Positions 1 to 64,000 of a stretch of 64,000 bases of DNA are shown here, piece by piece. The position numbers were made by a program, and so were the translations under genes. Numbering within the stretch: the stretch's first letter is position 1; every line of letters starts with the position of its first letter. This stretch comes from Solanum dulcamara (lineage: Eukaryota > Streptophyta > Magnoliopsida > Solanales > Solanaceae), in NCBI RefSeq assembly GCF_947179165.1, contig NC_077239.1, positions 496,001-560,000 of the forward strand. Reading direction: 5' to 3'. The notes under the pieces are model-generated. The model was not told where the DNA came from. It worked only from the letters and a program-made list of their open reading frames with translations, and did not search any database.

Positions 1-232
1 CCAAAACTTATTTAATAAAGCAAGAGAAAACATATTATTTTCCTCTCCACTTCTTTTTCCCTCAATTTCCCATTCAAACTATCAATTAAACCCAACAAAA
101 CAATCATCTGGACCAGCTCACATAAATCAAGCTAGGAGTCGTTCCACCGATCTACAGCTGAAGAATAAACAGTGCACTAGTTGTAGGCTTGTCGTAGTTG
201 CTATGTACGATTAGACGAACAACAATAGGTAA

Positions 233-1251
233 TCAATCAGTTGTTAGCAAAGAAATGGCTCCAGTTGGACATGAAATAAATAAACTGACAGCTTTGATAA
301 ATACATTCATGGTATCACATTGAGGGCATAATACAGATGGTCCTCTAGATGTCGTGAATTTAGAACTAACACATCCGATACGTTTGCAGTGTAGTAACAC
401 TTCACAATCCGCAAACATATATTTTGGTCTGGCTGAATAAAAAAGATCAGTATCTCGTAATTTAATCAATTTAGTCCAAGATTCCCTGACACCATAGTCT
501 TTCATTACCAACAACTTAAAAGTGCCCTCCATCCCATAATTACATGTAGAATAAAAGCAAAGCATTCCTCTCAATACTGAAACACCATGGTCTATGAAGA
601 CAGAGAGGGTGAATACATCATACATTTGCTCCAATAACGGTACCTCTCCATACTCCTCATTTGAAATATTAAACGAAACGGTAGTATAATAACCAGAGAC
701 TGACATAACAAGCCAATGAAATGCTCCATGTATAAATGCCAAATAATACATACCACAATCCCTAAAATCCCTAACACGCTGAATGCTAGTAGGATAACCA
801 ATTTTTCTCCAAGAACCACTTTTTAGAGAGAGGAGTTCAATCGAATCATCGAAACTACTACCTGCATTCAGGTTAATTGCAAGGATCTTATAGTCTTCAC
901 TAGTTGCATCATATCCCAATCCACATACACAATGTATCACTCGAAAGTCTGGATAGGGAAGTAGTATTGATTCTCTTGTGGACGGGTTCCACAACAAAAT
1001 TTCCTCATAGTTTCTTCCAGAAGAAACAAGAATAAGAACCAATCCATCACAAGTAGAGTTAGTTAATTGAACTGACAAGTCACCTGATCAATCTCCCTCT
1101 GGTCTGTATTATAATTTGACGGGCTCTTCCCTGAAATTCGGCCATTAAAAAAATCAAAACACACACATTGCAGAAAGAAAGAAAGAAAAAGGGGATACCT
1201 TTGCAAATTTGATAGGGAAGTACTGATTTCTTCTTCTTCTTGTGTTGGCAT
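233..1251 (-). pseudogene. F-box-associated domain gene remnant lacking the F-box
   Basis: A minus-strand open frame from about 1078 down to 233 encodes some 280 residues resembling the C-terminal F-box-associated (FBA) domain of plant F-box proteins: a 'CDGLVLIL' entry motif, 'LLWNPSTRES', 'GLGYDATSEDYKIL', a 'GSWRKIG' block, 'GAFHWLV' and 'SWTKLIKL'. In the family this domain follows an N-terminal F-box that binds SKP1 in an SCF ubiquitin ligase. Here the frame has no ATG and an in-frame TGA lies 12 nt upstream of its first codon. An upstream candidate exon (ATG near 1251, 'MPTQEEEE') has a plausible donor and an acceptor near 1130, but joining them gives no F-box and shifts out of the FBA frame. 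I found no F-box coding sequence in the next 2 kb upstream. It is best read as a 5'-truncated gene; an unrecognised remote first exon cannot be excluded. Confidence 0.7.
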
Positions 1252-1784
1252 CTGGAAAAATTGAATTTTTGGGTAGCTTCTTCCTCTTCTCCATTGCTAA
1301 TCTGATCAACATTTTCTGTGTTGCTGATAATAATTTGGTTGGAAAGATTAGCTTCTTTTTTTTTTACAATGGATTTCTTCTTCTCTACCTTTGAAGCTTT
1401 TGTAATTGCTAAATTTCCATGCACACTTCTTTTTCTTTTGTGCCATCTTTGGAAAATGCTAGGATTTTTAAGTGTTAAAGTTTGTTTTTAGTGACTTTGA
1501 CTTAATTAAAGGGATTAAATCAAAACTACATTTGATTAAAATAATTTAAAATTTTGGGTATATATTAATATTTCGAAAATTTAGAAAAAAAATTCTTCAT
1601 TATTTTTTAAATATTTCCTACTCTTTCCCTTTTTTTTTCTTTTTTAGATTTATCTCTTCCTCATCTTTATTTTTTTTCTTTTCCTCTATTTTTTATGGTC
1701 TTTTGTTGCCGTTATCATTATCACCGATATTAATTATTTTTTTATTACTCTCTTCTTCTTTTTAGAGATAATTATTCATGATAG

Positions 1785-2130
1785 TGTCATGAAGAGAAAA
1801 GCATTGCTCAATTATTTCTTGATACTATCATCGTATATATATACTCTGACAGTATCATGAATGTATCAAGATCTGAATAACACTGCAGTGAAAATGCTTA
1901 ACTGTCCTTGATACCTTCTGAATATATATATACTGTGTTGTTATCAAAGAGCAAAAAATAACTAATCACTGAATAAACTGTCCAATTACTTTTTGATACT
2001 ATCAGAGTATATATGAATGCATATATAATTTGATAGTATCATAAAGAGAAAACAAAACACTATAGTAAAAACATTGCTTAATTATTTTTTGATACCATTA
2101 GAGTATATATATACTCTAATAGTATCATGA
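1785..2130. repeat. Three related long palindromes (GATACTATYAGAGTATATA family)
   Basis: Palindromes lie at about 1821-1857, 1994-2040 and 2091-2126. The last is 36 nt, with half-site GATACCATTAGAGTATAT and only one mismatch to its inverted partner. Each is followed by a similar 'catgaagagaaaa' or 'cataaagagaaaac' stretch and a 'ttgctcaattattt'-like stretch, so the unit as a whole was duplicated. Confidence 0.75.
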
Positions 2131-2790
2131 AGGTCACGCTAAAACAGACATGAGCCTGTTCAAGCGAAGAAGGGGTAGGGCAGTGCTGTAATTTCTTTGG
2201 GTCTTTGATTCAATCGGGATAAATAAGTTGGGATAGGTCTAGTTTAAGTAAATAGTTTACTCTCTTGATTTATTTTGCGTAGTTTTCCCTTATTTTCATA
2301 ACCTGTTGCAACATATATGTAATATGTTGCAATAGTTGCTTGTTGGCCCAATTTGCTTATGGGCCCAATATATATGACCTATATCCGGGCCCGGGCTATA
2401 CTATCTTTGTGTTTGCACGTAGGAAAAATTGAGTTGGTGGCTAGTTTTCTCCCTACTATTTAAGATATAACCAATTCTTTTTAAAATTATCTAACTTGAG
2501 GTCAATATAAGTAAAACAAAGAAAGATAATATTAATATCATAGACGAAGTGCACGAATAAAAGATTTGGAAACCTTAAGTTAAGTATTTATTTTTAGTGA
2601 GTAAAATTTACAAGTCTATTCACTTCACAACTTCATATGGGATGTTTAAAGTTTATGTTTAAAGTTTTTGTATGACTGAAATTAAAACAATATATATGAT
2701 TAAGTTCATTTATTCTTTCCTAAAATTCAGGTGCATATAAATGAAATTTAACTATTTTTCTTGACTTTTTCATAAATGGTTTAATTTAGA

Positions 2791-3060
2791 GCCCGTTTGG
2801 ATTGACTTATAAGTTATTTATACGTTGTTTTCAGTTTTTTTGAGTATTTGATTGGTTAATTTAAAATTATTTTGATGGACTTAAAATAAGACCCAATAAA
2901 TAGTTGTTTTTGTTTGGATGAACTTACTTTAAATAACTTATAAGTTAAAAACAGTTTATAAGTTAAAAAATATAAGTTGGGCAGCACCTACTTATTTTTT
3001 TAACTTATAAATAATTTTCAACTTATAAATTATTTAAAATAAATTCATTCAAACAAGCTC
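2791..3060. mobile_element. MITE with GCCCGTTTGGATTGACTTAT terminal inverted repeat
   Basis: The left end reads GCCCGTTTGGATTGACTTAT. The right end carries degraded inverted copies (TTATAAATTATTT...ATTCAAACAAGCTC). The interior has repeated 'cttataagtt' blocks that can fold back on each other. A clearer relative with intact inverted ends is at 36063-36321. It is a non-autonomous DNA transposon by structure; the superfamily is not assigned because no convincing target-site duplication is visible. Confidence 0.65.
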
Positions 3061-3661
3061 TTTGTCAATGAGACTAATTCAAGAAGGTATGATTAAAATT
3101 AAGTTAAACATTTTTACCTTTAGCAATATGTGGTTACTTTTGCATGAATAACTTATCTCCAGTAACAATCAATCTAGTCATTTTCTAATGAATCTTAGAC
3201 TCAAAGAAAATATAATCTAAAAAATGAAATAGCAGAAGTATGAGAAATAGCATAATAAATAATAACTAATATTAGAATAATATCTACAATAAAATAATAT
3301 AATAATTGAATTACAGAAGTAATACTACAACTAATAGTATAAAAATATAAGATATTATGATACAAAAATATAAATATACTACTAACACGAAATAGAAACA
3401 AAATTACAAATCACTCATTTAAATTTAATCGCGTGTCAATACGAGTAACAAACCATTTTCACACAATTGGCAACCACATTCTTTGGAAAAAAGAAGAGTA
3501 AAAATGCAGCATTCCAAAAGAGGAAAAAACACTTGTCTTCTTCTCATAATTTTGTTCTTCTTGAATAGTGAAGCTTCTTCTTCAATTTTGCTTCAAAAAA
3601 AATCCCCCAAATTCTCAAATGCTGCAAAACCCATCTCGACAATTGCTTTCTCTGCTCTCCA

Positions 3662-6600
3662 ATGGCGTCTCTTTTCCATTTTCCCACTTCCCATAAACTC
3701 TTTTTTTCTTCTCCGACTCCTAGCCCTTCTATCTGTACACGCCACAATCATCATTTCTTTCTAATTTGTCGTTCAAAATCACAAATTTGTGCTTCGATTA
3801 AAAAACCAAGGTTCGTTTTCGTTACCCTTTTGGGTTTATTATGGTTTTATCTACGTTTTTGTACTATATTTGTGGTCCTTGATACTGAATTGCTTGTAAG
3901 TTTTGTTCTTGATACTGATATTTTTTAGCTATGATTGTCTTTTAATGTGCTAATGTGAGTGTTTTTTTCCTTCAATTTTGTTTTTTTTAATGTTTCAATA
4001 GGAAATAGAGAATGTATTAAAATCCCCCCTGAACCATCCATGTTTTGCCGCTTTGTGCTCAAACTATTGAGTGCTGTGATTACCCTTGAGCTACAATACA
4101 ATGTTTGTGGTTCTTGATACTGAATTTTTAGCTGTAAGAGTCTATGAATGCACTAATATGAGTGTTTTTTCTTCAAAGTTTGGTTTTTTTGTTTTTGCTT
4201 CAATAGGGAAATAGAGAATGCATTAAAATCCCCCCTGAACTATCCATGTTTTGCAGCTTTGTGCTTAAATTATGGAGTGTTGTGATTACCCTTGAGCTAC
4301 AATACAATGTTTGTGGTTGTTGATACTGATATTGTGTTTGTGGTTTGGTTCTTGATACTGACCTTTTAGATATAACAACGCCGAGGGGTTTCATCCGTAC
4401 CCCTTCAACGGAAAATTACCATGTTTATACATGGTTAAAAATACTTTTTTTATGTATATATAGTAGATGTTGGACCCTGTTTGACTTCGTTGTGTGTTTA
4501 CGACTTCTTTGTGTGTTTACTTCTTCATATTTTGAAACCTGGCTCCTCCACTGGCTATAAGAGTCTTTGGATGCACTAATGTAAGTGATTCTTCTTCAAT
4601 TTTTGGTTATTTTTTATTCAATAAAGAAAGAGAGAATACATAACAGTGACCTCTGAACTTTCAAGTTTGCAACTTTGTACTTAAAATTATTGAATATTGC
4701 TATTATCCTTGAGCTACAATACAATGTTTGTGGTTCTTGATACTGGTACTGTATTTATAGTTTGGTTATTGATACTAACTTTTTAGCTATAAGAGTCTCT
4801 GAATGCACTAATGTGAGTGACTTTAAACAGTAACATTATAGTTGGGGGGTAATAGCAACACCCATAGTCTGTTTAAGTATGAAAGTTGCAAAATTCAGGT
4901 TAATTTTAATCACACATCCAAGAGTATTTTGGTTTTATCTACGTTTTGTTGTTTGTGCTGTTTTGTGGCTTGGTTCTTGAGAGTGACTTTTTAGCTATGA
5001 ATATCATTGAATGCACTGATATGAGTGGTTTTCTTTAAATTGCGCTTCAATAATAAATTCAGATTCTTTCATATCATCCATTTGACTGTATTTTAGTTTT
5101 ACCTAACTGTCTCAGTACTGTGTTTACAGGTAGGTTCTCGATACTGACTAATTAGCTATGAAAATCTTGGTTGCACTAATGCCAGTATTTTTCTCGAAAT
5201 ATATCTTGATCTTACTGAGATGGGTGTTTGACGTTCTTTTTCTTGTTTTGGGTGGATCTAGGGCAAGCCAGAAGGTGAAAAGCAATGATGATCTCTGCAA
5301 AGACATCAGAGAATTTTTATCTTCTGTCGGACTTCCGGAGGATCACGTACCCACCATGAAAGAGCTGTCACAGCACGGAAGGTGAATTTGAATGCCATTC
5401 ATGTTCTTGGTTTTCATTTTCCATCCCCTCTATTTTGCACTAACATTGGTACAATTAAAGGATCTGAATCTATTTAAAAGCTGTATGTATAGATGGCTGC
5501 ACCTAATTCATGTCAAACTGCAACTAATATTAGCGATGAAAAAGAATTTCTCCTACTGCAAGGTCAAATGAAATAGGACAAATGGAGTTATTTGTATGGT
5601 AGCTAGTAGTTAGTTCTAGCTTGATCCTTTTTTTGTTTCCTGTAACATGCCCAATATTTGGTTGGAACACAGGAGAAAGAAGGAAGCAACTGGTTTTTCC
5701 TTTAGGATAGGTCTTCTCTAATACAGTTGGGAGGTGATGGTTATCCTTTTTTGGAGATGAATGGATTTGAAGGAACTCATTCTTTTTGTTTGTGATAAGT
5801 TGATGGTCAATATTAATAAGACTTCTAACATGAAGTTGATAGCTTATGCTTTTGCCATGTGCTGGGCATATAAAAGGTGCTACGACAAAGGCATGGAAAG
5901 TTACTTGTTCTCTGAACTGTGTTGGTTGGGGTGGTTTCTTGAACTTGTGCTTTATTATTTGTCTCTTTAGTGCTTGATTCTATTTCTCTGAACTGTTATA
6001 CAGTCACCCGAGACAACCATATTTCTTACATCAATGTTACTCCAAAAACTTCTGCTGAAGTGTAAACACTTACAAGAAATAGTCTTTAAGAGACAGATCA
6101 TTAGTGACATTTTTGCAAGCTGTGTGATTGTCTCATACATTCTACAGGCAAGACCTTGCAAACATCGTTCGAAGAAGAGGATACAAACTTGTCAAGGAGC
6201 TTCTCTCAACATCCAAACAACCAACCTATGAATGCATTGGAGAGGATGGCCTTGTTGAGAAAAGTGAAGATGAATTGTTAGGTCAGCACCTCTTGTCCCT
6301 GTGTATTATAGGTTGTAACAACATGGCCAATTTTGGATTTTTCTGATTGACAACCTGCTATAAAAGGTCAGATGGGAAGATAACAGACATGGCTGATGAT
6401 GTTTCCTTACCTAGTGAAGCTTCTGCAGTAGATGACTACACAAATGATATAATTCCTAATTCTGATGAGCAAAATGCTGGTGATCAAGAACCCTTGGGTT
6501 ATTCTTCCTTGGAGGAAAAGGTGTCCAATGTTATTCAGAATGGAGAACTGGATAGGACAGATGGTAAGTGATGCTACTTCAGGGTGCTTATGTTAAATGA

Positions 6601-9600
6601 CATGAATTGTCTACCTGGGTGACAATACTTGGCACCGTACTTGCACCATAAAGTTTATCGAAATTTGCTCTTTCTAGCAGCTCAATCTAAGCTGTGTTCG
6701 TTTTTTTTATAAGGTTTTTTTTTTTGATGTATGGGCAAAACCTCAGCATGCAAGAGTTTATAGATGGTTGGGAATCCGTGTGTTCTTATTTAATTTTCTG
6801 CAAAAAGCTACCCTGGAGACATTGAGACTTGCATCTTCCCCTTGCCAAATGTGAGGACGTTGACCTAATAATTATATCTCTACTAATGTTGCCTTTCTCA
6901 AAAATAATAATAATTATATCTCTACTAATATTAGATACAATGATCTTCTTTAAAAAAAAATATAAGTTGTGATGCATATTGGATCTGCTGTTCATACTTT
7001 TCAAAAAATAATTGTATCTCCTGTTCATTCTGTCCTCCAAAACTAGTTTCCAGTGACCAATATTTGCAACTGGCTAAGGCCTTGGGAAAACTTCCAAGTT
7101 CTGGTAATGTGAGCTTGAGTAAATCTATTGGATTCCAAAATGAGATCCAAAGTGTTTGAGTAAATCTAACTGCTCTGTTTTTGCTTGATTTTTCAGATAG
7201 TGGCTTTGGAATTTCTCAAGGAGGTGAACAAGTGGAGGGATCTGTTGGAGGACAGAATGTTGTAGAAGCAGAATCTATTACGCCTAAGGAGCATACAGAT
7301 CTTGTTTGTAAAGATGATGGCGCTGAGATATTTAGCGGAAATTCCATGGCACAATCAACCCGGCATGTTGAACATCCTAGTAGGCAGAGTTCTCCGATGA
7401 GGTATGCATTTCTTGCAATATTTAAGCTTCCATCTGAGTAGATTCTTCATTATCCACTGGGCCTTCAGTAAACCATCTTTGGTTCTTCATTGACCCTGCT
7501 TCATTTTTTGCAATTGTGTTTACCTATAGACAGATCATACTTTATTAAAGTTGATGCAGGATGAATGTGGAATAATCAGTATACATAAAACCATCGAAGT
7601 TCTTTTCGTGTCTCATTCTTGTTGATTTAATAAATCTTCCTTTTGCGTCTCATTCGTGTTGATTCAATAAATCAATCTTTGGCCAAAACATCCCTCAACT
7701 ATGTTCCGAACCTAAACTTATATCCTTAAACTATTCTTCTGAAAATAAAACATCCTTGGAGTATCCAGAACTTAGCAGCTTTCATCCTGCCGTTAGTTTC
7801 TTTAAAAAGGTTAACGGCTCTAACAGAAAAAGGTGAAGAGGACATGACTTCCTCAAAGATATCCTAATTCTGGAACTTTTTTTTCCGGCAACAGCAAAGA
7901 TGGTTTGGTTGGGAAAGGAGGTTAAAGACATTGGAAATCCTTGAGAGTATATGGTAGTGATAGCGGTGATACAAATGCGAAATGTTTGACTAGGAATTAA
8001 AAGTAAAGAGGGAAAGGAAAAAAAGACAGATTTTAATTTTAAGAGTAGTTGGAGTCTTTGTGAGTGAAACACGATCTGAACATGATAGGTTGGTGATTAT
8101 CTCGTTTTTTCTTTTTCAAGAAATAACTGACGAACTAAACCCTGGTTCACATGAACGCAGGGATGATGCGCAGATTTTGCTTCATACAGAAATAACTAGG
8201 TTCCCCAATTTACACCAAGTACTAATTTAGGGCACCAAGAAATGTTTAAATTTAAAAGAGGATAATTGGTGTAAGGCAGAAGCGAAAAATAAACTGTAAA
8301 ATAACAAGGATTCAAATAAATCCCTTCAGTATACTTCTATAGTCATCTTCTCTGTTCACCAAAAACCCAGTGAAGTTCTTCTTTGTCCCAGAGTTTTGCA
8401 GAATCATTCACCTCTTGGTGATCACCTTCACCGGTGGACGAGGCATGTTCTCAGTTTTATCAATCTGGAAGAAAGAGCGTCGAGGAGAGAGAAATAGTTG
8501 AAAGCTCAAAAGCTGCTTTCCTTGGTATTTGCTTCTCCATTATGCTACTACTCCACCTAAGTTGGGGGAGGCTCTATGGGAGGAGTCACAGCCGTTAGTT
8601 TGTTAAACTAACGGCAGGATGAAACATGATAGTTAAGATGTCGTTTGGATTTGAGGTATATTTAGATGTTTTTGGCTAAAAACTCCATCAAATCCAACTC
8701 TATGATTTTCCACGTTCTCTCAACTAGTTGATGACTTTTTCTTCTTTGAAGAGTTTAGATTTCCTGTCCTCTTCTTGTCTATGAACTGTGTTTTCTTACT
8801 AGCTCTAAGATAACAGATCAGATATTAATGTAAATATGTTTTTATTCAGGTTATTTCCATCTTTCTGTTATCTGAATGAACCTTGATTTTTGTAGGAATG
8901 ATAGCCTGTCAACTGAATACTTAACCATGGCTGAAATTAGTGCTGATTCTGAGGTGAGAAAATTCTTCGTTCTGATTGTTTGCTTTTTATTTGATTCCAT
9001 TCTTGACTTGGAATTTCCTCTGCCTTCATATTTTATCTGTTAGCCCCACAATATGGAGATTCAAGCTGAAATTAATCATCTCAAGTTCATGCTGGTACCG
9101 CTCTTTGGACCGTTTTATGTTGAAATTTTTCTTACCTTACTCGGCTTCAATTTTCTTTGTTCAGAGATTTTTTATATACATTTTTCCATAAGAATATCAA
9201 TGCCTTAAATGGTTTGTTGCTGTTCTTAGCATCAGAAGGAGCTGGAGTTAACTCACTTGAAGCAGCGGATTGAAGAGGAAAAGGTACAATTTCCTTCTTA
9301 CTCTTCCCCTTCTCCAGGAAAAGAAAAAAAGATAAAAATACGAAGACCTAACTCCCTTTTTGTCTTGCGATAGTAGTTGATATTTTCCTTTTTTCAACTG
9401 ATAGAAAAAGACACATTTGTTTGCGCTGCAGACATGTTGCCACTTATTTGACATCCTCCTATGTCATCTTAACTATTGGCTTATGATCTCTCATGTTCAG
9501 TTTCTTCAATATATCTTGTAATATACTGAGTGTGACTTGACTTTTTGATGACACAATCCTGTACACAATAACACAACTCAACAAAGGACCAGTGGATAAG

Positions 9601-12459
9601 GGGAACTGGAGTGTTCTTTCTTGGGAACTTGCTCTGGCATTTGAATTGAACTAGTTTATTCATGCTATTGCTATGATCATTAATATTATATTTTGGGATT
9701 CACTTCAGCTATTCTGGTCGTGTAATACTGTGATTGTGAGAATTTTACCATAAATTTTGATACATGTAACATGTTACTCAAACGAATAATTGGTTCTTCA
9801 TGAAGGGGAGAAGTGTAATTTTCTTATATTTTTACTTTCAGCACTTACTGTCTATTATGCAAATCAAAGCTGAAACAGAAATTAGAGAAGCACAAAGACT
9901 TATTTCAGAAAAAGATGCAGAGCTAAATGCTGCTGAAGATAGCCTTTCAGGACTGAAGGAGGTATTCAAGCAACCTCTTGTATTAACATTTCCTGAATTT
10001 TCAAGATTCTTGGCTACTGCAACTAAAGTATAACATGGAAGAATAATTGGGAAATTACTCCATATAGATGTTGGCTTCATTAAAGGTAATATCATTTAAA
10101 TAATGAAAAAACACACGATATTCTGTTGCTGAAGCGTGCTTAGGCTGATCAGGGTAGTATATTTGACATAGCAGAAGCAGTAAAAACTTGTGATTTCTCG
10201 GAAAAAAGAAAATTAAGAGAAAATTCATAGTGAACTTGAACTATTATATAATGTCTGTAAGTTTGAGTGAAACAAAGGAAACAAGAGATCCTAACTAGAA
10301 TTTGTGGTCGTCATCAATACAAAAAAGAACAGATAATAAATAAAATAGAAAGAGATCCTAAATAACTAGGAAACTGAAGCCCCACCTCCAACTTTCTGTC
10401 CCAAACCAGTGTATCTGGTTCTACTGGTGTAGCCATGGCTTGTTGATGTAGCACATTTGTTTCTATTAGGTTGAAATCCAATATTGGGCAGATGGGGAAA
10501 ATGTTGAGGTGGCTGGCAGCTTCAATGGATGGCATCATAAAATAAAAATGGATCCACAAGAATCATCAGATCCCATCGGCGAAGATATACAAGCATCATC
10601 AGATATCATAGATCCCATTGGCATGAGGTTATTATTCTGTCTATTTCTTTATCTTTGGGGTGATTTTTAACTAGCGGTTTGTCGTTATGTAATTACAGAC
10701 TTCCTTAGATATGGTATTGTATTTAGGTTTTTCCTATTCATCTCTTACTATCGTTTTGTACTACTTCAAATCTTCAATAACACATTGTTGTTGCGTATCC
10801 TTTTCCAGAACAGGAACTCTGTCCAATCAATAATTTGGGTGGCCTGCCGAGTTTTAGGATTAGTAGTGTCTTTCTCTGATCCTGAAGGCTTAAGATATTT
10901 GGTGTTCTCTATATGTGTAGTTAATTCTAATCTGGTGTTTTGAAATTTATAGTTCTCCACTGCTAAAACCAACTTTGAGACAATTGGGTAGTGTATATTC
11001 GTGCTAAAGTGGAAACTTAGCTACATTTGCACAATAGTAGCAAGGGCATAGCCAACAGGAGATGAGACACTCGCTTTAGTACCATAGTGCCGTCACCAAA
11101 GTGCTACTTAAGCGAAGCGAAGCACACAACCTGGTTTTAGCTGAGCACAGGACTAAATTGTCTCTAAGAAGCCTTTAGTAGCTCTGTTGTATACACTTGT
11201 ACATGTATTACATTCAAGTTTAGTCTATTTACGCACTCTTATCTATTATTTTAAAAAACAAGGATTTCTCCTAAAATTTGAAGTACTATGTAACAGTATT
11301 AGTTTATAATAGTTTTAAAGTATGGAGGGGGGAATATCTTGCTACTTTGAAGGATGTTGTTTTGAGATGGAATAAAATAGAAAGCTCAAACAAATGGGTG
11401 GAGGAAGTAGGTAAGATTACTTGGTCTGTTGGTCTGTTGAGTGGACCCAACCTCCATTAAATACAACAAAACTTACGCCTATTGATTTGTTAGTCAATTC
11501 CTCATCAAATTAGAGCACTATGTAGGGGAATAAGGGAGTTACTCTTTTTATTTTTTTATTTATTTATTTTATGTAAAACAAATTCGATGTATTATTTGTC
11601 TGCACTGATGGTGCTGTAAGATATATTGTTGAACTGGGAATCATTAATCATATTGTTTGAACCTTTATCCTCTTCAGTGTTGTTCAGCTTCTGCGTAATG
11701 TATGGTGGGGATCCAACAAACCATTTCCTTTTTGAAGTTGTGCCTCTACTGGGTGTTAATCTGTAGTTGGCTTCTTTCCCTGATAGATTTGAACTACTCT
11801 TATCTTTTGAGTTGTCATATATTTTCATTTGTTTACAGTAGTCATTTATATGTAAATGCAGCAGAAGAGATCTATGGACTGCCCGCTGACTCAGTTATTA
11901 TGTATATCTATTGGCCTCAGCCTCCTTTCTGAAAGTCATTGTAATATTATGAATAACATGATAAACTATGCTTTCCAGGAAACCTCGACTTTGGAAAACC
12001 GTGTTATGGCTGTATCCAGGGATATATGAGGTACATCATCTACAAACTACTGTACGATAGAGCAATAAAAGCTGGCTGTGTGGTCACTTCTCGCCTCATA
12101 GTTGTATTTGGAATAAGTAACTTGGCTTTTGCTTGACATGTATTTGTGTAGTCCATAGACAATGCTATTAGGAGTAAATCTCACTTAAGAAGGACTTCTT
12201 AAATTAGAACGTCCTACCACGAGTGCGCAAGTTTAGTCCTTTGATGAGTTTCTATTTATATTATTATTCAATCTTACCTCTGCTTAATAGCTTTTTTGTT
12301 CTCCTGCATTAAAGATGTTTGAATGTGTCTTACATTGTTCAAGGACTTTGTTTCGTACAGATAAAATTCGTTGTTGATGATCACTGGACAACTGATCCTC
12401 AAAGAGAGTCTGTTACGAGAGGTTCATTACACAATAATGTCCTACGAGTTGATAGATGA
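3662..12459 (+). CDS. PTST3: Plastid CBM48 coiled-coil protein, PTST2/PTST3 (FLO6) family
   Basis: Thirteen exons join in frame to 482 residues: 3662-3810, 5262-5381, 6148-6281, 6372-6563, 7047-7103, 7197-7401, 8896-8953, 9044-9094, 9230-9283, 9842-9961, 10470-10627, 11979-12030, 12361-12459. All introns are GT..AG. Residues 1-50 are Ser/His/basic-rich, like a plastid transit peptide. Exons 2-3 carry a conserved block with '[15 protein letters not shown]' and '[14 protein letters not shown]'; exons 4-7 an acidic linker; exons 8-10 (about 306-380) a heptad-like Glu/Lys/Leu coiled coil. From residue 381 a CBM48 glycogen-binding domain shows '[18 protein letters not shown]', 'LYPGIYEIKFVVDD' and the closing 'NNVLRVD'. 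Family members bind malto-oligosaccharides in the chloroplast stroma and act with starch synthase 4 in granule initiation. The exon 3/4 junction is the least certain. PTST2 versus PTST3 is inferred, not proven. Confidence 0.86.
3870..5060 (+). repeat. About 200-bp degenerate tandem repeat inside intron 1 of the PTST-like gene
   Basis: Intron 1 (3811-5261) contains at least four copies of a unit with 'ttgatactga...tttttagct', 'gaatgcactaatatgagtg', a 'tcaatagg...aaatagagaat' block, 'aatcccccctgaac' and 'acccttgagctacaat'. Copies begin near 3880, 4105, 4320 (interrupted by unrelated sequence about 4375-4550) and 4735, with a partial one near 4970. Confidence 0.75.
7681..8690. mobile_element. 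Foldback TIR element in intron 6 of the PTST-like gene
   Basis: The left end 'ggccaaaacatcc' at 7681 and right end 'agatgtttttggct' near 8665-8680 are inverted. A second inverted block, 'catcctgccgttagttt' near 7784-7800, is mirrored by 'aaactaacggcaggatg' near 8605-8622. The roughly 1-kb interior has no coding capacity I recognise. It is non-autonomous by structure, superfamily unassigned. Confidence 0.6.
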
Positions 12460-14040
12460 CTTGGGTATTGCATTCCCAGTTGCACATACAGAGGTAGCTT
12501 AGTAGTCTCTTCTGACAACTATGACTTAGAGCCAGCATTCCATTACTTTGTTTTTCTTTGTTTACAACTCTCCCTCCCCCAACCGACTGGAATGCCACCT
12601 TCTCCTTTTCTATCTTTTTGGCATCTTTCTTATTGCTCGGCTTCTGAAATGATAACCAAAGAACATAGCTACTGGCTTAGCATTTCTTAGATCCTTTATT
12701 GTCGACATTGCTTGCTAATTGCTTAAAGATGATAGTAACCTTGCTCAAATTGATGCAGAAGGCTTGTGTCAGTTACTTGAGTTTGTTAAATTACTTTGCC
12801 AAACTATTATTCTCTTTAATAGATTATTATTTACTCGTTAGTAGTATCGATTGAGGTTGAATTTCTCCCTATTTTCTTGCGAAGAAGATATCCTAGTTGC
12901 CTTGCGAATTTAGAGAATCTTTTTCGCTTTCTTTAAATGACTTTAACATTCTTACACCTATCTCAGTAATCAAATACTGTTCATGACTGGTGCATCTTCG
13001 TTTGAGTGATATTACCTGTCAACATCGGAAGGGTTTTTGCTTACATAAACTGTCACATCAGAATTAATGTTATATCTTGACCATATATTCTTGTAGTTAA
13101 TTCTGAACATCTTACAGCTCACATTTCAACCAATTTCTTGACTACAATTTGCTGTAACATGTTTGTTTTAGCGAATATAATTCAAAAATGCAGGTGTCAG
13201 TTGACATATATTTGCTCTTTTAATCCGTATGAACTTTGGTGTTCTTATTCGTCTTCCTAATATTTGCTAAAAAGTTTTATCCCTCCCCTCCCCAAAACGT
13301 GCCTTGACTTTTCCCTGCAGACAATTGCCAGCAACAGTAATGTTCTGGTGTGAAGTTCATTCATGAAAGCTCATGCCGCCGTTACATTGTTGCAAATGAA
13401 TGAGCCGACACATGCAACTTGAAGATTTTATGTGCTGCTTCCACTTTCAATACATTTCGTCCTATTGAAGACCAAGGCAATGGACTACTGTCACAACTTA
13501 ACAATCGCTTTTGAGAATGTGATGTGTACATACTTGAGCCATAGGGAGTAAAATAGTAGCCAGCAGGATGATTTTTATGGAATTGCCTGCAAATGGCTAT
13601 ATATTGGACGATGATTCCAGAGTTATTACCATTCTACAATGGTGAAATTCTTGTAAAGATTTTGATGGATTTGCCAGTTTTCACCCTTCAATTCCTTCAA
13701 TCAAATTTCAGATATACGGTGTCTGAATATTGGGATTATCAAGCCAAACTTCAAATCAAGAAAATCTAACTTTAGACGTGTTTGAACTTCTGATTCCCGC
13801 AGTTGAAGTTGATTTTGCTTGAAGTTGATTTTGAAACGGTTAACAAAAAAAAGTTTTGTAATAAGTTCATGGCACTTATTGATTTCTTTGGGATTTTACA
13901 TATTTGTCCCTTGAACTATGTCTTATCTCTTTTTTAGAAGTTTGTCAAAAACAAGAAATAAATAAATTCCAGAAAGTTTACCAATGTCAGTCCACAATTT
14001 ATTTATTTTGATTTTTCATTTGGTGTCCGTATTTATATTG

Positions 14041-14262
14041 GAGTCCGATTAAATTTGAATTTGTCACTAGAAAGTTTCAAATTGGGTGTAAAGTGTTTTC
14101 TAACAATGATGATTTCTTATGCAGAGTAATTCGAATTCGAGACCTTTAATTAATAAAAAGGAGTACTTATTTATATCGAAACTCGATTAAATTTGAATTT
14201 GTCACAAAAAAATTCTACATTGAGGTGTAAAGTATTTTTCTAACAATGATAACTCTTTATTC
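14041..14262 (+). repeat. Short tandem repeat pair interrupted by a LINE
   Basis: Two units (14041-14160 and 14165-14262) share 'cgattaaatttgaatttgtcac', a 'gtgtaaagt.tttt' block and 'ctaacaatgat'. The rest of the second unit ('attcgagacccc') reappears after the LINE at about 16384, so the LINE inserted into the second unit. Confidence 0.6.
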
Positions 14263-16380
14263 GGGACAAGGATAAAAAGAAATATCACTGGGCCTCTTGG
14301 GATACACTTAGTTTTCCTTATGAGGAGGGTGGTATTGGAGTCAAAAATCTGGAAGATGTTTGCTTATCCCTTCAATACAAACAATGGTGGACTTTCAGGT
14401 CTAAAAGAACTCTACGGGGAGACTTCCTTAAAGCAAAATATTGTCAAAGAGCCCACCCAGTTATAAAGAAATGGAATACTTGGCAATCCCTCAAGTGGAA
14501 GCATATGATGATTAACAAAGCTAACATTGAACCTCATATTAAATGGTCCATCAACTCTGGTGACTGCAGCTTTTGGTGGGACAATTGATTATGGGATGGT
14601 CCTTTAGCTTATCATAATGAATATATTACAAGATTGAACAACACTACTGCGTCAAAATATTTGAACAATGGGGACTGGACTGAGGAGAAGGTCAGACAAC
14701 ATGCCCCTCAACAGCTTGTAGATAGAATTCTTAATGCAAATTTCATATACCAACCAAATAAGAAGGATCAAGCCTACTGGACCCCAAATACTCAGGGAAA
14801 CTTCACTTGTGCCTCAGCCTGGGAGCTGGTCAGGAAGAAAAAAACAACAACAATGACTGCTAGTAATATTTGGCATAACCACATCCCCTTTAAAGTCTCC
14901 TTTTTGATGTGGAGGGCACTCAGATTCAAATTGCCAATCAATGACAAGCTTATCTCTTTGGATATGATCCTGTAGCTTGTTCTTGCTGTCACAGGGCTGG
15001 TTTGGATGATATTGATCACATATTTGTGTCTGGCAATTTTGCTAAGCACATATGGAAGCACTTTTTCAGTTTCTGGGGGATACAACACAACACTGCCCCC
15101 CTGAACAACTTACTGATTAAATGGTGGATTACCAAGACCAACAATGACATTCACATGTTGATGTTTCAGGCTACCCCTATATTTGTCTGTTGGAACCTAT
15201 GGAAAAATAGGTGTGCTAGTAAGTATGGAGGCAAGAAATCCAACATCTCCAGAGTCATATACTCCATCACCAAAGACTTGTATATGCTGGTTATTACAGC
15301 ATATCCTCAAATCAATTGGCCTAGCACCTGGAAAGACTTGGTTCTTAAGGTGGAAAACTGCAGTCATGACATGAAGGTGATTCAAGTCAACTGGTACAAA
15401 CCTCATCATACTATGGTTAAACTAAACACTGATGGGAGTACTTTAGATAACCCCGATAAAATTGGAGTAGGTGGGATCTTAAGGGATCACAAAGGCAATT
15501 TGATCTATGCCTTTGCTACTCCCTTAGGGGTGGGCTTTAACAACCAGGCAGAGATGCAAGCTGCAGTGATAGGTTTGACTTGGTGTATCCAACATGGTTG
15601 TAGTAGAATCATTCTTGAAACTGACTCAGAGATGCTGCTAACATGGCTGAAGCAAGATAGCACACCACCTTAGAGCATCATACAGTACATTAAAGAACTG
15701 CAGGAGCTTATCAAATTGATTGATCAGTTCCAATGCAATCATATATATAGTGAGGCAAATTTTCTAGATGACACTCTTTCAAAATACAGTCACAGCATTG
15801 ACACTACTCATCAATTTTATAGCTTCCAGTAGCTGCCACAAGAAACCAAAGGGTACTTCAAGCTTGACAAGATGGGAATGACATATTTTAGAAGAAGGAA
15901 ACTTAGGAGGATCAAACAACCACCTTGATTTGGTATACTTGGTTTTCTGATATGGAAGTCTCTATGTCTAATGTTGGATGCTCTTTCCTATTCAATTTAG
16001 CTATTTCTTATTTTAAGTTAAAGCTCCTTTGAATAGGCTTAGGTTTATGATTTTCTTCTTCTTTTATTGTAAGGGGAGAGTCACCCTCATTTAATGCTTT
16101 TCTAGATATTTGTATCGAGAGGAGTCCTCTCTTTTAGATGCTTAGTATCTAGGTTTACATTTTGATTGTATTGGGGATGAGTCGACTAACCTTAGTAGGT
16201 ATTACCTTATGAACCACCTATTATCGGAGGTAAGGTTTATGTTCCCCTCCTTTGTATTTTTGTATTTGATTTATGTTAAGATTTGGAGGTGTTTGACTCA
16301 ACCCCTGATCGCTACAAGGGATAAAATCTTTGAATTAGGTCTGTTAATTAAAAAAATAAATAACATTTTATTCAAAAAAA
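14260..16380 (+). mobile_element. 5'-truncated L1-type LINE (zinc-binding and RNase H part), dead
   Basis: The translation in shifting frames matches the C-terminal part of plant L1-type retrotransposon ORF2. First comes a pre-zinc region with 'NSGDCSFWWDN' ending in a TGA at 14587. Then a frame 14634-14975 has 'WTPNTQGNFTCASAWELVR' and 'IWHNHIPFKVSFLMWRAL', the typical zf-RVT entry, followed by a 'CSCCHRAGLDDIDHIF' zinc-binding stretch. Then 15002-15673 encodes an RNase H domain with 'LNTDGST', 'NNQAEMQAAV' and 'LETDSEML', so catalytic Asp/Glu/Asp are present. The 3' region ends in A-rich sequence near 16345-16380. No reverse transcriptase, endonuclease or ORF1 remains upstream. In-frame stops at 14587, 14973 and 15671 show it is inactive. 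Confidence 0.85.
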
Positions 16381-16674
16381 TTCAAATTCGAGACCCCAAA
16401 CTAAAAATGAGTTACTTTATCACGACTTCTTGGTTCTTAGTCCACAATTGTGCCATCCCATTTATACTGAAGAAGAACCAAACAACTTTTGTAAAGTAGC
16501 TAGTGCTTATGGTCACCACGTGTAATAATATCTTAGCATATTTCATTTTATATGTATAGTCGTGTCACTTTCTTTGCCTTTCCCAATTATTCTTATCTCC
16601 AACAACTACTACTTCATAAATAGTCCAACAAACCAATTGTTTCTTGAAAATTAATCACTTTTTTTTTGGCACCA

Positions 16675-19215
16675 ATGGCTAATATGGTGAATGCTTCACC
16701 AATTGCATTCACAAAATACCCTTCTTTTTCTTTACTTAATTATCAACCAATTATTTCTTCTAAAAATTCCAGTAGATCTTTGAAAAATGAAACAAAAAGG
16801 TGGTGTTTTTTAGCTCCTCCTTTAGCTTACAAGAAGTTGAATTGTGAAGATATTGTTGATGTAAAAATAGTTGAATTAGAAAAAGAAGAAAATGAAGTGG
16901 AAGAAAAGTCTTTTACTAATGAGACATTTTTGTATTCATTCAATCCTTTGCCATTGATGTATGTTGCTGCTCTTCCTGCAGGTAAATGCTCTTTCTCTAC
17001 TGCTTTTATCTTTACTTACAACAACAACATATCGGATAGCGACGAATTCAGAATTTTCGTTAAAGTAGTTTGAAAAATAAAAATATAGTGATTGTGATTT
17101 TAATTTAGAATCTCGAGGTAAATTTTCAATCCCAAACAAGTGCGCCAACCTCTAGTGTTGTATTTAAGGAATTTAAAATATTTATATAAATAAAAAACTA
17201 AAAAAATTATATTATTTATATAATGTAGTTTTCGTAAGGGGGTTCGGGTGAACATCCTCGGACCCCCTAGATCCGCTCCTATCCGGGACGGCGAAAAGTA
17301 GGCCGGATCTTACCTCTACCTTTGTGGTATATAAAAAGATTGTTGTCGATAAACTCTTGACTGAATATATGTATATATATTGTTTTGGAACAATTTGAAA
17401 GAAATGCAAGAGTAATCTTATACACGTGATGCTAATTTGAATTGGCTGGAACAACAACATGACTAGTATAATTCCACAAGTGGAGTTTGGGGAGGGTAGA
17501 GTGTACGGAGACTTGCCCTACTTCGTAGAGATGTGTAGAGATAGGGATGTTGTTTCACGAGAAAACCTCTCTCAAGTAAAGCATCTCAAAGTTGTTTGAA
17601 AAAGAGAATACAGAAATAAAAGCAATAACAACAACGAAATACAAAAAAAGGACAGTAGCAACAATGAACTAATGCGAGATAATTGAAGCACAATAAACAC
17701 AAATGTTAACAACAATCGACGAATAAGAAACTACGAGAATAGTGCTAATACTACTGGTAAGAGAGTAGGTCAGATGCGACCACCTATCCTACTCGAAAAT
17801 AGTTATAATACGAGTCTGTTTGGTATGGGAAAAGTCATTTTTCTGGTTTTTAGTGACTTCCTTTACTTATATATAGGGCCTCTGTGTATTTTGACAACAA
17901 AAAATATCGATTATATGACTTAGGACCAAACTGATCACTTTTTGGAATACATTAAGGACTATTTCCGTCATGTTTATACATTAACGATCAAATGGAACGA
18001 ACATTAAGGATCATTTTCTAAACACTTAAGACATTGTTATTAATAACTCAAAATGTTTGTTATTTTGATTCAGCTGGAACTATAAGGTCTCTGTTTGGGC
18101 CATTTGTTGAGCTTGTAAAGTCATGGAATCTACCTGATTGGCTTGTACATTGGGGACATCCTGGTAACATGGTATGTTTTCTTTCTCTCTCGATCGGAAA
18201 AGAATCAAGAGAAAAAAAGAAAGAATCGGAATTGATGATAGATTTCTCGAAGCAAACAAACGCTAAATAGAACAAATTTTCATTTTTTCAGGCTGTTGTG
18301 CTCTTTGCTATGGGTGGTTATGGAACTTACCTTGGTTTTCGGATACGATTTTCCGATGATGTGGTAAGAATTGAGAAACGTCGTTATCATCCTATTCCCT
18401 TCGTCCAACTATTATGCCCCTTTATGACGAGTCATATAGCTTTTTATGCATCTGTTATGGTTACCTCATATATTCCTCCTTTTCTTTTGGTATGATTTTG
18501 CTTACTATACTTGTGGTTGTATTGTATTGTTAATTACTCTTGTTGCCATTCGGTCTTTATTCAATGGTTATTCGTAGGAGGAAAAGGCAAAAGCCAAAGA
18601 TTTGCATCCAAAACTTCTAGGAGGAATGTTCTTCTTCTTTGCTCTCGGAGCTACCGGTGGAATAACATCCCTGCTTACTTCTAATAAGCCTATTCTTGAA
18701 AGGTAATACCTTATTTAGGCATGTGTTCGAAAAAATTTCATGATTTGTTGGTCAAAATGTTTCAAACAACATTTTGTTTAGGAAAACCAAGTTCCTTAAA
18801 AATCAATGAAAACGACTTCCTCAGTAAAAGTAGGGAAAACAAGTTATGTAATTAGTATGTCACGCGCTGATTTTCTGTTTTTGTTGCAGTCCTCACGCTG
18901 TCACAGGTTTTATTGGCCTTACCCTTTTGACTGTACAAACCATTTTGCCTACACTATTCGAGGTAAATCCGCTCAATTTGTTCAAATTTTAACACTTATA
19001 TCATCAAGAAAACGACTTCTTCTCTATTTTCTATCGTATAAGTACCTAATTCGGGATTGAGACGTAGTTGACTGATCGTTATTAATATTATGTTATCCTG
19101 AATTGTTCAGGGAAATCCCGGATTGAGGAATGTTCATGGGATATTGGGAAGTGGTATAATGACATTGTTTCTTGTGCACGCGTTCCTTGGACTTCAGCTA
19201 GGTTTAAGTTACTAA
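16675..19215 (+). CDS. DUF4079 family plastid membrane protein
   Basis: Six exons join in frame to 259 residues: 16675-16981, 18074-18171, 18292-18363, 18578-18702, 18890-18962, 19111-19215. The start is the first ATG after a stop-containing leader. Residues 1 to about 60 are Ser/Asn/Lys-rich, like a transit peptide. Four hydrophobic segments follow near residues 136-154, 170-190, 203-223 and 233-257. Histidines recur at segment borders: 'HWGHPGNM', 'LHPKLLGG', 'PHAVTGFIG', 'NVHGILGSG', 'LVHAFLG'. The pattern fits the DUF4079 family of cyanobacteria and chloroplasts; the paired histidines recall b561-like haem membrane proteins, but haem binding is inference. The function is not established to my knowledge. 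A decayed duplicate lies at 23001-23892. Intron 1 is about 1.1 kb and carries transposon and SINE debris. Confidence 0.85.
17215..17400 (-). repeat. Transposon-like fragment in intron 1 of the DUF4079 gene
   Basis: The block 'ggggttcgggtgaacatcc...ggaccccctagatccgctcct' has the look of a widely dispersed Solanaceae repeat (minus orientation: 'aggggg tccgagg'). It is GC-richer than its surroundings. Family not assigned. Confidence 0.35.
17450..17600 (-). repeat. SINE/LINE 3'-tail fragment (TS-like)
   Basis: Reads as the complement of the common Solanaceae tail: 'acaacaacat...tagtataattccacaagtgg', 'ggggagggtagagtgtac', then an Arg-rich block near 17530. The (TTG)n end is on the minus strand. 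It resembles the 3' end of the RTE-type LINE at 40490-40620. Confidence 0.6.
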
Positions 19216-19979
19216 AACTAGTCGATTCATGATGAACGATCAAGAAATAGCCTGTTGGGATATACTCGTTTTTTGTTTCGATAAACGTTTTATTTAGAGC
19301 TGAGAAAAAAATACTATTATTTGGCAATTATAGAGAAAGAATTGTTATTGAAGTGTAGTTCAAATTTGATATAAAGGTTATAAATTCAGAAAGAATAAGT
19401 CAGATTGGTGATGAAAAATGAGATAGCAAGTCATGTTATGTTTCTGTAGTCAATTTGTTACTATTAAGTCTCAATTTTTTTAAAATTACAGATGTGTCAA
19501 TAAGAAAATCCAAATCTTGACACAATTTTAAATTTAAAGCTCCTTATACTTGTTAAGTTTAAAATTATTAATGATAATTTAAGTCAAGATTTCTTGTTAA
19601 TTTGTTGATACATTCATGTTAACTATTCTATTATAATAGTAATAAAATAAGCTTATCCATGCTTAAAATTATTCGAACATATAGTTAACCAACTATGTCC
19701 TACAATTTTGAATGTGCACAAGTAGGCACTTTAATTTATATTTATATAAAATTGAATAAGTAGATACACATTTTTTATATGGCATAATACACGTAAGACG
19801 TCACATAGGACACAAAATTGTCATGTAGGATGTCATGTAGGAGAGCATAGATGTCAGATGAAATCAAGTTAAAGAGCATATTCATGTATTATGCCTTTAT
19901 TATATTTGTACATTTTACATGCAATGCAATATCCCTTTTAAACTTTATTAGTGCAATCATCCTTTTATATAAATATTAT

Positions 19980-20470
19980 TAGGGGTCTTATATGACTCAA
20001 AAATTGATGACCTATCCAAAATCTTATCGATTGGCACAAGATAACTTTATATTGGCTTGATTTTAGCTCAAGCCAACTTAACTCATTTTTCAAGTGGTCT
20101 CCAATTTAGCTTAATTATATATACTAACTCATCTTAAGGATTTACTTTAATTTGTAATACTTTTTTTTTATGGCTCAGAATTAGGTCTCAGATCTTGGTC
20201 AAGGCTTGGGTCATGAGTCTAATTAGGTCACGGGTGATGGTTAGAGTTTGGGTCACGGGTCATGATTAGATTTAAAGTCCTCAATCAAGATCGAATTTCA
20301 AATTAGGAATGAGTCTCAAATTAAGATTGGGTCGAGGTCATGTCTCATGTCAAGGTCAGGGTTAGGATTCGGTCTCATGTAAGGGTTGATTTTCTAATCA
20401 AGATTGGAATCAGATTTTGAGTTTCGAGTCAGAATCAAGTCTTGTTGGAAAAAGTAGGCCTTTCAAATTT
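19980..20470. mobile_element. TIR element with GGTC-rich interior, copy 1
   Basis: Starts 'aggggtcttatatgactcaaaaattgat' and contains 'gggtcacgggt', 'aggtctcagat' and 'gggtcatgattaga' repeats. It is the shorter relative of the element at 25062-25946 and sits at the equivalent place of the segmental duplication. Confidence 0.55.
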
Positions 20471-20542
20471 TATTGGATTAAGTTGAGCGCATGCCATGAC
20501 TTCAATCATATTTTTAGCCCATTAATATCAAATTAATGATTA

Positions 20543-20544
<2 letters not shown>

Positions 20545-20588
<44 letters not shown>
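20545..20588. repeat. (AT)22 microsatellite
   Basis: An uninterrupted AT dinucleotide run of 44 nt. It is absent from the corresponding place in copy 2 of the duplication. Confidence 0.95.
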
Positions 20589-20592
<4 letters not shown>

Positions 20593-20810
20593 AAATGAAA
20601 TATAAATTTAACTCAACTTTAAGTTGCTCGTGATCAGATGAAATTTATTCAAGATCATATAAAAAAAATCAAGTCTTTTATCCCATCATCGATATGAGAC
20701 TCAACACCTCTCATACCACTCAGTCCTGTCAATTAGAGAGTGGTTGAATCTCAATACTGATAAACCAAAGAATTGAAATGAAAATAACTAATACTATAAT
20801 AAAATAAATG

Positions 20811-21475
20811 GAAAAGGATAAAAAACGACCTTAAACTATTTAAAATGAACAAAAATGTCTTTCATTTATAGTTTGCTCCAAAAATACCCCTATTGTTACA
20901 AAATGTGTCAAAATGCCATTTTTTGAATAAATAAATTTATCTTTTAAAAAATAAATAAATCTTGTTCCTTATAAAAATATTACGTATTTTTAAGTAACTC
21001 TATTCTTGTTTTCTTTCTTTTTAAACCACTTTAAGTAATAAAAATGTAGGGATATTTTTTTCTTTTTAATCTCATTTTATCAATTAAAATAGAATAATTT
21101 CATGCACTTTAAGTTTTAATGGATAATATATGTCATATATATAAGATCATAATAAATCCATCATTAATTTTTATTCAAATAACGATAAAAATAATTATAA
21201 TAAAATAAGAAATATTTTTAATTTTTTATTTTTTTTCTAATTGAAGTAGAATAAACATTTGCTAATAAAAGAAATATTATTAGGGAAAAAATGTGTTCAA
21301 AAAGAAAATAAATAATATATTTATTTTAAAAAGTGCTTTTTTGACCCATTAAATAATAATAAGAACATTTTTGGATCAAAAATATTGACGGCAAGGGTAT
21401 TTTTGAACAAACAATAAACGGAAGATATTTTTATTCATTTCACATAATTTAAGAGTATTTTTAACCCTTTTCCGT
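20811..21475. mobile_element. MITE with long (about 80-100 bp) inverted ends
   Basis: The left arm has 'aaaaggataaaaaacgacc', 'aaatgaacaaaaatgtctt' and 'tttgctccaaaaataccc'. The right arm carries their inverted counterparts 'gggtatttttgaacaaac', 'agatatttttattcatttc' and 'gtatttttaacccttttcc'. No coding capacity. The element is missing at the equivalent position in copy 2 (near 26275-26330), so it inserted in copy 1 after the duplication or was lost from copy 2. Confidence 0.65.
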
Positions 21476-22359
21476 TAAATTTCACTAACTTACCCTCAAG
21501 AATAGTACATGATAAGACGAGGATCATCTAAAACAATATAAAGAAATCAAGTCTTCTATTTCGATAACCTAGGTAAAGATTAACAAACTTTTTACTATTG
21601 AAAATAGTATAAATACACAGTACGAGCAAATTTATATCATAATTGTATTTATAATGACATTAGTCCAGATTGATTGTTTTGAAGTGAAGGGCTTTTTCCT
21701 ACCAATGAGTATAAATATCTAGTCTTACGGAACCATTTTTTTAGTAATAATAAAATTATTATAAGTTTATTTTAAAGAAAATATTATATAATACATTTTA
21801 ATTTATTTGTCTTACTTTTTTTTTAGTTTGCTTTGAAAATGTTTCTTTTTTTTTGTCAATTTTTAAATTTAACTTTTCACTTTACATGTTTAAGACTAAA
21901 AGATTAAAATACATTTTGGTATATATATATCTTTAGTTTAAGATCATGAGATTTGGAACTCTTATTTACTTTTTTTTTAATTTAGTGTCAAGTAAAAATC
22001 GGACAAAATATTAAAAGGAATATTTGCTAAAAAGTTTTATCCCTCCCCTCCCGAAAACGTGCCTTGACTTTTCCCTGCAAACAATTGCCAGCAACAGTAA
22101 TGTTGTGGTTCATTCATGAAAGCTCGTGCAGTCCGTGGATCATGTAGCTGTTATATTGTTGCAAATTAATGAGCCGAGCCATGCAACTTGAAGATTTTAT
22201 GTGCTTCTTCCACTCTCAACGCGATTCGTCCTATTGAATACCAAGGCAATTGACTACTGGTATAACTTAACAATTGCTGTTGAAAATGTGATATGCATAT
22301 AACTGATGAGAATGGAATGTTGATTTGGGATGGAGAATGTGTGATGGATGATGTAGAGC

Positions 22360-22495
22360 TTACCAGGCAAGATTCAGCCGTAGATTACATCGGAGATTCG
22401 ACCCGGCAAGATTCAGCCGTCGGAGATTCTGCCAGGCAAGATTCAGCAGTAGATCACACCGGAGATTCTGCCAGGCAAGATTCAGCCTAGATCAC
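22360..22495 (+). repeat. 39-bp minisatellite, four units, open reading frame
   Basis: The core GGCAAGATTCAGC occurs at 22366, 22405, 22435 and 22474, i.e. spacings 39, 30 and 39, all multiples of three. The frame from 22293 reads through as a repeated ARQDSAV / DHTGDS peptide and ends at a TAG at 22488. There is no equivalent at the matching site of copy 1 (about 13520). Confidence 0.8.
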
Positions 22496-23000
22496 AATGA
22501 AGTGTCTTAGTCTTGACCAAGATTTTGGAGTCAAGAAGCAAATGTGTTCAAGGCACTCGATTAGAATTGCCCGCAAATGGCTATATATATATAGGATGAT
22601 GATTCCAAAGTTATTACTATTCTACAATGTAAAGATTTTGATGGATTGACCAGTTTTCACCCTTCAATTCTTTAAATTAAATTTCAGATATATGGTGTCT
22701 AAATATTGAGATTTGAGATTGTCAAGACAGACTTCAAACAAAGAAAATCTAACTTTAGACGTGTTTGAACTTTTGATTCACGAAGTTGATGTTTATTTTG
22801 AAATGGTTGAACTTGCAAAAAGTTTTGTAAAATAAGTTCATGGAACTTATTGTTTTCTTTGGGATTTTACATATTTGTCCCTTGGGCTATATATGTCTAT
22901 CTCGTTTTCAGAAGTTTGTCAACTTACAAGTTTTAGTCGATATTTTTTTTTTCATCTGGTGTACGATATTTATATCGGAGCACGATTAAATTCGAATATC

Positions 23001-23892
23001 CTATGGGTGGTTATGGAACTTACCTTGGTTTTCGGATAAGATTTTATGATGATGTGGTAAGAATTAAGAAACGTTGGTTTCGTCCTCTTCCCTTCGTCTA
23101 ACTATTATGCACCTTTATAACGAGTCATATAGTTTTTAATGTATCTGTTATGGTTATCTCATATATTTCTCCTTTTCTTCTTGTATGATTTTGTTTACTA
23201 TACTTGTGGTTGTATTGTATTTTAATTACTCTTGTTGCCATTGAGATAAATCGGTCTTTATTCAATGGTTATTCGTAGGAGGAAAAGGCAAAAGCCAAAG
23301 ATTTGCATCCAAAACTTCTAGGAGGAATATAATGTTCTTCTTCTTTGCTATCGGAGTTACTGGTGGAATAACATCCCTGCTTACTTCCGAGAAGCCTATT
23401 CTTGAAAAGTAATACCTTATTTAGGTGTGTGTCCGTTACATATCGAAAAAATTTCATGTTTGGTTGGTCAAAATGTTTCAAACAACATTTGTTTAGGAAA
23501 ACCAAGTTCCTTAAAAATCAAAGAAAACAACTTCCTTAGGGAGAGTGGGGAAAACAAGTTATGTAATCAGTATGCTGCGCGTTGATTTTCTGTTTTTGTT
23601 GCGGTCCTCATGCTGTCACGGGTTTTATTGGCCTTACCCTTTTGACTATACAAACCATTTTACCTACACTATTCGAGGTAAATCCGTTAAACTTGTCCAA
23701 ATTTATAACACTTATTTCATTAAGAAAACGAAATTTTATCTCTCTTTTGTTTATCTAATTCGCGATTGAAACATAGTTGATTGATCGCTTGTTCAGGAAA
23801 ATCCCGGATTGAGGAATGTTCACGGCATATTGGGAAGTGGCATAATGACTTTGTTTCTCGTTCACGCTTTCTTGGACTTTAGCTTGGCTTGA
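23001..23892 (+). pseudogene. DUF4079 pseudogene (duplicate of the gene at 16675-19215)
   Basis: Near-identical to exons 3-6 and introns of the intact gene: partial exon 3 (23001-23056), exon 4 (about 23278-23409), exon 5 (about 23605-23678) and exon 6 (about 23796-23892). It is disabled in several ways. Exons 1-2 are gone. Exon 4 has a 5-nt insertion after 'aggaggaat' (near 23329). The exon 5 acceptor 'ttgttgcag' has become 'ttgttgcgg' (near 23602). Exon 6 has small changes and a shifted stop. Intron sequence is kept, so it arose by DNA duplication rather than retrotransposition. Confidence 0.88.
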
Positions 23893-24694
23893 ATTACTAA
23901 AATTAGTCAATTCATGATGAACGAAGACGTGTACCTATTAGGATATACTTGTCTTCTTTCTTTTTTTGAGAAATGTTCTATTTAGATCTGAGAAAAATTT
24001 ACTATTATTTGGCAATTATAGAGAAAGAATTGTTATTGAAGTGTAGTTCAAATTTGATATAAAGGTTATAAATACAGAAAAAATTTTAAGTCAGATTGTT
24101 GATAAAAAAATTGAGATAGTAAGTCATGTTTCTGCAGTCAATTTGTTACTATAAGTTATACAATTGTTTATTTTCCATTCAGTATTCGGTTATGGTACCA
24201 AGACTTAATTAAATTCAGAATCGTGCATTGCTGAATTCATTTCTGGAGGCAAAGCTCCCAACATAATTTTTTCATTCACAAGGCTCGAACCATCCCACCA
24301 TAATCTAAATAGTCGGATCATTAGCAACAAATAAAAGAGTAATTTTGAGTAGGACAATATGGGGCTGTATAATTATTTCACTTTTCTAATTATTATAGGA
24401 GTAATTAAGTTCTCTTTTGATTCTCATTAAAACTGATTAAGTACAGTTTAATTTTCAATTAATAGAAATATGCATTTTTTGGTCTGTCCATTTTTTTTAT
24501 AATAATTCATTTGCCTATCCAACTTTTTTCCTACTATTTAGAGAAAAATGCACTTAGTTAAATATCTTGATTATCAAAATTAGAATTTGTCAGCTTCTTT
24601 GAAGTTGAAGTGTGTAATTATATTATTGACCACTGCTAAATTTGACAATTGATGGGCAAATTCACATGCTAAATAAATAACTATTATTTCATTT

Positions 24695-24710
24695 CCCCCC
24701 CCCCCCCCCC
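24695..24710. repeat. Homopolymer of 16 C
   Basis: Sixteen consecutive cytosines followed by T-rich sequence, within otherwise AT-rich DNA. Confidence 0.9.
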
Positions 24711-25061
24711 TTTTTCTTGTCGGCTATGGCAAATTACAACAACAAAATATAGTATGTAATTTCACAAATAGGATCTGAGAAAAGTAGAATATACACGAGT
24801 CTGAAATAATTGAAGATTGCATTCTCATGTTTCTCTATTGACCATCTTTCGTAACCTTTGGCCCACTGACCATCTATCTGGTTTATACAAATAGTAAGAA
24901 ACGAAGCTAGAAATAACTTTAACTATAATATAAATTCTATTTATTGATTTGAACAAGATATGATTTTTATGATGTTTATTATATTTGTACGTTTCAGATA
25001 TAGCACAATATCTCTTTTAAACTTTATTTGTGCAGTCATCCTTTTGTATAAGTACTAATTA

Positions 25062-25946
25062 GGGGTGTCAAATATGACCCAAAAATTGATAACCCATCTA
25101 AAATCTTATCAGTTGGACACAAAAAAATTTCATATTGAATTAAGTTTTGCCCAAGCCAACATAAGTCATTTTCCAAGTGATCGCCAATTTAACCCAATAC
25201 TAACCCATTTTAAAGATTTTTCTTTAATTTGGGTTTACTATTTAAAATTTACTTTTATTTTGTTTATGGATCAGGGCTCTGGTCGGTCAAATTTTGGGTC
25301 GAGGTCATGTCTCAGGTATCGGGTTATGTTCGAGGCTTGGTCACGTGTCTCACATCCCAGGTCATGGTCGAGGCTTGGGAGACAAGTCATAGTCAAGTCT
25401 CAGATCCTGAGTTAAGGTTGAATATCGGGTTAAGATCAGGTCTTGAATCATGGTCGAGGTTGAGGTCAGATCTCATGTCTTGAATATCGGTGCTAGAATT
25501 TGAATCTCGTGTAAGGGTTAATTCTCTAATCGGTATAGGGGTTGGGTCTCGAGTATTGGGTCAATATGGCCGGGTTCCAGGTCTCATGTCTTGGATCTCA
25601 TGTCCTTGGTCAAGGTCGAAAGTTGGGTTTGGATCTCGAGTTTGTGATAGGTTGGATCTTGAGTCGAATTTGGGGTCTAGATTGGATCTTGAATTAGGGT
25701 TAGGTCCTAGATCTCATTTTTCAGTTTCTACGTTAGGAATTAGGTCCAAATGAAGGTTGAGTCTTAGATTTTTGGTTACGGCCGAGTCGAGGTTGAGGGG
25801 TCGGGAGTTGGACCTGAAGGCTTAAGCCTCGATGGATGGTTAAAAAAATTAAGTTAAGCTGGATGGGTAATTATTTTTGGACCAAAATTTAACTCAATTC
25901 TTTTTAATCTGTTCAAATTCAATTCAATCCGTCTATTTAACATTCC
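25062..25946. mobile_element. TIR element with GGTC/GGTCTC-rich interior, copy 2
   Basis: The left end 'aggggtgtcaaatatgaccc' is mirrored by the right end near 25920-25946 (complement 'ggaatgttaaatagacgga'). An inner block 'ccaaaaattgataacccatc' is mirrored by 'gatgggtaattatttttgg' near 25862. Between them lies about 500 bp of degenerate 'ggtctc', 'gaggtc' and 'gggtc' repeats with strong G over C asymmetry on the plus strand. The open frames in it are repeat artefacts. Confidence 0.6.
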
Positions 25947-27060
25947 AAAATATTACTACTATTGTTTTGTTTACCATTAGTGTCAGTGCAGAATAGAGGA
26001 CTAAAATCACCATATAATTTGGGATGGGTCTCCACTCCACTTGTCCAGCTGTGATTTAAACAAATTATTGACCGACACTTTTCTTTTTGGTTTATTCACA
26101 TAAGTCAAATGTTAAAAATTTAGTTGTATTCAATTACGCGGAGTTTATCCAAGATCATATAAGAAAATCAAGTCTCTTACCCCATCATCAATATGGAATT
26201 CAACATCTATCGTATACTCAGTCCAGCTAATTAAAAAGTGAATAATATAATATTAAACCTTAACATCCGATAAACTAAAAATTAAGATAAATTTCTCTAA
26301 TAAACCTTAAAACTATCTAACTTAATTCCGAAAAATATATTATTTCATTTAATATGAATACGAAATACGAGTATATCTATATCATAATTGTATTTATAAT
26401 TGCATTGTAACTACAAAAGGAATTCCTTTTTTCAATTTTTTTTTTAATGTCAATTGATTACTATGTCACACCTGTTAGAAAGAAAAAAGAAAAAATTACT
26501 TGATTGAGTGCTTTTTAAAAATTAATTACTGATTTTAGCGATATTTTTTATTTATTACCATTTATAGCAATATATAGCAATATTATAATAAATCTACACT
26601 TGTATTAAAAGTGAATTATGTATACAATATAAATGTATTATAAGTGTTTTAAAATATATATTATGTTTATGTAGTAAAAAACTGACATAATGTATTATAA
26701 ATCTATTAAAGTATGTGATAAATGTATTATCCATTTATAAAATTTGTATTATATATGTTTTATAAATAATTCTCTGCAATATATATTAAAACTCTATTAT
26801 AAATATATTATAAGTGCTTACTAAATTATTATTTTTATTGCTATAAATAATAAATATTTTTTTAATATTATATATTTATGTAAGTTTCCCAAGAAAAAAT
26901 ATAACATGACCGACACTAAGCAAAATAGATGTATACAAATATAAATGCATGGTTTGACAACGAAATTGATGGTGTATAGAATAGGTTGCAACAGATCTAA
27001 CTTCTTTTTCTCTTTTCTAGGTTGGCTGGATCTGCCCTAGGGATCAACACTATTTTCGTT

Positions 27061-27290
27061 ATTTTCTCCGTCTCAAAATAAATATTTTTTTTTTAATTTG
27101 AGCATATCCTTTGAAAAAATAGTCATTTCTGTGAAGTAGGATATGTTTATTAACTTACTATTATTAAATATTTTATAAATGATGTAGTTTTTTTGATTAT
27201 GTAAATTTCTCCGGTAAAATTGAAAGAACAACATTAACATTTTCTTAATTATGTGAAATATAACTTATTTTGAAAAAGACGAAGTATTTT
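27061..27290. mobile_element. Stowaway-like MITE
   Basis: The left end 'ctccgtctcaaaataaat' and right end 'acttattttgaaaaagacgaag' are imperfect inverted repeats of the Stowaway type. The flanks share 'tattttctc' (27061 and 27285), which includes the TA target typical of Tc1/mariner-derived MITEs. Confidence 0.55.
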
Positions 27291-30200
27291 CTCGCCTTGT
27301 TGTTTTCATTGGATTTGGTTTAATTCAAGAAAAATGTGTGTGATTTTTTTTTAAAAAAACAAACTTGATAGAAAATGTCTTCTATTTTAATAGATCTTAC
27401 GTGACGTAAATTTGAATTATTAAAACTCCAAACTGAATGATGAATGTACTCTTTTAAAACAGATGGAGTATGAAACCAAAAGCCCAAAATAGTATTCTTT
27501 ACACAAAAATTTCATTGGTTGTTTCTTTTTTGTTAGTTATTTAGTAAATGACTTTTTCTTAAAAAAAATTCCTCCAATTTATTAATTTTTCATACCATGA
27601 CATAAAGATTCATTTTAAACAAATTGAAAATCTTATAAGAAAAACACTTGAATAATGATCTAAAATTTTACAGATTTTAAACGACAATCTAATTTTTAAT
27701 CAAAGTATCAAGCGCTATATTTGCACAAATTATGACCTCAAAGAGAATAATATATATATATATATATGTAAATCAACCTTCTTTCAATATGTTAAATCAG
27801 CACTAGTAGAATATAGTGGGAAAACAAATGTCAAGATCACAATCAAAGTATGTAGCGCAGTGAATGAATTACTTTTTCTTTAATCAGAAATTTCGAATTT
27901 GAACATTAATCAGACTTCAATATCGACATCAAACACCAAATACCAAATGAAATCAAAAAGTCAAAGATGCAAAAGACAAGGGGTCAAAGGACTTTGTGAA
28001 AGGAATAAAAAGACAGATAAATTCCTTGAGTAATTGTGAAATACAGCCTATAATAGGCTCTTCAAGATATTTTGATCACCCAAAAGACCATATAACCTAG
28101 CTTTTGACATATGTTTGCAAGTTGCAATACACTCCATGTTACTCTTGACGTGCCAACGCCTAATAATGCTTTTTTGGTCTGATGAGAGGGTGGCACTTGC
28201 TGGAACCGATACGACGCAAAATTTAAAATTTATGAATTTTTGCACGATAATTTAAATTCGCAATTAAATATATCCAATACATATATATTGGATATATTGA
28301 TGATAGGAACAAATTAGATTGATGCACAAGGACCATCGAAGAGTGTGATGGACACTCTTAATCAAATATCTCAAGTTTGAGATGGAGAAATCTCCAATAC
28401 AAAGTATCTCCCTTTTTAAGTTTTAATGAGTCACACGGAGCGAAGAATATACATTTAATTAAATTGAAAAGGTGCTTCATATGTTATAACCTCAATATTT
28501 TCCCCCGGAAATTAAAACTTTTAAAATATGAACTTATAGTTTATTGAAATAAATATCTCATATGAAATATATGTCTTGTTTTATATAGCACAAGTCAAGT
28601 TCATCTCACTTTAAAATTTCATAGAATTGGAAATTGGGATTGGGGTGAGGTGGGAGTTAAGAATTTTGAATCTAAAACGAGATTCTAAGTAATTGATGGC
28701 TCTTTCAATACGATGGGATGAAAATGTTTTAGCGTGTAGTAGCCTAATTGAAAATTTGCTTCACATGCAAAGCTAGATATTGTTTGGTTCATGAAATATG
28801 GAAAGAGTAGAATATAAGTATATCTTTGTAAGATAGATGAAGTGTTTTCGATAGACTCTCTGTTCAAAAGGAATGTAACACAAAGTTATAAGAAAAAATA
28901 ATAAAAAAGCAAGATACAACAACAAATTCAACAATATATGATAATACACATAAAAAAATATGAAACTACACGATAACTACTCAATAACACTCCTTAGTAA
29001 ATCTTTTTTATTTATCAAAAACTTAAACCCACAATATTTTAAATTGAGAGATTTTATTCATCTACCACACATCCTTATTCTTACAAAACCTACCTAGCTA
29101 CCAACTTTAGAAAATTAATCAGATCATAATTAAAAGTCAAAGAGCAGGTAAGTTCTCTTATGTGGTCAATGTTAAAAGTGACATCTACCAAACTCCGTTG
29201 TAGGTGAGTTAAAAAAGGCAACTACTTTATCAAATAATAATTCGACTACTAAACAAACAAATCAATGTCAAAAGAATAGTATGGTGCAACATGTAATACT
29301 GTTTCTTTCAATTTTAAATTATTTGTATAATTTGTTTTTTTGATAAAGAACGCTTTCCTCGAATAAATTTTACACGACACGACGAATACCAAACGCAAAT
29401 AAAAATAAAACAAATCCATCCGTCGAGGCACAACTTACTGCTCCCTACAAATTCTCACCAACCAACTTATTTTTTTTTTAAAAATATAATCTTTCACCAA
29501 CTTCAACCAATATAAAAACTACAAAATAGCTTAGTGGGAACATGTCACCCCACGCACACAAACAACAAATCCGATTTTTATAATTTATTATAAATGTTAT
29601 TTTAGTTATAAAAACATTATTTTTCACATGAAAATAAGTAAATAATAAAACAATAAATATGAAAATAAAACACAAAAACCTTTTGGGGTTATTCATACCT
29701 CAATTGTGATATTATTTTTATTCACATTTCATGTAGAAGAATAAATTTAAAATTATTATTTCCGAGTTTAACATTAAAATGGTATATTTGCCCTTTTCCA
29801 AAACTCTTTTGGTAAAGGCTTTTTCAAAGAAATAAAGGTTAAATTTGAAAAGAAAATTTTATAATATTTTGTCTAAATTTTATACTATTTTATATAGTTT
29901 AATTTAAATCAAATACATATTTTATATTATATCTAGTATATCTCAATTTTATTATGATAAAGCAAATATATACTACTGTAATAAAAATATATTTACTAAG
30001 TAATTCCTTTATTATTAATCACAATATTTTAAGATCATAATTATAAATAATTTCAAAAAAACTTGACCACCAACCAAATGACCCCTTCGGACTATTTACT
30101 TCTAGTAAATGGATATTTAATGATGTAGAAATCTTAATAGCTCATTGAATTAACTAAAAATATTCACGTTGTTGTGTTGTGAGAGTTCGATTTTGATTTC

Positions 30201-30397
30201 TCACGTTGTAATTTCCTCCTTCGTTCTTCTTTCTCTGTCTCCAACTTTTAAAATTACTTCATTTGTTTAGTTTTACTTGTCAAATATTTTAAAAATAGAT
30301 TTTCACATTTACTTGTTATTTTTAACATATCAAGAAAAGAAAATTAGTTTTTTCTGTTTTACCCTCAATATTTATTATTTGTTCTCCAAATTACTCA

Positions 30398-30645
30398 CCC
30401 CGTTCTTTTTTAATTTGCTTTTCGAGAGTCAATTTGACAAAGTTTTAAAGCTAAATTAAATTACATTAATTCGATATTCTAAAATAAAAATTTAGATATT
30501 CAAAAACTTTACGAAAAGTATTATAAATTATATTTTTTTCAAATTAATATGATCAAAAATACATTTTAAAAGACCAGTCAAACTTTATATTGTTCGATTC
30601 TCAAAAAAGAAACTATGACTACTAAAAGGAACATAGTGAGTATTT
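30398..30645. mobile_element. Stowaway-like MITE, family member 1
   Basis: The left end 'ctcaccccgttcttttttaa' and right end 'ctactaaaaggaacatagtg' are inverted. The interior shares 'gagagtcaatttgac', 'aaaatttagatattcaaaa' and 'gattctcaaaaa' with the element at 31375-31640. Confidence 0.7.
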
Positions 30646-30656
30646 CTCAAAATTTA

Positions 30657-31316
30657 GGATAGGAGTCTTCGCGGCAAAATCGATCCAAACAAAAATCAAA
30701 CCAAATCGATCAAATAAATCATTTTTTTATTTGGTTTGGTTTGGTTTGGTTTTACATTTTTAAAAATCAATAATATTTTATTTGGTTTGGTTTTGTTCAA
30801 AAAAACTGAAGAAATAATCGAACTGAACCGATAAATATATACATATTTTTTTTATAATTATGAATATTTTTATGCAAAAAATACAACACACTAATTTAAA
30901 ATGGTAAGGTTTAATACATCTTTTATTTGTACAATCATATCAATAACTTATGCATTATTAAATAAGTTTATGTTGTTTAGTACATTGGAATAGCTAACAA
31001 TATAAACAAGAAGTTAAACATAATTAAATTTCTAGTATAAGAATTATAAGCTCCAAAATGACACGAAGATAATTTATTTTTATGAATGAATTATTATTAT
31101 TTTTTCTTCTCTTTTGAATGAATCTTTTATTTTATTTTTGTGTATGGTTAATAAATGAATAACCGAACCAAACCAAATCAAAACCGATAACAACCAAATC
31201 AATGGATGTATATTTTAATTGGTTTGATTTGATTTTAATAATTTTAAAACTGATTAAATTAATTTGATTTTGATTTTGACTAATAACCAAACCAAACCAA
31301 CCCGTGAACACCCATA
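30657..31316. mobile_element. TIR element with (GGTTT)n-rich ends
   Basis: The left end 'taggagtcttcgcgg' pairs with the right end 'ccgtgaacaccca' (complement 'tgggtgttcacgg'). Just inside are 'ggtttggtttggtttgg' on the left and 'aaccaaaccaaaccaa' on the right. It has no coding capacity and is probably a non-autonomous DNA element. Confidence 0.6.
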
Positions 31317-31374
31317 AATTATGACTACACATCCATTAATATGAATATTATCATAAAATATTCATTTTAATTAT

Positions 31375-31640
31375 TACTCCATCCATTCCTTTTTAATTGT
31401 CATATTTTGCTTTTTGAGAATCAATTTGACTAGATTTCTTAACTAAATTAGATTACATTAGTTTAATATTTCAAAATAAAAATTTAGATATTCAAAAACT
31501 ATATAAAAAATACTATAAATTGTAAAAATTTGCAAATCAATGTGAATAAAAATCACATCTTAAAATATTAATCAAATTTGATATTATTTGACTCTAAAAA
31601 AATTATGATCATTAAAAAGGAATGAATAAAATATTTATCA
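31375..31640. mobile_element. Stowaway-like MITE, family member 2
   Basis: The left end 'actccatccattccttttta' and right end 'attaaaaaggaatgaata' form clear inverted repeats. The interior is homologous to 30398-30645. Confidence 0.75.
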
Positions 31641-31949
31641 AAATTTAAGACTATACATCAACTAAATTAAAGTTATGATAAAATATTTTTATATTAATCA
31701 TTATTTCGCGAAGAACAATAGTAGGTAAGGAGTAAACAAAATAATAGATGCTAGGTACACTAAAATTTAGGAGATGATCACAACCGTTAAATAATAGATG
31801 ATGGGTCCCACAAAGAGATGGGGTAAAATGCGTGTTAAATGTGGGTCCCACAGAAGGTAATTGTGGGCCATAGGTTGGTTGGTGGTGTATGAAAGACGTG
31901 AGAATAAAGCGAGTGAACTCTACGCGCCTTTCCCTTCAATTTCGCTTCT

Positions 31950-31957
31950 TATAAATA
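31950..31957 (+). promoter_or_regulatory. TATA box of the SAM synthase gene
   Basis: TATAAATA lies some 25-40 nt upstream of a CA/TC-rich leader ('ccaatttcgtcaccaaactc') and about 120 nt before the first 5'UTR splice donor. Position and sequence fit a plant core promoter. Confidence 0.6.
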
Positions 31958-32070
31958 CTGGACCAGAACTTCACCAATTTCGTCACCAAACTCAGATCCA
32001 AAAATCTCTTCTGTAGTTGTTCTTCTGCTCTCAAATTTCTTCGATCCGAAAAAAGTTTCTTCAAATTTTC

Positions 32071-33420
32071 AGAGGTATGTTTATCAAATCCATCCATGGA
32101 GGAATTTACAGTTTTTTTTTTCTGTATTTAGATTTTTTATTTTGTTTGTTGTTTTGATCCATTAGATCTGTTATGAATCATCTTCGAGCTTGTGTTTTGT
32201 GTGGATTTAGGATCTAGATCTCGGCATTTGTGCTGTAAATGAACACGTTATGGCATTTCATACTGTAAATTAGTGTTTTTTTAGCGACATTTTTCCAATA
32301 TGCAATTGTTATGTGTTGTTATCAGAGGTATGTTTTCAAATCCATGGCGGAATTTACTGTTGTTTTTTCTGTATTTAGATTTTGATTTTGTTGTTGTTTT
32401 GCTCCATTAGATCTGTTGTGTATCATCTTCGAGCATGATCTAGGATCTAGATCTCAGCATTTCTACTGTGAATATTCTTTATCATGTCAGTTCATGCGTG
32501 TTGATTCGTTTCGAAAAGAGTTAAATGTATGTAAGTTAGTGTTTTTTAGCTCATTTTACAATATGCAAGTGCTACGTGTTGTTTTTTAGAGGTATGTTTC
32601 TCAAATACATGGAATTTATAGTTCTTTTTGTGATTTTGTTGTTGTTATACTCCATTAGATCTGTTATGAATCATCTTCGAGCATGTTTTAGGATCTAGAT
32701 CTCAGCATTTCTACTCGTTATGTCATTTCGCACATGTTGATTGGTTTCGAAAACGTCAAATGTCTGTAAATTAGTGTTTTTTTTAGCAACATTTTTCAGT
32801 ATGCAAGTGTTACTTGTTGTTTTTCAAAGCCATGGAGGACTTTACAGTTTTTTAATTATTAGATTTTGATTTTGTTGTTGTTTGCTCCATTAGATCTGTT
32901 GTGAATCATCTTCAACCATTTTTTAATTTTATATTTTGGATTTAGGATCTAGATCTCAGCATTTCTAGTGTAAATGAACTCGTTATGTAGTTTCATATAT
33001 GTTAATTCGTATAAGATCTGTGTTATGAATCATTCTTCGTGCATATCGTTTTGTGGATTTAGGATCTAGATCTTGGAATTTCTACTGTGAATATTCTTCT
33101 TATGTCATTTCATACATGGTGATTCGTTGCCAAAAGCTTCAAATGTCTGTAAATTAGTGGTGATCTGACAACATTTTCCAATATGCTAACATTTTTCTTC
33201 CTTTTTTCTCTATTGGATTTTGATTTTGTTGCTTTTTTTTGCTCCATTAGTTTCGTTTTAGATCTGATATTGCTCTTTTTTGTCGATATACGGTCTATAT
33301 CTCAGCATTTCTACTGTAGATATTCTCATTTACATGTTGATTCGTTTCGAAAGCGTCAACTGTTATAGCAACATTTTTTCAATATGCAATTGTTACATGT
33401 TTTTACTCCTTTGGTTTGTT
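32071..33420 (+). repeat. Tandem repeat of about 235-265 bp in the SAM synthase 5'UTR intron
   Basis: The unit contains a splice-donor-like 'agaggtatgttt', 'tccatgg.ggaatttacag', 'ttgttgttttgctccattag', 'atctgttatgaatcatcttc', 'ggatctagatctcagcattt', 'tgttgattcgtttcgaaa', 'tgtaaattagtgtttttta' and 'caatatgcaagtgttac'. Copies start near 32075, 32328, 32592 and 32826, with shorter partial copies near 33005 and 33240. Confidence 0.88.
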
Positions 33421-33759
33421 CTTAGATCCCTTGTATTGCTTACATTAAGTAAAAGCACTTTGGAGTTCTCAAGCATTGTGGTTTATATGGGGCAGTTTAT
33501 TGGGAATATGATATGTGCCTTATGGTGGTCTTATAGTATGATTTTTGTTGGCTAATAGCTGACATATAGTGGGGGAATGTTTTAGAAAATTCTTCTGGAT
33601 GTCTTTTCTTTGGTTACCTTTGTTGCAGGGAATGGTTGTTGCCTGATTAGTTTCACTGTCTTATGTGTAGTACTAGCAGTTTTTGCTTGATTTACTCTGG
33701 TAGATTGACTATTTTAAGATAGGTTTTAACATGTTCTCTTAAATTTGGTCAGAGCAGAC

Positions 33760-34932
33760 ATGGAAACTTTCTTGTTCACCTCAGAGTCGGTCAACGAAGG
33801 CCACCCCGACAAGCTCTGTGACCAGGTCTCAGATGCCATTCTTGATGCTTGTCTAGAGCAGGATCCAGAAAGCAAGGTCGCATGTGAAACCTGCACAAAG
33901 ACAAACATGGTTATGGTCTTTGGAGAGATCACAACCAAGGCCACCGTAGACTACGAGAAGATTGTTCGTGACACATGCAGAGGCATTGGGTTCATCTCAG
34001 CAGATGTTGGCCTTGATGCTGACAACTGCAAGGTCCTTGTTAACATTGAACAGCAGAGCCCTGACATTGCCCAAGGAGTTCACGGTCATCTTACCAAGAA
34101 ACCAGAAGAAATTGGAGCTGGTGACCAAGGTCACATGTTTGGCTATGCCACAGATGAAACTCCAGAGCTCATGCCCCTCACCCATGTTTTGGCCACCAAG
34201 CTTGGTGCCAAGCTTACTGAAGTGAGGAAGAACAAAACCTGCCCATGGCTCAGGCCAGATGGCAAGACCCAAGTTACTGTTGAGTACAAGAACGACAATG
34301 GTGCCATGGTCCCTATTAGAGTTCACACTGTTCTCATCTCAACCCAGCATGACGAAACTGTCACAAACGACCAGATTGCCCAGGACTTGAAAGAGCATGT
34401 GATCAAGCCTGTGATCCCTGCTAAGTACCTTGATGAGAACACCATCTTCCACCTCAACCCATCAGGTCGCTTTGTCATTGGTGGTCCACATGGAGATGCT
34501 GGTCTCACTGGCAGGAAAATTATCATTGATACCTACGGAGGCTGGGGTGCTCACGGTGGAGGTGCCTTCTCAGGAAAGGATCCCACTAAGGTGGACAGGA
34601 GTGGTGCTTACATTGTTAGGCAGGCAGCAAAGAGTGTGGTCGCCTCAGGACTTGCTCGCCGCTGTATTGTGCAGGTTTCTTATGCTATCGGTGTGGCTGA
34701 ACCACTTTCCGTGTTTGTTGACACTTACAAGACAGGAACAATTCCCGACAAGGATATTTTGGTTCTGATCAAGGAGAACTTTGACTTCAGACCTGGAATG
34801 ATGTCAATCAATCTTGATTTGTTGAGAGGAGGTAACTTCAGGTACCAGAAGACTGCAGCTTACGGTCACTTTGGTCGTGATGACCCCGATTTCACCTGGG
34901 AGACTGTCAAGGTCCTCAAGCCAAAAGCTTGA
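33760..34932 (+). CDS. SAMS: S-adenosylmethionine synthase
   Basis: A single uninterrupted coding exon of 390 residues, the usual length of plant enzymes (390-394). It makes S-adenosylmethionine from methionine and ATP, the methyl donor and the precursor of ethylene and polyamines; it is cytosolic and nuclear in plants. Signatures: N-terminal '[20 protein letters not shown]' with the catalytic His15, the hexapeptide 'GAGDQG' at about residues 119-124, and the '[19 protein letters not shown]' P-loop-like motif near 266-284. ATG 33760 gives the canonical '[10 protein letters not shown]' start; an upstream in-frame TTG is not a plausible initiator. The 5'UTR carries a long intron (donor at 32075, acceptor at 33752 or 33757). 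GC content and codon use are higher than in the neighbours, fitting a strongly expressed gene. Tomato SAM3 has, as I recall, a 390-residue form much like this. Confidence 0.97.
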
Positions 34933-35447
34933 GTGAGGTCTTGCATTACAATTTTTTGGCCAGTTAAATTTCTACTGGCCATTATTCTTGTTGCGGACCA
35001 ATAAACAAGCTGCATTGGTGCTGGAAGAAGAGAACATGCGTTTCCATTCCGTGTCATCGAACATTTGTTATTTTCCTTTTTCTTTCTTCACCCTTTTTTG
35101 CAGTACCTTATTTCTATTTCGTTACGCTTATTGAGTAGCAGTGATTTAAGTTCTCCTTGTTTATCCAATTTATATATGATTCTATCATAGTATCTCCTGG
35201 GTGAAAAAACTTCCTGTTTAATGAAATTTTTTACTGTGATCATTTTATCTAATGAGAAATTTAGTCAGTTTATCAAATTGGTTTGCTTTCTTTTTCTGGA
35301 AACACATTGTATGCAAAATACAATCAGTAATAGTTTTGCTAATTGTAATCTTCCACGTGCATGGTAAATCTAGAAATGTGATAAAACTTGATGATACAAA
35401 AGTTTTGGACATCTTGTCATACAAAAGTTTGGTATTGAAAGCTTCAT

Positions 35448-37373
35448 CTACGAATGCAGCCACAGACGGTCATGCAAGCGTTCTTCTCCGCCACCAAACA
35501 TCTCATCAACCCTCTCACCATCTCTGTAGAAATGAAAAGTTGGTGTGTACCGAATGTTCAGTGTTGTCTCTGGACATTCATCAATATCAGCATACACGAA
35601 AGAGAGTTTTGGGAACATTTTGCTCAGGTCCCAAAACGTAGGAAGGATCTGGTTGCAGACACGACACCTGCAAATGCAAGAAAAGTTAAAATGCCAAAAA
35701 CTTTTGAATAGTTTCTTGATCATTTGACGTCTTTCAGAATATAAAATGCATTTACATTGTCACAGTTTAATTTCCATATGTAAACAACGGGAAAAACATA
35801 AATACAGTGAGAAGATCCAAACAAGGAATTAGCGAGAATCCCAAATGACAACAATAAAAACATTCACCTTATGGATATCGACTTAGTTCACAGTTGAACA
35901 TCCTTAGAACTAGTAAACGCTGGAAAGAGAACTTCAAGAAGAATTAGAGCCATGGCCTCGTGCGCTAGCAACTAACAATTTGACAGAGGAAGACAAACTA
36001 ATTTCATATAGAGCTTTGAAACACAGGTGTTAAATTTAGAACTTTTGAATTGACCACTAATAGCCTGTTTGGATTGACTTATTTTTAAGCAGGTTATAAG
36101 TTGAAAACTGCTTATAAGTTTTTTTTAAAAAAAATAGGTGCAGGGCAACTTTTTTTTTTTGACTTATAAGCTGTTTTCAACTTATAAACTGCTTAACATA
36201 AGTTCATCAAAATAAACCCAACTATTTATTGGGGCTTATTTTAAGTACAAAATGACTTTAAGTTAGTCAGTCAAATACTCAAAAAAAGCTAAAAACAGCT
36301 TATAAGCCAATCCAAACAGCCTCTAAAACAGTTTTTGCAGCTTCAACTCATAAAAACATTTAAAGTAACCATCTCTAAAACTCAAGATACAATGAAAACC
36401 AAGAGAATTTAAAGATGATCTAGAGCCACAGCCTCGTTTACTAGCAAGTTACGAACTTGACAGAGGAAGATGAACTAATTTTAAACAGGATTTGGTAACA
36501 CAGGTGCTCGCTGTGCACTTGAAAAAAAGCAGCAGCATTTATAGCAGTATTGCAGCTTCAAGCTCCTAACAACATCGAATAATATTTTAACTGCAGCCAA
36601 CTTAGTCTTCAAAATCATATATAGGAGATTAGAGAATTATGTGAAATCTATCGGACACTCATTCGAGATCCTCGAGGGCTTTCACCTCAAGTCTAGATTG
36701 GAAAGCCTAAGTAATACCCCTTAAAGTTCCCTTTCAGACTTATAACTCTACATTCTGTAAAAATATCAAGCCTAAGTGATAATCACAAAAGATGCTGAAG
36801 AAATGTGTATATATCAAGGATAGAAAATTCAGAATCTAACAACCTTATTAGTAAAATGGATGTTCCGAGTTAAGATATATATCATGAGCAATACGGAAAT
36901 AGACCAAAGTAATCTGTTTGTATAGCTACTTTCGGAGTAAATCTCATCAACTAGAACTAGTTTGATGAAACTGACCAACGGTATTTGTTTTACAAAAGAA
37001 ATGGGATGGTAGATTAGGCTAGAAATATGCAAAATATCGAAGAATCCAGATAAGGAAAAGACCAAATAAAAGAGTTATAGCGATCCATTAACATACCAAG
37101 AAGCCCCATAATTGATTACAGCCTGCAAAACACAGTTTTCCCAAAGCAGAAGTCAGCAAAAGGTTTGGTTCATCGTTATGTATGAGTAGAAAAGCATGTT
37201 TCTTTCAACAAATAAGAATCTTTATACAGAAAATTTAAGCTAACCGGAGTTTTAGTTGTTCTGATAGTGTGAAAAATGTCCTTGAGATTTTCGTCACCGG
37301 TGGCTGTCATCAAGTTCCTCTGTTCATTCACTGGAAGTTTTCCTCTTTCTACTTTCTCACCCTCTTCACCCAT
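35448..37373 (-). CDS. Thioredoxin-like protein with WCRVC active site (TRXL3-3 type)
   Basis: Three minus-strand exons join in frame to 124 residues: 37245-37373, the microexon 37097-37122 (26 nt) and 35448-35667. The active-site Trp codon is split across the last intron, giving 'NYGASWCRVC' at residues 47-56. The thioredoxin core follows with 'FVYADIDECPE' and the cis-Pro block 'RYTPTFHFYRDGERV' (Pro94). The monothiol-like spacing Cys-Arg-Val-Cys is a CxxC but not the classical CGPC. It closely resembles Arabidopsis At3g53220, a small thioredoxin-like protein without a transit peptide, so it is probably a cytosolic disulphide oxidoreductase. A non-coding first exon likely ends at 38570 ('actctg' then GTTAGT), with its acceptor at 37393, making a 5'UTR intron that holds a cluster of SINE fragments. 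It converges with the SAM synthase gene. Confidence 0.88.
36063..36321. mobile_element. MITE with intact inverted ends, intron 2 of the thioredoxin-like gene
   Basis: The left end GCCTGTTTGGATTGACTTAT and right end 'ataagccaatccaaacagcc' are near-perfect inverted repeats. Inner 'ttataagttgaaaac' blocks also pair. It is the same family as 2791-3060. Confidence 0.8.
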
Positions 37374-37529
37374 TTTCACTTCTTCTTTTTCCCTAAATAA
37401 TCATAATCCATTACTTGTCTTATCATAGATAGAAACAGTAGAATGCTGCAAAAGCCATATACTTGGAAGCAAAATTGAATACATTTCAAACAAATATTTC
37501 TTCAACAAAAGGATATACAAACCATAAAT

Positions 37530-37670
37530 AACAACATACCCAGTGTAATACCACAAGTGGGATCTAGCCTCTACGGAGGTGATGTGTATGCAAATTTATC
37601 CCTACCTCGTAAAGGCAAAAAATACTATTTCTGATAGACCCTTGGCTCAGCTCAAGTAAAACATATAAAA
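37530..37670 (-). repeat. TS-like SINE/LINE tail fragment 1
   Basis: 'aacaacatacccagtgtaat', 'ccacaagtgggatct' and 'tgatagacccttggctcagc' are the complement of the Solanaceae (TTG)n-terminated tail. It lies in the putative 5'UTR intron of the thioredoxin-like gene. Confidence 0.65.
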
Positions 37671-37792
37671 AATCAAGCAAGTAAAGAAAATAAAGTAGCA
37701 AAGAAATCATGCTGAAAACAATGAAGTAGATAACAAAAGCAACAATAAATAATACAACCACTGAAGCAAAGGAAAAAACATGTAATACTAAA

Positions 37793-37905
37793 AAGGGGTA
37801 GCCTGGTGCACTAAGCTCCCGTTATGCATAGGGTCCGGAAAAGGGCCCGACCTAAAAAGATTTATTGTACGTAGCCTTACCTTGCATTTCTGTGAGAGAC
37901 TATTT
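37793..37905 (+). repeat. Au-SINE-like fragment
   Basis: 'ggggtagcctggtgcactaa', 'gctcccgttatgcatagggt', 'ccggaaaagggcccgacc', 'ttattgtacgtagccttacc' and 'ttgcatttctgtgagagact' match, from memory, the tRNA-related head and body of the plant Au SINE. Both ends are cut. Confidence 0.65.
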
Positions 37906-37954
37906 CCAAGTAAGATTGAAGAAAAGGATCCTAGGAGAGTAATAACAACAATAC

Positions 37955-38195
37955 TACAATAACAACAACATACCCAGTGTAGTTCCACAAGTGTGGTCTG
38001 AGGAAGGTAGAGAGGTTATTTCCAATAACCCTCTGCTCAAGAGTAATAATAACAATACTACTACTACTACTACAACATACCTAGTGTAGTCCCACAAGTG
38101 GGATTTGGGAAGGACAAAAAGTACGCAGACATTACCCTTACCGCATAGGTATAGAGACTGTTTCCGAAATACCCTTGGCTCAAGAGTAACAATAA
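37955..38195 (-). repeat. TS-like SINE/LINE tail fragments 2 and 3 (head to tail)
   Basis: Two successive copies (about 37965-38045 and 38070-38190), each beginning 'caacatac.cagtgtagt' and ending in '.cccttggctcaagagtaa', separated by an 'aataataacaatacta' microsatellite-like stretch. Confidence 0.65.
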
Positions 38196-39004
38196 TAATA
38201 CTGATAGAAAAAATATTGTTAAATAATTCTATCTAGCTGAAGTAATATACCTTTAGGGTTGTTGAATGAGTAGATGTTTATGTTATATAATACCTGTAGA
38301 AGAAAAAAAACAATTGTTCAGTTGTTAGAGGCATTTCATCGAACACTTTTGCTACATAATGATATTCCTCTAATTTCTTAATAACTACTGTATTTTTTTG
38401 TTCCTAATGGCAATTCAGTTTGCTTCCATAGAATTTTTTTACAAAAAATAATCACATAAATGTATAAAATCTACCAAAAAAACATGAGGAAATAGATAAA
38501 AAAAATTCATATACATTGTACTGAATCAAACATTCACAAGGGCATCCAGAAAGAAGAGAGAAAACTAACCAGAGTTTACCAAATCCACACACAAACAGGA
38601 ACCAATTTGGAGATAAGAGAGAAAAAATGAAGTAAGAGATACATATATGCTAAAATAAAAAATTGTCAGGTTCCAAAATAATAATTTATTTTAAAAATAT
38701 TTTTAATCAATTTAATTTTATATTTTAAATTTTAACTTTAATAAATTAATTTATAACTACACAGTGTTAAAAGTACTTTTTTTCAAGGTAAAAATCTCTC
38801 GAGCCCATGTTCGAATATCACTAGTAACTAATGACACTTATAAGAAAAGCTCAATAACTTTGTGCAATATAAATGCATGAGTAGTTGAAGTATATTAGTG
38901 GTTTAAAGTTAAAATTGAATGAGCGCCTCATTTATTTATTTTTGCATAATTTAGCTTTTTAAAATGCAAAGTTGATAATATTTTTTTTATAATCGATCTA
39001 TACA

Positions 39005-40620
39005 AGAATAAGGGTGATATCCAAAACGGTAATAATTACAGGGGTATCAAATTCCTAAGCTACAGTATGAAGATTTGGGAGAGAGTGGTGGAGATGAGGG
39101 TGAGCAGAGGAGTGTCAATCTCAGAGAACCAGTTTGGATTCATGTCGGGGCGGTCGACTACTGAAGCAATCCATCTTATGCGGAGACTGTGGAGAGATTT
39201 AGAGAAAGAAAAAGGGATCTCCATATGATGTTCATTGATCTTGAAAAGGCTTGTGACAAAGTTCCAATGGATGTTCTCTGGAGGTGTCTAGACGCTAAAG
39301 GTGTCCCGATGGTGTATATTAGGGCGATAAAGGACATGTATGCTGGAGCCAAGACTTGAGTTAGGACGGTGGGAGGTGACTCAGAGCATTTTCCTGTTGA
39401 GATGGTTAGGACAGTGGGAGATGACTCAGAGCATTTTCCTGTTGAGATGGAACCACATCAGGGATCTATGCTGAGTCATTTTCTTTTTCCCTTGGTGATG
39501 GATGAGCTGACGCGGTCTATTTAGGAGGAGGTTCCATGGTGTATACTTTGATTGATGAGACTCGGGACAGAGTTAATGATAGGTTGGAGGTTTGGAGACA
39601 AATGCTGGAGTCTAAAGGGTTCAGATTGAGCAGGACCAAAACAGAATATTTGGAGTGCAAATTTAGTGTTGTGGTGGATGAAGAGGGCAAGGAAGTGAAG
39701 CTTGCCACTCAACCTATCCCCAAGAAAGAAAGTTTTAAATATCTTGGATCTATCATCCAGAGTAGTGAGGACATCGATGATGATGTCACGCACCGCATTG
39801 GGGCAGCGTGGATTAAATGGAAGCTTGCCTCTGGAGTCCCGTATGATAAGAAAGAACCATATAAACTTAAAGGTAAGTTCTACAGAATGGTGGTTAGGCC
39901 AGCGTTGTTATATGGAGTGGAGTGCTGGCCAGTAAAAAACTCTCAAGTTCAGTTTATGCATGTTGCAGAGATGAGGATGCTGAGATGGATGTGTAGACAC
40001 ACTAGGAGTGATAAGAATAAGAATGAGGTTATTCGGGAGAAGGAGGGAGTGTCATCTGTGACAGACAAGATGAGAGAAGTGAGATTGAGATGGTTTGGGC
40101 ATGTGCAGAAAAGGAGTGTCGATGCCCCAGTTAGGAGGTGCGAGCGGTTGAAGTTTGGGGTTATGCGGAGGGGAGGGGTAGACCGAAAAAGTATTAGAGA
40201 GAGGTGATTAGACAAGATATGGCGCTACTCCATATCACCGAAGACATGACCTTAGATAGAAATGAGTGGAGGTTGCAGATTAGGATAGAAGGCTAGTTGG
40301 AATAGAACAGTGTCTTGCCGTGTGTCGGTTTAGGGGGATTGTAGGTCTAGGCGTACCTTTATAGCCGTGTTGTTATTGCCTTTGATTATCACATGACTTA
40401 GCTATTGTTATTGTTCTTGTCTTGTAAAATTTGCATCTTTTTTTTGCCATTATGCTATATATATTATTTTTCTCTATTACTTGGGACTGTGACTTTTGAG
40501 CCGAGAATCTTTCGGAAACAACCTATCTCCATGAGGAAGTGGTAAGGCGTACATGTTACCCTCCCAGACTCCACTTGTGAAATTTCATTGGATATGTTGT
40601 TGTTGTCGTTGTTTTTCTGG
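39005..40620 (+). mobile_element. 5'-truncated RTE-type LINE, reverse transcriptase with catalytic motif deleted
   Basis: Interrupted frames give 'NNYRGIKFLSYSMKIWERVV', '[19 protein letters not shown]', '[13 protein letters not shown]', '[12 protein letters not shown]', 'HFPVEM', '[10 protein letters not shown]' and, from 39540, '[16 protein letters not shown]', '[18 protein letters not shown]', 'YLGSIIQSS', '[11 protein letters not shown]' and '[13 protein letters not shown]'. This is the RT and C-terminal region of the plant RTE clade. The upstream endonuclease is absent. Defects include a frameshift near 39225, a TGA at 39357, a 45-bp tandem duplication (39361-39450), a TAG at 39523 and a deletion of about 18 nt at about 39545 that removes the FADD catalytic box. 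The 3' end runs into a (TTG)n tail at about 40600-40620. Confidence 0.88.
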
Positions 40621-40799
40621 TTCTTTTTCAAATGATAATATAACCAATTCATTTCCTTCTTGCTTGAGATATAATCCTTCACATATATCAAACTACTAAT
40701 AATTTTTTGCTTTTACGTAAAAAGTTCACTTTATCTATCAATAGTACTCAAATATTTTTTGTTTTTATTAAGAAAACATATAACCTATCGACCCTATAT

Positions 40800-41050
40800 A
40801 CATGAAATCAATACAGAGGGCTAGACAGAGAATATCTATAGTGAGCGAGCTAACTCTCACTAAGGAACTCGATAAAATAGCCCTCTATCTCCGGGAGAAG
40901 AAGGCACCGCCTCAAAGAATGGGCGGCAATGACAAAACCTAAGCAATAGTTAGTAAGAAATATAAATCTCCATAAAATTATAAAATCATGCATCTCGGTT
41001 GACACTTGTATGGAATTGGCGTGTACCAATTTAGGTCAAATTAATAAGCT
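40800..41050 (+). pseudogene. Decayed plastid 23S rRNA fragment (nuclear plastid DNA)
   Basis: 'agacagagaatatctatag', 'ctctcactaaggaactcg', 'taaaatagccctctatctcc', 'gggagaagaaggcacc' and 'aaatctccataaaattataa' followed by 'catgcatctcggttgacac' follow, in order, a central part of the plastid large-subunit rRNA (family motifs AAGGAACTCGGCAAAATAGC, CGGGAGAAGGGGTGCC, GGTCTCCGC). Most differences are C to T or G to A, as expected for a methylated, decaying organelle insert. Plastid origin is preferred over mitochondrial by recall of the 'GGTAGAGAATACCTAGGGG' segment. It directly precedes the satellite array. Confidence 0.75.
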
Positions 41051-41099
41051 TACGACTATTGAACAAACTTGGTTGACGCCTGATACTGCTTAAATAAAA

Positions 41100-44000
41100 G
41101 CAACTCTATTTCTATACTCTTTCTGTAATAACTTGGGTAAGAATTCCAATAGTCTCGCCATGATCCACCCAACTCTTTTTTGGCATTTAGGGATCACTCA
41201 ACAAGAATTAGACGATTTTCTCATTTTTTTCGTGTGTTAGTCCATAATTTTTTTGATGATATGATTTTCTGTCAATTTTTTTAAATCCTTTACAGAAACA
41301 TCCGTAGTTATCCGGGTAAGAATTTGAGTAGCTTCGCCATGATCCAAATGACTCGTTTGGGCATTTAGGGGTTACTCAATAGGAATTAGGAGATTTCTTA
41401 ATTTTTCGCATGTATTATTCCATGAATTTTTTAGTGATATGACTTACGGTCAATATTTTCAAAAATCTTTAAAGAACCATCTATAATGACCTGGGAAAGA
41501 ATTAAAGTAGTATCGCCATGATATACGCAATTTTTTTGGCATTTAGGATCACTCAATAGGAATTAGATAATTTTCTCAGTTTTTCATGTGCATTAATTCA
41601 TATTTTTTTTGTTGATATGGCTTCTACTAAGTTTTATTCCAAACCCTTTACAAAATCATCTATAATAACTTGGGGAAAAATCCAGTAGCCTCGCAATAAT
41701 TCACACGGTTTTTTTTGTCATTTAAGGGTCACTCAATATAAATTATTCATGTGTGTTAGTCCATAAATTTTTTGGTGATATGACTTTTGATCAATCGTTT
41801 TTCAAAATCTTTACAGAACCATCCGTAATTATATAGAGAAGAATTCTTCTAGCCTTGCCATGATCATAGCGACTTCTTTTTGGCATTTAGGGCCACTCAA
41901 TAGGAATTATGCGATTTGCTCAGTTTTTTGTATGTGTTACTCCATGAGTTTTTTGTTGATATGACTTTCGGTCAATTTTTTCAAAATCTTCATAGAACCA
42001 TATGTAATGATCCGGGCAATAATTCCAGTTGTCTCACCATGATCCACGTGACTTTTTTGACATTTAGGGTCCACTCAATAAAAATTAAGTGATTTTTTTA
42101 TTTTTTTCATGTATGTTAGTCCATTAATTTTTTGATGATATGACTTTCAGTCAATTTTTTTTAATTTTTTTACAGAACCATCCGTAATGATCTAGGAAAG
42201 AATTTCAGCAGCCTCACCATAACCCACACAACTTATTTTGGCATTTAAGGGTCACTCAATACGAATTGAGCCATTTGTTCATTTTTTCGCGTGTTAGTCC
42301 ATAATTTTTTTTGGTGATATGACTTATGGTCAATTGTTTTCAAAAACCTTTAAGGGAATCTCCTTAATGACTTGTGGAAGAATTGAGGTAGCCTCGCCAT
42401 GGTTCACACAATTTGTTTTGCATTTAGGGCCACTCTACATGAATTATGCGATTTTCTCAGTTTCTTATGTGTGTTAGGTCATTAATTTTTTGGTGATATG
42501 ACTTCCTTTTAGTTTTTATTCCAAAACCTTTATAGAACTATCCGTAATGACTTGAGAAAGAATTTCAATAGCTTCGCTATAATCCACTCGACTTTTTTGG
42601 CATTTAAAGGTCACTCAATAGAATTGGGCGATTTTCTCAATTTTTCATGTGTGTTACTCAATGAACTTTTAGGTTATTGTTTCAAGTTAATGTTTTTCCA
42701 AAATTTTTATAGAACCATCTGTAATTACCTGGGAAAGAATTTTAGTAGCCTCGCCATGATTATAGTTGCTTTTTTTGACATTTAGGGACCACTCAATAAG
42801 AATTAGACGATTTTCTTAAATTTTTGTATGTGTTAGTCCATGAATTTTCTATTGATATGGCTTCTGATCAATATTTTTTAAAAAATTTTAATGAGCAATC
42901 TGTAATGACTTAGGTATGAATTCCTGTAGCCTCGTCGTGATCCACGTGGATTTTATTGGCATTTAGGGACCACAAAACAGGAATTATGCAATTTTTTCCA
43001 GATTTTTGTGTGTTAATCCATGATTTTTTAATGATATAACTTTTGATCAATTTTTTTCAAAACCTTTATAGAATATCCTGTAATGACCTAGGAAAGAATT
43101 CCATTAGACTCACCATGATACAAGCGGCTTTTTGATACTTTGGGGCCACTTAACATGAATTAGATAATTTTTCTCAATTTTTCGTGTGTGTTAGTCCATA
43201 ATTATTTTGATGATATGACTTTCGATCAATTTTTTTTTTGAAATCTTAACAGAAACATCCATAAATTCCCGGTGAAGAATTTTAGTAGCCTCGCGATGAT
43301 CCATGCAGCTTTTTTAGCATTTAGGGGTCACACAATATGACTTTTTTTATGATATGGCTCCCGGTTAATTTTTTTTAAAAATCCTTAATGAACCATTGGT
43401 AATGATTTGGATTAGTAGGCTTGCCATGATCCACACAACTTTATTGGCGTTTATGGGGCCACTCAACAGGAATTAGGTGATTTTTTCTCAGTTTTTGATA
43501 TGTGTTAGTCGATGAATTTTTTAGTGATATAATTTTCGATCAATTTTTTTTCCAAAACCTTTACAGAACCATCACAATGACCGTGGGTGATTTCTAGAAT
43601 GCTTGCCATGATCCACACAATTTGTTTTGAAATTTAGGGACCACTCAACACGAAGATAGAGATTTTTTCAGTTTTTCATGTTTATTAGTTTATGAATTTT
43701 TTGGTGATATGGTTTACGGTCAACTTTTCAAAATCTTTACAAAACCATCGATAATTACCTAGGAAAGCATTCTAGTAGCCTCGCCATGATCCACACACAA
43801 TTTTTGCATTTAGGAGCCACTCAATAGGAATTAGGCGATTTTCTCAAATTTTCATGTGTGAGGCCATGAAATTTTTGGTGATATGACTTCTGGTAAGTTC
43901 TTTTTTTAAAAAACATTTACAGAACCATTCGTAATGACATAAGGAAGAATTTCAATAGCTTCGCCATGATCAATGCTGATTGTTTTTGTATTTAAGGCCA

Positions 44001-44270
44001 CTCAACAGGAATTATGAGATTTTCTCAATTTTTTGGTATGTGTCATTCCATAAATTTTTCAGTAATATAGCTTCCGGACATTTTTTATTCCAAAAGTTTT
44101 ACAAAGCCATCCGTAATAATTTGGGGAAGAATTTCAGTAGTCTTGCAATGATCTACGCGACTTTTTTTTTGGCATTTAGGGGTCACTAATAGGAAATAGA
44201 CGATTTTCTCAATTTTTCATGTGTGTTACTCCATGGATATTTTTGGTTAGATGGCTTCCGATAGATTTTT
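41100..44270. repeat. Satellite domain A (Ser-CATCCGTAATGA type)
   Basis: Monomers here carry 'gaaccatccgtaatgacctg', 'aagaattccagtagcctcgc', 'catgatccac', 'tttggcatttaggg.cactc' and 'tggtgatatgacttc'. Starts recur near 41817, 41995, 42175, 42355, 42535 and 42712, a period close to 179. This is the domain most diverged from the other two and abuts the 23S rRNA relic. Confidence 0.85.
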
Positions 44271-47200
44271 CTCGAAAATCATCATGGAACCCTACGTAGG
44301 TATTATGAGATCAGTACATGCCGCCTCGGCATGATTCATGATACGTTCATACCATTTAAGGTCCGCACAAGAAGAATTAGGCGATTTCACTATTTTTTTT
44401 ATGTGTTAGCCTATTGATATTTTTGGTGATCTGTCTTTCGGTGGAATTTTTTTGGAAACCATCATGTGACCCTCCGTAGGTACCCGAGATATCAATAAGT
44501 GTGGCCTCATAAAAAATTCACGGCGCGTTCAGAACATTTATGGGCCGTATAAGCGAAATTAGGCGATTTCGCCATATTTTCGTGTGTGTTAGCCCATGGA
44601 TATTTTGGATGTATTGGCTTTCGATGGATTTTTCTCAGACACCATCATGTGACCCTCCGTAGGTACCTGAGGTATTAGTACGTGCGGTCTCATCCCGATC
44701 GACGTCGCATTCATAGCATTTAGATGCCGCACCAGAAGAATTAGTTGATTTCGCCATTTTGTTAGCGTGTGTTAGCCTATAGATATTTTTGGTGAACTGA
44801 CTGCCGATTGATTATTCTTGGAAACCATCATGGGACCCTCCATTTTCACCCGAGGAATGACTACATGCGGCCTAGGCATGATCCATGGGTTTATTGCATT
44901 TAAAAGTTGCACAAGCGTAATTAGGCAATTTCATCATTTTTTTCTTATGTGTTAGCCATGAATATTTTTGATGAACTGGCTTCCGATGCATTTTTTTTGG
45001 AAACCATAATAGGGCCCTTAGTAGGTATCCGGGGATCATTACATACAGCCTTGCATTATCTCAGCGTGTTCATAGCATTTAGAGTCTGCACAAGCGAAAT
45101 GAAGCAATTTTGCTATTTTTTCTTGTGTGTTCGTCAATGGATATTTTTGTTAAACTGGCTTTCGGTGGAATTTTCTCAAAAACCATCATGGTACCCTCTG
45201 TAGGTGCCCGGGGGATCAGTATGTGCGGCTTCAGCATAATCTACGGCTTGTTCATAGCATTTACGAGCCGCACAAACGGAATTAGGCAATTTGTCATTTG
45301 TTCGTGTGTGTTAGGAAATGTATATTCTTGGTGAACAGGCTTCCGATTGATTTTTCTTGAAAACCATTATAGGACACTGTAGGTATCCAGGGGATCAGTA
45401 TGTACACTATCGACATAATCCACGGCGTATTAGGCGTTTTTACCTTTTTTTATGTGTGTTAATCCATAGATATATTTGGCGAACTAACTTCTTATGGATT
45501 TTTCTCATAAACTATTATAGGACACTTTGTAGGTACCCAGGGGATCAGTACATGTGGCATCGACACGATCCACAACGCTTTCATCGCATGGATCATGCGT
45601 TAATAGCATTTAAGGGTCGCACAAGTTGAATTAAGCGATTTCGCCATTTTTTCATGTGTGTTAGCCCATGAATTTTTTTGGTGAACTAGCTGGTGGATTT
45701 TTCTTAAAAACTGTTATGGTCCCCTCTGTAGGTACCCGAGATATTAGTACGTGTGGCCTCGGCATGATCCACATTGTGTCCATAGCATTTAGTGGCCGCT
45801 CAAGCAGAAATAAGCAATTTTACCATTTTTTCGAGCGTGTTAGCCCATGTATATTTTTGGTGAACTGGCTTTTGGTGTATTTTTCTCCAAAAACATTATG
45901 GGACCTTTGGTAGATATCGGGGGATCAGTACATGCGGCTTTGCCATGATCCAGGGCGCGTTCATAGCATTTAGGCGATTTTGTCATTTTTCGTGTGTGTT
46001 AGCCCATGAATATTTTTAGAGAACTGGTTTTTGGAGTATTTTTCTCAGAAAACCATCATAGGACCCTCTAGATATACCCTGACGATCAGTACTTGCAGCC
46101 TTGGCACGTTCCACTGCGCGCTCATACCATTTAAGGTCTGCACAAGCAGAATTTGACGATTTCGCCCTTTTTATGTGTGTTAGACCCTTGATATTTTTGG
46201 TGAACTGACTTTCTATGGAATTTTCTCAAAAAATATAATGGGACACTCCGTAGGTACCCTAGGAATCAGCATGTGCGGCCTCGATATGATCGACGGTGCA
46301 TTCATAACATTTGAGGGCCGCACAAGCAAAATTAGACGATTTCACAATTTTTTTCGTATGTGTTAGCTAATGGATCCTTTTTGTGAACTGATTTCGGTGG
46401 ATTTTTCTCAAAAACTAATATGGACTACCCAGGGGATCAATAGGTGCGGCCTCGGCACGGTACACGACGTATTCATAGCATTTAGGGACCACACAAGCAT
46501 ATTAGGCAATTTTGCCATTTTTTCATGTATGTTAGCCCATGAATATTTTTAGCGTACTCGCTTCTGGTGGATTTTTATCGGGAACCATTATGGGACCCTC
46601 CGTAGGTACCTATTGGATTAGTACGTGCAGCATCAACACGATCCATGATGCATTCATAGCATTAAGGGGCTGCACAAATAGAATTAGACGATTTTTTGAT
46701 TTTTTACGTGTGTGTTAGTTCATGGATGTTTTTGATGAACTAAATTTTGGTGGATTTTTCCTTTAAACCTTCATGGGACCCTCTGTGGGTACCCAGGGGA
46801 TAAGTACATGTGGCTTTGTCAAGATCCATGACGCGTTCCTAGCATTAGTATGTGTGGCCTCGGCCTAATCCACGTCGTGTTCATAGCATTTAGGGGTCGC
46901 ACAAGAGAAATTAAGTGATTTTTTGTCATTTTTTCGTATGTGTTAGCCATGAATATTTTTGGTGAAGTGGCTTCCAGTAGATTTTTTTGAGAAACCATTA
47001 TGGACATTCCGTAGGTATCCTGGGGATCATTACGTAAGGTCTGACATGATCCACAGTGCGTTCATTGCATTTAGGGGCCGCACAAGCGGAATGAAGTGAT
47101 TTCACTATTTTTTTCGTTTGTGTTAGGCTATCGATACTTTTAGTGAACTGACTTCTGGTGGAATTTTCTTGAAAACCATAATGGAACCCTCTGTAGGTAC

Positions 47201-50200
47201 TCGTATATTAGTACGTGTGGCCTCGACATGATTCCCGCAGCGGTAGATTCTCCCTCTGAAGTCGAGAAAGGCAGGCAAATATCCCCGGTGTATTCGTCAT
47301 TTTTTCATTTGTGTTAGCCAATTGATATTTTTGGTGAACTAGCTTCTAATGAATTTTTTCAAAAATTACTATAGAACCCTTCGTAGGTACCCTCAGGATT
47401 AGTATGTGCGGCCTCGACACGATCCTCAGCGTATTACGCGAATTTGCCATTTTTCAAGTGTGTTAGTCCATTGATATTTTTGACAACTGGCTTTCAGTGG
47501 GTTTTTCTCAGAAACCGTTATGGGACCCTTTGTAGGTATCCAAGGGATCGTTACGTGCGAATTTGACATGATCCATGATGCATTCACAGCATTTCGGGGC
47601 CACACAAGTGGAATTAAGTGATTTTCTAATTTTTTTACGCGTGTGTTAGCCCATTAATATTTTTGGTGAACTGACTTTCAATGAATTTTTCTTAAAAACT
47701 ATCATGGGACCCTCTTTAGGTACCCGAGGTATCAGTATATGCATCATCGGCACAACCCACGGTGTGTTCATAACATTTAGTGGACTCACAAGCAAAATTA
47801 GGCAATTTCGCATTTTTTTCATGTGTTAGCCCATGGATATTTATGGTGAACAATCTTTCGATGGAATTTTATATTTAACTTTCATAGGACTAGGGCTGGG
47901 CGTTCGATATTCGTTTGATATTTTCAAAGTTCGGGTTCGGTAATTCGGTAATTGGTAGTTCAAAGTATATATACCAAATATCGAACTTTCAAACTTTGGT
48001 TCGGCAATTCGATAATCGATAAATCAAACTTCAGTTCGGTAATTCAGTAATTGATAAATCAAACTTCAGTTCGATACGATATTCGGTAATACCATATTTT
48101 TTTAATAGTTAATGTACAATAAAAATTTATCCTCATTTAATATTTACATTAACCTAAAGAATATATATCTTAACTTATATTTTTATTACTACACTATAAT
48201 TAAGTAATATATGTATTTTAACTTACCGAATATCGAAACCGAAATTGCTCTGAAGCCACATTCTACGGAGGAGAAATCATACATCATAAACAAAGAGAAA
48301 ATAATTTATGAATAGATACAGAATAAAAAAATATTACCATGTAATAAAAATAATGAAAAAAGGTGAAAATAAAAATCTCTAATATATCACACATAATTTT
48401 TATACATATGTTTTTCTTTGATTTTTCCAAAAACTCTACATCACTGCACTAATTATTAATTAGTTCCTGCAAAGATATGAAAAAGTTGGAATCTTTCGTT
48501 TTCAATGTAACTACCAAACAGTTTATTTAGATAACTGACGTGGTTAATCATGCAAAGTAAAATTAGAATTTTTAACCAATTGCATAAATTTGAAATTAGA
48601 ATTTATAATTTTACATGTACATGAATTTAAATTTTAGCAATTATCCATAATGTACGTATTTGAAAGTGTGCATATAGTATGATGTAAACGTGGGAAAGTT
48701 GAAATGAAAATGGTAAGGAAAATAAAAAATGGGATAGTTTTCTCTTACTAAACTCTTCTCTTTTAGGTAATTTTTCTTTTGTTTTTCCAGTTTTTTTGTA
48801 TTAATAAAAAATAATAAAAAATCAATATTCGGTATCGAATACCGAACTGAATTACCGAATACCGAATTATCAAAATAGCCGATTCGGTTCGATAATTCAG
48901 TTTTTGGTATTTTATGCCCAGCCCTACATAGGACCCTCCGTAGGTACCTGAGGAATAAGTATGTGCAGCCTCAGCACGATCCACAACACGTTAATAGCAT
49001 TTAGGATCCGCACAAGCGAGATTAGGTAATTTTGCTATTTTTTGTGTATACGGTGAGTTGGTTTTCGGTGGATTTTTCTCGAAAAATGTTATAAGAACCT
49101 CCAAAGGTACCCAGAGGATCAGTACGTGTGGCCTCGGCTCGATTCACATCAAGGGATTTCGCTATTTTTTCATGTGTGTTAGCTCATGGATATTTTTGGT
49201 GAACTGACTTCTAGTGAATTTTTTTGAAAATTATCATGGGACCCTCTATAGGTACCCAAAGGACCAGTACGTGTGGCCTCAACATATATCCACAGCTCAT
49301 TCATATCATTAAGGGCCGCACAAATGTAATTATGTGATTTTGTCATTCTTTTGTGCGTGTTAGCCCATGGATACTTTTGGTGAACTGGCTTTCGATTGAT
49401 TTTTCTTGAAAATTATCATGGGGCCCTATGTAGGTATCTAGGAGATCAGTATGTGCGTTCACGATACGATCCACAATGTGTTCATAGCATTTAGAAGTCG
49501 CATCAACATAATTAGGCAAATTCGCCATTTTTTCTTATTTGTTAGCCCATGAATATTTTTTGTGAACTAGCTTTCGGTGGATTTTTCTCCAAAATCATAA
49601 TGAGACCTTCCGTAGGTAATCGGGGGATCATTAAGTGCAGCCTCGGCATTATCCCCAATGCGTTCATAGCATTTAGGACCGCACAAGCGGAATTAAGTGA
49701 TTTTGTTATTTTTTCTTGTGTGTTAATCCATAGATATTTTTAGTGAACTGTCTTTCAATGGAAGTTTCTCAGAAACCATCATGGTACCCTCCTTAGTTAT
49801 CAGGGGGATGAGTACGTGCTGCCTGGGCATTATCCACAATGCGTTCATAGCATTTAAGTCTGCACAAGTAAAATTAGGCGATTTTGTCATTTTTCGTGTG
49901 TGTTAGCCCATTGATATTTTTGGCGAACTGGATTTCAATCAATTTTTTCTTTGAAACCGTTTTGGAACCCTTCGTTGGTACACGAGGGAGTAGTACATGC
50001 GGCGTTGGGACGATCCACGCTGCATTCATAATATTGAGCGGTCGCACAATCGAAAATAGGCAATTTTATAATTTTTTTATGTGTGTTAGCCTTTTTAATA
50101 TTTTTGGTGCACTGACTTTCGGTGAATTTTTCTTGAAAACCATAATGGATCCCTTTGTAGGTACCCGAAAAATTAGTATGTGAGGCTTCGACACTATCAA

Positions 50201-50600
50201 AGGTGCTTTCAAAGAATTTGGGGCCGCACAAGCGAAATTAAGCGATTTTATCATTTTTCGTGTGTGTTAGCCTATGATAATTTTTGGTGAACTGCTTCCA
50301 GTGGAATTTTCTCGAAAACCATCCTGGGATACTCCCTAGGTACCCGAGGGATCAGTACGTGCGGCCTCAGCACTATCTATGGCGCGATCATATCCTTTAG
50401 GTGTTGCACAAGAGGAATTAGGCGATTTCGTCATTTTTCGTGTGTTTTAGCTTATTGATATGTTTTTGTATGTGTTAGCCCATAGTTTTTTTTGGTGTAC
50501 TGGATTTCAGTAATTTTTTATCGAAAATCATAATGGGACCCTTCGTAGGTACCGGGGGACAAGTACGTATGGCATCTACACGATCCAAGGTGCGTTCATA
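44270..50600. repeat. Satellite domain B (ACCCTCCGTAGGTACC type)
   Basis: Monomers carry 'accatcatgggaccctccgt', 'aggtacccgggggatcagta', 'cgtgcggcctcggcacgat', 'gatttcgccattttttcg', 'catggatatttttggtgaac' and 'ggtggatttttctcg'. Several are shortened (see findings), one carries foreign filler near 47234-47290, and a hAT-like element splits the block. Confidence 0.85.
47891..48926. mobile_element. hAT-like non-autonomous element in the satellite, 8-bp target duplication
   Basis: Ends are perfect 11-bp inverted repeats, TAGGGCTGGGC ... GCCCAGCCCTA. They are flanked by an 8-bp direct repeat CATAGGAC (47883-47890 and 48927-48934), which together rebuild one satellite monomer. Length 1,036 bp. Sub-terminal regions are rich in 'ttcggtaattcggtaatt' and its complement. 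No transposase is encoded. The 8-bp duplication and TIR type point to the hAT superfamily. Confidence 0.9.
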
Positions 50601-53600
50601 GCAATAATGCACATGAATATTTTGGTGAATTGGCTTTCGGTCAATTTTTTTCCAAAACCCTTGTGGGACCCTTCGTAAGTACTCGGGGGATCAGTATGTG
50701 TAGCTTCGACACGATCCATTGCTCTTTCTTAACATTTAGGGGCCGCACAAGCTGTATTAGTTAATTTTCTCATTTTTCATATGTATTAGCCCATGAATAT
50801 TTTGGTGAACTGGCTTCCGATCAATTATTTTCCAATACCCTTATAGGACCTTCTGTAACTACCTAGGGATCAGTACATGTAACCTTAGAACGATCCACGA
50901 TGCATTCATAGTATTTAAGGGTCACACAAGCGGAATTAGGTAATTTTCTCATTTTTTATGTATGTTAGCCCATAAATATTTTGGTGAACTGGCTTTCAGT
51001 GATTTTTTTCCGAAACCATTATAGGAACCTTCTTAAGTACCCCGGGGATTAGTACGTGCAGCCTCAACACGATCCACGACCCATTAATAGCATTTAGGAA
51101 ATGCATAAGCAAAATTAGGTGGTTTTATAATTTTTCATGTGTGTTAGACCATTAATATTTTAGTGAACTTGCTTCTAGTAAAAAATTTTCTAAAACCCTT
51201 ACGGGACCCTCTGTAAGTACCTGGAGGATCAGTACGTGTAGCTTCGGCATGATCCACGGTACATTTATATCATTTAGGGATTGCAAAAGTGGAACTAGAT
51301 AATTTTTTCATTTTTCGTGTGTGTTAACCCATCAATATTTTGGTAAACTACCTCTGAATTTTTTTTTGAAACCATTATGGTACTCTCCGTAAGTATCTGG
51401 GGGATCAGTACGTGTATCCATGGCATGATACACAGTACGTGTAACATTGGCATGATACACGACGCATTCTTAGCATTTAGGGTCACACAAGCGGGATTAG
51501 GTGATTTTCTTATTTTTTGCGTGTATTAGCCGATCAATATTTTGGTGAACTGGCTTTCGATTAATTTTTCCAAAACACTTATGGAACTCTCCTTAAGTAC
51601 ACGGGAGATCAGTACGTGTAGCCTCGACATGATCCATGACGCATTCATAACATTCAAGGGTTGCACAAGCGAAATTAGATGATTTTCTTATTTTTCGTGT
51701 GTGTTAGCCCATTAATATTTTGGTGAACTGGCTTTCGATCAAGTTTTTTCTGAAATCATTACCTGAGGGATCAGTACCTTTAGACTCAGCATGATCCACG
51801 ATACATTCATCGCATTTAGCAGTTGCACAAGCGAAATTAGGAATTTTTTCATTTGTCATTAGTGTTAACCCATGAATATTTTGATGAACTGACTTTTGAT
51901 CAATTTTTTTCTGAAACAATTATGGGACCCTTCGTAAGTATCCGAGGGATCAGTACGTGTAGCATCGGCACGATTCAAGGCACATTCCTAGCATTTAGGA
52001 ACCGCTCAAGAGGAATTAGGCGATTTTCTTATTTTTTGTGTGCGTTAGACCATTAATATTTTGGTGAATTGACTTTCAGTCAATTTCTTTTCTGAAACTC
52101 TTATGGTACCCTTCGTAACTATCCGGAGGATCAATACTAGTAACCATACCATGATTTACGGTGCATTCATAGCATTTCGCAGAATTAGACAATTTTTTTT
52201 ATTTTTCTTATGTGTTAGCCCATTAATATTTTTATGAACTGACTTCTGATAAAAAAATAATTAAAACCCTTATGGGACCCTCCGTAAGTACCCGGAGAAT
52301 CAGTATGTATAGCCTAGGCAAGATACACGACGCATTGATAATATTTAGAGGTCGCATAAACGAAATAAGGCAATTTTCTCATTTTCCGTATGTGTTAGCC
52401 CATGAATATTTTTTTGAATTGATTTCCAGTCAATTTTTTTCAAAACCACTAGAGGACCCTCTATAAGTACCCGGAGGATCAGTACATGTAGCCTTAGCAC
52501 GATCCACGGCACATTCATAACATTTAGAGGCCGCACAATCGAAATTAGGCGATTTTCTCATTTTTCGTGTGTGTTAGCCATGAATATTTTCGTGAAGTGA
52601 CTTTCGATAAAAAAAATTTAAACCCTTATGGGACCTCCCGTAAGTACCCAGAGGATCAGTACGTATATCTTTCACATGATCTACGGTGCACTCATAACAT
52701 TTAGGGGCCGCACAAGCGGAATTTGACAATTTTCTCACTTTTCGTGTGTGTTAGCCCATGAATATTTTGATAAATTGGCTTTCGATCAATTTTTTTCTGA
52801 AACCCTTAAGGGACCCTTCGTTAGTACCCGATGGATAAGTACATGTAGCCTTGGCACGATCCACAGCGCATTCATAGCATTTAGGGGTCACGCAAGTGGA
52901 ATTAGACGATTTTCTCATTTTTTGTATATGTTAGGCCATTAATATTTTGGTGAGTTGGAATCTGGACAACTATTTTTTGAAAACCTTATGGGACCCTCTG
53001 TAAGTACCTGAAGGATCAGTACGTGTAGCTTCGGCACGATCCACGGCACATACATAATATTTAGTGGCCGCACAAGCGGAATTAGGCGATTTATTCATTT
53101 TTCGTGTATGTTAACCCATGCATATTTTGGTGAACTGACTTTCGGTTCATTTTTTTTCAAAACCCTTATGGTACCATCCGTAACTATCCAAGGTATCGGT
53201 ATGTGTAATTTCGGTATGATCTCAGGTGCATTCATTGCATTTAGGGAACACACAAGCAGAATTAGGTGGTTTTTTTTATTTTTTGTATATGTTAGTCCAT
53301 GAATATTTTGGTGAACTGGCTTCTGGTCAAAAAAAAAATGAAATCCTTATGGAACCCTCCATAAATACCTAGGGGATTATTACATGTAGCCTCGGCATGA
53401 TACCCGATGCATTTATAGCATTAGTGACCGCATAAGTGAAATTAGGCGATTTTCACATTTTTCATATGTGTTTGCCCATTAAGATTTTGGTGAACTTGCT
53501 TCTGATCATTTTTTTTCCTAAACCATTATGGGACCCTCCATAAGTACTCGAGAGATCAGTATGTATAGTCTCGGCACGATCCATGATGCATTAATAGCAT

Positions 53601-54455
53601 TTAAGGGTCGCACAAGCGGAATTAAGGAATTTTTTTATTTTTCATATGTTTTATCCAATGAATATTTTGGTGAATTGGCTTCCAGTCAATTTTTTTCGAA
53701 ATCCTTATGGGACCCTCCATAAGTATTCGGGGATCAGTACATGTAGCCTCGGCACGATACACGGTGCGTTTATAGCATTTAAGGGCCCAGTAGAGGAATT
53801 AGATAATTTTCTCATTTTTTTTGTGTGTTAGCCCATAAATATTTTGGTGAACTGGCTTTCGATCAAATTTTTTCCAAAACCCTTATAGGACCTTTAATAA
53901 ATACCCGAGAGATCAGTATGTGTAGCTTCGACATGATCTACTGTGCATTCATAGCGTTTAGGGGTCGTACAAGCAGAATTAGGTGATTTTTTTTATTTTT
54001 CATATGTGTTAGTCAATGAATATTTTGGTGAACTGGCTTCTGGTCAATTTTTTTGCGAAACCCTTATGAGACCCTCCGTAAGTATCCGATGGATTAGTAA
54101 GTGTAGCCTTGGCACGATTCACAGCGTATTCATAGCATTTAGGGGCCGCACAAGCGGAATAAGACGATTTTCTCATTTTTCGTGTGTGTTAGCCGATAAA
54201 TATTTTGGTGAACTGGCTTCCGTTCAATTTTATTTCGAAACCCTTTTGGGAGCCTCCTTAGGTACCCGGGGATCAGTATATGTAGCTTCGGCACGATCCA
54301 CAACGCATTTATAACATTTAGGGACCGCACAAGCGGAATTAAGCGATTTTCACATTTTCATGTATGTTAGCCCATGAATATTTTGGTGAACTGACTTTCG
54401 ATCAATTTTTTTCTGAAACCCTTCGTAAGTACCTAGGGATCAATACGTGTGGTCT
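50600..54455. repeat. Satellite domain C (CCCTCCGTAAGTACCC type)
   Basis: Monomers have 'aaacccttatgggaccctcc', 'gtaagtacccggaggatcag', 'tacgtgtagcctcggcac', 'gcattcatagcatttagg', 'gattttctcatttttcgtgt' and 'atattttggtgaactggc'. They are more uniform, with a period near 179-180, so one plus-strand frame often stays open for a full monomer or more (e.g. 54006-54314). The domain ends about 220 bp before the PPR gene. Confidence 0.85.
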
Positions 54456-54671
54456 GGTGAATAGTAATCATAACAATTCTAATATAGCAAAATTCCTTAT
54501 CGGATAAGTTTTGACTAATAGATATTATGTGACAGTAACTTAAGGAGAATTTTGACTCAAGCAAATGTAAGAAAGCAAACGAACAAAACAAATAATTGAT
54601 TTTATATTTACACAATTATAATTTTCCTTCGAGGAGATTTCAGATGAAGCTTTTACGCCCCTCAAGCTCCC

Positions 54672-56576
54672 ATGTGTTCAACCCCAATTACAAAGCTTCT
54701 AAAACTAGCTACCAATCCACACCTTTTCCTTATACAAAACTGTACAAATATGAAACATCTCATGAAATTTCATGCCCATTTCATCACAAATGGCCTTTCA
54801 AATGACACCCTTTTCCTCAGTGCCATTCTTTCTTTTACAGCACTTTCTCCTACTGGAAATTTAGCATATGCCCATTTGGTTTTTAACCAAATTAATTCAC
54901 CCAATACTTTTATGTTCAATACTATGATTAGAGGTTATGGTTCTAGCTCTAATCCAAGAAAAGTAATGAGTTTTTACATCAAAATGTTGCGATATGGTTT
55001 TTTTCCTAATCATTATACTTACCCTTTTGTGATTAAAGCATTGTGTAGGACTCAAAGTTACATTCTTGGTGAAGCATTGCATTGTTCTGTGATAAAATTT
55101 GGGCATGTTTTGGACCTTCATATAGCAAATTCACTTCTACATATGTATGCAAAGTTTGGGTTTTTCGCCAAGATCATGTATCTGTTTGATGAAATGCCTG
55201 AACCAGATGTAGTTTCTTGGAATGTGATTATTGATGATCTTGGTAAAAATGGTTGTTTTGATGAGGTTTTGGCTGCGGTTAATGAGATGTGTTGGAATGG
55301 GGTTGAGCCTAACGCGGTTACATTTCTTGGACTTGTTTCGTGTTCTTTGAAAATGGGGGATTTTGGTTTAGGTAAGTTGGTACATTTGTATATTATGAAG
55401 AGAGGAATACACATGAGTGAAAATCTTGTTAATGGGTTGATTGATATGTATGCGAAGTTTGGAGATATGGAGTCTGCTGAGAAGTTGTTCGATAGGATGC
55501 AGATGAAGACGGTTTTCTCATGGACTTCACTTCTTGATGGTTTTATACAAAAGGGTGAACTAGAAAGAGCTGGTGTTGTTTTTCATCAGATGCCTAAGGA
55601 TACTACTGCTTGGAATGTCATGCTTAGTGGGTATTCCGAGGCAGGTGATATGAGTTCAGCAGAGACAATCTTTCGAGCAATGCCAGATAGAGATTTAGTC
55701 TCATGGAACACTATGATTCTTGGCTATACTCAGAACAAGATGTATATGAAGTCCTTAGAGTTGCTAAGAGAAATGCTCGGGTTTGGACTGAAACCTGATC
55801 GGATAACATTAGTTGGGTTGTTCTCAGTGTGTGGATATGCAGGTGTACTGTTTATCGGTGAAGCCATCCATTCTTTCATGGAAAAACAGAACATAAAGGA
55901 AGAAGAAGTTGAAGTAGCCTTGTTGGATATGTATAGCAAGAGTGGTGATCCTGAGAAAGCTCTTAGAGTATTTTACGCGATACGTAGAAAATCAGTGTTG
56001 GCTTGGACTAACATGATCGTCGGACTAGCAATGAATGGTCTTGCAAATGAAGCTCTTATGTTGTTCCATCAAATGTGTGATGAAGGAACAGGTCCTAATG
56101 AGATAACATTTTTAGGTGTTTTATGTGCTTGCAGCTATGCAGGTTTAGTTAAAGAAGGCAAATGGCTGTTCAATGCTATGAGTAAAGTACATGGCATTAC
56201 ACCAAGATCTGAGCACTATGGTTGTATGGTTGATCTTCTAGGCCGGGCCGGTTTGCTTAAAGAAGCAGAGATGTTTATTCATGATATGCCTGAAAAGGCT
56301 GATGCTGGCATCTGGGGTGCCTTACTAGGGGCTTGTAGGATGCATGGTGAGGTTCAAATGGGTGAAAAGATAGCCAAGATTGTGACACAAATGGACCCGT
56401 ATCACTCAGGACGTTACATTCTTCTCTCCAACATTTATGCTGCAGAAAACAGATGGCTTGATGCTGAAAAAGTAAGGAAGAAGATGAAAACTGAAGGTAT
56501 ACACAAAACACCAGGATTCAGTTTGGTTGAGATGAAAGGTGAAATGCACCAATTCATAGTAGGCAATCATTCTTAA
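54672..56576 (+). CDS. PLS-class pentatricopeptide repeat protein, E subgroup
   Basis: An intronless frame of 634 residues with tandem degenerate PPR motifs from about residue 60 to 540. Recognisable units include 'NTFMFNTMIRGYGSS', 'IANSLLHMYAKFG', 'LFDEMPEPDVVSWNVIIDD', 'NGLIDMYAKFGDMESAEKLF', 'TTAWNVMLSGYSEAGDMSSA', 'DLVSWNTMILGYTQN', 'ALLDMYSKSGDPEKALRVF' and 'GPNEITFLGVLCACSYAG'. The C-terminus holds the E region: 'HYGCMVDLLGRAGLLKEAE', 'IWGALLGACRMHGEVQ', 'YILLSNIYAAENRWLDAE' and 'KTPGFSLVEM', stopping after 'HQFIVGNHS', before any DYW deaminase domain. Such proteins bind single organelle transcripts and usually assist C-to-U editing with a partner deaminase in chloroplasts or mitochondria. 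ATG 54672 is the first in frame; Met at 54750 is an alternative. Its target cannot be told from sequence alone here. Confidence 0.95.
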   Translation: MCSTPITKLLKLATNPHLFLIQNCTNMKHLMKFHAHFITNGLSNDTLFLSAILSFTALSPTGNLAYAHLVFNQINSPNTFMFNTMIRGYGSSSNPRKVMSFYIKMLRYGFFPNHYTYPFVIKALCRTQSYILGEALHCSVIKFGHVLDLHIANSLLHMYAKFGFFAKIMYLFDEMPEPDVVSWNVIIDDLGKNGCFDEVLAAVNEMCWNGVEPNAVTFLGLVSCSLKMGDFGLGKLVHLYIMKRGIHMSENLVNGLIDMYAKFGDMESAEKLFDRMQMKTVFSWTSLLDGFIQKGELERAGVVFHQMPKDTTAWNVMLSGYSEAGDMSSAETIFRAMPDRDLVSWNTMILGYTQNKMYMKSLELLREMLGFGLKPDRITLVGLFSVCGYAGVLFIGEAIHSFMEKQNIKEEEVEVALLDMYSKSGDPEKALRVFYAIRRKSVLAWTNMIVGLAMNGLANEALMLFHQMCDEGTGPNEITFLGVLCACSYAGLVKEGKWLFNAMSKVHGITPRSEHYGCMVDLLGRAGLLKEAEMFIHDMPEKADAGIWGALLGACRMHGEVQMGEKIAKIVTQMDPYHSGRYILLSNIYAAENRWLDAEKVRKKMKTEGIHKTPGFSLVEMKGEMHQFIVGNHS

Positions 56577-57482
56577 TGAGGAAATTTGCCAATTATGATG
56601 CATGTACTAAAGACACACTTTGACAAGTCTTAGCTCTTAATATGTGTTAGCAAAGAGAGATCGAAGACAAAGATTTTCTGACTCTGTGCGAGCACTAGAT
56701 GGAAAAGACAGATAAAGGAACAACCCAATGGAAGAGCATACCTCAAGGGGCACCAATCTCCCCTAGCAAAGATCTATCTGCTCGAAGGAAAATACTTGAG
56801 TATTGCACTTCAGGGTAAAGAGTTTCTTCTCCTAGTAGACTTAAACTATGGTGCTTACGAAAGATTTTAAGATCTTTGTTTAGTTTGTTTCCAATGTACA
56901 AAAAAAAAGGGGAGTCCACTGTGGATACACAGCTTTGAGCTAACAAAATGACACAGAAAACGTTGTATTTCGACTTCTGTTCCTTGTAATATTCTTCTTT
57001 CAATGAGACATGAGATGATTCAACCGAGCCAACCGAGTATAAAATATAAGCAGGCATTATAAGTAACACCAATGAGGTGCTTCATAAGGAGCTAAGAAAA
57101 TGTGATTGATAGTAACATAATGTAACCAAGTAAATTGCAGATGATAGACTAGTAGTACAGAATATAAGAGATTCTGTGCAACAGAAAGGCTGTTTGATCC
57201 CAGAGTTACAAATAAGCTTCAAGTAATTGTGTTCCTTAAACTGTATGAAATAGTAAACATTTGTATCAAGAGTTGCAGTTGAGCTGATATTGAAACTACA
57301 CTTTCTTTCCTCTTTAAGACCATAGTTTCCTGGGTCTTTTCTTTTCGTTCAGCGCATCCTTCTCCCTCGTTGTACCTTCAATCTCCTTTTTGGCATTTGC
57401 AAGTCCAAAATTTAGAGGCCATTTTAGGCCCATATAACTTGGATATGCAAGCCAAGAGCAACAACCAGGGCAACTAGGGAGG
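56577..57482. other. Intergenic region between convergent genes
   Basis: Holds the 3'UTR of the PPR gene and of the minus-strand FAD-synthetase-like gene. A charged minus frame just past that gene's stop (57314-57505) is in a different frame and is probably 3'UTR. No other feature is seen. Confidence 0.5.
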
Positions 57483-60400
57483 TCACTCAATTTCAGAGAA
57501 TGCACCTGGATGAAATATTTTGCACAATGACTGAGAAGCAGCTTCTATTCTTGATAGATCCTACAGCAACACAACAAATTCATTCAACTTGATCGAAAGA
57601 ACATGCTTCAAAACCATGTGACATCTTCGGTAAGAGGTTACTTACCTTTCCTTCGAATGTAATTATAAGAGGGCCTTCTCTTGATTCGCGATAGCCTCCT
57701 TCATATCCAAGAAAACAGGTAAAGTTATTATAATTGGACGGAGAGAAAAACTGGACGGGCAGCAGGGGAAACAATCAATTTACCAATGTAAAGATCAGGA
57801 AACTGAGCACAAAGCTTTGACAGAGGTTGAGCAACTTCAACCTGCAATACAAAGTGATTATGCAATAGGACAAAATACAAGAGAGTAAATAATTATTTGT
57901 AATGTCATTATGTTATAACTGAAACTTAAAACTTAATCATAATGACCCACTCAAAATGAAGAAAAGAGAACAACGGAATAAATAAACTGCGCCCAACTAT
58001 TCTAGAAGGTTAACTAGGAAGAATTAATAGAAATTATATTGATGAGCGAATTTGTATATTGTTACCAACAGTATCTGTAATGATGATTGCATGATAACTA
58101 AAATATGGAGCAGGTTTCCTTGCATTTATGTATTTGTGTAGAATGTTGGCAGCACATTAGATAAAAGTTATGCAGGCACGCATTTTCTATTTATAGCATA
58201 CTCCAACCCCAAATGTCTGTATCCAGGTGACTGCCATACAATGAGCAAAGATCTGCAAGTGCTTTCCATGATCAAAAAATATTCTCTATGCCTTTACAAA
58301 TGCAAAAAACTTTCAAGTAGGATGTATCTTTCTGGGGAAAGCTGTTTTGTTCACTTCCAAATTCTTTACATACATGCTACAATTGGTTATGACTTGTGAG
58401 CAATCCATCATGAAGATATAAATATCAGTTCTACATATGTACATGTGACAGATGGAATCAGATTGATGCCCAAGACATAACATTCTCTTATATCTACGGT
58501 ATCATCAGATCATCCCGGACACTAACAATTTAGCAGCAAGAGGCATGATCTTGACGGCTAAGAATCTCAGGAAGGGGAACATTACTTATGTAAGTTGGTG
58601 TTTAAGTAAAAGGGTTTGGGTGAAGATGTCGACCACGGACCACCTTCTCATTCATTGCCGGTAGCATCGATACTATGGTGGGAAATCCTAGATTGTTTCT
58701 ACATGATTTGGTACCTTTTCAGTGATGCTAAGCACAGTGAGAGAGGTAATGTTCAGCTGGAATTATGGTAGAAGGAGAAGACGAAGAGCAATGGAAGCTT
58801 GTGCCAAAGAAAGAGGAACGCTTTTGTCCTTTCCATTCACTCGGATTTCTTCCGTTTCATCGATTTTGTCCGGATCCCACCCTTCTTCCGAAAAAAGGGA
58901 AGTGCTCCCCGCCGGTTGTTGGAACGACGCGAGCCAGGCCGGGTCTCGATTCAGAAAGATGAAGGGCCCAAAAGTCTAAATAGGGGGTGCAAAATTCCCC
59001 ATCTCATTGGGGGCGGAAAACGAATCCCTTTCTAGTTGCTCTGGAACAATTAGGAGATTCTATACAGGGTTTTGCTGGCATAGAGATGAATTTTGTTCGG
59101 TTGAGGAATAAGTCTTTTTACTTAAAAATGGTAACAGTAGTTAAGTAGTTTTATCTCTAATTTCTTTTTGGTGCACCATATTGGTTCCTTTATGTATAGA
59201 AGATTCAATGTTGTTCGTAGAAAATCATCTCTTTTGTAGGTTTTTTGCTATACTGCTTGTATACGGACATGTTTCTTGCCCAAAAATTCATAAAATTTAT
59301 TACTTTAACAAAAGAATATAGGTAACTAGAGATTTGTACATTCTTCACGAAGACTAGCTGACATGAAACTTAAATTCACTTTTCAGAACTAGGATCTCAG
59401 AAATAAATCTAAAATTTGTCAGGAATAATTAATAACTTCTCAGGAAACATAGAGACCATCATTTTCCAAAACACCAAGAAGAGTCCCCATAAGAAGGGCC
59501 AGAAGTCTTCTGGATCACTCTGGGATGCCATCAAACATCTTTTCCTAACAAGAATACTGTGGAAGAAACGAAACTTGGAAAGGCACTTATTAGCGCATGC
59601 TGAAAAAGGATTCAAGAATACTAATGGTATATCAAAGGAAATGACTCTTGTAGTTCACAATATCACACACCAACAAGGAAAGTTAAAAAAAGAAGCAAAA
59701 GGAGAATCTAAGAAAGGGTTCCTGAGAACTCACATCAGAAAGAGTTGTTGCAAAGCATTTTGATACAAATGGATCTATCAGTTCCAGGATGTCATTAGAT
59801 TTTGCCAATTCAATCAGACAATCCCATTGCCGATCCATCTCTACAGCATTTGTTGCAGTGAGAACAATCACATTATGGCACTTGATCTACAAAGGTAATG
59901 CACATGGTCAAAAAGTTTCTACTTCGTAAGTATCTTAAACAAATAGGTAAAGAGGCATCAGCAACAATATAACAAAGACATAAAACAGCCCCATGAAATT
60001 AAAAGATTAGAGAGGGAGAAAAAATAGAGGAAATCGAGGCAAAGAAAAGGTAGGTTCACTATCAGTAATCAGCTTTTTTGATTTTGTTAACCACATTGAC
60101 AACTTTGAATAAGCCAACAAAACTACTAGTGCTACGTAAGAACATTCATTTACCTGTCATTTATAGTGATCCAATTTCTTCACTTCTTAAAATATTAGGG
60201 TTTCCTATTTTCTTATTCTTTAATAAAATTAATCTATTTTCTAACAACTTCAAAGGAAAATAAGTAACGTAGGAGAAGGAAAATTACAATCAAGCAGCAG
60301 CACTAGAATTATCTAGAATGGAAAGGTTGCAACAGTAACAAAACTATGCCTCAATTCCAAAATAGTTCATATGATCACCCACATCCATTCTGCTCTATTT

Positions 60401-63064
60401 TAGCCTTCGTCTATATGAATCACCCATATCTATTTGCCTCTATTTGAGCCTTTTTTCATTCAAATACTCAATAATTTGACTTTTAAGATGAATTAGATAT
60501 TTTCTAAAACTAAAGGTTCTCTTAATCTCATACTTATTCTTATACACTAACATACAAATCTTCAAATATCACTGATAAATGCCAGACTTAAGGTAAATAA
60601 AACAACACAGCTAAGTAATGGATTCTCGCTTTATATGAATCCAATACTGTGTTTTTTCTTTGCTACATTCACATGAATTCCAAAAATGTAGAAATTTTGA
60701 GTTCAAAATTTCTCTTATTGTGATTTTAGGTCCACCTCATTCCGGTTAATAAATGCAATCATCATATTGTCGCATGAACTGATGGGTACATTTAAGATCT
60801 GCATATGACATGAACAAACCATCTGCGGAGGACTGATTCACAGAGGATTCTCCTTCTTTTTCAGAAAAAGATTCCAAGAGCAATCTTCTATCATTTTTAT
60901 TCTGTGTGCTACTTGAATCTTCTCATGATGTGATATGTTCTCAGCTTGTTTAATTTTGGGTTGTCACAATCCATCTTAAAACTGAATTTATATGACACTC
61001 ATTTTGGGTTTTGTTGGACCTTTTAGGCCCAAAACTCATTCTCATGTAACATTGTTGGTTTCTCAACAATTCTATAGAACTTGCCTTTCCCTTTACTACG
61101 TATCGATCCTATTTATTTTGTGTTACAACTTACATCTCTATCTATTATTCCATTATCTAGAATTCAAACTTTTATGCACAAAAATGCAAAAGAATAATAG
61201 CGTAGAAAAATTTAATTGACAAAGTAGTGATGAAATCTTTTCTTCAAGAGAAATTAAATAATTTTAGAGCTCATTGGTTGAAGTAAAAGACTTACGATAT
61301 ACTCAACGCACAGAGACTGAAGGATTTGAAAGGAACATCTAAGAAAATTCCTCTCTAGCTCCACGAAGTAGTGGTAAGGTCTGTGTACATTCTACCCTCC
61401 CCAGACCTTACTTGTGGGATTTCATTAGGTATGTTGTTGTATATAAGAAAAAATTGACAACTTAATTAAAAAATTACCAAACCTTCATTTTTTTAATCCA
61501 AACAGAAATGTCAACACAACATACTAAAATAGAATGCCACAGCCCAGGCCCAACTACCAAAGTGTTGTTCTCTTTGACATGACTCTTCTAGGCCCCCTCA
61601 AGGCAGTTGGACCCAACGGTTTTGCCCCTCTGGGCTTTTTTTTTTACCTAGACAATTGAATCCTGAACTCACATGCCCTTGGACTTCTCTTCCCCCTCCA
61701 GTGAGTCCAACTTTGCAACACATCCTTCACTGTGCCCGGCATCACCCATTGCTTTCCAAACACATTAAACACCACCCGCCATAACCGATTTGCCACTTTA
61801 CAAAGCAATAGTAGATGGTCTACATCTTCACTGGAGTTTTTGCACATAAAACACCAATGATCCTCCTCTTTCTCAAATTTTCCACTATCAAGATCACACC
61901 CCTTGCTGCTAAACACAAAAACACACCTTCTCGATACTTTAGGAATCCAAATAGCATCCCATTCCAATGTGGATTTGCCTAAGGAAAGTGTCATTGCATA
62001 CCTTTGTCTGAATTCAATCGACAACGGCCTGTGGATTATTACATAGAAATTCTTGTGAAATAGATGCTTTCCTCATTAGAAATTAACCATCACCATAAAA
62101 ACCCTTGGTGACAAAAGAAAGAATCATTAGGAGATTCATACTTTAAGTAATGACTTCAATGGACAAGCAGGAATATACTTGGTAGGCAAACCAAACAAGT
62201 CCCAAGCCCTCTCCTCCCAACAGAGAACAAGAAAGGAAGGTAAAATTATAGACGTATGCCTATTCAGGTGTATAGACTCATACTTGAAAATGTCGCTGGC
62301 CAAACCTTGCCGACAAGAGGAAGAATCTTTAGAAGATTTATACGTTAGATAATGAAAGAAATGACATGAGCAAAAAATAGTTTGTGGGTAAAACCAAACA
62401 AGTCTCAAGCCCCCTCCTGCGAACAGAAAAAAAAAAAGAAGAGGAAAGCTGAGTATATCTTTGTGCCTAGTTGGATGTAATAGTGTCAAGATTTAAAAAC
62501 ATCGTTGGCTGGATGTAAGAGTACTTTTATCAAGACAAGATGATAAAGAACTATACAAAGAAAACTATGAAAATCAAAGATGAGAGATTTGCATTTTATA
62601 CATGTTGCTGCTTCCTTCACTTCAAACATAGTTCTTTTTTTACAAGGGGAAAAGTAAACAGGATCTAATAGATGTTTCGATTTGTCAAAAGAAGATCTAG
62701 ACAGTTTCACCAATAAAATAATTCAGCCATGTCGACCCAATTGGACAGCTCTGCTGTAACACTAGTCTTCTTTATATAGAAGAAAAATTCATCTTATAGC
62801 TTGATACATTCAGCCGGTTTGGACCTTTTTTGTTGGATATTTTGCAATAAGTATAAAGTAGAAATGATTCAAAGCATAAGTTGGATAGCATTATAAATTC
62901 TCTGAGATAAAGAAAGCAGCATAGAGAAAGAACTTTTTTTCTGTGATGAAGCAAGAAAGAACTTAAAATAACCATTATATTTCAGATAATGGCCAACATA
63001 CCAAAGGCACAGGCAGCTGTTCATGATGCAACAATTCTGTAATACCCTCAGGCAACAGTGCCAT
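57483..63064 (-). CDS. FAD-synthetase-like / PAPS-reductase family protein, C-terminal exons (partial)
   Basis: Five minus-strand exons join in frame: 63002-63064, 59734-59886, 57784-57841, 57646-57698 and 57483-57560 (stop at 57483-57485). They give about 134 residues: '[20 protein letters not shown]', '[20 protein letters not shown]', '[11 protein letters not shown]', '[20 protein letters not shown]', '[20 protein letters not shown]', 'PLIITFEGK', '[13 protein letters not shown]'. This matches, from memory, the C-terminal molybdopterin-binding-like (CinA/MPTb) half of plant proteins such as At5g03430, whose N-terminal half is a PAPS-reductase-type FAD synthetase domain. The N-terminal exons lie beyond the right edge; the ATG at 63064 is probably internal. 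Introns are 2-3 kb and full of repeats. The acceptor at 57699 is the least certain. Enzyme activity is inferred from the family. Confidence 0.72.
58590..58800 (+). mobile_element. LINE zinc-binding (zf-RVT) fragment in an intron
   Basis: Plus-strand reading gives '[15 protein letters not shown]' followed, after small shifts, by a 'YYGGKS...[14 protein letters not shown]' stretch. This is the H-x-x-x-C zinc-binding part of the plant LINE zf-RVT domain, degraded. It is embedded in the intron between 57842 and 59733 of the minus-strand gene. Confidence 0.5.
58800..59040. other. GC-richer insert, possible mitochondrial DNA
   Basis: Visibly richer in GC than both flanks, with 'ccggatcccacccttcttcc', 'gaagtgctccccgccggttg', 'ggaacgacgcgagccaggcc' and 'gggggcggaaaacgaatccc'. 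The texture, frameless but with three open frames and no nuclear-repeat signature, resembles plant mitochondrial intergenic DNA. Identification is by impression only. Confidence 0.35.
61355..61445 (+). repeat. TS-like SINE/LINE tail fragment, plus strand
   Basis: 'gtggtaaggtctgtgtacat', 'tctaccctccccagacctta', 'cttgtgggatttcattagg' and 'tatgttgttgta' form the Solanaceae tail ending in TTG repeats. Confidence 0.7.
61644..62040 (-). mobile_element. LINE zf-RVT fragment in an intron
   Basis: A minus-strand frame of 126 residues has '[17 protein letters not shown]', then '[19 protein letters not shown]', the Cys-x2-Cys...His-x4-Cys zinc-binding motif of plant LINE ORF2, and '[19 protein letters not shown]'. 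It is a fragment without RT or RNase H. It lies in the first visible intron of the FAD-synthetase-like gene. Confidence 0.8.
62110..62505. repeat. Two-copy tandem repeat of about 195 bp
   Basis: Copy 1 (about 62110-62305) and copy 2 (about 62310-62505) share 'gaatc.tta.gagatt.ata', 'aaaccaaacaagtc.caagc', 'cc.ctcct..gaacaga' and a 'gaaaatgtcgctggcc' / 'aaaacatcgttggctgg' end. The 117-residue minus frame across it is a by-product. Confidence 0.6.
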
Positions 63065-64000
63065 CTGGAATAGGAAAAGAAACAACAGTTTAACTGTGAC
63101 TGGTACTCCGGTAGTGTAGCTAAAATTGTTCACAAATATAATCATACATCCAATGAAAAAAATTTATAAATAAGTATTTATCTTCCTTGCACTTATTTCA
63201 TTTGTATCTTAACAGATTCAGTTCATGGGCAACAAGATGGTGCATAAGTTCAAACTACAGTTTTTGAAACAATCTCTCGATTGACAAGAGTTCCAGAAGA
63301 GCCTTGGAGAAAAGTATCAGGACTTGAAACTTTTGGAGTCAGGATTTTGAAGGTGCACGTTATCATCTCATTAAATGCATCTGAAATACTGATGCATCCT
63401 GTAGAACTTAGAAAAGTGATATCTCCAAACTTCTATTCTCCAATTTGTATCAGATATTAAATCAGAAGTTCAGGTTATTAGGTGCCTCAGATGTCTAATA
63501 TATCGTGTATGAGAACTATACTGAAAAGACAACATTATTCAGCTAATTTAGCAATCAAGATACAGAAACTCAATTCAAAGTCCCAAGAAGAAAATAAATT
63601 CTGGTCATGTAAACTGGATTCACCAGCCTAACACAGAGCTCTTTCATTAACCTTGGGATCCCTAAACTTGCCTCCATTATTTGGTGCACACCTAAACTAT
63701 CGATAGTCTTAATTAGCCCTGAACTTGGCAATTTGATACCGTCACCTCTCCCCACCCCCACACACACACCCCGCCACAACCCAGCGGTTTACATGGCAAA
63801 GAGCGTGGCTATAACATCTTTTAGGCATGTGGGAGTGACGAAAAGGCAAAAATACCCTTCCAAGTAGGGTTTTCCCAAACATTACTTGCCACGTGATCTT
63901 ATACAATTGTTTATTTGTACCAATTGTGTATTTCTTCTTATTCAATATAAATTGCAGATTTTACCCTAACTGTGTGTTTATTTTTTATTTCTTCTTTAGT
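63065..64000. other. Intron or upstream region of the FAD-synthetase-like gene
   Basis: No exon is recognised. From about 63630 there is a repeat-like stretch ('ccctaaacttgcctcc', 'cctaaactatcgatag', 'cctgaacttggcaattt', then a (CA)n run near 63755-63768) of the kind common in Solanaceae MITEs. Confidence 0.4.

Follow-up and report, generated by a model that had tools for sequence, protein, structure and literature searches.

A diverged 180-bp satellite array in distal gene space of Solanum dulcamara, probably a relic of a chromosome-end satellite lineage

The potato satellite CL14 forms Mb-long homogenised arrays at chromosome ends and gives few non-subtelomeric signals, and the same text attributes similarity to CL14, partly over a short stretch, to the tomato satellite TGRI and the Nicotiana satellites HRS60, GRS and NPAL (excerpted text of PMC3276127). 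The HRS60 monomer is given as 184 bp (excerpt of PMC9498494), and for chromosome 5 of potato a 180-bp tandem repeat is noted in the proximal north euchromatin (figure legend in PMC4470070). Words taken from the monomer studied here led to no plant paper by title when searched in literature text, the letters of the CL14 primers occurred in PMC3276127 only, and no published description of arrays of the present kind was recognised from titles and abstract openings, although one may still exist.

The analysed DNA, referred to as the window, is a stretch of 64,000 nucleotides at positions 496001-560000 of contig C3 of the S. dulcamara genome, which comprises 942 Mb in 32 contigs. A profile search of the window delineated a head-to-tail satellite on the + strand at 41122-54457 with a monomer of ~180 bp, represented by 73 matches, all of them on the + strand and with a median spacing of 180 bp, several of which are partial, so that ~70 monomers are present. 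The earlier note's estimate of ~65-70 monomers of ~179 bp is thus borne out, as are its nucleosome-like monomer length and the position of the array beside a gene. Beyond the array, the monomer profile found no match in the window at E<=0.01. Tandem Repeats Finder (TRF) assigned periods of 176-183 bp to most of 41122-45428 and 49164-54423. A division into three subfamilies and an insertion of 1,036 bp are additions to the earlier note (Table 1).

Table 1. Coordinates of the satellite blocks, the insertion and the right-hand gene, numbered from the first letter of the window
Feature	Position	Strand	Description
Block A	41122..44221	+	18 profile matches; the first begins mid-monomer
Block B	44227..50604	+	32 profile matches; one monomer split by the insertion
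Block C	50610..54457	+	23 profile matches; the last stops mid-monomer
Presumed hAT-like non-autonomous element	47891..48926		1,036 bp; interrupts a B monomer
Intact PPR gene	54672..56576	+	634 aa, E motif; right neighbour, outside the satellite

The block consensus sequences are 73% (A-B), 77% (A-C) and 86% (B-C) identical, and a midpoint-rooted tree of the monomers recovered A and B, not C, as monophyletic. Pairwise identities, calculated for the 61 of 73 matches long enough to align, average 0.727 within A, 0.714 within B and 0.755 within C, individual monomers lying 16-19% from their own block consensus, which upholds the view that the copies are diverged rather than freshly homogenised. 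Identity does not drop with distance along the array, shared derived changes cluster no more than under a model of independent decay, and terminal branches make up 88% of the total length of the tree. Compared with a column-shuffled control, pairwise identity in B and C is more variable, its variance lying 2.3-2.6 sd higher, an excess that may stem from unequal rates among monomers, from which this control cannot separate it. A dimeric higher-order structure in C, where TRF favoured 360 bp, was rejected since the even/odd lag test gave p 0.17 over a run of 14 monomers; the same test gave p 0.77 in A and 0.85 in B, no block being significant. The consensus of block C has one open frame on the + strand and the longest stop-free stretch in the array spans 119 codons, yet a 120-aa query derived from the consensus yielded one candidate and no match at E<=10, and protein coding was dropped as well.

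The substitutions, predominantly C-to-T, fall mainly on C and G; within the window, transitions affect 0.23-0.29 of CG and CHG sites, 0.14-0.17 of CHH sites and 0.01-0.05 of A/T sites. Such a spectrum is the pattern expected from deamination of methylated cytosines, and methylation of these arrays would account for it. The observed/expected CpG ratio is 0.71-0.96 in the array versus 0.38-0.51 in the flanks, owing to a monomer that was originally CpG-rich. The insertion in block B carries an 11-bp terminal inverted repeat, TAGGGCTGGGC, and is bordered on both sides by an 8-bp direct repeat, CATAGGAC, representing a duplication; we take the element to be hAT-like on the basis of general features of hAT elements.

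The intact PPR gene that had been reported as the right neighbour is confirmed, its protein being 94% identical to proteins of S. stenotomum and S. verrucosum. On the left, an open reading frame at 39536-40207 (223 aa) looks LINE-like, with no Pfam match at E<=0.001 and none of note in PDB, while the organelle (rRNA-like) relic proposed near 40.85 kb found no support, as 40300-41150 contains no Rfam match at E<=1 and the whole window has nothing at Rfam gathering scores. Elsewhere in the window there are two tandem copies of a 206-bp unit with 85% matching (3905-4333), an open reading frame with a reverse-transcriptase-like/RNase H domain that is probably a retroelement remnant (15002-15673), and an uninterrupted S-adenosylmethionine synthetase open reading frame with all three Pfam domains present (33745-34932).

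At 0.54 Mb from one end of the 82.75-Mb contig C3, the array is not terminal beside telomeric repeats; this location argues against a centromeric array. Searching the genome with a 601-bp query from block B returned at least 273 matches, a lower bound because scoring covered 28 of the 1028 first-look candidates; among the matches listed, the query itself excluded, identities are 68-78%. Merged by hand, the matches listed fall into 21 array loci, of which 20 are no farther than 3 Mb from a contig end; the remaining one is an array on C2, 6.66 Mb from an end. An exact 24-letter word of B occurs at 23 places genome-wide, compared with none for its reversed control, and 21 of these lie no more than 3.5 Mb from an end. 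Sixteen of these 23 places are inside the fetched stretches L011-L030, which contain 699 monomer calls, so that, extrapolating roughly from this single word, the family may comprise around a thousand copies. The array had been pictured as an isolated satellite without a match, a view that gives way to that of a family dispersed as short distal arrays and homologous to a satellite at several contig ends. Copy mapping across the genome, with at least 21 array loci and distal clustering, likewise settles one alternative left by the earlier note, as the array is not merely local. Origin of the array as an assembly artefact is unlikely, because it is situated inside a chromosome-scale contig, its copies are 25-29% apart within blocks and its family is found at ~20 other places.

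B is the prevailing type in the fetched arrays, which also contain C and a number of A-like monomers. Most A-like calls made beyond the window score low, with group means of 27-96 bits against 133 in the window, and one A-like call in L029 scores 135 bits. Blocks change strand in L021, L025 and L028, representing inversions inside or between satellite blocks. The arrays are short, occur in both orientations and end at varying monomer positions, and comparison of 19 flanks (0.4-3 kb each) gave a single shared match of 91 bp. Some plant satellites arise inside retroelements, a precedent for regarding the tandem repeat as an internal part of a transposable element; with no common flanking element in these 19 flanks and no fixed ends, such an origin is scarcely credible here.

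For comparison among loci, 639 monomers were aligned, consisting of 61 from the window and 578 of the 699 from elsewhere after length and score filters, which remove those copies that are decayed the most. In the 19 loci with at least eight B monomers each, mean identity between loci is 0.725 (0.703-0.767) and within loci 0.706-0.786, and locus consensus sequences differ from the global B consensus at 2-13 of ~177 positions. Across all 542 B monomers of 21 loci, mean identity is 0.7249 within and 0.7217 between loci, so there is almost no locus-specific homogenisation and mixing of the family across chromosomes must have preceded its decay. There is nevertheless a small but real locus effect (residual 0.0058, permutation sd 0.0002): the best-matching B monomer is in the same locus in 27.9% of cases versus 5.7% expected, pointing to some minor local duplication afterwards. 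Three B pairs exceed 0.90 identity, located in L015 and L024. The mutation spectrum of the window recurs in the old B arrays as a whole, with transitions at 0.278 of CG, 0.278 of CHG, 0.151 of CHH and 0.032 of A/T sites.

The homologous satellite at contig ends, designated T, has a monomer of 182-183 bp. Among eight stretches fetched from seven contig ends or their vicinity, T was found in five, representing four of the ends, namely L031 and L032 at one end of C3, L033 at the other end of C3, L037 on C10 and L038 on C7. L034, 21-23 kb from an end of C2, has no satellite match. The outermost 4 kb of both L035 (right end of C4) and L036 (left end of C5) consist of long runs of a 7-bp telomere-like repeat, mostly of the form TTCAGGG with TTTAGGG interspersed, in place of TTTAGGG alone. 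T together with telomere-type repeats was also observed in L009 (C2:2133772-2136806), 2.1 Mb inside contig C2, which represents either a buried chromosome end or an assembly join. Since some of the contig ends examined terminate within satellite, lacking telomere repeats, contig ends are not always true chromosome ends.

Over the whole monomer T aligns to A, B and C at 66-67% identity, the alignment scores being 123 (A), 115 (B) and 100 (C) where shuffled sequences average -21, -14 and -17 (sd 10-11), about 10-14 sd lower, and T is thus homologous to the family of the window. Its monomers (98 of 111 matches usable) show pairwise identities of 0.82-0.86, compared with 0.71-0.755 in the window array, and are about 10% from their consensus, versus 14-20% from the global consensus for old B monomers. 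L031 has a higher-order unit of five monomers with a lag-5 identity of 0.984, a sign of recent amplification. In the other T arrays identity is flat with distance, which means that flatness alone does not mark a dead array. Transitions in T are distributed in a similar way but are less frequent (CG 0.170, CHG 0.144, CHH 0.065, A/T 0.018).

Old and terminal monomers are physically continuous in two of the fetched arrays. L029, on C3 at 0.24 Mb from the end opposite the window, runs A-C-B-T toward the end on one strand, with the passage from B to T in register across a 1-bp gap, and L039, on C1 at 0.1 Mb from an end, has the order B-T-B in register, so the family of the window is physically tied to the terminal satellite. 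In L030, T stands on the end side beyond a 371-bp gap, and in L021 it is inverted and on the inner (centromere) side. A strict age gradient from the telomere inward was consequently dropped, because the position of T varies: it is on the telomere side in both L029 and L030, alternates with B in L039 and lies inward of the old types in L021.

Taken together, we regard the array as a probable relic, left by an older generation of a ~180-bp Solanum chromosome-end satellite lineage and no longer homogenised. During an active phase, near-identical monomers would have been amplified and exchanged among chromosomes, giving a family well mixed genome-wide. Homogenisation would then have halted in the old branch, and a younger variant, today's terminal satellite, would have multiplied at the ends. 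Arrays of the older type, presumably once terminal or subterminal, would have been left in distal gene-bearing DNA, where each copy may have decayed largely independently, mainly by C-to-T changes as expected of methylated DNA, and one B monomer of the window would have received a transposon; this order of events is the one that we infer.

A different history, in which the arrays were never terminal and pieces of the active satellite were inserted near the ends, through extrachromosomal circles or break repair, and decayed afterwards, would suit their shortness, their two orientations, their variable ends and flanks that are unrelated except for the single 91-bp match. It is a rather unlikely alternative, because the in-register continuity in L029 and L039 and the distal clustering make a separate insertion step unneeded, even though both observations are also compatible with insertion.

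Besides its overall homology, T shares with the old blocks a 45-bp box, CAATAGGAATTAGGCGATTTTGCCAGTTTTTCGTGTGTGTTAGCC in its T version, that is 0.87-0.91 identical between T and A, B or C, compared with an overall identity of 0.63-0.66. By column shuffling, the box is significant for T versus A, B and C (p 0.0035, <0.0005 and 0.0035, respectively), and the best 45-bp stretch between A and B is not (p 0.14). In the old B arrays, the 37 box columns tested change no slower than the other columns after correction for base context: the adjusted difference is +0.024, and 89% of circular shifts give an equal or lower value. The box is conserved between branches, yet it is not spared in old B, so its constraint may belong to living satellites only, a lead drawn from four related sequences. 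It is conceivable, albeit doubtful, that the box is a putative cis element keeping the satellite alive, such as a protein-binding site or a recombination site for amplification or homogenisation; if so, the dead arrays would be a control showing that the constraint on the box acts on active satellites only.

The same result bears on the array itself, which might be a functional local element under selection, for instance as a boundary or a regulator serving the neighbouring PPR gene, given that it ends ~215 bp from this intact gene and has nucleosome-like spacing. Such a role is very improbable, considering that decay tracks base context, that the box is not spared in old B and that similar arrays stand beside unrelated flanks elsewhere. 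No sign of function was found, and judged from its letters the array of our preferred reading, an unhomogenised relic, is presumably without one.

Comparison with CL14 was based on its two published primers, 14R and 14F. The fit of 14R to T is better than 1000 of 1000 shuffles, and that to the old blocks is weak, with shuffles as good in 5 (C), 39 (B) and 46 (A) per 1000; 14F fits none of A, B, C and T, and the exact 14R is absent from this genome. The primer 14R maps within the 45-bp box here. Positions 149-163 of CL14 are common to Nicotiana satellites, and the text places 14R nowhere relative to these (excerpted text of PMC3276127). A known family with dispersed short arrays, the outcome against which the earlier note had weighed its own reading, is hence largely what emerged, the arrays being dispersed and short and the homologous T matching the CL14 primer 14R, but not 14F.

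Living arrays, from which satellite turnover at chromosome ends is commonly deduced, wipe out the record of their own past. The interest of the array in the window extends beyond its own locus, since it is one sample of a dispersed fossil family, about twenty short arrays with similar decay on many chromosomes, which would offer an earlier state that is datable and comparable with the terminal satellite in the same genome. With such a fossil family one could test whether renewal of chromosome ends leaves old satellite behind, and whether a conserved box marks the active satellite.

Among known systems, CL14 is alike in its monomer of ~180 bp (182 bp in CL14) and its chromosome-end lineage (excerpted text of PMC3276127), and TGRI, HRS60, GRS and NPAL, related to CL14 by published description, can be set beside the window array by description only. 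Different from the Mb-long homogenised arrays of CL14 at the ends, the window array is 13 kb long, diverged and situated 0.54 Mb inside. The alpha-satellite of human centromeres is layered and ageing, with old diverged monomers flanking a younger homogenised array of the same lineage. The present family resembles it in having old monomers beside a younger array of the same lineage, and is unlike it in occupying chromosome ends, in its unrelated sequence and in a layering that follows no consistent order.
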